From: a bacterium
GTDB lineage: Bacteria; JAMCPX01
Assembly: GCA_021787655.1 (NCBI GenBank)
Contig: JAJYLM010000004.1
Location: 1 to 34,788 of the forward strand
DNA length: 34,788 nt
Direction: 5' to 3'
A program made the position numbers and the translations under genes. The notes under the pieces are model-generated. The model did not search any database and had not been told where the DNA came from. It worked only from the letters and a program-made list of their open reading frames with translations. Below, one piece after another: positions 1 through 34,788 of this stretch. Each line of letters starts with the position of its first letter. Position 1 is the first letter of the stretch.

Positions 1-2408
1 TCGCCGTCCTGCAGCTTCTTCAGCAGCCGCTGTGCAAGCGCAAGGACATCACCCGGCAGTCCGGCCATCTTGGCGACCTCGATTCCGAAGCTCTCGCTCG
101 AGCCCCCGTCAACGAGCTTACGCACGAAGATGAGCTTGCCCTGCCATTGCTTGACCGGTATGGACTGATTGACCGCCTTGGGGTGGCTGTTGCCGAATTC
201 GATCAGCTCATGGTAGTGGGTTGCGAACAGGGTCTTTGCACCGATGGTATTCGCGATGTAGTCGAGCACAGCCCATGCGATGCTGATACCGTCGTATGTA
301 CTCGTACCCCTGCCGATCTCGTCGAGGATGATCAGGCTTCTGGCCGTGGCGCTGTTGAGGATGTTGGCGGTCTCTGTCATCTCCACCATAAAGGTGCTCT
401 GGCCCTTTGCAAGATGGTCCGACGCACCGACCCGTGCAAACACCCTGTCGACGATCCCAAGCCGCGCTGTGCCTGCCGGTACAAAACAGCCGACCTGCGC
501 CATAATAACAATGAGTGCGGACTGGCGTATGATGGTCGATTTGCCCGACATGTTCGGTCCCGTGATAATGACGACCTGCCTGTCCGTGCTGTTCAGGGTG
601 AGGTCATTGGGAATGAATGCGGCTTCCTTCAGGTACTGCTCGATAACCGGGTGCCGTGCATCCTTCAATTCGATCGCATCCCCCTCATGCATCGCCGGTC
701 TGACATACCTGTTCCGCACCGCCAGCTCTGCAAAGGCTGAAAGTACGTCGGCCTGCGCAATCGCAGCGCTGGTGGCAAGGATTCGTGACGCATTGGCCGA
801 GACCACTTCGTTCAACTTCCTGAGATAGTCCGCTTCAAGGGCATTGATCTGTTCCTCGGCACTCAGCAGCCGCACTTCCATCTCCTTGAGTTTCTGCGTG
901 ATGAAACGTTCTCCGTTTGCAACGGTCTGTTTGCGCTGGTAATCTTCGGGTACGAGGCGGAGGTTCGGTTTGGTTACCTCGATATAGTATCCGAACACGC
1001 TCGAGAATCCGACCTTGAGTGATCCGATGCCCGTGCGCGTACGTTCGTCCTGTTCGAACTGCCTGAGCCAGCCCTTGGTGTCCCTGACCAGCAGCTTTGT
1101 TTCGTCGAGCCGGTTGTCAACTCCTGTACGAACGAACCATCCATGCTCGTTTTGTTCGTCCGACAGATCAACGGTCGTCCCGATGCTCTCGCGGATGTCG
1201 GCAAGCGTGTCCATGGCGTCATACAGCAGGGAAAGCAGGGGAACGTCCCTGCGGAGCGCCTGCCTGATATCGCACATGGCATCGATGGACTGGGCGAACC
1301 GCTGGAGGGATTGCGGGGTCATGGTGCTGGTATGCGCTTTGGCAACAGACCGGTCGACATCCCCGACGTCTTTGAGCCTGCTCCGTATCTCGGCCCGTGC
1401 CACAGGTTCATGATAATAATAATCCACAGCCGTATGCCGTGCCATGATCTCGTCCGGAGATATCGACGGAAAGCGGAGATAATGGCGCAGCAGACGCGCA
1501 CCCATCGGGCTGACGGTCCTGTCCATGATTCCGGCCAGGCTTATCTTTTCCGAACCATCGATGATGGAGTTGAACAGTTCCAGGTTCCGTATGGTCGCAC
1601 TGTCCATAGCGAGATAGTCCGAAGGTATCACCCTCTTCATGATGATACTGCTGATGGGGGTTTTGGTATCTTCAAGATACCGGAACAGTGCCGCCAGAGC
1701 AGCCATCAGTACCGGGACGTCCGCGGCCCCTGCACCGGTAAGCTGGGCGCCCCAAACACCGAAAACGCGTTCCCTGATGGAGTCCCACTCGAAATACTGG
1801 GCAGGGACAGGCGTCAGGATAAAGGGCACCTCTGCACCAAACAGGCTGATGATGTGTCCCGGCAGATGCTTGTCCTGATAGAGCATCTCTTTGGGCATCA
1901 GCTTTTTTATCTCTGCGAACACCTGTTCGGGATCTGCCGCAGACAGGAGCAAGAGCTCGGACGTGGACGGTTCGAAGAACACCACCCCGGTTCCTTCCCG
2001 CGCACCGGCGATGACCGCAATATAGTTGGTCTGCTGGGATGCAAGCGTGTCCGGATCGTAGATGAGCCCGGGTGTTGCAACCCGTATAACGTCGCGCTTC
2101 ACGATGCCTTTTGCCTTGGCAGGGTCCTCGAGCTGTTCGCAGATTGCAACCTTGAATCCGGCATCCAGCAGTTTTTTGATGTAGGGCGCTGCTGCATGAT
2201 ACGGCACGCCGCACATGGGCACCGGATCTTCGACATCCTTGTGGCGTGATGTCAGGGTAAGGTCGAGGACAGGAGCCGCGGTGACGGCGTCTTCAAAAAA
2301 CATCTCGTAAAAATCTCCCAGCCGGTAAAAAAGGATGGCGTCCTTGTACCGGGACTTCACCTCGAGGTACTGCTGGACTAAGGGTGTCGGTGGTTTCGGC
2401 ATGGCCAT
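1..2408 (-). CDS. mutS: DNA mismatch repair protein MutS (3' end outside window)
   Basis: MutS recognises base mismatches and small loops and recruits MutL in an ATP-dependent way. I translated the minus strand directly, because the ORF track omits this gene: its stop lies beyond base 1. The N-terminus reads MAMPKPPTPLVQQYLEVKSR and is followed by GDFYEMFFEDA, which contains the mismatch-contacting Phe-x-Glu (FYE) motif. Near residue 615 is the ATPase Walker A GPNMSGKST, and later LIILDEIGRGTSTYDG (Walker B and signature). The last visible residues (LVDGGSSESFGIEVAKMAGLP) match the end of the ATPase domain. About 802 residues are visible. Family members are usually about 850-880, so roughly the last 60-70 are missing. 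The start could be ATG 2408 or ATG 2402; no strong Shine-Dalgarno separates them. It lies downstream of topA, with a repeat-filled gap between. Confidence 0.97.
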   Translation of the reverse strand, partial: MAMPKPPTPLVQQYLEVKSRYKDAILFYRLGDFYEMFFEDAVTAAPVLDLTLTSRHKDVEDPVPMCGVPYHAAAPYIKKLLDAGFKVAICEQLEDPAKAKGIVKRDVIRVATPGLIYDPDTLASQQTNYIAVIAGAREGTGVVFFEPSTSELLLLSAADPEQVFAEIKKLMPKEMLYQDKHLPGHIISLFGAEVPFILTPVPAQYFEWDSIRERVFGVWGAQLTGAGAADVPVLMAALAALFRYLEDTKTPISSIIMKRVIPSDYLAMDSATIRNLELFNSIIDGSEKISLAGIMDRTVSPMGARLLRHYLRFPSISPDEIMARHTAVDYYYHEPVARAEIRSRLKDVGDVDRSVAKAHTSTMTPQSLQRFAQSIDAMCDIRQALRRDVPLLSLLYDAMDTLADIRESIGTTVDLSDEQNEHGWFVRTGVDNRLDETKLLVRDTKGWLRQFEQDERTRTGIGSLKVGFSSVFGYYIEVTKPNLRLVPEDYQRKQTVANGERFITQKLKEMEVRLLSAEEQINALEADYLRKLNEVVSANASRILATSAAIAQADVLSAFAELAVRNRYVRPAMHEGDAIELKDARHPVIEQYLKEAAFIPNDLTLNSTDRQVVIITGPNMSGKSTIIRQSALIVIMAQVGCFVPAGTARLGIVDRVFARVGASDHLAKGQSTFMVEMTETANILNSATARSLIILDEIGRGTSTYDGISIAWAVLDYIANTIGAKTLFATHYHELIEFGNSHPKAVNQSIPVKQWQGKLIFVRKLVDGGSSESFGIEVAKMAGLPGDVLALAQRLLKKLQDG

Positions 2409-2420
2409 CCGCCCGCCTTA

Positions 2421-2737
2421 TCCGTCATTCCTGCCCGCGGGCTTCTGCAAAGGTATTCTTGAGCAGGAATCCAGTTCCCTGGTCTCTTTCATGTTAACCT
2501 TATCCATAAGCCTGACTTTCCTCCCCTGGATTCCCGCTGGAATATATATCCCGCCAACGGCGGGACGGGAATGACAAATGCGCAGCATCCCTGTCCTTAT
2601 TATCTATCATATCCTTGTTCATTTTTTCCGTCATTCCGTGCTTGACACGGAATCCAGTTTTCCTTTTGCGTCATTTCGCACGTGATGCGGAATCTCTTTT
2701 TTTCCTCTTCTGGATTCCCGCGTTCGCGGGAATGACA
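2421..2737. repeat. Cluster of five CGTCATTCC-type palindromic repeat units
   Basis: The 354-bp gap between mutS and topA has no gene but holds five related units. Two begin CCGTCATTCC and end GGAATCCAG (about 2422-2475 and 2629-2656). One is degenerate (GCGTCATTTCGC...GCGGAATC, about 2668-2695). Two are in inverse orientation, CTGGATTCCCGC...GGGAATGAC (about 2526-2574 and 2710-2736). The last contains the perfect hairpin ATTCCCGCG-TT-CGCGGGAAT. Spacing is irregular and orientation is mixed, so this is not a CRISPR array. The layout resembles the dispersed REP/MITE-like CGTCATTCCCGCG...GGAATCCAG elements common in many environmental Gram-negative genomes. Confidence 0.8.
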
Positions 2738-2754
2738 CCACTGAATGTGTTAAG

Positions 2755-2792
2755 AAGGACTGTCATTTTCCTTCCACATAATGACAGTCCTT
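2755..2792 (-). terminator. 12-bp perfect inverted repeat across the topA stop codon
   Basis: AAGGACTGTCAT (2755-2766) and ATGACAGTCCTT (2781-2792) are exact reverse complements separated by 14 bases. The TGA stop of topA (2763-2765) sits inside the distal arm and the last topA codons form the loop. It may stabilise or terminate the topA transcript. There is no clean U-tract, so an intrinsic terminator is not certain. Confidence 0.55.
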
Positions 2793-5000
2793 GTTCGGAC
2801 ACGCGATCACGACCCCGTCTTTCTGGGTGTACTTCTCGATAAGATACTTTGATCCGCATTTGGGACAGGGCTTGTTGACCGGTTTATTCCAGGAAACAAA
2901 ATTGCACTTCGGATACTGCGTGCACCCGTAAAACAGCCGTCCCTTTTTCGTGGACCGCTCTGCGATATCCCCGCCGCACTCAGGACATTTCACCTCGAGG
3001 ACATAGGGTTTGGTATTTTTGCACGCCGGATAGTTCTCGCAGGCAAGGAAGCGCGCTCCCGATCGGGTGCGCTTGACCAGCATCGCTCCGCCGCACAGCG
3101 CGCACTTGAGGTCCGACTTTTCGTTCTCGATGACCGTGATTTTGCCGTTCTCGTCCCGCTTGAAATTTTTGGTGTTTTTGCATTCCGGGTAATTGGAACA
3201 TGCGAGGAACATGCCGTTGCGTCCCCATTTTATGACCATGGGCGAACCGCACTTCTCGCATACGATATCGGTCTTCTCTTCGGTTGCCTTCATGTTTTTC
3301 ATCTGTTTGCCGGCCTTGACAAGCAGCTGTTCAAAGGTTGTGTAGAATGCCTTGAGCAGTTCGACATAGTTGGTCGTGCCTTCCTCAACGTTGTCGAGCT
3401 TGTCCTCCATGTCCGCCGTAAACCCGATGTCCATGATATCCGGGAAATTCTTCACGAGCAGCTCGGTAACGATATTGCCGAGTTCCGTCGGCTTGAACCT
3501 TCCCTCGTCTTTCAGCACGTATCCCCGCTGCTGGATGGTATACAGGATGGTCGCATATGTCGAAGGTCTCCCGATACCTCTCTCTTCGAGTTCCTTGACC
3601 AGCGAAGCCTCGGTATAGCGCGGGGGCGGTTCTGTAAAGTGCTGGTGCGGTGCGATGTCCTTCAGCCCGAGGGGATCGTCGGCAGCCAGCTTCGGCAGCA
3701 GGGACTCTTCCCGCTGTTCTTCATACACCTTCAGGTAGCCGTCGAACAGGAGCGTGGACCCCGTCGCCTTGAATAGAAACCTGCCGCCCTTGATCTGCAC
3801 TGCCATCTGCCGGAACACTGCGGGCGTCATCTGGCTTGCAACAAACCGCTCCCATATCAGGCGGTACAGATCGTACTCCTGATCCGAGAGGTATTTTTTG
3901 ACCTTCTCCGGAGGCAGGTCGAACCGCGTCGGCCTGACCGCCTCGTGCGCATCCTGCGCTGACTTCTTGTTCTTATACACATTCGCAGACCCCGGTAGGT
4001 AATCCTTGCCGTACGCCGCGCTGATAAAACCCCTGACGCCGGCCAGCGCCTCGTCCGCTATCCGCACCGAGTCCGTCCGCATGTAGGTGATCAGCGCCGT
4101 ATGGCCTTCCTTGCCGAGCTCGATGCCCTCGTACAGTTTCTGTGCTGTCTTCATGGTCCTGTCTGCAGTGAACCTCAGGCGTTTGATCGCCTCCTGCTGG
4201 AGCGTACTCGTGATGAAGGGAGGCGCGGGGTAAGATTTCCGCTCTTTTTGTTCGATCCCTGAAACGTGGTAGGTCTGCCGCTTTATCTCATCGGTGATCG
4301 TGCGTGCAGTATCGCCGTCTTTTATAGCAACTGCCGTGCCGTCGATTGTGGCGAGTTTTGCCTCGAACGCATCCTTGCCCGGTGTGAGAAAGGTGCCTTC
4401 GACGGACCAGTACTCCTGCGGAACAAATGCCTCGCGCTCCCGCTCGCGGTCACAGATGAGCCGCACGGCGACGGACTGCACCCTGCCGGCGCTCAATCCC
4501 CGCCTGACCTTGTCCCACAGCAGGGGGCTGATCTGGTATCCGACGAGCCGGTCGAGGATACGCCGGGCGAGATAGGAATCGTACATCTTTTCGTTGAGCT
4601 TGCCGTGGTTCCTGATCGCTTCGACCACGGCCTGCCGGGTAATCTCGTTGAACATCACCCGCTCTATCTTGATCTTGGTGTTCTGTTTTTTCAGCTCGTC
4701 AGCGATGTGCCATGCGATTGCCTCCCCTTCCCGGTCCGGGTCAGGCGCAAGGTACACGGTGCCGACGCCCTTGGCCGCCTTCTTGATGGCAGCGATGGTC
4801 TTCAGCTTGGTCTTGAGCAGTTCGTACTCTGCTGCAAAGGTTTTGGTGTCGACGCCGAGCTTCGACTTCGGCAGGTCCTTGATGTGGCCCATGGACGCCA
4901 CGACCTCATAATTGCTGTCCAAAAACTTCTTGATCGTCTTCGTCTTGGCAGGCGACTCCACAACTATCAGATATTTTTCTGTCTGTGCTTTGTTCGGCAT
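2763..5000 (-). CDS. topA: DNA topoisomerase I (type IA)
   Basis: Type IA topoisomerase that relaxes negative supercoils by single-strand cleavage and passage. The Toprim domain starts at the N-terminus (YLIVVESPAKTKTIKKFL), with the acidic metal-binding motif in DPDREGEAIAWH. The catalytic tyrosine lies in LITYMRTDSVRI. The C-terminus carries four cysteine zinc-ribbon units in a row (CEKCGSP, CALCGGA, CPECGGD, CPKCGSK), which bind DNA in this family. The track start (GTG 5006) overlaps the dprA stop as GTGA. I prefer ATG 5000 because GGAG lies five bases upstream of it, which gives 745 aa. It is translationally close to dprA and probably in the same transcript. Confidence 0.97.
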   Translation of the reverse strand: MPNKAQTEKYLIVVESPAKTKTIKKFLDSNYEVVASMGHIKDLPKSKLGVDTKTFAAEYELLKTKLKTIAAIKKAAKGVGTVYLAPDPDREGEAIAWHIADELKKQNTKIKIERVMFNEITRQAVVEAIRNHGKLNEKMYDSYLARRILDRLVGYQISPLLWDKVRRGLSAGRVQSVAVRLICDREREREAFVPQEYWSVEGTFLTPGKDAFEAKLATIDGTAVAIKDGDTARTITDEIKRQTYHVSGIEQKERKSYPAPPFITSTLQQEAIKRLRFTADRTMKTAQKLYEGIELGKEGHTALITYMRTDSVRIADEALAGVRGFISAAYGKDYLPGSANVYKNKKSAQDAHEAVRPTRFDLPPEKVKKYLSDQEYDLYRLIWERFVASQMTPAVFRQMAVQIKGGRFLFKATGSTLLFDGYLKVYEEQREESLLPKLAADDPLGLKDIAPHQHFTEPPPRYTEASLVKELEERGIGRPSTYATILYTIQQRGYVLKDEGRFKPTELGNIVTELLVKNFPDIMDIGFTADMEDKLDNVEEGTTNYVELLKAFYTTFEQLLVKAGKQMKNMKATEEKTDIVCEKCGSPMVIKWGRNGMFLACSNYPECKNTKNFKRDENGKITVIENEKSDLKCALCGGAMLVKRTRSGARFLACENYPACKNTKPYVLEVKCPECGGDIAERSTKKGRLFYGCTQYPKCNFVSWNKPVNKPCPKCGSKYLIEKYTQKDGVVIACPNKDCHYVEGK

Positions 5001-5002
5001 GT

Positions 5003-6139
5003 TCACTCCATTTTAACGAATCGTTTTCCCGGCAGTTGTTTTACAACGCCGCTGATTTCCATTTCAGTAAGCATACTCATTACTTTCGCCGTGTCAAATT
5101 TTGACAGCGTTATGATGGTATCGAGGTCCACGGGTTCCCGGGACAAAAGGGCCAGCAGGCCTGCGTGCGCCTCAGGAACAGCCGCTGCGTCCGGCGTCTG
5201 CTTCGGCAGGAGCGCCCGTACCTCCGCAACGAGGCTGTCGATGGAATCGACCATCGCACACCCGTGCTTGATCAGGCGGTTGGTACCCTGCCCCATCATG
5301 GAATAGATCTGTCCGGGTACCGCGAACACGTCCCTCCCCTGGTCCAGGGCGTGCGATACCGTGATCATGGTGCCGCTGTTCAACGAGGCCTCGGTCACGA
5401 TCACGGCGATGGACAATCCGCTGATGATGCGGTTACGCTCAGGAAAGTTCGTGTCCAGGGGAGGCGTATCGAGGGGATACTCGCTCAGGATCAGCCCCTT
5501 GTCCGCTATCTCGTGCGCCAGCTTCCGGTTCTCCGCAGGATACACCCGGTTGATGCCCGTCCCCCAGACGGCAATCGTCGGGGCGTTGTGTGCCAATGCC
5601 GTTGTATGGGCGACAGCATCGATGCCTTTTGCCATACCGCTGACGATGGTAAGCCCCAGACCGGCCAGCGCCAGGGCAATCTCCCCGGTAACTTCTTCTC
5701 CGTACGGCGAGGGAAACCTGGTACCGACAATGGCAATGCACGGTGCCGCCGACAGTATATCAGTCCTGCCCTTGGCATACAGAAAGGGCGGCGGATCGTT
5801 GATCTGTTTCAGCTGCGCCGGATACTGCGGGTCAGACAGCGTGACAACCTTCACGCCCTGCTGCCGTATCCCCGCGAGGAGTGCCTCGGCTGCCGGAAAG
5901 ACCGTACTGTGCACGATCCTTCCGGCCACTGCCTCCGGAACGCCTTCAACCTGCAGCAGGTCGTCGTACGGCGCGGAAAACACCCGCTGCGGCGCACCGA
6001 AGGATGCGATGAGGCGTTTGTACGTGACGTTTCCCACGCCTTCCACAAGCCTCAGTGCAATCCAGAACAGCAGTTCGTCCTTTTTTCCGGTATTTGCAGA
6101 CATCGTTTCTGCACTGTATACAGAGTTCGTACAATTCAT
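5003..6139 (-). CDS. dprA: DNA-processing protein DprA (Smf)
   Basis: DprA loads RecA onto incoming single-stranded DNA during natural transformation. It is also widespread in bacteria not known to be competent. The N-terminal helix-hairpin-helix-like region (GVGNVTYKRLI) is followed by the Rossmann-like core: GTRFPSPYG, SGMAKGID, GTGINRVYPAENRKL, FPERNRIISGLS, TEASLNSGT and the VPGQIYSMMGQGTNRLI segment. A winged-helix-like C-terminus (LDTIITLSKFDTAKVMSML) completes the full-length form. The start is uncertain: TTG 6142, ATG 6139 (weak GGGG upstream) and ATG 6103 (MSANTGKKDELLFW) are all possible. The last gives an N-terminus more like that of homologues. It overlaps topA by a few bases and is divergent from xerC. 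Confidence 0.95.
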   Translation of the reverse strand: MNCTNSVYSAETMSANTGKKDELLFWIALRLVEGVGNVTYKRLIASFGAPQRVFSAPYDDLLQVEGVPEAVAGRIVHSTVFPAAEALLAGIRQQGVKVVTLSDPQYPAQLKQINDPPPFLYAKGRTDILSAAPCIAIVGTRFPSPYGEEVTGEIALALAGLGLTIVSGMAKGIDAVAHTTALAHNAPTIAVWGTGINRVYPAENRKLAHEIADKGLILSEYPLDTPPLDTNFPERNRIISGLSIAVIVTEASLNSGTMITVSHALDQGRDVFAVPGQIYSMMGQGTNRLIKHGCAMVDSIDSLVAEVRALLPKQTPDAAAVPEAHAGLLALLSREPVDLDTIITLSKFDTAKVMSMLTEMEISGVVKQLPGKRFVKME

Positions 6140-6281
6140 CAAGTAAACCCCGTTAGAAAGTCCTCAAAAGACCGATCTGCTTCTGGCTGACGACAGCTGT
6201 TCTGAAAGGCATTCCTCAGTATCACACTATCCCGATCATACATTGAAAAGAGTGCACCGATATGGTAATGCTAATTTCTGA

Positions 6282-7178
6282 ATGGACTACCCCGGTTTGT
6301 TTAAGAACTATCTCACCACGGAAAAGGGCGCATCCGTCAACACGGTAGAGGCCTACCTGTCGGATCTGGAACAATTCTCCGGTTTTCTCAAGGGCATGAA
6401 CCCGCCCCGCTCCCTCGAATCCGCCGGTATGCCTGAGATCCGGAGCTTCGTTGCGTGGCTCCTGAAGACCGACGCAAAGAGTTCGGCAGGACGGAAGCTC
6501 GCCGCGCTCAAGACCTTCTACAGGTTTTTAGTGCGGGAGCACTATGTGGATATGAATCCCGCCGAACTCGTCGCCCTGCCGAAAAAGGACAAGCTCCTTC
6601 CCGGGTTCCTCAATATCGACGAGGTCTTCGGCCTAATCGATCAGCCGCACGGCGACGGCTTTGCTCCGCTGCGGGACAGGACCATCCTCGAGCTGTTCTA
6701 TGCGAGCGGCCTGCGTGTTTCCGAACTCGTGGGGCTGGATATTGGCAATATTGATATTAATATAGGTTATGTGCGGGTCATTGGCAAAGGCAGAAAAGAG
6801 CGCGTCGTACCGATGAACAGGAAGGCACTGGAAACGCTCGGACGCTATCTCGGCGCACGGAATATTTTTTTACAGGGCAGACCTGCAACAGATGCGGTGT
6901 TCCTCAACAGGTTCGGACAGCGGATAACCCGGCGGGCGGTCGGCATGATCGTCAGGAAGTATCTGCTGAAGTCCGGCATCCTCAAGCACATCAGCCCGCA
7001 TTCGCTGCGGCATACCTTTGCTACGCACCTGCTTGATGCAGGAGCGGATCTGCGCTTTATACAGGAACTGCTCGGACATGCGAGCATCTCGACTACCCAG
7101 GTCTATACGCACACCAGTACGGACAGGCTCATGAAGGTCTACGATGACGCACACCCGCGGGCACACAAGGAAAAATAG
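6282..7178 (+). CDS. xerC: Tyrosine site-specific recombinase, XerC/CodV type
   Basis: Xer recombinases resolve chromosome dimers at dif sites. At 298 aa it has the usual length. The N-terminal SAM-like DNA-binding domain covers about residues 1-90. The catalytic domain shows all six expected residues: R145 (ASGLRVSEL), K169 ([10 protein letters not shown]), H240 and R243 (SPHSLRHTF), H266 (LLGHASIS) and the nucleophile Y275 (TTQVYTH). The C-terminus VYDDAHPRA is typical of XerC/XerD. I chose XerC because the position directly before hslV-hslU matches the codV-clpQ-clpY arrangement, but XerD cannot be excluded from sequence alone. No integrase context (att sites, phage genes) is present. The start ATG 6282 has no obvious Shine-Dalgarno. 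Confidence 0.9.
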
Positions 7179-7200
7179 CATGGAACAAAAAGGAGACGGC

Positions 7201-7728
7201 ATGTTTCACGGAACCACGATACTCTCGGTACGGCACAACGGGAAGGTCGTCATGGCAGGCGACGGACAGGTAACAATGGGCGATACCATCATGAAGCACA
7301 CGGCGAAAAAGGTGCGGCGGTTGTACAACGACACCGTGCTGGTGGGCTTCGCAGGCTCCACGGCAGACGCCTTTACCCTGTTCAGCAGGTTCGAGAGCAA
7401 GCTCGAGGAGTTCAGGGGAAACCTCATGAAGGCGGCGGTCCAGCTCGCAAAAGACTGGAGGACGGACCGGACGCTCCGGCGGCTCGAGGCCCTTCTGATC
7501 GCGGCGGACAAAACCACGTCCCTCCTGCTCTCGGGCACCGGGGATGTCATCGAGCCGGACGATAATATCATCGCCATCGGGTCGGGTGGAAGCTATGCGC
7601 TTGCTGCGGCACGGGCACTGGTGCAGCACTCCAGTCTCGAGACACGGGCGATCGCCGAGAACGCCATGAAGATCGCTTCGGAGATTTGTATTTACACCAA
7701 CAGCACTATTACAATAGAAGAACTATGA
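7201..7728 (+). CDS. hslV: ATP-dependent protease subunit HslV (ClpQ)
   Basis: Threonine peptidase of the HslVU two-component protease, a cytoplasmic proteasome-like particle. The N-terminal nucleophile threonine is in [24 protein letters not shown]. The propeptide would be removed to expose the Thr of [20 protein letters not shown] and the C-terminus [10 protein letters not shown] are family hallmarks. The track start at 7144 is an overextension into xerC. ATG 7201 is preceded by AAGGAG with a five-base spacer and gives 175 aa, the usual length. ATG 7180 is a weaker alternative. hslU follows after 13 bases. Confidence 0.96.
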
Positions 7729-7741
7729 GAGGTAAAACACA

Positions 7742-10029
<2,288 letters not shown>

Positions 10030-10041
10030 CGGAGATAAAGA

Positions 10042-10099
10042 AATTCAATATTAAAAATTCAAAATAAAAAATTCAAAATTCACTATGAACAATTCAAAA
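10042..10099. repeat. AT-rich degenerate AATTCAAAA repeats before argD
   Basis: The argB-argD gap and the first bases of the longest argD ORF hold several near-copies of AATTCAAAA or AATTCAATA, at about 10042, 10056, 10070 and 10091. This low-complexity stretch is unlike the GC-rich DNA around it. It makes the upstream ATG at 10085 a poor choice of argD start. Confidence 0.6.
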
Positions 10100-10111
10100 G
10101 GGATGAAAGCA

Positions 10112-11317
10112 ATGAAACATATCGATACCATAGCAGTCACCGACGCGTGCATCATGCACACCTACAAGCGCATACCGCTGGTCATAACCCGGGGCAAAGG
10201 TATTTACCTGTGGGACAAGAGCGGCAAACGGTATATGGATTTTCTCGGTGCACGGGGTGCTGCCAATACCGGTTACTCCAATCCTGATGTCGTACGGGCA
10301 CTGACGGCACAGGCAAAAAAGCTCATCCTGGTTACCAATGATTTTTATACCGAGCCTCAGGCCCAGCTCGCACAGATGCTTACCCGGCACTCGTTTGCGG
10401 ACCAGGTATTTTTCTGCAACAGCGGCGCCGAGGCGAATGAAGGTGCGCTCAAACTCGCGCGGCTTTACTCGTCCCGGAAATACGGCACCGGCAGGTATGT
10501 GATCGTCAGTGCAAGCAACTCCTTCCACGGCAGGACCTACGGGACCCTGTCGGCAACAGGACAGAAGAAATACCAGCACGGTTTCGGGCCCCTGGTACCG
10601 GGATTCAGGTACGTCCGGTTCAACGATACGGAAGATATGCAGGCAGCGCTGGGCGATGATGTGTGCGCTGTCATCCTCGAGCCGGTCCAGGGCGAGGGGG
10701 GCATCTACCCTGCGACACAGGAGTATCTCTCGTTTGTCCGCGAGCAGACCCGCAGGAAAGACATCCTGCTCATCATGGACGAAGTCCAGGTCGGCCTCGG
10801 CAGGACCGGCACGCTGTTCGCGTACGAACATTACGGGATACAGCCGGACATGGTCACCATTGCAAAGTCCATCGCAGGCGGAGTCCCCATGGGCGCACTG
10901 CTCGCAACCAGGGACGTTGCAGGCGCGTTCGACTACGGCACTCACGGGACCACGTTCGGAGGCTCTCCCCTCGCCGCTGCAGCAGGCCTCGCGGCGCTCA
11001 CCTCCATTCTCCGGCACCGGCTCCCGGGCAATGCGAAAAAGATCGGCGCGGCTGCAATGAAAAAACTTGCAGGCCTGAAGAAACGGTACCCGGACGCCAT
11101 CAAAGACGTACGGGGGCTTGGACTGGCCCTTGGCGTTGAGCTGTTCGATGCAGGACTTGCCGCCCGGGTCTTCGACGAATGCCTGAAGAACGGACTTATC
11201 ATCAATATAACGAACGGTACGATCGTCCGGTTCCTGCCTCCCCTCGTCATTACCCGGCAGCAGATGGACACGGGCATTTCCCTCTTTGAAAAGGCCCTGC
11301 TGACCGCGCTCAAATAA
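10112..11317 (+). CDS. argD: Acetylornithine aminotransferase
   Basis: Class III PLP-dependent aminotransferase converting N-acetylglutamate semialdehyde to N-acetylornithine. The family pattern is complete: FCNSGAEANEGALKLAR, NSFHGRTYGTLSATGQKKYQ, EPVQGEGGIYPA and MDEVQVGLGRTGTLFAYEHYG. The PLP lysine is in TIAKSIAGGVPMGALL, followed by GTTFGGSPLAAAAG. The track begins at ATG 10085, inside AT-rich repeats. ATG 10112 is preceded by AAAAGGG at nine bases and gives MKHIDTIAVTDACIMHTYKR, close to known ArgD N-termini (401 aa). Some ArgD enzymes also act as succinyl-diaminopimelate aminotransferase; the sequence does not decide this. A terminator follows. Confidence 0.94.
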   Translation: MKHIDTIAVTDACIMHTYKRIPLVITRGKGIYLWDKSGKRYMDFLGARGAANTGYSNPDVVRALTAQAKKLILVTNDFYTEPQAQLAQMLTRHSFADQVFFCNSGAEANEGALKLARLYSSRKYGTGRYVIVSASNSFHGRTYGTLSATGQKKYQHGFGPLVPGFRYVRFNDTEDMQAALGDDVCAVILEPVQGEGGIYPATQEYLSFVREQTRRKDILLIMDEVQVGLGRTGTLFAYEHYGIQPDMVTIAKSIAGGVPMGALLATRDVAGAFDYGTHGTTFGGSPLAAAAGLAALTSILRHRLPGNAKKIGAAAMKKLAGLKKRYPDAIKDVRGLGLALGVELFDAGLAARVFDECLKNGLIINITNGTIVRFLPPLVITRQQMDTGISLFEKALLTALK

Positions 11318-11338
11318 CGGTCTCGTCGGCCGTTTTTT
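11316..11338 (+). terminator. Rho-independent terminator after argD
   Basis: AACGGTC (11316-11322) pairs with GGCCGTT (11328-11334), with one T-G wobble, around the loop TCGTC. A run of six T follows (11333-11338). It overlaps the argD stop codon. This suggests argF is separately transcribed. Confidence 0.7.
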
Positions 11339-11363
11339 CAGGGTCTGGTTGCTGCACGATGAT

Positions 11364-11392
11364 TTGATAAAACACTCCGGCCATGTTAGCAT
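11364..11392 (+). promoter_or_regulatory. Possible sigma70 promoter for argF-glmU-glmS
   Basis: TTGATA (five of six matches to TTGACA) and TAGCAT (four of six to TATAAT) are spaced by exactly 17 bases. They lie between the argD terminator and the argF start. The prediction is by eye only. Confidence 0.4.
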
Positions 11393-11424
11393 GGCGATGA
11401 TTTCACAAAAAACAAGAGGAAGGT

Positions 11425-12330
11425 ATGCGAAAACGGGATTTGACCAGTATATTCGACGTAACAAAGACGGAAATTGGAGACCTGATACAGGAAGCGGTCC
11501 GCCTCAAACAGGAAAAGAAGCCTTCGCTCCCCCTGCGGGGAAAGACGCTCGCCATGATCTTCGAAAAGTCATCGACCAGGACCAGGGTATCGTTCGAAGT
11601 GGGCATGTTCCAGCTCGGCGGTATGGCGCTGTTCCTCAATTCCAGGGATATCCAGCTTTCCCGGGGCGAGACCATCCAGGACACAGCACGAACGATCTCC
11701 CGGTACGTGGACGGCATCATGCTGCGGACCTTTGCGCATGAAAATGTCGTCGGGCTTGCAGGTGCCGCATCCGTTCCCGTGATCAACGGACTTTCTGACC
11801 TTTCGCATCCGTGCCAGATCCTCAGCGACCTGCTCACGGTGTATGAAAAGAAGGGCGATTACCGGAACCTGACCTATGCGTACATCGGCGACGGCAACAA
11901 TGTGCTCAACTCGTGGCTCGAGGCTTCGGGCGTGATCGGCATCAGCCTGAACATCGCGACACCGCCTTCGCACGGGCCGGATCAATCCATTCTCAGCAGG
12001 GCACAGGAGATGAATCCGCGCACCATTCGCCTGTTCGACCGCCCCGAGGACGCGGTCCGGGACGCCGACGTCGTGTACACGGATGTCTGGGTGAGCATGG
12101 GACAGGAGGACGTCCGCATGGAGAAACTCAGGGACTTTGCGGGATTCCAGATCAACGAATCACTGCTCGGACATGCACGCCGTGACGCGATCGTCATGCA
12201 CTGCCTGCCGGCGCACCGGGGAGAAGAAATAACGTCGTCGGTACTGGACGGCGGACAATCCGTCGTGTTCGATCAGGCGGAGAACAGACTCCATATGCAA
12301 AAGGCTATCTTAACGTTTCTCATCAAATAA
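11425..12330 (+). CDS. argF: Ornithine carbamoyltransferase
   Basis: Transfers the carbamoyl group from carbamoyl phosphate to ornithine to give citrulline. The carbamoyl-phosphate loop SSTRTR is at residues 49-54, HPCQ at 128-131, and the ornithine-binding HCLPAHRG begins at 259. DVWVSMGQE is the SMG loop characteristic of ornithine rather than aspartate transcarbamylases. At 301 aa it is full length. AAGAGGAAGGT directly before the ATG is a good ribosome site. Preceded by a terminator and a possible promoter, and followed 14 bases later by glmU. It may share a transcript with the amino-sugar genes. Confidence 0.97.
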   Translation: MRKRDLTSIFDVTKTEIGDLIQEAVRLKQEKKPSLPLRGKTLAMIFEKSSTRTRVSFEVGMFQLGGMALFLNSRDIQLSRGETIQDTARTISRYVDGIMLRTFAHENVVGLAGAASVPVINGLSDLSHPCQILSDLLTVYEKKGDYRNLTYAYIGDGNNVLNSWLEASGVIGISLNIATPPSHGPDQSILSRAQEMNPRTIRLFDRPEDAVRDADVVYTDVWVSMGQEDVRMEKLRDFAGFQINESLLGHARRDAIVMHCLPAHRGEEITSSVLDGGQSVVFDQAENRLHMQKAILTFLIK

Positions 12331-12344
12331 CAGGGGGGATACGC

Positions 12345-13736
12345 ATGGACACAAAACTTTATACCCTTATCCTGGCTGCCGGCGAGGGCAAGCGGATGAA
12401 ATCGGACATTCCGAAGGTCTTTCATCCGATCGGCGGTCTGCCCATGATTGAGTACGTCCTCAGGAGGGCGATCGATCTGCCCTCGGACAAGGTCATCGTG
12501 GTCGTCGGTACCGGCAAGGAGATCATCATGGACTACGTTTCCAAGCGGTTCGAGGATGCCCTGTTTGTCCATCAGGACAAACAGCTCGGGACCGCGGATG
12601 CAGTACGGTGCGCGGCACAGGAACTTGCCGAGCTGGACGGGGATGTCCTGATCCTCAACGGCGATGTCCCGCTGATCAAGCATGTGCTCATCAAGGACTT
12701 CTATGACCACTACAAGAAATCCAAGGCGTCCCTCGGGTTTATCACCGCAACCCTCGACAATCCCGAGGGCTACGGCAGGGTCGTCAAAAAGGCCGGCAAG
12801 TACGCGATCGTCGAAGAGAACGATGCAGACGAGAAAACCAAGAAGGTGCGGGAGATCAACGCCGGTATCTACCTTGCGTCCTGCAAGCTGCTGTTCAAGG
12901 CGCTGGAGCGCGTCAAGCCCTCCCCGGTGACCGGCGAGTTCTATCTCACGGATGTCATCCGCATCATGCAGACCTTGAAAAAGAAGGTGACGAACTACCA
13001 TACCGACGATGCAGACCAGGTGCTGGGCGTCAACACGCGCAGGGCGCTCGCCCACTCCGAGAGCATCCTGAACCAGCGCAAGCTGAACAGGCTCATGGCG
13101 AGCGGCGTCACGATCTTCGATCCGGACAGCACCTATGTTGAACAGGACGTGGTGATCGGCAAGGACAGCATCGTGTATCCGAACTGTTTCATCATGAACG
13201 GCACCAAAATAGGGAAACGGTGCATCATCTGGAACGGGAGCATCATCAAGGACTCCAAGATCAACGACGGTGTCGAGATCAAGCCGTACTCGGTCATCGA
13301 GCAGAGCCTCGTGGGAAAGGACGCTGTCATCGGTCCCTTTGCGCGGCTGAGGCCCGAGACCGTGCTTGACGACAACGTCCATATCGGCAACTTCGTCGAG
13401 ATCAAGAAATCGTCGCTCGGCAAGGGCTCCAAGGCAAACCACCTGTCGTATCTCGGTGACGCCACCATCGGCAGCAGGGTGAACGTCGGCGCAGGCACCA
13501 TAACCTGCAACTACGACGGCTTCAAGAAAAACCCCACCGTGATCGAGGACGAGGCATTCATCGGCAGCGACACTGCGCTCGTCGCACCGGTCCGCATCGG
13601 CAGGGGTGCCATCGTCGGGGCATCGTCGGCCATTACCAAGGACGTTCCGCCGGGTGCGCTCGGCATCGAGCGTGCGGACCAGAGGAATATCGAGGGCTAT
13701 GCCATGAAGCGGAAGAGCAAGCTCGGGGGCAGGTGA
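12345..13736 (+). CDS. glmU: Bifunctional GlmU uridylyltransferase / glucosamine-1-P acetyltransferase
   Basis: Makes UDP-N-acetylglucosamine, the precursor of peptidoglycan and lipid A, in two steps. The N-terminal pyrophosphorylase domain (about 1-230) has LILAAGEGKRMKSDIPKVFH and ILNGDVPLI. NAGIYLASCKLLFKAL and the sugar-binding GEFYLTD follow. The C-terminal half (about 250-450) is a left-handed beta-helix of hexapeptide repeats, including KANHLSYLGDATIG and GAGTITCNYDGF, the acetyltransferase active-site region. 463 aa is the normal size. AGGGGGGAT precedes the start. The stop codon overlaps the start of glmS (TGATG), so GlmS and GlmU, consecutive enzymes of one pathway, are translationally coupled. 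Confidence 0.97.
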   Translation: MDTKLYTLILAAGEGKRMKSDIPKVFHPIGGLPMIEYVLRRAIDLPSDKVIVVVGTGKEIIMDYVSKRFEDALFVHQDKQLGTADAVRCAAQELAELDGDVLILNGDVPLIKHVLIKDFYDHYKKSKASLGFITATLDNPEGYGRVVKKAGKYAIVEENDADEKTKKVREINAGIYLASCKLLFKALERVKPSPVTGEFYLTDVIRIMQTLKKKVTNYHTDDADQVLGVNTRRALAHSESILNQRKLNRLMASGVTIFDPDSTYVEQDVVIGKDSIVYPNCFIMNGTKIGKRCIIWNGSIIKDSKINDGVEIKPYSVIEQSLVGKDAVIGPFARLRPETVLDDNVHIGNFVEIKKSSLGKGSKANHLSYLGDATIGSRVNVGAGTITCNYDGFKKNPTVIEDEAFIGSDTALVAPVRIGRGAIVGASSAITKDVPPGALGIERADQRNIEGYAMKRKSKLGGR

Positions 13737-15565
13737 TGTGCGGTATCGTCGGATACATCGGCAGGCGGCACGCCCTCCCCATCATCCTTGACGGACTGAA
13801 GCGGCTCGAATACCGGGGATACGATTCGTCGGGTGTCGCGATCATCACGGACAAGGGACTGAGTATCAAACGGAAGAAAGGCAAGATAAAGGACCTCGTC
13901 CAGCTCATCGAGCACGAAACCATCGACGGGACCACCGGCCTCGGCCATACGCGGTGGGCCACGCACGGAAAGCCGTCGGACGAGAACGCCCACCCGCACC
14001 GGGCAGGCGATGTTGTCGTGGTCCACAACGGCATCATAGAAAATTATACGGAGCTGCGTGCACTGCTCCAGGGCAGAGGGCACCATTTCAAGTCAGAAAC
14101 AGATACCGAGATCATCGCCCACCTGATCGAAGACCACCTGAAGTCCGGCGCGTCGTTCGAAGACGCGGTCTTCGCCTCGGTCAAGCAGCTGCGCGGCTCG
14201 TTCGCGCTCGGCGTGCTCTCAGCGAAGAACCCGGACCGCCTGATCGCCGTCCGGGAAGCAAGCCCGCTGGTCATCGGGTTCGGCAACAGCGAAAACATCT
14301 TCGCATCCGACATGCCCGCAATCCTGCCGTACACCAACAAAATGCTGTTCATGCACGACGGCACGATCGCGGTCATAACCGCTGAAGACGTCCGGGTCTT
14401 CGACTTTGCCGGGAACGCCCTGCCGGTGCATCCCAAGCAGTTCGACATCAGCCCGGCAATGGCGGAAAAAGGCGGGTACAAGCACTTCATGCAGAAGGAG
14501 ATCTTCGAGCAGCCGCAGGCCATCACGGACACCGTGCGGGACCGGATCCTGTTCGACACCAGGGAGATCGATCTCAAGGAGGCAGGCATCGACAACCGGC
14601 TCCTCCACGCACTGAAGCGCATCAATTTTGTCGCGTGCGGCACGTCGTACCATGCAGGCCTGACCGGCAAGTACATCATCGAGGAGATGACCGGTATCCC
14701 GGTCGATGTTGAGGTAGCCTCAGAGTTCAGGTACAAAACACCGCTCCTCGGCAGCGATACCCTGACGGTCGCGATATCCCAGTCCGGTGAAACGGCGGAC
14801 ACGCTCGCGGCGATACGGCTCGCAAAAAAACACGGCAGCCAGGTCCTGAGTATCTGCAACGTGATCGACAGTACCATTGCACGGGAATCGGACCATGTCC
14901 TGTACACGCATGCTGGCCCTGAGATCAGCGTTGCCTCAACCAAGGCATTCACCTCCCAGCTCGTCTCCATCTACCTGCTGGCTATCCACATCGGCAGAAG
15001 CCTCGGGAGGCTCTCCCGTCAGCAGACGGCTTCATACCTTGACGCACTCGTCTCCATCCCCGTGCTGCTGGATACGATGCTCAAGCAGGAGGACTGTATC
15101 GTCACCATCGCCAAGCAGTACGCGAAGCACTCCGACTTTTTGTACCTGGGCAGGGGCATCAGCTACCCCGTCGCACTGGAGGGCGCGCTCAAGCTCAAGG
15201 AGATTTCCTATATCCACGCAGAGGGCTATCCCGCGGGCGAGATCAAGCACGGCCCCATTGCCCTCGTCAACCGTGACATGCCCGTGGTTTTCGTCGCCGT
15301 CAAGGGCAAGGTCTATGAGAAGATCAAAAATAATATAGAAGAGGTGAAGGCGCGCGACGGCCGGATCATCAGCTTCACCAATGCCGATGACGCAGGTATC
15401 CGGGAATTGTCAGATGAGCTGTTTGTGCTCCCGGCGATCGACGAGCTGTTTACCCCCATCCTTTCCATCGTTCCCCTCCAGCTGCTCGCATACCATATCG
15501 CCGTCATGAACGGCACGGATGTTGACCAGCCCAAGAACCTTGCAAAAAGCGTTACCGTGGAATAA
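13736..15565 (+). CDS. glmS: Glutamine-fructose-6-phosphate aminotransferase (isomerizing)
   Basis: First committed step of amino-sugar synthesis: fructose-6-P + glutamine to glucosamine-6-P. The track starts at GTG 13733. The real start must be ATG 13736, because the catalytic cysteine has to follow the initiator Met (MCGIVGYIG). This gives 609 aa, the classic length. The glutaminase domain (about 1-240) shows RGYDSSG, HTRWATHG and VVHNGIIENY. The two SIS isomerase domains show CGTSYHAG, SQSGETADTLAA and STKAFTSQL. The C-terminus is DQPKNLAKSVTVE. The leader shows no glmS ribozyme, since the gene overlaps glmU directly. Confidence 0.97.
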   Translation: MCGIVGYIGRRHALPIILDGLKRLEYRGYDSSGVAIITDKGLSIKRKKGKIKDLVQLIEHETIDGTTGLGHTRWATHGKPSDENAHPHRAGDVVVVHNGIIENYTELRALLQGRGHHFKSETDTEIIAHLIEDHLKSGASFEDAVFASVKQLRGSFALGVLSAKNPDRLIAVREASPLVIGFGNSENIFASDMPAILPYTNKMLFMHDGTIAVITAEDVRVFDFAGNALPVHPKQFDISPAMAEKGGYKHFMQKEIFEQPQAITDTVRDRILFDTREIDLKEAGIDNRLLHALKRINFVACGTSYHAGLTGKYIIEEMTGIPVDVEVASEFRYKTPLLGSDTLTVAISQSGETADTLAAIRLAKKHGSQVLSICNVIDSTIARESDHVLYTHAGPEISVASTKAFTSQLVSIYLLAIHIGRSLGRLSRQQTASYLDALVSIPVLLDTMLKQEDCIVTIAKQYAKHSDFLYLGRGISYPVALEGALKLKEISYIHAEGYPAGEIKHGPIALVNRDMPVVFVAVKGKVYEKIKNNIEEVKARDGRIISFTNADDAGIRELSDELFVLPAIDELFTPILSIVPLQLLAYHIAVMNGTDVDQPKNLAKSVTVE

Positions 15566-16716
15566 TGGAACACGCAGGTATACTCCTCTCCCTGTTTCTC
15601 ATCTTCATAAGCGCAAAACTGTTCAACTACCTCTTTCAAAAGCTCCACATACCGCCCATGCTCGGTGAAATTGCAGCGGGGGTTGTCCTCGGTGCCGGCG
15701 GGCTGCACCTGATCACGGAAACACCGGTGCTCAATGCATTTTCCGAGCTTGGGGCCATGATGCTGCTGTTTGTCGTCGGACTGCACACACGGCTGAAAGA
15801 CATGCTGAAGATCGGCATCGATGCAACCATCGTCGCAACACTCGGTGTCGCACTGCCGCTGGCACTCGGCTATTTTTTCATCCTCTCCACCGGCCACAGG
15901 GGCACAGAGGCGCTGTTTGTCGCAACGGCACTCGTCGCAACATCCGTGGGCATCACCGCACGGGTCCTGAACGACCTGAAACTCGAACATACCGTCTCTG
16001 CAAAGATTATCCTCGGGGCAGCAGTCGCGGACGACATCCTCGGACTGCTCGTGCTCGCGGCAGTCACCGGCGAGACCAACGGACATATCGACGTGTACAA
16101 GATCCTCTCGCTGCTCGTTGTTGCCGTCCTGTTTCTCGCCGGTGTGTTTCTCCTCGGCGGCAGATCCGTGAAACTGCTCAAGAGCAGGCTCGAGCGGTTG
16201 AAGCTGGAGAAAAACGAGTTCATCCTCAGCATGTCCCTGCTCCTCGGCCTGTCCTTCCTGACATCGTTCATCGGAATGGCGGGCATCGTCGGTGCTTTTT
16301 TTGCCGGTTTGCTCATGGCCGAGCTTGAAGACGAGCACCTCGGCGACATGTTCGATTCCATGTATGAATTCCTCGTCCCCTTCTTCTTCGTGATGATCGG
16401 CATGAAGATACAGCCCGGACAGCTCTTCAGCGGCGGCATCATGCTGGTTGCCACGGTCTACACGCTCATTGCGATCGCCGGGAAATACATCGGCTGCGGG
16501 CTTGGGGCTGTGCGGTACGGTCCCCGGGTCATGAACTTCGTCGGTCTCGGCATGATACCGCGGGGAGAGGTCGGTATGATCGTTGCACTGATCGGATTGA
16601 ACATGGGTGTCATCAGCAGCAGCGCTTATGCTGTCATCATCTTCATGGTCGTCGTCACGACCCTGATAACGCCGTTCGTGCTCCAGTTCGTCTCAAAGTA
16701 CGGAGGGGTGAAGTAA
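15565..16716 (+). CDS. Cation/proton antiporter, CPA2 (Kef/NapA-like) family
   Basis: Membrane transporter exchanging Na+ or K+ for H+. The protein is almost wholly hydrophobic, with about 11-13 predicted membrane helices. PPMLGEIAAGVVLGAGGL is the typical first re-entrant segment. VATALVATSVGITARVLNDL and LGAAVADDILGLLVLAAV match the CPA2 core, the paired Asp residues in VADDILG being the ion-binding site in relatives. IPRGEVGMIVALIG is the conserved late segment. At 383 aa it has the membrane domain only, without the C-terminal RCK/TrkA-N domain of full Kef proteins. Its ATG overlaps the glmS TAA, so it is probably co-translated. The link to amino-sugar synthesis is unclear. Substrate is not assignable. 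Confidence 0.88.
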   Translation: MEHAGILLSLFLIFISAKLFNYLFQKLHIPPMLGEIAAGVVLGAGGLHLITETPVLNAFSELGAMMLLFVVGLHTRLKDMLKIGIDATIVATLGVALPLALGYFFILSTGHRGTEALFVATALVATSVGITARVLNDLKLEHTVSAKIILGAAVADDILGLLVLAAVTGETNGHIDVYKILSLLVVAVLFLAGVFLLGGRSVKLLKSRLERLKLEKNEFILSMSLLLGLSFLTSFIGMAGIVGAFFAGLLMAELEDEHLGDMFDSMYEFLVPFFFVMIGMKIQPGQLFSGGIMLVATVYTLIAIAGKYIGCGLGAVRYGPRVMNFVGLGMIPRGEVGMIVALIGLNMGVISSSAYAVIIFMVVVTTLITPFVLQFVSKYGGVK

Positions 16717-16724
16717 CGTCAGCG

Positions 16725-17450
16725 TTACGATTTCTGCTGCAGCGACCCGACGTAGGCATCCAGGATCTGCTGATCGCCCCGATCGAACTCCGTGAACTGA
16801 ACACCCATACCGGCAACCCTGTCGTAACCTGCCGTGGCGCCCTGTTCGCGGTTGACGATGTGGACGATCTCGCCGCTGACCTTGACCTCGCGCGCAGAAC
16901 CGGGAAGGGAGAGGACGAGGTCTACCTTTGAACCGACGGGGAGGGGCTTGTCCGTTGCAATAAAGATGCCCCCCTTGGAAATGTCCTTGGTATACTCCTG
17001 GATAAAATGTTCCGTTGAACGGAAACCCACCTTGATGGTTGCATTGAACCGCTGGTCTTTTCTCCCTTTGGTCGCACTGGTTCTCCTCAGGATGCTCGAC
17101 AGGGCAAACGACACTTCAAAATCACCGATGAATTTCAGGTCCGATGTCAGGATAAACTTGTTCTTGAACTCCTTGCGTTCATTTTCTCCGAACGCCATGA
17201 GTTCAAAGATCTTGGCGCTGTTTTTCTGCCCCCACCGCTTGATCGAATTCACGTACCGCGGAAGAAAGGACGGAAAGTCGAACGAAAAGATGATCCCCAG
17301 AGAGTCACTCGACGACCAGCAGTACAGGTTCATTGACCTGAGGACAGGCGGCTTGTATTCCCGCTTTATTTCTTTCAAAAACTGCTCAACTCCATCTGCT
17401 TTCTGCGATATGTAGGGTACGATTAATGCGATTTCAAAATCTTTATCCAT
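16725..17450 (-). CDS. PilZ-domain protein (probable c-di-GMP receptor)
   Basis: The C-terminal half is a PilZ domain. RKDQR (residues 130-134) is the RxxxR motif and DISKGGIF (from 156) is the D/NxSxxG motif. Both contact cyclic di-GMP in characterised members. The ending MGVQFTEFDRGDQQILDAYV resembles the PilZ subgroup common in deltaproteobacteria. The first about 120 residues have no motif I recognise and could be a YcgR-N-like or degenerate sensor region. GGAG five bases before the ATG supports the start. Both c-di-GMP motifs are intact, so binding is likely. No cyclase, phosphodiesterase or pilus gene lies nearby. Convergent with the antiporter gene, eight bases apart. Confidence 0.88.
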   Translation of the reverse strand: MDKDFEIALIVPYISQKADGVEQFLKEIKREYKPPVLRSMNLYCWSSSDSLGIIFSFDFPSFLPRYVNSIKRWGQKNSAKIFELMAFGENERKEFKNKFILTSDLKFIGDFEVSFALSSILRRTSATKGRKDQRFNATIKVGFRSTEHFIQEYTKDISKGGIFIATDKPLPVGSKVDLVLSLPGSAREVKVSGEIVHIVNREQGATAGYDRVAGMGVQFTEFDRGDQQILDAYVGSLQQKS

Positions 17451-17617
17451 AGGTTCTCCGGTTTTTCTTCTGTATCACAATTCTTCGGAGATGTGAACCG
17501 ACATCGAACTTTCCCTAATTTTTTTCTGGTTTTCGCTGGTATACCTATAGCCCCTGTTCATTGTACTCTGCCGCGTATGTTTGCCTTCCTTTGCGAATCG
17601 TTAGGCTCTGTTGTTAG

Positions 17618-18763
17618 CTATGTTTTTTTGCATTTTGGGCACGAGGTCTGACACTTTCTACAATACGTTTTACCGCACTGCTGACACGGCTTTAAACAAT
17701 GCATGCAGACGATATGCAAATGATCATCGCATACAAGACTGGCGGTCTCACGAAAACAGGACTCGCAGCTCAACGGATCTAATTGTCTATACAGGGGATT
17801 ATAGGTAACAGAAAATTGTCTTGATGCGAGTCTCCTTTTTATTGTTATGCGGCACTGAATAGCCTGTGTGTGTATGGCGATTGCTCCCACGGTCTCCCCT
17901 GTTATGCGCAGGGAATATTTTGCAACCAAGTCCCGTATCTTCCATTCCTGCTCAGACGCTATCGCGGTAAGCTTACCGCGTAGCTTGCTCACATACTCTT
18001 CCGATACTTCTCCAGCGATAGGTGTATTTGTAGATGCATCAACAGTGTTGTTGCCTGTTTTTTTCGCAATCATATCCTTTGTTTGTGTCTTCAGTGTCTC
18101 ATAATACTCATATACCCTCCGGATATCACGGTTGAGTCTTCTTTCAAGGCTCTTGCTAAAACCTGCCATTTCTGCTTCTACCAATTTTGGGGCCGCTCTG
18201 TTGGCAACGTCATACAGCCTTTTCATGGTATCTATAGAGATAGTAGCAGGCCCCTGGTACTCTGTCAGACCTTCCAGTATCTCCGTATCGTGTAGCGCGA
18301 TGACAGAACTGTTGATGTTATTTACCATAATGGGCAGCCAGCCTTCATGCTTCTCATCCGACAACGCGGTATATTTTACAAAAAACAGTATATAAACGAT
18401 TTCTGTCATCTCTGTCGTGTCTATGCGCAAGGTAGCGTTATCAAAGCCTATCTTTTGTGCAACCATGGCTGATACCTTTTCTACGCCGGGTAACTTTGCC
18501 TCAAAGCCGGCAAAGGCAACCCTGCCCGTTAGATCAAGAAGTTTTTTGACAGACAGAAAAAAACCGGAATCATAAGAGGCATAAATTGCACTATCGTGTC
18601 CATGATTGTAAGAGAAGCATAAGGTTGTATATTCTGGTATATTCAGCATTCTAGCTACACGTTGCGGAAGGATAATGGCCATACCGCCGTCCTCCTGTCG
18701 CTCCGTAACAGCACCGTTGAGCATCAATATATTTTCAATAATGTCGGGAAGTGCCTTGCTCAT
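17618..18763 (-). CDS. Unknown protein with cysteine-rich C-terminal zinc-ribbon-like tail; helicase partner
   Basis: I do not recognise the family. 381 aa. Residues 1-330 show no known motif; about 200-290 is helical and charged (KSLERRLNRDIRRVYEYYETLKTQ), possibly coiled coil. The last 49 residues hold five CxxC pairs (333/336, 353/356, 360/363, 368/371, 375/378), one extra Cys (345) and several His. That is enough for two or three zinc sites of ribbon or treble-clef type. Its ATG overlaps the stop of the upstream SNF2 helicase gene (ATGA), so the two are translationally coupled and probably act together. Plausible roles are nucleic-acid recognition or a protein-contact platform for the helicase; this is inference. 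Codon use is AT-richer than in the flanking housekeeping genes. Confidence 0.85.
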   Translation of the reverse strand: MSKALPDIIENILMLNGAVTERQEDGGMAIILPQRVARMLNIPEYTTLCFSYNHGHDSAIYASYDSGFFLSVKKLLDLTGRVAFAGFEAKLPGVEKVSAMVAQKIGFDNATLRIDTTEMTEIVYILFFVKYTALSDEKHEGWLPIMVNNINSSVIALHDTEILEGLTEYQGPATISIDTMKRLYDVANRAAPKLVEAEMAGFSKSLERRLNRDIRRVYEYYETLKTQTKDMIAKKTGNNTVDASTNTPIAGEVSEEYVSKLRGKLTAIASEQEWKIRDLVAKYSLRITGETVGAIAIHTQAIQCRITIKRRLASRQFSVTYNPLYRQLDPLSCESCFRETASLVCDDHLHIVCMHCLKPCQQCGKTYCRKCQTSCPKCKKT

Positions 18764-21066
18764 GTCTCGTAATCTTCACCGAATATCGCAGTATCAATGG
18801 ATTTTGATTTAAAATAATCGTTCTTCGCCTTGACAAGGTCATTGCCAAGTTTTTCGAAGTTCTGCTTCAATACGGTGCTGTTTTTACTTTCAGCCCATAA
18901 TGTTAGTATTATCTCTTCAAAGTCCCTGTCTTCCCCAAGATGCCCGAGGATCGGCTCTATCTCGCCTATGACCATCTCGAACATGTTGATCTTGCTGTCC
19001 AGAATTTCGATAATGTAATCCTCGATAGTTCCCCTTACGGTGAGATTGAATATAAAGATATCCCTTGCCTGCCCTATCCTGTGAAGCCTTCCAATTCTCT
19101 GCTCTATCCTCATGGGGTTCCACGGAAGGTCAAAGTTTATAATGGTGTTGCAAAACTGCAGGTTCCTTCCCTCACCGCCTGATTCCGTAGAGACGAGCAC
19201 AGGGACATCGTCCTTGAAGCCTGCAATGGCTGCGTCTTTCTCCTTGAGGGACATCGTTCCCTTGAATGTTCTATACGCGATGCCGCTCTTTGACAGGAGA
19301 TCGCCTATATACTCCATACTCTTTATAAACTGGGTAAACACGACCTTTTTTTCTGTGGGATTTTTTTGCAGTATCCCAAGCAGGGCATCACCTTTGCTTA
19401 TGTTGTTTGTTCCATCGAGCTTCCTGAGAACGTCTCGCAACCCTTCTTTGTCTTCCCTGTGGAGCAGGCTCTCTTTCAAAGCAACCAAGCTGCTTCCCGC
19501 CTCTCTCAGAAGGATATTGACCGACATTCTGGGTACTTCGTGTTCCATCAAATATTGGTTGATGTCAGTATATATTTCTTTTTCCATTGGCGTGGGATCG
19601 AGCCGTATCGTTGTCGCAAAACGCCTTGGTAATTTAAGGTCTATCGCACTCCTCGTGTTTCTTATCATGACGTCCCTCAGCAGCCCCCGCATTTTCTCCT
19701 TATCCGCAGTACCCTTGAGCCCCCCTTTGCTGAGATATTCTTTTTTAAATTCTTTTTCTGTCTTGAACTGACCTGGTTTTAACAGCGTGATCAGGTTGAA
19801 CAGATCGATGAGGTTGTTCTGGACAGGGGTTGCAGTAAGAAGGAAGATAAACCTTTTTTTTATCCGGTTTACGAGCTTCCATGAAAGTGTGGACCTGTTC
19901 CTGAGATGGTGTGCCTCATCGACAACAACGAGGTCGTAAAATTGATTTTCAACAAGCTCTCTGTTCCTGCTTCCCTTCGCAGTATTCATGGAAGCAATTA
20001 TAAAACGTTGTTTCCAGAAGTCTTCCGGTGCTTTCATAAAAGCAGGGTCGTCCGTGGTAAGAAACGCTATGTCGAATTTTGTCTGCATTTCTTCTTTCCA
20101 CTGTGAAACAAGCGATGCAGGCGTGAGCACCATGATATTCTTAACCATCCCCCTCATGACATATTCCTTTATCAACATGCCCGCCTCTATGGTTTTGCCG
20201 AGACCTACTTCATCACACAATAAAACACTGCCATGAAAATGTTTGAGGACCTTCTTTACCGTCTCTGTCTGATACCAGTATTTTTCTATACCGTTTACTG
20301 CATTCAGGCACAGAAGCTCGTCGTATCCGCCTTGAATCGAGAGCCGTTCATAATCTATCAACGATTGTATTTGTGAAAGAGAAGCATGCGCTGTAAAAAG
20401 AGAGGCATCTTCTTTAAAAAGCTCTGTTTTTATTGGAATGGTATACGTTGGTATTGGAATTTGCGGTAGTGATTGGCCTTCAAAAGAAGCCGGATGACTA
20501 TATGTATTGGTCTGGTCCGTGGATGCAGGCAGTGCTTGTGCTTTCTTCTGTCGTGTTACCTCTGCGTTCTGTACTTTCTTCTTTTGTTTTTCGTCGACAT
20601 ACTGAAGCGTACGCGTTTGATTCTCTATGAAACTGAAGGGACGCTGAGCGGATATTATGCCCGATTCACCGTTTCTGATGTATTTCTCCAGGTCCGAAAA
20701 TATCTTAACGGGACGAAGCCATGTTTTGTCTGTTCTTTGTTTGCGCTCGAGTTCTTTTGCCCTTGTAAGATGCTCACGTGCAGCGGAGAATTGTCCAACC
20801 GAAGCCTCGGCACTGCTGAGGCTGTAATAGGTCTCCCATTCGGATGTAATGACTGCCAGCCGTTTGAACCAGGGTATGCTCATGTCGGGCCTTGCCCATT
20901 CATGAATGCACAGAGAAATCATACTCATCAAGAGATCTCTATCGTCTGGAAATTGGTGTAGCAGCTTCTTCAGGCAATCGTATGCCTTCTTATATTCCTT
21001 TTTTGTGAGAAATTTCAGATATGCGTTTAATGTATCATCAGGTGTTTCGTACAGCATGTCTGTCAT
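18760..21066 (-). CDS. SNF2/RapA-type helicase-like ATPase with TPR-like N-terminus
   Basis: 768-aa superfamily 2 translocase. Residues 1 to about 125 are helical, with TPR-like character (YLKFLTKKEYKKAYDCLKKLL, SAEASVGQFSAAREHLTRAKEL). About 130-240 is a low-complexity, Lys/Gln/Pro-rich linker. The ATPase core has motif I DEVGLGKT (285-292), motif Ia LTPASLVSQWKEE, motif II DEAH (383-386) and motif III LLTATPVQNN (409-418). It continues with VVFTQF, motif V STESGGEGRNLQ (626-637) and motif VI QRIGRLHRIGQ (656-666). All core motifs are intact. The HRIGQ form is typical of SNF2/RapA translocases that move on duplex DNA without strand separation. The gene overlaps its cysteine-rich partner. The start ATG 21066 has only a distant GAGAGGA; ATG 21057 is an alternative. 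Likely accessory DNA, possibly defence (inference). Confidence 0.92.
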   Translation of the reverse strand: MTDMLYETPDDTLNAYLKFLTKKEYKKAYDCLKKLLHQFPDDRDLLMSMISLCIHEWARPDMSIPWFKRLAVITSEWETYYSLSSAEASVGQFSAAREHLTRAKELERKQRTDKTWLRPVKIFSDLEKYIRNGESGIISAQRPFSFIENQTRTLQYVDEKQKKKVQNAEVTRQKKAQALPASTDQTNTYSHPASFEGQSLPQIPIPTYTIPIKTELFKEDASLFTAHASLSQIQSLIDYERLSIQGGYDELLCLNAVNGIEKYWYQTETVKKVLKHFHGSVLLCDEVGLGKTIEAGMLIKEYVMRGMVKNIMVLTPASLVSQWKEEMQTKFDIAFLTTDDPAFMKAPEDFWKQRFIIASMNTAKGSRNRELVENQFYDLVVVDEAHHLRNRSTLSWKLVNRIKKRFIFLLTATPVQNNLIDLFNLITLLKPGQFKTEKEFKKEYLSKGGLKGTADKEKMRGLLRDVMIRNTRSAIDLKLPRRFATTIRLDPTPMEKEIYTDINQYLMEHEVPRMSVNILLREAGSSLVALKESLLHREDKEGLRDVLRKLDGTNNISKGDALLGILQKNPTEKKVVFTQFIKSMEYIGDLLSKSGIAYRTFKGTMSLKEKDAAIAGFKDDVPVLVSTESGGEGRNLQFCNTIINFDLPWNPMRIEQRIGRLHRIGQARDIFIFNLTVRGTIEDYIIEILDSKINMFEMVIGEIEPILGHLGEDRDFEEIILTLWAESKNSTVLKQNFEKLGNDLVKAKNDYFKSKSIDTAIFGEDYET

Positions 21067-21103
21067 CTACAGATTTTTGTTCCTCTCATAAAAATAAGTT
21101 AGT

Positions 21104-21109
21104 AGTATA
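21104..21109 (-). promoter_or_regulatory. Possible -10 element for the helicase cassette
   Basis: On the minus strand TATACT lies 37 bases before the helicase ATG in an AT-rich stretch (TTTTTTATGCTTATACTACT). I see no good -35 at 17 bases, so this is only a weak candidate. The rest of the 150-bp gap to the hydrolase gene shows nothing else I can support. Confidence 0.3.
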
Positions 21110-21216
21110 AGCATAAAAAAGAAACTTTGCATCATTTTGTAATCGCGTAAAGGGGCACGGCGGGTAAAACGTCCGGGCTTATGACGCTGAGCATGGGCGT
21201 GCTCCCTTTTCCTGTG

Positions 21217-21987
21217 TCATCCGTTGAGCGCCCTGCCGACCGCCGCCCAGCTCCTCGGATCGATCAAATAGCTGTAGTGGGTAAACGGTGTCATCTCTAT
21301 CTGCACGGTGCCGTCCAGCGCTGCTGATTCCGGAGGCAGGATCATGATATCGCTGCGGCTCCAGAAGCTCACGCCCCGAACACCGCGCGGCCAGCGCTGC
21401 CTGTCCAGGTCCCGGATGAGCCTGCTGTCCGGCCTGATGTCCCTCGTGATCGCCGTGTTCGCGTAGCGTGCGGAATACGTCCCGTGGTGCGGCGTGCCCA
21501 GCGTGATCAGGGTCTCCACCGCCGGAGAAAGCCGGTACTCCCTCATGGCCAGCCGCACGATCAGACCGCCCAGGCTGTGTGCAACGATTGCAACCTTGCG
21601 TTCTCCGGTGACCTTCTGAACCTTGCGTATAAAACGGGCAAGCGCAGCTGTCATACTGTGCACGGTCTGCCCTGCTCCGAAATGGATACTGTAGCTGCGC
21701 TTCCTGCCAAGGAGCCGCAGATACCAGGACATGAACAGAAAATTGCCCCGGTTCCCGCCCAGTCCGTGAACAAAGATCAGCGGCGGAAAGCCGTCCGCCT
21801 GCCCGGGCCTGAAGTGCTGGTTTTGCGGGACGAACAACGAATAACCGAGCAGCGGCACCTGCACGATGTGACGTATGACGTCGGGATCGATCTTTTTATA
21901 ATTTTCCAGGATGCTGCGTCCAACAAACATACCGGCCTTCGCTGCACCGCTTCCGACGGCTTGCAGCCCTGATTTTTTTTCTTCCAT
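21217..21987 (-). CDS. Alpha/beta hydrolase, lipase/esterase-like
   Basis: Serine hydrolase of the alpha/beta fold. FVHGLGGNRGNF is the oxyanion-hole HG segment. VAIVAHSLGGLIVRLAM contains the nucleophile elbow (AHSLGG in place of GHSxG). TLGTPHHGTYSARYA follows, as in bacterial triacylglycerol lipases and PGAP1-like proteins. SDIMILPPESA and the late THYSYLI probably supply the Asp and His. There is no signal peptide, so it is likely cytoplasmic or loosely membrane-bound. The track starts at GTG 21996, overlapping the etfA stop. ATG 21987, with AGAGG seven bases or so upstream, is better (256 aa). Last gene of the etfB-etfA group. Substrate unknown. Confidence 0.85.
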   Translation of the reverse strand: MEEKKSGLQAVGSGAAKAGMFVGRSILENYKKIDPDVIRHIVQVPLLGYSLFVPQNQHFRPGQADGFPPLIFVHGLGGNRGNFLFMSWYLRLLGRKRSYSIHFGAGQTVHSMTAALARFIRKVQKVTGERKVAIVAHSLGGLIVRLAMREYRLSPAVETLITLGTPHHGTYSARYANTAITRDIRPDSRLIRDLDRQRWPRGVRGVSFWSRSDIMILPPESAALDGTVQIEMTPFTHYSYLIDPRSWAAVGRALNG

Positions 21988-21992
21988 TGTGT

Positions 21993-23048
21993 TCACCTCT
22001 TTACAGGACCCGGGGGCGGACTGTTCTCCTGCGCCCGTGGTTCCCTGATCTCTTCTGTTCCTGTGGTCGTTCCCTGCTGCCGGTCGTACTCCTCCATAAG
22101 GACGGGGATGAACCTGGTGAGGTCCTCCACGATGCCGACATCCGCCCTCGCAAAGATCCGCGCCGAGGGATCGTTGTTGATCGCTATCACCATCTGTGCA
22201 TCCCGTATGCCTGCCACGTGCTGAACAGCTCCCGAGATGCCGATGGCGAAGTAGAGCTTCGGCGCAACGGTTGCGCCGGTCATGCCGACCTGATGAGCGT
22301 AGCCGAGCCAGCCGGCATCGCAGACAGCCCGGGAGCAGCCTATCGCCGACCGCGGGAACAGCCGTGCAACGTCATGGATCAGCGCGAGGTTTCCCTGCGT
22401 GCCGATCCCCCTGCCGGCTGCAACGATAACGGTGCTGTCCGCGAGTGCACTCCCCTGATACTCTGCCTGCTTGAACCCGGTCGTCCTGCTCCTGCCGGTT
22501 CCTGCCTCGATCCGTACGGTATCCACCGCCCCTGCACTGCCTGGTTTGATATCAAGGGGCTGCCAGGCGCCGGGCTGGATCGTCAGCACTGCTGTTGCCG
22601 TTTCCGGTACGACCTCTGCGGAGAGCTTTCCGGCAGACACGGTCCTGACAAAGCCTGTTCTCTCGTTACCGGAGACAGCAGCTTCCACCCCTGTTATACA
22701 GGCTGCACCCAGTTTGACGGCGAGCGCCGGCGCCAGATCGTACCCGATGCACGTGTGCGGCAGGATCACATATCCGGGGGCCGTCCTTTCGAGGAGCGGT
22801 CCCAGCACCCTGAGGTACGCATCAGCGTTGTACGTAGTGAGGACATCGCTCTCGACGGACGTTACGGCGAACCCGGATGCAGCTGCGATCTCGCGGGCAA
22901 CCGTGCGGGAACGATCGCCCGGAACAATCACCCTGATCCGTTCAGCGTCACCGCCGCACAGCGACCATGCGCAGGCAAGGGACTCGTATGTGAGCGGGTC
23001 TGCCCTGTTTTCACCGTGCTGCGCAATGACAACAATGCCGTCGTTCAT
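21993..23048 (-). CDS. etfA: Electron transfer flavoprotein alpha subunit
   Basis: FAD-binding subunit that passes electrons from dehydrogenases to the quinone pool or a bifurcating partner. The C-terminal FAD domain is clear: IVAAGRGIGTQGNLALIHDVA, GWLGYAHQVGMTGATVAPKLYFAIGISGAVQHVAGI and IAINNDPSARIFARADVGIVEDL. The N-terminal domain begins MNDGIVVIAQHGENRADPL. The track start at 23420 runs antisense-like through etfB and is wrong. ATG 23048, with AAGG upstream, gives 351 aa. It lies ten bases after etfB and overlaps the hydrolase start. No acyl-CoA dehydrogenase, ETF-QO or ferredoxin domain is seen, so the electron donor is unknown. Confidence 0.93.
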   Translation of the reverse strand: MNDGIVVIAQHGENRADPLTYESLACAWSLCGGDAERIRVIVPGDRSRTVAREIAAASGFAVTSVESDVLTTYNADAYLRVLGPLLERTAPGYVILPHTCIGYDLAPALAVKLGAACITGVEAAVSGNERTGFVRTVSAGKLSAEVVPETATAVLTIQPGAWQPLDIKPGSAGAVDTVRIEAGTGRSRTTGFKQAEYQGSALADSTVIVAAGRGIGTQGNLALIHDVARLFPRSAIGCSRAVCDAGWLGYAHQVGMTGATVAPKLYFAIGISGAVQHVAGIRDAQMVIAINNDPSARIFARADVGIVEDLTRFIPVLMEEYDRQQGTTTGTEEIREPRAQENSPPPGPVKR

Positions 23049-23058
23049 ACCCGTGCCT

Positions 23059-23793
23059 TCAGAGAAAATTCTTTTCGTGCAGGAGCCCGAGCAGCCTGAC
23101 TGCTTTTTCCCGCTGTGTACCTTCCAGGAACATCCCCCGGGGATGCAGCTCCGGCGCGAATGTTCTGATGGTCGTCTCCCGGGCACGCGGCACCTCCCTG
23201 CCCAATGCTTCCGGCCTGATGATATCCTGGTGCTTTGCCCGCAGGACGTTGGACAGCGAAGGGTAGCGCGGCCTGTTGATGCCCGACTGGACAGTGAGCA
23301 CGCACGGCAGGTCCAGTTCGACGCACTGGCGCCGGTGAGCATCGCACTCCCGTTCGACCGAGACGGTGTTGTCCGGCCTGATCTCCTGCGCGATGACTGC
23401 GGACGCGTACGGATAGTCAAGGAGCGCTGCGATCATCGGTCCTGTCTGCATCTGCAAATCGTCTTCAGCCATCACACCTGCAAAAATCATGTCGTACCGG
23501 TTTGCGCGCACGTGCGAGGCAATGAGCGATGCGGCCTGGTACGGGGTGAGTTCTTCGCCGCTGTCGACGTGCAGATGGATACCGGTATCAGCCCCCATCT
23601 CCATCGCCCGCCTGAGTACGGCTTCGACCCGTTGGGGACCTGCGGAAACCGCGTGGACCGCAGTACCGGGTATGCGCTCCTTTACCTGGAGCGCCTCTTC
23701 GAGGGCGTATTCATCGTACCGGTTGATCCTGCTGCCGGACTGTGCAGACATCCCGGGCAGGACCACCTGTTTTACACAGACGAGTATGTTCAT
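23059..23793 (-). CDS. etfB: Electron transfer flavoprotein beta subunit
   Basis: Partner of EtfA. MNILVCVKQVVLPG, INRYDEYALEEALQVKER, RRAMEMGADTGIHL and the nucleotide-domain segment IFAGVMAEDDLQMQTGPMIAALLDYPYAS are family-typical. So is PSLSNVLRAKHQDI, which resembles the recognition loop region. In many EtfB the motif is G..A.DGD.GQVGP; here it reads AEDDLQMQTGP, a mild departure. 244 aa is slightly short but complete. The only good ribosome site, GGAGGG, is 14 bases from the ATG, longer than usual. A tiny ORF (ATG-TAT-AAC-CTA-TGA) overlaps the etfB ATG between them. Confidence 0.93.
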   Translation of the reverse strand: MNILVCVKQVVLPGMSAQSGSRINRYDEYALEEALQVKERIPGTAVHAVSAGPQRVEAVLRRAMEMGADTGIHLHVDSGEELTPYQAASLIASHVRANRYDMIFAGVMAEDDLQMQTGPMIAALLDYPYASAVIAQEIRPDNTVSVERECDAHRRQCVELDLPCVLTVQSGINRPRYPSLSNVLRAKHQDIIRPEALGREVPRARETTIRTFAPELHPRGMFLEGTQREKAVRLLGLLHEKNFL

Positions 23794-23811
23794 AGGTTAT
23801 ACATTATCCCT

Positions 23812-23838
23812 CCGGTGACATAAAAAATGCAACACCGG
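23812..23838 (-). promoter_or_regulatory. Hairpin touching the etfB ribosome-binding site
   Basis: CCGGTG and CACCGG form a six-bp perfect stem with a 15-base A/T-rich loop in the 50-bp gap between the PBP gene and etfB. The distal arm overlaps the first bases of the GGAGGG Shine-Dalgarno, so the structure could limit etfB translation. It may also serve as an mRNA 3' end for the PBP gene. Confidence 0.35.
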
Positions 23839-23843
23839 CCTTT

Positions 23844-26087
23844 TCAGTTGCCGAACAGGTGTCTGAACCAGTCCACAATACCCTTCAGCGGGCCATGCTG
23901 CGGCTCCGTACCCTTGATAAAGGCCCCCTGCACGCAGTCGGTCGCACGGTTTCCCGCAAGCCCGGTAAACCGGTCGACGCATGCAAACCGCACACCGTCC
24001 GGAACATCGAAATCCTTTCCGCCGGAGCGGTGCGTGTACAGCGCCAGGAACCTGCCAACGACCGGCAGCGCCACGGCTGCAGCGGGGAGGCCGATCCTCT
24101 CCTCGTTGTCGTAGCCGACCCATGCAACAGCGACGACATCCGGGGTATACCCGGCAAACCACGCGTCCCTGAAATCGTTCGTCGTCCCTGTTTTACCGGC
24201 ATACTGCCCCTGAATATCGAACTGCCGAAGCCCCCTGCCGGTGCCCTCGGTCTCTGATCCGAGCAGCACGTTGTCGACGACGTAGCACGCCTGCGGGCTG
24301 CCCATGGGTTTGAACTGCAGCGCTGTTTTGTAGATGAGGTCGTCGTTCATGTCCGTAACAGCCTTGATGCTGACCGGCGCGACAGGCTCGTAGCCGGCGT
24401 TCGCGAAGATCGTGTATGCCCGGCACAGGTCCAGCGGCGATGTCGATGTACTCCCGAGGGCGATGGACGGGAACGCAGGAATGTCCGTGCCAAGCCCGAG
24501 CTGTTCCAGCTGCTGCGCTATCGCGTCGAGCCCGACCTGCAAGGACACCTTGACCGCAGGTATATTGATCGAGTGCTGGAGGGCGTACCGGACGGTCATG
24601 TTCCCCAGAAACCGCTTGTCGTAGTTCTGGGGTTCCCATTCACCGGCGCCGGTGCTCATCTTCAGCGGTGCGTCATCGATGGCCGTCACCTGCGAAAATC
24701 CGTCCTTTGCCTTGTTCTGGAATGCGAGCATGTAGATGAATGGTTTGACACAGGATCCGATCTGCCGCCGGGACATCACCGCCCTGTTGAACTGACTTTC
24801 GTTATAATCCCGGCCGCCGACCATTGCCAGGATATCCCCTGTCTGGGGCTGCATGACCACCAGGGCGCCCTCGAGCTGTTGCGGGGCCTTCGCGAGTGCG
24901 GCGTCCGCCATGTGCTGGACAGCGGGTCTGAGGGTCGTGAAGATCCGCAGACCGTTGGTCGTCAGCAGCTCCCTGGAAAAATTATGTGCAAGCTGGTCCG
25001 CTATGTAGTCGACGAAGTACGGGGCCTGCTTCACGTGAATCGGCGACACGGTGACCGAAACGGGTTCACCGAGTGCGGCAAGGTACTGGCTGTACGTGAT
25101 CACGTGATACTGCAGCATGCGGGACAGGACGTAATTGCGCCGCTGTACTGCTTCCCGGGGGTTATCGATCGGCGAGTATTTATTGGGTGATGCGATCATC
25201 CCTGCAAGGAGCGCGCTCTGAGCGATGCTCAGGTTTCCGACGGATTTTGAAAAGTAGTACTTCGCAGCTGCACCCATGCCGACGATGCTGATGTGCCCGC
25301 TCTGTCCAAGGTAAACGTCGTTCAGATATGCGTTGAGGATCTGGGCCTTGGTAAACCGGTGGGCGATCATCAGGGCCATGACCGCCTCTTTTGCCTTGCG
25401 GCTGAACGTCCGCCGGTTGCTGAGAAAGAGGATTTTGACCAGCTGCTGCGTTATGGTGCTCCCGCCCTCACGTATGCTCATGGCCATCAGATCCGCGATC
25501 ATCGCCCGGAACAGCCCCTTCATGTCGAGGGCGCCGTGTTCGAAGAACCGTACGTCCTCGGTCACGATCACCGCGTTGATCAGGCTGTCAGGCAGTGAGG
25601 GAAGCGCCGCGGGAATGCGCATCTTGAAATCATCCCCGAAAAATACTGCGAGCTGCTCGGGTTCAAGCTCTATGCTGCCAAGCTCCGTGCCGTCCGGGGC
25701 GGTAACATCCGCTATGCTGTCCCTGGAAATCCGGACAACCGCCTGCACGGAAGGGATCGCAAAGGTCGGCATCGAAAACCCCCTGGTGCAGAGGTAGACG
25801 TCCGGACCTGCAACGAAATACTGTCCCTGAACCAATGAAGGTGACTGCGCTGCATGATAGTCGAGCCTGTTCAGGGTGTCCACGAGCTGCCGCGTTGTCA
25901 TTCCCATACCCTTGTTCACCGAGGAAGGGGCAGCGTAGACGATGGACGGCGACGGAAACCCCCGAGAAATAAAAAGCGCCGTTATCCGCACGTAGAGCAG
26001 GTAACCATAGAACGCTGTGCCTGCCACCAGGAGTCCTGCGGTTATCCCGGCAATGAGGTACACTCTTTTTTTGGTCTTTTTTTTCAT
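23844..26087 (-). CDS. Class A penicillin-binding protein, PBP1B-like
   Basis: Bifunctional peptidoglycan glycosyltransferase/transpeptidase in the inner membrane. One N-terminal membrane helix (VYLIAGITAGLLVAGTAFYGYLLYV) is followed by a UB2H-like region (FPSPSIVYAAP to NRLDYHAAQ), which points to the PBP1B branch. The GT51 domain shows VTEDVRFFEHGALD, EGGSTITQQLVKILFLSN and ILNAYLNDVYLGQ. In the transpeptidase domain the SxxK nucleophile is in GSCVKPFIYML, SxN is SIN and KTGT is in AGKTGTTNDFRDAWFAGYTPD. The true start is ATG 26087 (MKKKTKKRVYL, 747 aa), not the track's 26177; GGAG lies nine bases upstream. Follows lpxK-lpxL by 50 bases, giving an envelope-building cluster. Confidence 0.93.
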   Translation of the reverse strand: MKKKTKKRVYLIAGITAGLLVAGTAFYGYLLYVRITALFISRGFPSPSIVYAAPSSVNKGMGMTTRQLVDTLNRLDYHAAQSPSLVQGQYFVAGPDVYLCTRGFSMPTFAIPSVQAVVRISRDSIADVTAPDGTELGSIELEPEQLAVFFGDDFKMRIPAALPSLPDSLINAVIVTEDVRFFEHGALDMKGLFRAMIADLMAMSIREGGSTITQQLVKILFLSNRRTFSRKAKEAVMALMIAHRFTKAQILNAYLNDVYLGQSGHISIVGMGAAAKYYFSKSVGNLSIAQSALLAGMIASPNKYSPIDNPREAVQRRNYVLSRMLQYHVITYSQYLAALGEPVSVTVSPIHVKQAPYFVDYIADQLAHNFSRELLTTNGLRIFTTLRPAVQHMADAALAKAPQQLEGALVVMQPQTGDILAMVGGRDYNESQFNRAVMSRRQIGSCVKPFIYMLAFQNKAKDGFSQVTAIDDAPLKMSTGAGEWEPQNYDKRFLGNMTVRYALQHSINIPAVKVSLQVGLDAIAQQLEQLGLGTDIPAFPSIALGSTSTSPLDLCRAYTIFANAGYEPVAPVSIKAVTDMNDDLIYKTALQFKPMGSPQACYVVDNVLLGSETEGTGRGLRQFDIQGQYAGKTGTTNDFRDAWFAGYTPDVVAVAWVGYDNEERIGLPAAAVALPVVGRFLALYTHRSGGKDFDVPDGVRFACVDRFTGLAGNRATDCVQGAFIKGTEPQHGPLKGIVDWFRHLFGN

Positions 26088-26137
26088 CCTGCACTGCTCC
26101 GGATCATGTGCATGCCCTCCTGTGCCGCGTCCCGGTG

Positions 26138-27028
26138 CTACGGGGTCGTCTTGAACCTGTTGTGGACCCAGAACCACAGGGCAGGCGCCCTTCGTATCTG
26201 GTGTTCGAGGATCGCGGTGTAGTGCTGGGTCAAGATCTGTACTGCCGCGTCCCTGTCCTGCACGTCATCGGCAGAGAGCGGTTTCTCATACCGGATGATA
26301 TACCCGCCGGTCACTGCATTGCGGGTTATGAACCCCGGGACGACGGCTGCGCCTGTCTTTAACGCCATCAACGCCATCGCGTACTGGGTCGCAGCAGGCC
26401 TGCCGAAGAAATCAACGAACACGGCTTCGTGCTTCAGGGTGTTCTGATCCAGCAGCATGGCAATGGTTTTCCCCTGCTTCAGGCTTCTGAGCAGCCTGAA
26501 GACTGCGTTCCTCGGCCGGACGACCTCCACGAGTGCATTCCTGCGCAGCGATTTTATGTACGCGTCGATGGAGGGGTTGTGGATGTCCTTTGCCACGGCA
26601 ACGAGCCCATGGTGCCTGATGCTGTGGGCTGCTGCCGCGAATTCCCAGTTGCCGATGTGTCCGGTCAGCAGAAAAACACCCTTGCCGCGCCGGACTGCTT
26701 CCTCGTAATAGTCCTCGCATTCAAAGGTGAATTTCTGTTCGACGACAGTGCTGTCAAAGCGTGCCATCCGCGGAAAGATCATGAATGTTTCGATGATGTT
26801 CACATAGCTTTCTTTCAGAATGCGCGTCCTGTTGTCCCCGCTCATGCCGGGAAAGGCGGACTGGATATTCGCCTGTGCTATGGCGCGGTGTTTCGGATCG
26901 AGGGCGTACCACAGGTGCCCGAAGAACGACGCAACAGCGCGGACGTGCTTCTCTGACAATCTGTTGATGATACCCACCACGCCCCTGAGCAGCAGGTACT
27001 CTATGAAGTATCTGGTCTTTTTGATCAT
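26138..27028 (-). CDS. Lipid A biosynthesis acyltransferase (LpxL/HtrB family)
   Basis: Adds secondary acyl chains to the lipid A precursor at the inner membrane. The catalytic HxxxxD/E motif is HIGNWE (in LLTGHIGNWEFAAAAHSIR). The second conserved block is LLDQNTLKHEAVFVDFFGRPA. AIAQANIQSAFPGMS is a typical early segment. The track ORF begins too early at 27106. ATG 27028 (MIKKTRYFIEYLLLRGVVG, 296 aa) overlaps the lpxK stop as ATGA, indicating coupling. A hydrophobic N-terminus is expected for this family. The acyl chain used and whether it acts as LpxL or LpxM cannot be read from the sequence. Confidence 0.92.
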   Translation of the reverse strand: MIKKTRYFIEYLLLRGVVGIINRLSEKHVRAVASFFGHLWYALDPKHRAIAQANIQSAFPGMSGDNRTRILKESYVNIIETFMIFPRMARFDSTVVEQKFTFECEDYYEEAVRRGKGVFLLTGHIGNWEFAAAAHSIRHHGLVAVAKDIHNPSIDAYIKSLRRNALVEVVRPRNAVFRLLRSLKQGKTIAMLLDQNTLKHEAVFVDFFGRPAATQYAMALMALKTGAAVVPGFITRNAVTGGYIIRYEKPLSADDVQDRDAAVQILTQHYTAILEHQIRRAPALWFWVHNRFKTTP

Positions 27029-28086
27029 GGCAGCAGTCCTTTGCTCCGCAGCAGGCCGGACAGAACGCCGCTGTCCTCTTCGACTGCTATATCGACGTAC
27101 AGCCACGCGACAGCGCTGTCCCTGCGCAGCCCCTTCATCTTCACAGCGTCCTTGGCCGTGATGATCACGGCATCCGGAGCATACCGCCGGGTGAGGGACG
27201 CCAGTTCGTGTTCGCCGTACGTATGGTGGTCCGTCTTCGCCACGCAGTGGGCCGGCTGGATGCCGAGCGATCCGAGGAGCTTGAAAAAGCTGTCCGGAAA
27301 AGCGATCCCTGCGAGGGCGACGATAGTTTTGTTGCGCAGCTGTTCTGCTGGTACAGGCTGGTCGCTGTCGAGGGATTTGACGGCCCTGACCCGGTACGTG
27401 AAATGAAATGTTCCTGTCGTGCCGACATGACGGCGCAGGAGCGTTTCGATTGTTGTGTCCTCTCTGCCCTTGATGCCGATGACATCTGCAAAGCGCAGTG
27501 CTGCCGGCGGTTCCCGCAGGGGCCCTGCGGGCAGCAGGTGGCCGTTGCCAAAACCCTTATCCCCGTCAATCAGGACGAGGTCGATGTCCCTCGCTACCCG
27601 AAGGTGGGAAAATCCGTCGTCAAGGACGATGACCTCGGGATGGTAGTGCTGTTCGACGAATCGGACGACGTCCGACTTTTTTTCCCCGACAGCGACGATC
27701 GTACCGGGGACCGTGCTCGCTATCAGGTATGGTTCGTCACCGCATACGTCCGGGCCCATCAGGACAGACCGTCCGTCCGACACTATCCTGATGCCGCTGC
27801 CGCCCGAAGCGTATCCCCGCGCGACAACAGCAATCTTCTTTCCTTTCAGGAGCGTGCACAGGTGTATCACCATCGGCGTTTTTCCCGTACCACCGACCGT
27901 CAGGTTACCGACAGAGATGCAGGGACACGACGGTGTGTAGGCGTTCAGAACACCCCGAAGGTACAGCCACCTCCGGGCTGCCGTTCCGAAACGAAACAGG
28001 AAGGACAGCACCAGCAGCGGCAGCAGCAGCATATCGCGGATCGTACTTTTTGAATCCCACACAGCATGTTCGAGAGAACGTCTCAT
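27025..28086 (-). CDS. lpxK: Tetraacyldisaccharide 4'-kinase
   Basis: Phosphorylates the 4' position of the lipid A disaccharide. A hydrophobic N-terminal helix (MLLLPLLVLSFLFRF) anchors it to the inner membrane. The Walker A-type loop is VGNLTVGGTGKTPMVIHLC, followed by VVARGYASG and the conserved VIVLDDGFSHLRVARDIDLVLID. 353 aa is normal. AGGG lies seven bases before the ATG. The presence of lpxK and lpxL shows a lipid A-bearing outer membrane. Co-directional with an upstream putative lipoprotein gene, 104 bases away; I see no feature in that gap. Confidence 0.94.
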   Translation of the reverse strand: MRRSLEHAVWDSKSTIRDMLLLPLLVLSFLFRFGTAARRWLYLRGVLNAYTPSCPCISVGNLTVGGTGKTPMVIHLCTLLKGKKIAVVARGYASGGSGIRIVSDGRSVLMGPDVCGDEPYLIASTVPGTIVAVGEKKSDVVRFVEQHYHPEVIVLDDGFSHLRVARDIDLVLIDGDKGFGNGHLLPAGPLREPPAALRFADVIGIKGREDTTIETLLRRHVGTTGTFHFTYRVRAVKSLDSDQPVPAEQLRNKTIVALAGIAFPDSFFKLLGSLGIQPAHCVAKTDHHTYGEHELASLTRRYAPDAVIITAKDAVKMKGLRRDSAVAWLYVDIAVEEDSGVLSGLLRSKGLLP

Positions 28087-28190
28087 GTATCAGCCCTGAA
28101 TCCCTTCCGGATTTCGTCCCCGCCCACTGCGGCCCGGCGGTTCATTGCACCGTGCAGGATCTTCATACAAACATTCCGTTGTACAGCGTA

Positions 28191-28649
28191 TTACGGGGCA
28201 AAAAATGTGACCAGCAGGACCTGCCTGCCGCCCGGAGAATTGAGGTAATAGGATACCTGCCGGTCGTGCTTGAGCATTTCGATAATATAACCGGACAGCC
28301 GGACATCGTACCCCTGAAACCTGCCCACCGATCCTCCCGCACCGACGACCTGGACTGTTCCCTTGTACGGTGTACCGTCCTGCATATCAATCTCAACCTG
28401 ATAGGTTTTACCCTGTTCAACCCTCACGCCGTACGGGTCATCAAGCTGTTTTCCTTCCCAGAAAGCAGCACCGTTTTGCGGTGGTATGAGGTTGACGCCG
28501 AACGACGCGTTCTCCTGCCGCAGGGTCGAGTACCTGCCCTGCAGGCTGTTCCCGTTGTCGATGGTACTGCCCTGCATGTCCGCGTTCTGCACCGCACAGG
28601 AGATCAGCACAACCATACCTGCAGCAACGAGAGGAATGATCGTCCGCAT
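28191..28649 (-). CDS. Putative lipoprotein of unknown function
   Basis: 152 aa. The N-terminus MRTIIPLVAAGMVVLISCAVQN is a hydrophobic signal ending in a lipobox-like LISC, so lipid attachment to that Cys is likely. The rest is a small, beta-rich domain (FGVNLIPPQNGAAFWEGKQL, YQVEIDMQDGTPYKGTVQVVG, GYIIEMLKHDRQVSYYL) that I cannot assign to a family. The track start (GTG 28655) overlaps the mtnP stop as GTGA; ATG 28649 gives a cleaner signal peptide. It lies between mtnP and the lipid A genes and probably shares their transcript. An envelope role is inferred only from the signal and neighbours. Confidence 0.75.
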   Translation of the reverse strand: MRTIIPLVAAGMVVLISCAVQNADMQGSTIDNGNSLQGRYSTLRQENASFGVNLIPPQNGAAFWEGKQLDDPYGVRVEQGKTYQVEIDMQDGTPYKGTVQVVGAGGSVGRFQGYDVRLSGYIIEMLKHDRQVSYYLNSPGGRQVLLVTFFAP

Positions 28650-28651
28650 GT

Positions 28652-29527
28652 TCACTTGAGGTACCTCCCGGTGATGGGGTTGAGTGCCGTTTTTATGGTC
28701 TGCGGTATAACCTCGGGGGCGGTGAGGAAACTGCTCTGCAGGGCATGTTCACAGGCACATCCGCGTTTTCCCGTGATGCGGGGAATGGCTGTGGCGATTA
28801 TTTTTTTTGCATTGGCAACGTTTTCGTTCATGATCCTGACAACGTCTTCGACATCGACATCCTTCATCCCCTGATACCAGCAGTCATAATCAGTGGCAAG
28901 CGCAAGGGTCGCATAACAGATCTCTGCCTCCCGTGCGAGCTTCGCCTCGGGCATGTTCGTCATGCCGATGATATCCACCCCCCACTGGCGGTACAGGGAC
29001 GATTCAGCACGAGATGAAAACTGCGGACCTTCGATGCAGACATAGGTTCCTCCCTTGTGCATGCGGATGCCGCTGCTTGCCCCTGCTGCAAAGAGGATGT
29101 CCGAGAGCACCGGGCACACAGGGTCGGCCATGGATACGTGGGCGACAATGCCGTCCCGGAAAAATGTTCCCGTTCTCTGCTTCGTGAGATCGATAAACTG
29201 ATCCGGAATGACGATGTCCCCGGGACGGATCTGCTCCTTCATGCTCCCGACGGCACTGACGGATATAATCCTGCTCACACCGAGCATCTTCATGCCGAAG
29301 ATGTTTGCGCGGAAATTTATCTCCGACGGAGATATCCGGTGCCCCCTGCCGTGACGCGGCAGAAAAACGACAGTCGTGCTGCCGAGGGTTCCTGTGATAT
29401 ACGCGTCCGAGGGCCTGCCGAACGGTGTTTCGAGGGTTTTCTCCTGCAGGTCCTTCAACCCCTCGATCGAATAAAGGCCGCTGCCGCCGATAATACCGAT
29501 TGTCTCGTGTGTGTTCTGTGCATCCAT
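28652..29527 (-). CDS. mtnP: S-methyl-5'-thioadenosine phosphorylase
   Basis: Cleaves methylthioadenosine, a by-product of polyamine synthesis and SAM-dependent reactions, to adenine and 5-methylthioribose-1-phosphate. IGIIGGSGLYSIEGL is the phosphate-binding start. FLPRHGRGHRISPSEINFRANIFGMK, ISVSAVGSMKEQIRPGDIVIPDQFID, YVCIEGPQFSSRAES and GMTNMPEAKLAREAEICYATLALATDYDCW are typical of the MTAP branch rather than purine nucleoside phosphorylase. The track start 29611 is an extension through a structured leader. ATG 29527, with GGAG five bases upstream, gives 291 aa. No mtnA, mtnK or other salvage genes are nearby. First gene of the group running into the lipid A genes. Confidence 0.94.
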   Translation of the reverse strand: MDAQNTHETIGIIGGSGLYSIEGLKDLQEKTLETPFGRPSDAYITGTLGSTTVVFLPRHGRGHRISPSEINFRANIFGMKMLGVSRIISVSAVGSMKEQIRPGDIVIPDQFIDLTKQRTGTFFRDGIVAHVSMADPVCPVLSDILFAAGASSGIRMHKGGTYVCIEGPQFSSRAESSLYRQWGVDIIGMTNMPEAKLAREAEICYATLALATDYDCWYQGMKDVDVEDVVRIMNENVANAKKIIATAIPRITGKRGCACEHALQSSFLTAPEVIPQTIKTALNPITGRYLK

Positions 29528-29545
29528 GTCTTCTCCTTTTCCCCC

Positions 29546-29648
29546 GTCAGAAATCTCCGACCTGCTCAGCCGGAGAACGTGCTCCGGGATCGCAGCCGCC
29601 GTTGGCTGCAATCTGCCTCGGGCATACCGGCGGGTATACTATGATACC
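29546..29648 (-). promoter_or_regulatory. Structured mtnP leader: consecutive hairpins, possible regulatory RNA
   Basis: Just upstream of the mtnP ribosome site, three stems follow one another. GTCAGA/TCCGAC (29546-29561) is paired through a G-U only in the minus-strand RNA. CCGGAG/CTCCGG (29570-29587) and GCAGCC/GGCTGC (29592-29609) are both perfect six-bp stems with six-base loops. Further upstream ATACC (29624), GGTAT (29633) and ATACC (29644) can form two mutually exclusive stems. The G-U wobble favours function in the mtnP direction. I find no SAM or SAH riboswitch consensus. Confidence 0.45.
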
Positions 29649-29744
29649 GTACGGCGTTTACCGAAAGATACATACTCTTTTTGCCGAACATTGCAACTAT
29701 TAGCAGACCTGTGTCCGCCACCCCTGTCCGGCGGTTTCTTAATC

Positions 29745-29772
29745 TTGTATTTTATTTTATATGTCTTATACT
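29745..29772 (+). promoter_or_regulatory. Possible sigma70 promoter for the DUF2892 gene
   Basis: TTGTAT and TATACT are separated by 16 bases in an AT-rich stretch, ending 17 bases before the start codon. This is the best plus-strand match in the 262-bp divergent gap between mtnP and this gene. Confidence 0.45.
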
Positions 29773-29789
29773 TTGAAGAGGAGGTGGCT

Positions 29790-30011
29790 ATGATAAAAAA
29801 TGTCGGTTCGGCGGATAAGATTATTCGATGGATCGTTGGGCTTGCTCTCCTTTCCATGATATTCTGGGTTCATTCTTCATGGCGATGGATAGGGCTCATT
29901 GGTTTCATTCCGATCCTCACCGGAAGTATTAATTACTGTCCGCTCTACTCGGTGATCGGCGTTTCAACAGCGAAAAAAGAAGATCAACCCCAGCCGGGCG
30001 AGAAAAAATAA
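29790..30011 (+). CDS. Small DUF2892 (YgaP-type) inner membrane protein
   Basis: 73 aa with two short membrane segments (IIRWIVGLALLSMIFWV, WIGLIGFIPILTGSI). MIKNVGSADKIIRWIVGLAL and GSINYCPLYSVIGVST match the DUF2892 pattern well, including the conserved CPLY cysteine. The track runs the ORF from 29511; the real start is ATG 29790, right after a near-perfect AGGAGGTGG ribosome site. In some proteins this domain is fused to rhodanese; here it stands alone. Function is unknown; a thiol or sulfur role has been proposed for relatives. It has its own promoter and a strong terminator, so it is a monocistronic gene facing rubrerythrin. Confidence 0.9.
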   Translation: MIKNVGSADKIIRWIVGLALLSMIFWVHSSWRWIGLIGFIPILTGSINYCPLYSVIGVSTAKKEDQPQPGEKK

Positions 30012-30017
30012 TACAGG

Positions 30018-30047
30018 GGGGCGCGTTCAGACGCTGCCCCTTTTTTT
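30018..30047 (+). terminator. Rho-independent terminator after the DUF2892 gene
   Basis: GGGGCGCGT (30018-30026) pairs with ACGCTGCCCC (30031-30040) around TCAG. That is nine base pairs with a single bulged T, followed by seven T. The T-run overlaps the end of the convergent rubrerythrin gene. Confidence 0.85.
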
Positions 30048-30549
30048 AAAATTTTTTAAACCGTTCTATCTTCGCACCGCAAACGGGACACACAGCAGGG
30101 GCTTCTCCCTCGACTGTAAATCCGCAGACATCGCAGATATAGAGGTCACCGAGAGCGATGTCCTTCCCCTGATCGACTGTCTGTTTCGCTTTCGTGTACA
30201 TCTCTTCATGCACCTTTTCAGCCTCAAGAGCGTAATTGGTCGACCTGACTGCAGTCTGTTCTTTCTGGAGTTCCGCCACGGTCTTGAACGCCGGATACAT
30301 CTCTTCGACCTCGTAGGTTTCACCATCGATTCCGGCCTGGAGGTTTTTTGACGAATCGTTGATTTCTCCAAGAGCACGGTAATGGTTGGTGGCGTGTACC
30401 TGTTCCGCAAATGATATCGCCTTGAACAACCGCGCGAGGTTGGCTTTTTTCTCCCGTTCCGCCCGTTCAGAGAAAATCAAATACTTCATGTGTGCCTGGG
30501 ATTCCCCTGCAAAAGCAGCACGGAGATTTTGTTCCGTCATTTTTCTCAT
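30046..30549 (-). CDS. Rubrerythrin
   Basis: Non-haem iron peroxidase that reduces hydrogen peroxide in anaerobes and microaerophiles. The N-terminal four-helix diiron domain has the carboxylate ligands in AAFAGESQAHMKYLIFSERAE, SFAEQVHATNHYRALGEI and EAEKVHEEMY. The C-terminal rubredoxin-like iron site is CDVCG...CPVCG (ICDVCGFTVEGEAPAVCPVCGA). The 167-aa length is on the short side of normal. GGGAG six bases before ATG 30549 supports the start. It lies only 13 bases after dnaN and is likely co-transcribed with it, an unusual arrangement. Confidence 0.95.
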   Translation of the reverse strand: MRKMTEQNLRAAFAGESQAHMKYLIFSERAEREKKANLARLFKAISFAEQVHATNHYRALGEINDSSKNLQAGIDGETYEVEEMYPAFKTVAELQKEQTAVRSTNYALEAEKVHEEMYTKAKQTVDQGKDIALGDLYICDVCGFTVEGEAPAVCPVCGAKIERFKKF

Positions 30550-30562
30550 ATCATTCTCCCTG

Positions 30563-31657
30563 TTACATCCTCATCGGCATGATCAGATTCAAATGTTTTT
30601 TGTTGTCGTCTGCATAAAAGGTGCTTGCACTCTGCTCGTTGTTGAACCCGAGGGTGACAAATTCGCCCTCAATAGAGTTCAAACAGTCAATCAGGTACTT
30701 GCCGTTGAACCCGATCTTGAGAGGCTCTTTTTTATACTCTATTTCAAGCTCCTCTTTGACTTCTCCGATATCCGGCTCGTTGCTTTCGACGACAAAGCTG
30801 TTCTCGTTCATGGTGAAGATGACCCGAGATATTTTTTCCTGATAGATCGATTGTGCCCTCTTGACAGCTGCGACGAGTTCTTCTTTTTTGAGCTTGATGT
30901 TGATTTTGGTCTCCGGCGGAATAACCGACTTGTAATCCGGGAAGTCATAGTCGAGCAGCCGTATCTGAATAATCGTGTTTCCTATCCTGACGATGAAATT
31001 CTTATTTTTTTCGATGGCTATTCCGACTTCCTTTTCTGTTCCTATTTTCTTGATCTCATAAAGACCTTTCCTTGGAACGATGATACCTTTCGTCAATCCT
31101 TCTATGGCGTTGATCTCTGCATCTTCATACATTGCAAGACGGTGACTGTCCGTTGCAACACACCTCAGATTATCGGCAATCTTTTCTATATAAACACCGT
31201 TCAGACTGTACTTGACCTCGTCCATCGATGTCGCATAGATCGTTTTATCGATCATCGTTAAGAGCTTCTCGTACGTTAAGGTCGTATAATTGCCTTTATA
31301 CTCGTCGATATGCGGAAAATCCTCGGCCTGTAATACCTTCAGTCTCCCGGATATCTTTCCCGTACTGATCAGAATAAAACCATCATCCTGTTTTATGCGG
31401 ATATCCCTGTCCGGCAGTTCCCGTATATAATCGTAAAATTTCTTAGCAGGTATTGAAACCTGACCCTGGCTGGCAATACTGCAGTTTATCTTACTGATAA
31501 TAGTAACTTCAAGGTCCGTGCCGATAATAGTCAGGGTTTCTTTATCTGCTATCATCAGGATATTGGACAAAATAGGCATCGTCGCCTTTCGTTCGGTAGC
31601 TCCGATAACCTTACTGATCTCGATCATCAATATTCTTTTATCTATGGTCAGTTCCAT
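30563..31657 (-). CDS. dnaN: DNA polymerase III beta subunit (sliding clamp)
   Basis: Ring-shaped clamp that tethers polymerase III to DNA. The protein opens MELTIDKRILMIEISKVIGATERKATMPILSNILM. The three-domain fold shows typical segments: GTDLEVTIISKI, VSIPAKKFYDYIRELPD, YSLNGVYIEKIADNLRCVATDSHRLAMYE, IVPRKGLYEI and FNGKYLIDCLNSIEGEFVTLGFNNE. The C-terminus HLNLIMPMRM is the conserved end. 364 aa is normal. AGGAG lies six bases before the ATG. Downstream of dnaA by 185 bases, with a weak terminator and DnaA-box-like sites between. It is followed by rubrerythrin rather than recF and gyrB. Confidence 0.97.
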   Translation of the reverse strand: MELTIDKRILMIEISKVIGATERKATMPILSNILMIADKETLTIIGTDLEVTIISKINCSIASQGQVSIPAKKFYDYIRELPDRDIRIKQDDGFILISTGKISGRLKVLQAEDFPHIDEYKGNYTTLTYEKLLTMIDKTIYATSMDEVKYSLNGVYIEKIADNLRCVATDSHRLAMYEDAEINAIEGLTKGIIVPRKGLYEIKKIGTEKEVGIAIEKNKNFIVRIGNTIIQIRLLDYDFPDYKSVIPPETKINIKLKKEELVAAVKRAQSIYQEKISRVIFTMNENSFVVESNEPDIGEVKEELEIEYKKEPLKIGFNGKYLIDCLNSIEGEFVTLGFNNEQSASTFYADDNKKHLNLIMPMRM

Positions 31658-31703
31658 GTGTTTCTCCTAATAGGTTTTTAATTTTAATAGTAATAAAGAG
31701 TGT

Positions 31704-31725
31704 GAAAAAAGAGAGCATGCGCTCT
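31704..31725 (-). terminator. Weak hairpin terminator between dnaA and dnaN
   Basis: In the minus-strand RNA AGAGC-GCAT-GCTCT makes a five-bp stem with a four-base loop, followed by CTTTTTT. It could partly terminate dnaA transcripts before dnaN. Confidence 0.4.
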
Positions 31726-31786
31726 ATACTATTGAAATCGTTGTACCTCCGCATGTTTGTCCATGTTTATTGTCTTGTTCATAGTT

Positions 31787-31828
31787 TGTTGATAAATAAT
31801 ATAAAAAATAAATTGCAACTTATCAACA
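31787..31828. promoter_or_regulatory. Inverted pair of TTATCAACA sites between dnaA and dnaN (possible oriC part)
   Basis: TGTTGATAA (31787-31795) and TTATCAACA (31820-31828) are exact inverse copies, in a very AT-rich stretch. Each differs from the DnaA-box consensus TTATNCACA at one position. The location in the dnaA-dnaN gap is a classic place for a replication origin. Confidence 0.45.
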
Positions 31829-31842
31829 ACTTTTTAAAGAGA

Positions 31843-33156
31843 TTATCCTAACCCTTTTTTTATCTTTTCAACAGCGTCCTTGATGCTTTGGTTCTCCTGG
31901 ATCATCCCGGAAATTTTATTCACGGAGTGAATGACCGTAGAATGATCCTTATTTCCAAACTGGAGCCCGATCTCCGGGTATGAAGCGTTCGTGAGCGTGC
32001 GGGACAAAAACATGGCAATCTGCCGCGGGAGTGCAATGAACTTCATCCGCTTATTCGAGAGAAGGTCGGAAACCTTGATCTTGAAGTGCATCGCAACGGC
32101 CTTTTGTATGTCGTCGATGGTAAGCCACTTGTCTTTTTTCCGGATCAATCCGGACAGGACTTCTTTTGCAACGTGGATGTTGAGTTTCGTCTTGGTCAGC
32201 AAGGCGTACGCGGAGAGCCGGGTCAGATAGCCTTCAAGTTCACGGATGTTCGACTGGGTGTTGTAGGCGAGAAAAAATGCAATTTCGTCATCGATGCCAA
32301 TGTGGTCGTCCTCTGCCTTCTTTTTGATGATCGCGACCTTTGTCTCGATATCAGGTACCTGGATATCTGCTATGAGCCCCATTTCGAACCTGCTCCTCAG
32401 ACGTTCCTCGATATTGGGTATCTCTTTCGGAAGCTTGTCCGACGTAAACACGATCTGTTTTTTTTCTTCATACAGCGTGTTGAACGTGTGAAACATTTCT
32501 TCCTGGGAGCGCTCCTTGTTGGAGATGAACTGGATATCGTCGATCAGTAAGACATCGCAGTTCCGGTATACCTCACGGAACAGATCCATCTTCCGGTCCC
32601 TGAGGTGGTTGACGAGATCGTTCACGAAATTCTCGGTCGTAATGTAAATGATGTTCAGGCCGTTATGCTCGTTGTCGATGAGGTTGCCGATCGCATTGAT
32701 GACATGGGTTTTTCCCAGCCCGACCCCGCCATAGATGAAGAGAGGGTTGTATGCCTTCCCGGGGTTCTGGGATACGGCAATTGCAGCGGCACTTGCGAAT
32801 TTATTCGATTCGCCGACGACGTAATTATCGAAGGTATAATTTTTGAGAAGTCCCTTGGAGTTGTTCAGGGGAATAAACCCGGCAGGTGGCAGTTTCTGGC
32901 TGTTTGTCTCTAAATCTTCTCTGTCATCGATGACCAGTTCGACACTCGTGGTATCATTCAGGAGTGTCCTTGCCAGCTTGACGATATCTTCATGGTAATG
33001 ACTCTTAATCCAGTCCAGCGAAAAATCATCCGGAACACCAAGGACCAGAGCATTATTGTCAAAACTCAATGGATTTAAAATAGTTATCCACGGATCATCA
33101 TTCGTATCTTTATACATACTGACAAGTTCTTTTTTTATCTTTTCCCAAGCTTCCAT
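31843..33156 (-). CDS. dnaA: Chromosomal replication initiator protein DnaA
   Basis: AAA+ initiator that binds DnaA boxes and opens oriC. Domain I is MEAWEKIKKELVSMYKDTND...PLSFDNNALVLGVPDDF. After a linker comes YTFDNYVVGESNKFASAAAIAV, Walker A GGVGLGKTH and Walker B VLLIDDIQFI. The sensor region is VFTSDKLPKEIPNIEERLRSRFEMGL, with RELEGYLTRL further on. Domain IV ends in the DNA-binding signature GNKDHSTVIHSVNKI. The track start 33234 is an extension. ATG 33156, with GGGAGG four bases upstream, gives 437 aa. An insertion sequence sits about 340 bases upstream and is transcribed towards dnaA. Confidence 0.97.
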   Translation of the reverse strand: MEAWEKIKKELVSMYKDTNDDPWITILNPLSFDNNALVLGVPDDFSLDWIKSHYHEDIVKLARTLLNDTTSVELVIDDREDLETNSQKLPPAGFIPLNNSKGLLKNYTFDNYVVGESNKFASAAAIAVSQNPGKAYNPLFIYGGVGLGKTHVINAIGNLIDNEHNGLNIIYITTENFVNDLVNHLRDRKMDLFREVYRNCDVLLIDDIQFISNKERSQEEMFHTFNTLYEEKKQIVFTSDKLPKEIPNIEERLRSRFEMGLIADIQVPDIETKVAIIKKKAEDDHIGIDDEIAFFLAYNTQSNIRELEGYLTRLSAYALLTKTKLNIHVAKEVLSGLIRKKDKWLTIDDIQKAVAMHFKIKVSDLLSNKRMKFIALPRQIAMFLSRTLTNASYPEIGLQFGNKDHSTVIHSVNKISGMIQENQSIKDAVEKIKKGLG

Positions 33157-33492
33157 TGAGCCTCCCTTATAATTAGCATATAATTTGTTGTGTAACTTGT
33201 TGAGATCAAAAGCAAACCAACGAGAGAAACACACAAGTTTTTCAACACCTGTGGAAAACTTAAAAAGTCGTTATAAAATAAATAATTATAGCTCATATTA
33301 TCTGTTTTTTTTCAGGCGTTTGCAGTATCAGTTGCAGCCTTTTTGAAACAATATATAGTATGGTCCAAAAAATAACCACAACGTGTTGTTTTTATATAAG
33401 ATATTGAAATATAAAAACAAATTAGCTTTTTTCATGACCTCATATTATGCAATAATAGTTGCTTGTCAAGCTTTTAATTATATATTTTATAC
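33157..33492. promoter_or_regulatory. AT-rich dnaA upstream region with DnaA-box-like palindrome (possible oriC)
   Basis: 336 bases without a gene, very AT-rich. At 33239-33258 TTTTCAACA and TGTGGAAAA (reverse of TTTTCCACA) face each other across two bases, inside a longer near-palindrome (AAGTTTTTCAACA / TGTGGAAAACTT). Both half-sites are one or two changes from TTATNCACA. A further near-box, TTATCCACG, lies just inside dnaA (33084-33092). These fit an origin or dnaA autoregulatory site. I could not pick a convincing dnaA promoter. Confidence 0.45.
33482..33491 (+). repeat. Target-site duplication, left copy
   Basis: ATATTTTATA immediately outside the left IS end, identical to the right copy at 34770-34779. 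The pair shows that the element inserted by transposition into an AT-rich site. Confidence 0.85.
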
Positions 33493-34769
33493 CACTACTG
33501 TCCGGTTAAAATAAAGCAAGCTGATGGTCCAATTTATTCAGCTTATGCAGGTTATACTGGTTGATGGACAATAAGTCAATGATTGAAACCTTAAAAAACA
33601 CCGCTTCTGAGAGAATCCTCGTGAGCTCTGTGAGCGACTTGGCGTATTTGGTCTGGTATTTTATATAAGCGAGCAACAGATAGTAGCACATGGCTACCCA
33701 TATCTGAGTCAATACCGCATTCTTATTTGTTCCGAGGAATGATTTTATCTTGAGGTTTTGTTTTATCCATTTAAAAAACAGTTCTATCTGCCAGCGGGAC
33801 TTGTAAATCTGTGTAATGGTGAATGCAGACAGCTTAAAATTATTGGTGAGAAATATAAGCTCTTTCCCTTTTTCAGGGTCTTGATAGCCCACCAGTCTGA
33901 GCTGGTTCGGGTATTTCTTACTCGTATAAAAGCCCGTAAGCCGGATGGTCTGGTCAAATAACAGACCCTTTTTTCTCTCCACATCCTGCTGTCCGATAAC
34001 CGAGTAGTTGATATTGCTCTTTGCCCGTGTGACAAAGAAAACCCCTTTATTATTAAGGGAATTCAACCAGTTATAATCAATGTACCCCCTGTCAACAGAA
34101 ACGATGCTGTCCGGTAACAAGGGAAATGCTTCCTCTTTTACCACTTTTGTTTCATGATGCTTGGCATCCGTTACAACCAGAAAGGATGGGATTGACCCGC
34201 TGTGGTCATACTGATAGTGCAGTTTCAATGCGCCTTTGGTCTTTCGGAACTTTGCCCAGGGATACATGGAAAGACATAGGTCGATGACCGTAGCGTCAAT
34301 GCTGTACAGAGGATTCTTGAACCGAAACTTGTGCTTGGGCGTTACGTCCTTGGTCTTGTTCAGTATCGCATAGAAAAGCTTCTCATATACCTCGTAGCTG
34401 CGGCTTCTGTTCGCATCGGATATGGTGGAACGGTGAATATCTTGTAACCCCATATGATACCATGCTGCTTTATGAGTATTCAGAGAGGTTATGATGTCCC
34501 GCAGGGAATCTTTCCCCTTCATCTGGGCATACAACAGGGTTATAAACTGCTGCCAGGTGGTGTAATACTTTATATACCGGTCGTTTTGATACGTGCTTAC
34601 CAGCGACTCGAATTTGTATCTCGGTACAATTTGTAGCAATTCATTGAGCACTGTGTTAAGAGAACTCATAGCTTGGGCCTCCTTTGTTTATCACTATTAG
34701 CAAGCGATAGGGTACATTACCCCACTGGAGGCTTCAAGCATTTTTACAGATTTTTACCGGACACGAGTG
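33493..34769 (-). mobile_element. Complete IS4-family insertion sequence with inverted ends and 10-bp target duplication
   Basis: The left end CACTACTGTCCGGTTAAAAT (from 33493) and the inverse of the right end CACTCGTGTCCGGTAAAAAT (ending 34769) agree at 17 of 20 positions. The flanks carry the identical direct repeat ATATTTTATA at 33482-33491 and 34770-34779, a target-site duplication of the length expected for IS4-type elements. One extra C at 33492 leaves the exact left boundary open by one base. The element is about 1277 bp with a single transposase gene whose stop lies inside the left inverted repeat. It appears intact and possibly recent. Confidence 0.9.
33506..34669 (-). CDS. IS4-family DDE transposase
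   Basis: 387 aa. The N-terminal region (NELLQIVPRYKFESLVSTYQ, YYTTWQQFITLLYAQMKGKDSLRDII) matches the DUF4372-type DNA-binding domain of one IS4 subgroup. The RNase H-like core has D125 (YSIDATVIDLC), D193 (VDRGYIDYN) and E296 (in YKSRWQIELFFKWIKQ). That last segment fits the IS4 signature Y-x2-R-x3-E-x6-K exactly (Y289, R292, E296, K303). All catalytic residues are present and the frame is open, so the protein should be active. GGAGG lies eight bases before the ATG. The TAA stop is in the left inverted repeat. Transcription points at dnaA. Confidence 0.95.
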   Translation of the reverse strand: MSSLNTVLNELLQIVPRYKFESLVSTYQNDRYIKYYTTWQQFITLLYAQMKGKDSLRDIITSLNTHKAAWYHMGLQDIHRSTISDANRSRSYEVYEKLFYAILNKTKDVTPKHKFRFKNPLYSIDATVIDLCLSMYPWAKFRKTKGALKLHYQYDHSGSIPSFLVVTDAKHHETKVVKEEAFPLLPDSIVSVDRGYIDYNWLNSLNNKGVFFVTRAKSNINYSVIGQQDVERKKGLLFDQTIRLTGFYTSKKYPNQLRLVGYQDPEKGKELIFLTNNFKLSAFTITQIYKSRWQIELFFKWIKQNLKIKSFLGTNKNAVLTQIWVAMCYYLLLAYIKYQTKYAKSLTELTRILSEAVFFKVSIIDLLSINQYNLHKLNKLDHQLALF

Positions 34770-34779
34770 ATATTTTATA
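34770..34779 (+). repeat. Target-site duplication, right copy
   Basis: ATATTTTATA immediately outside the right IS end, identical to the left copy. The nine bases beyond it are the last of the window and show nothing assignable. Confidence 0.85.
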
Positions 34780-34788
34780 TAACAATAG

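What the first reader, a model, noticed from the sequence alone, without database searches (positions are those of the whole stretch)
17618..21066. Two-gene cassette: TPR-SNF2 ATPase overlapping an unknown cysteine-rich zinc-ribbon protein
The genes overlap by four bases (ATGA), are AT-richer than the housekeeping genes on both sides, and sit between an unrelated hydrolase gene and a PilZ gene. All SNF2 motifs are intact (DEVGLGKT, DEAH, QRIGRLHRIGQ), fused to a TPR-like N-terminus. The partner has five CxxC pairs in its last 49 residues and a body I cannot assign. SNF2-like translocases recur in phage-defence systems (for example DrmD in DISARM), but the methylase, PLD and DUF1998 partners of DISARM are absent. 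A compact two-component DNA-surveillance or defence module is a reasonable hypothesis; a transcription-recycling role like RapA is the alternative.
Basis: partly seen in the sequence, partly recalled or inferred. Interest (0 to 1): 0.72.

Follow-up and report, generated by a model that had tools for sequence, protein, structure and literature searches.

The report
Split RapA-like motor in two genes
Two overlapping genes, sitting as an insertion between ordinary neighbours, appear to encode a RapA-like DNA motor (RapA clears stuck RNA polymerase in E. coli) cut into two proteins, and the unknown second protein is the detached tail half of such a motor, which gives a testable role to a widespread family of unknown function that includes Bacillus YqhG.

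Summary
The cassette is real: an intact SNF2 ATPase (768 aa) and a 381-aa partner with five CxxC pairs, overlapping by ATGA and AT-rich (GC 0.44 against 0.51-0.63 for the adjacent genes). The pair is a conserved two-gene unit. All 89 loci examined that carry this SNF2 type also carry the partner (one as YqhG). Across 386 genomes the two genes co-occur in 20 genomes (1.5 expected), four times unlinked. The window's copy is an insertion: in a congener the flanking lipase and PilZ genes are adjacent.

The partner, unassignable by family search, is a remote homologue of Pfam YqhG, so the pair is a distant cousin of Bacillus YqhH-YqhG. Its AlphaFold2 model (pLDDT 91.7) significantly matches only E. 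coli RapA. Profile alignment places it on RapA's C-terminal half, starting about where the SNF2 protein always stops (93-107 residues after motif VI). The pair is therefore a RapA-like motor split in two, with TPRs in place of RapA's N-terminal domain and an added zinc ribbon.

Defence is not supported for this clade, although haloarchaeal cousins lie in DUF499/DUF1156 defence loci. Removal or recycling of stalled RNA polymerase is the most likely role, by inference. A new variant of a known kind.

The parts
18760..21066 (-). Motor gene: TPR-SNF2 ATPase, 768 aa
   Evidence: ORF; Pfam SNF2-rel_dom and Helicase_C; core 64% identical to the homologue in G480 and up to 71% to Nitrospirota homologues
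20740..21042 (-). N-terminal TPR repeats (aa 9-109), in the place where E. coli RapA has its N-terminal domain
   Evidence: 29 of 36 homologous N-termini hit Pfam TPR_14; AF2 helices 9-109 with pLDDT about 97; Foldseek best hits are TPR structures
18967..20349 (-). SNF2 ATPase core (aa about 240-700)
   Evidence: Pfam; alignment A1 with motif residues conserved
20191..20214 (-). Walker A / motif I DEVGLGKT
   Evidence: sequence
19909..19920 (-). Walker B / motif II DEAH
   Evidence: sequence
19069..19101 (-). Motif VI QRIGRLHRIGQ
   Evidence: sequence
18763..19068 (-). C-terminal tail of the SNF2 protein, 102 residues after motif VI, ending at the fixed split point (93-107 in 87 homologues; fused RapA has 361-383)
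17618..18763 (-). Partner gene: detached RapA-type C-terminal half, 381 aa, remote homologue of YqhG (PF11079)
   Evidence: AF2 pLDDT 91.7; Foldseek: only RapA significant; hhalign with YqhG 98.6-99.3% and with RapA C-terminal tail 89-94%
18449..18763 (-). Partner domain 1 (aa 1-105), alpha/beta, aligned with RapA's Spacer region; no conserved catalytic acids seen
   Evidence: secondary structure; profile alignment starting at RapA_C position 90; conserved columns
17798..18433 (-). Partner domain 2 (aa 111-322): antiparallel sheet with two long helices (200-237, 255-282) inserted, the topology described for RapA's CTD
   Evidence: topology described in PMC12839542 section 27
17627..17767 (-). 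C-terminal zinc-ribbon-like segment with five CxxC pairs (aa 333-379); present in 35 close homologues, absent in cyanobacterial ones
18760..18763 (-). ATGA overlap of the two genes (translational coupling inferred)
   Evidence: sequence
17451..21216 (.). Inserted segment: absent between the orthologous lipase and PilZ genes of congener G002 (105 bp apart) and of G006 (about 57 bp apart)

Best explanation
The cassette encodes a two-subunit, RapA-type SWI/SNF motor. The first gene makes the DNA-translocating ATPase with a TPR N-terminus. The second makes the Spacer-plus-CTD half that RapA and related helicases carry in the same chain, with an added zinc ribbon. Translational coupling (ATGA) would make equal amounts, and the two proteins would assemble into one RapA-like particle. 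SHOWN here: the two-gene unit and its co-occurrence, the partner's remote homology to YqhG, its RapA-like predicted fold, the fixed split point, the TPR N-terminus, and the insertion between syntenic neighbours. INFERRED: that the proteins bind each other; that the particle sits on RNA polymerase or nucleic acid through the TPR, Spacer and zinc-ribbon surfaces; and that ATP-driven DNA translocation dislodges or recycles stalled RNA polymerase, as RapA does. I put the split-RapA architecture at about 0.88 and the RNA-polymerase-directed function at about 0.5.
For: Partner fold: AF2 pLDDT 91.7, pTM 0.80. Of all PDB chains only three RapA structures match significantly (E 2.1e-6 to 7.5e-6, prob 1.00, about 320 columns), including 8spg, which lacks RapA's N-terminus. 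Profile match to RapA's C-terminal tail: prob 89-94, score 53-62 against at most 21 in 30 column-shuffled controls; it begins at about residue 110 after motif VI, and SNF2 proteins of the family always end 93-107 after motif VI. The partner's sheet with two inserted long helices is the topology given for RapA's CTD (PMC12839542). Homology to YqhG: prob 98.6-99.3, score 117-152 against at most 19.5 shuffled; YqhG loci also have the SNF2 gene upstream. Obligate pairing: 89 of 89 loci (with L003 through YqhG); 20 co-occurrences against 1.5 expected in 386 genomes, 4 of them unlinked; distance-matrix correlation r = 0.96 over 69 pairs. Functional leads on relatives: B. subtilis YqhH (HepA) is described as RNAP-interacting and RapA-like (PMC7385302); [quoted passage not shown] RapA removes stalled RNAP (PMC9303389).
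Against: Foldseek TM-scores to RapA are low (0.30-0.32, rmsd 11-14 A), so the match is by domain topology, not one rigid body, and the tool gives no residue ranges. The profile match to RapA from the close group alone is weak (prob 11.5); it needs the full family profile. By sequence the ATPase scores higher with DISARM DrmD models (268 bits) than with RapA (215 bits), and the RapA ATPases lie on a long separate branch, though the AU test does not reject grouping with them. RapA's Tudor N-terminal domain is not found. No data on binding to RNAP exist for any member with a zinc ribbon. Patchy, insertion-like, sometimes plasmid-borne distribution is unusual for a plain transcription-maintenance factor.
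Confidence: 0.58

Rival explanations
1. Anti-phage defence module: the pair is a nucleic-acid surveillance motor that recognises and obstructs foreign DNA or phage transcription, like the RapA-shaped helicases of BREX type 3 and DUF499 (BR) systems, or DrmD of DISARM.
For: Patchy, insertion-like distribution; plasmid copies in cyanobacteria, Rhodovastum and haloarchaea; seven of ten inspected haloarchaeal pairs sit with DUF1156 and/or DUF499 genes, systems whose helicase is RapA-shaped (PMC12839542); best PADLOC model is DrmD.
Against: Bacterial copies have no recurrent third gene and no nuclease, methylase or sensor partner; the partner shows no conserved nuclease motif; ten window neighbours give no PADLOC hit; PADLOC hits among 162 flanking genes are scattered; none in viral contigs; cousins YqhH-YqhG are chromosomal genes with sporulation and UV phenotypes.
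Confidence: 0.25
2. DNA repair or replication-conflict motor: the pair works on damaged or branched DNA directly rather than on RNA polymerase.
For: B. thuringiensis YqhH is reported to hydrolyse ATP and unwind DNA in vitro, and its deletion lowers UV survival (PMC10054049); loss of B. subtilis hepA (yqhH) under PcrA depletion lowers survival on MMS (PMC7385302).
Against: Both phenotypes also fit removal of stalled RNA polymerase at lesions; the partner's only structural relative is RNAP-bound RapA; the relatives are distant (37-38% identity in the motor).
Confidence: 0.12
3. Maintenance or transfer aid of mobile elements, carried by chromosomes after integration.
For: Insertion between syntenic genes and plasmid copies near partition, relaxase or toxin-antitoxin genes.
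Against: No flanking repeats or att-like ends around the window copy; most homologues lie on ordinary contigs without conserved mobile genes beside them.
Confidence: 0.05

Closest known systems
Bacillus YqhH (HepA) - YqhG (PF11079)
   Same: Same two-gene order, SNF2 motor lacking a C-terminal half plus downstream partner; partner remotely homologous over about 270 columns.
   Different: Window partner does not hit PF11079; it has a zinc ribbon that YqhG lacks, and the motor has TPRs; the locus is an accessory insertion.
E. coli RapA (HepA)
   Same: SNF2 motor core; partner has the RapA Spacer+CTD fold; combined domain order equals RapA.
   Different: Two polypeptides instead of one, TPR instead of the N-terminal domain, extra zinc ribbon, motor sequence far from RapA, no PF12137 hit in this genome.
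BrxHII of type 3 BREX and the helicases of DUF499 (BR) systems
   Same: Described as RapA-shaped: SNF2 core, degenerate REase-like domain, CTD with two coiled-coil helices (PMC12839542); haloarchaeal split pairs sit at DUF1156/DUF499 loci.
   Different: Fused chain there; no DUF499 ATPase or methylase partner beside the window pair.
DISARM DrmD
   Same: Highest-scoring defence SNF2 model (268 bits).
   Different: Far below the cut-off (950 bits), C-terminal half fused in DrmD, no DISARM genes nearby; separate clade.

Membership tests
E. coli-type RapA | Curated model NF003426 (cut-off 576 bits) | tested here: not met
   215.5 bits
E. coli-type RapA | RapA_C (PF12137) sequence match | tested here: not met
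   no match in G000
E. coli-type RapA | Spacer+CTD fold | tested here: met
   fold present but on a separate gene
E. coli-type RapA | Single polypeptide with Tudor-type N-terminal domain | tested here: not met
   two genes; TPR N-terminus
E. coli-type RapA | Binding to RNA polymerase and stimulation by it | not testable with these tools
   needs biochemistry
YqhH-YqhG pair | PF11079 match of the partner | tested here: not met
   no hit in the window partner; the G059 partner does hit, 158 bits
YqhH-YqhG pair | Profile-level homology of partner and gene order SNF2 then partner | tested here: met
   prob 98.6-99.3, shuffled controls at most 0.6; order
DISARM | DrmD above cut-off (NF038318, 950 bits) | tested here: not met
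   268.3 bits
DISARM | drmA, drmB, drmC or methylase genes adjacent | tested here: not met
   neighbours are housekeeping genes without PADLOC hits
DUF499 (BR) systems | DUF499 ATPase and DUF1156 methylase adjacent | tested here: not met
   absent beside the window pair; seven haloarchaeal cousins have DUF1156 and/or DUF499 genes nearby

The most novel reading that the evidence does not exclude
YqhG, the zinc-ribbon partner and the haloarchaeal partner are one family of detached RapA-type C-terminal subunits, so split RapA motors form a pan-prokaryotic, horizontally moving class of two-part machines that serve RNA polymerase in some lineages and have become the helicase of DUF499 defence systems in haloarchaea.
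Probability: 0.35. Interest if true: 0.75.

Novelty: new variant of a known kind. Interest (0 to 1): 0.6.

Why it matters
It gives a structural identity to a family of unknown function (YqhG and relatives) and explains why it always travels with an SNF2 motor that lacks a C-terminal half. That turns an open annotation problem into a direct test in B. subtilis: do YqhH and YqhG form one RapA-like particle on RNA polymerase? The same architecture appearing beside DUF499 defence genes in haloarchaea offers a route to compare transcription-recycling and defence uses of one machine.

Tried and rejected
Single-sequence searches of the partner in Pfam, NCBIfam, PADLOC and PDB gave nothing usable; the weak Peptidase_M26_N and RING hits were dropped as below cut-off. 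A profile search of the partner against PDB sequences did not find RapA, so the RapA link rests on fold and on profile-profile comparison. Viral contigs gave no relative. A DISARM or other multi-gene defence system was rejected for lack of partners; the flank tally has no matched background, so weak enrichment cannot be excluded. No fused SNF2-partner protein turned up among the loci. Insertion ends: no flanking direct repeats or att-like sites. A comparison of SNF2 tails with other SNF2 C-termini gave an implausible score, probably because of mixed-length rows, and was not used. The PcrA paper's statement that YqhH binds RNAP cites other work that I did not read.
Full report
OBSERVATION. The ATPase has intact SNF2 motifs and Pfam SNF2-rel_dom and Helicase_C matches; the partner has no family match above any cut-off. 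GC is 0.44 in both genes against 0.51-0.63 in the adjacent genes, although the dnaN-dnaA end of the window is equally AT-rich.

IT IS AN INSERTION. The gene upstream (alpha/beta hydrolase) and the gene downstream (PilZ) are neighbours in relatives without the cassette. In congener G002 (99% complete) they lie 105 bp apart, and in G006, another genus of the family, about 57 bp apart. None of the eight genus and family mates examined has the partner. G001 is unresolved, since its contigs break at this very spot. No repeats or att-like ends were found at the borders.

IT IS A CONSERVED PAIR. A scan of GTDB species genomes with the family-specific SNF2 C-terminus gave 482 relatives, of which the best 80 were fetched. 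They come from Nitrospirota, Thermodesulfobacteriota, Myxococcota, Planctomycetota, Chloroflexota, Actinomycetota, Cyanobacteriota, Elusimicrobiota and others. With the plasmid copies and the G059 locus, 89 loci carry this SNF2 type, and all carry the partner: 85 by clustering, three more by frame search (L064, L084, L090), and L003 as YqhG. In two loci the partner lies 1.0 and 2.2 kb downstream (L032, L041). In a sample of 386 genomes, 23 hold the partner, 26 hold the SNF2 type (E at most 1e-50) and 20 hold both, against 1.5 expected (hypergeometric p = 2.9e-25, not corrected for relatedness). Sixteen of the 20 have them adjacent or within about 2 kb; in four (G179, G321, G366, G451) the two genes are on different contigs yet both present. 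Two of the six SNF2-only genomes (G059, G081) have YqhG instead. Distance matrices of the two proteins correlate at 0.96 over 69 pairs, against at most 0.14 in permutations; shared ancestry contributes to that figure. The SNF2 tree mixes phyla, consistent with transfer between lineages.

WHAT THE PARTNER IS. The homologous partner of G059 matches Pfam YqhG (158 bits), and YqhG genes in a sample of G059's phylum have the SNF2 gene upstream. The window-type partner does not hit PF11079, but profile-profile alignment gives probability 98.6% (close group) to 99.3% (whole family) over about 270 columns, with scores 117 and 152 against at most 19.5 for shuffled controls. The AF2 model of the window partner is confident (mean pLDDT 91.7): an alpha/beta domain, then an antiparallel sheet with two long helices inserted, then the cysteine-rich end. 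Foldseek against the PDB gives three significant hits, all E. coli RapA (E 2.1e-6, 4.3e-6, 7.5e-6; probability 1.00; about 320 columns). One of them lacks RapA's N-terminus. TM-scores are low (about 0.3), so domains agree in topology and not in one rigid arrangement. Profile alignment with RapA C-terminal tails gives probability 89-94% and score 53-62, against at most 21 in 30 shuffled controls, over about 200 columns. The close group alone is too narrow to see it (probability 11.5). The topology matches the published description of RapA and BrxHII C-termini: a degenerate REase-like domain followed by a sheet with two coiled-coil helices inserted (PMC12839542).

THE SPLIT POINT. After motif VI, the SNF2 proteins of this family run on for 93-107 residues (median 102, n = 87), while fused RapA proteins run on for 361-383. 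The partner aligns with RapA from about residue 110 after motif VI. So the partner begins where the motor ends: two genes make up one RapA-type chain. Added in this clade are a TPR N-terminus (29 of 36 homologues hit Pfam TPR models; confident helical repeat model and TPR matches) and a five-CxxC ribbon, which is present in 35 close partners and absent in cyanobacterial ones. A single origin of all split types is compatible with the data but not shown (AU p = 0.57).

HOW IT LIKELY WORKS. Established knowledge: RapA's ATPase is activated by RNA polymerase, its Spacer contacts the beta' zinc-binding domain (PMC8501970), and it is proposed to dislodge stalled polymerase by ATP-dependent backtracking (PMC9303389). 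The B. subtilis relative YqhH is described as a RapA-like, RNAP-interacting factor (PMC7385302), B. thuringiensis YqhH as an ATPase needed for full UV survival (PMC10054049), and yqhH was a hit in a screen for delayed sporulation (PMC4703394). Inference: motor and partner assemble into a RapA-like particle whose DNA translocation removes or recycles stalled RNA polymerase, with TPR and zinc ribbon as docking surfaces. Assembly, polymerase binding and the reaction itself are not shown for this pair.

THE DEFENCE QUESTION. For the bacterial clade I find no support: no third gene recurs, the window's neighbours are housekeeping genes without PADLOC hits, and PADLOC hits around 162 flanking genes are few and scattered (no matched background). 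But the architecture is shared with defence helicases, and in haloarchaea the homologous split pair (partner homology probability 98.4%, score 114 against 20 shuffled) sits in loci with DUF1156 and/or DUF499 genes in seven of ten plasmids inspected (not). DUF499 systems are reported to use a RapA-shaped helicase. Defence therefore remains the main rival, at about 0.25.

VERDICT. A new variant of a known kind: a split, horizontally moving RapA-type motor whose partner family was of unknown function. I found no paper making the YqhG-RapA link in the open library searched, which does not cover most subscription journals.

Noticed in passing
L016, L017, L212, L213, L214, L215, L218 (haloarchaeal plasmids): Split SNF2-partner pairs lie beside DUF1156 methylase and/or DUF499 ATPase genes, as if the helicase of a DUF499 (BR) defence system were split in haloarchaea.
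   Followed up: partly
L023 and L038 (Candidatus Hakubella contig NZ_BLRZ01000002.1): Two copies of the split pair about 15 kb apart on one contig, plus a third, fused SNF2 protein with a long C-terminus.
   Followed up: no
L060-L062, L064-L068, L071, L078 (Chloroflexota): Partner is about 600-680 aa, with an extra C-terminal half of unknown kind after the shared part.
   Followed up: no
G179, G321, G366, G451: Partner and SNF2 type are both present but on different contigs; in G451 the partner gene follows a tyrosine recombinase gene.
   Followed up: partly
L032:2608-3634 and L041:8294-10516: One to two kilobases of extra sequence lie between the SNF2 gene and its partner.
   Followed up: no
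window 30046-34669: AT-rich dnaN-dnaA region with a DDE transposase (DUF4372 type) upstream of dnaA, probably near the replication origin.
   Followed up: no
G001:C173 and G001:C60: Contigs of the nearest congener break on both sides of the cassette position, suggesting strain variation or an unassembled insert there.
   Followed up: no
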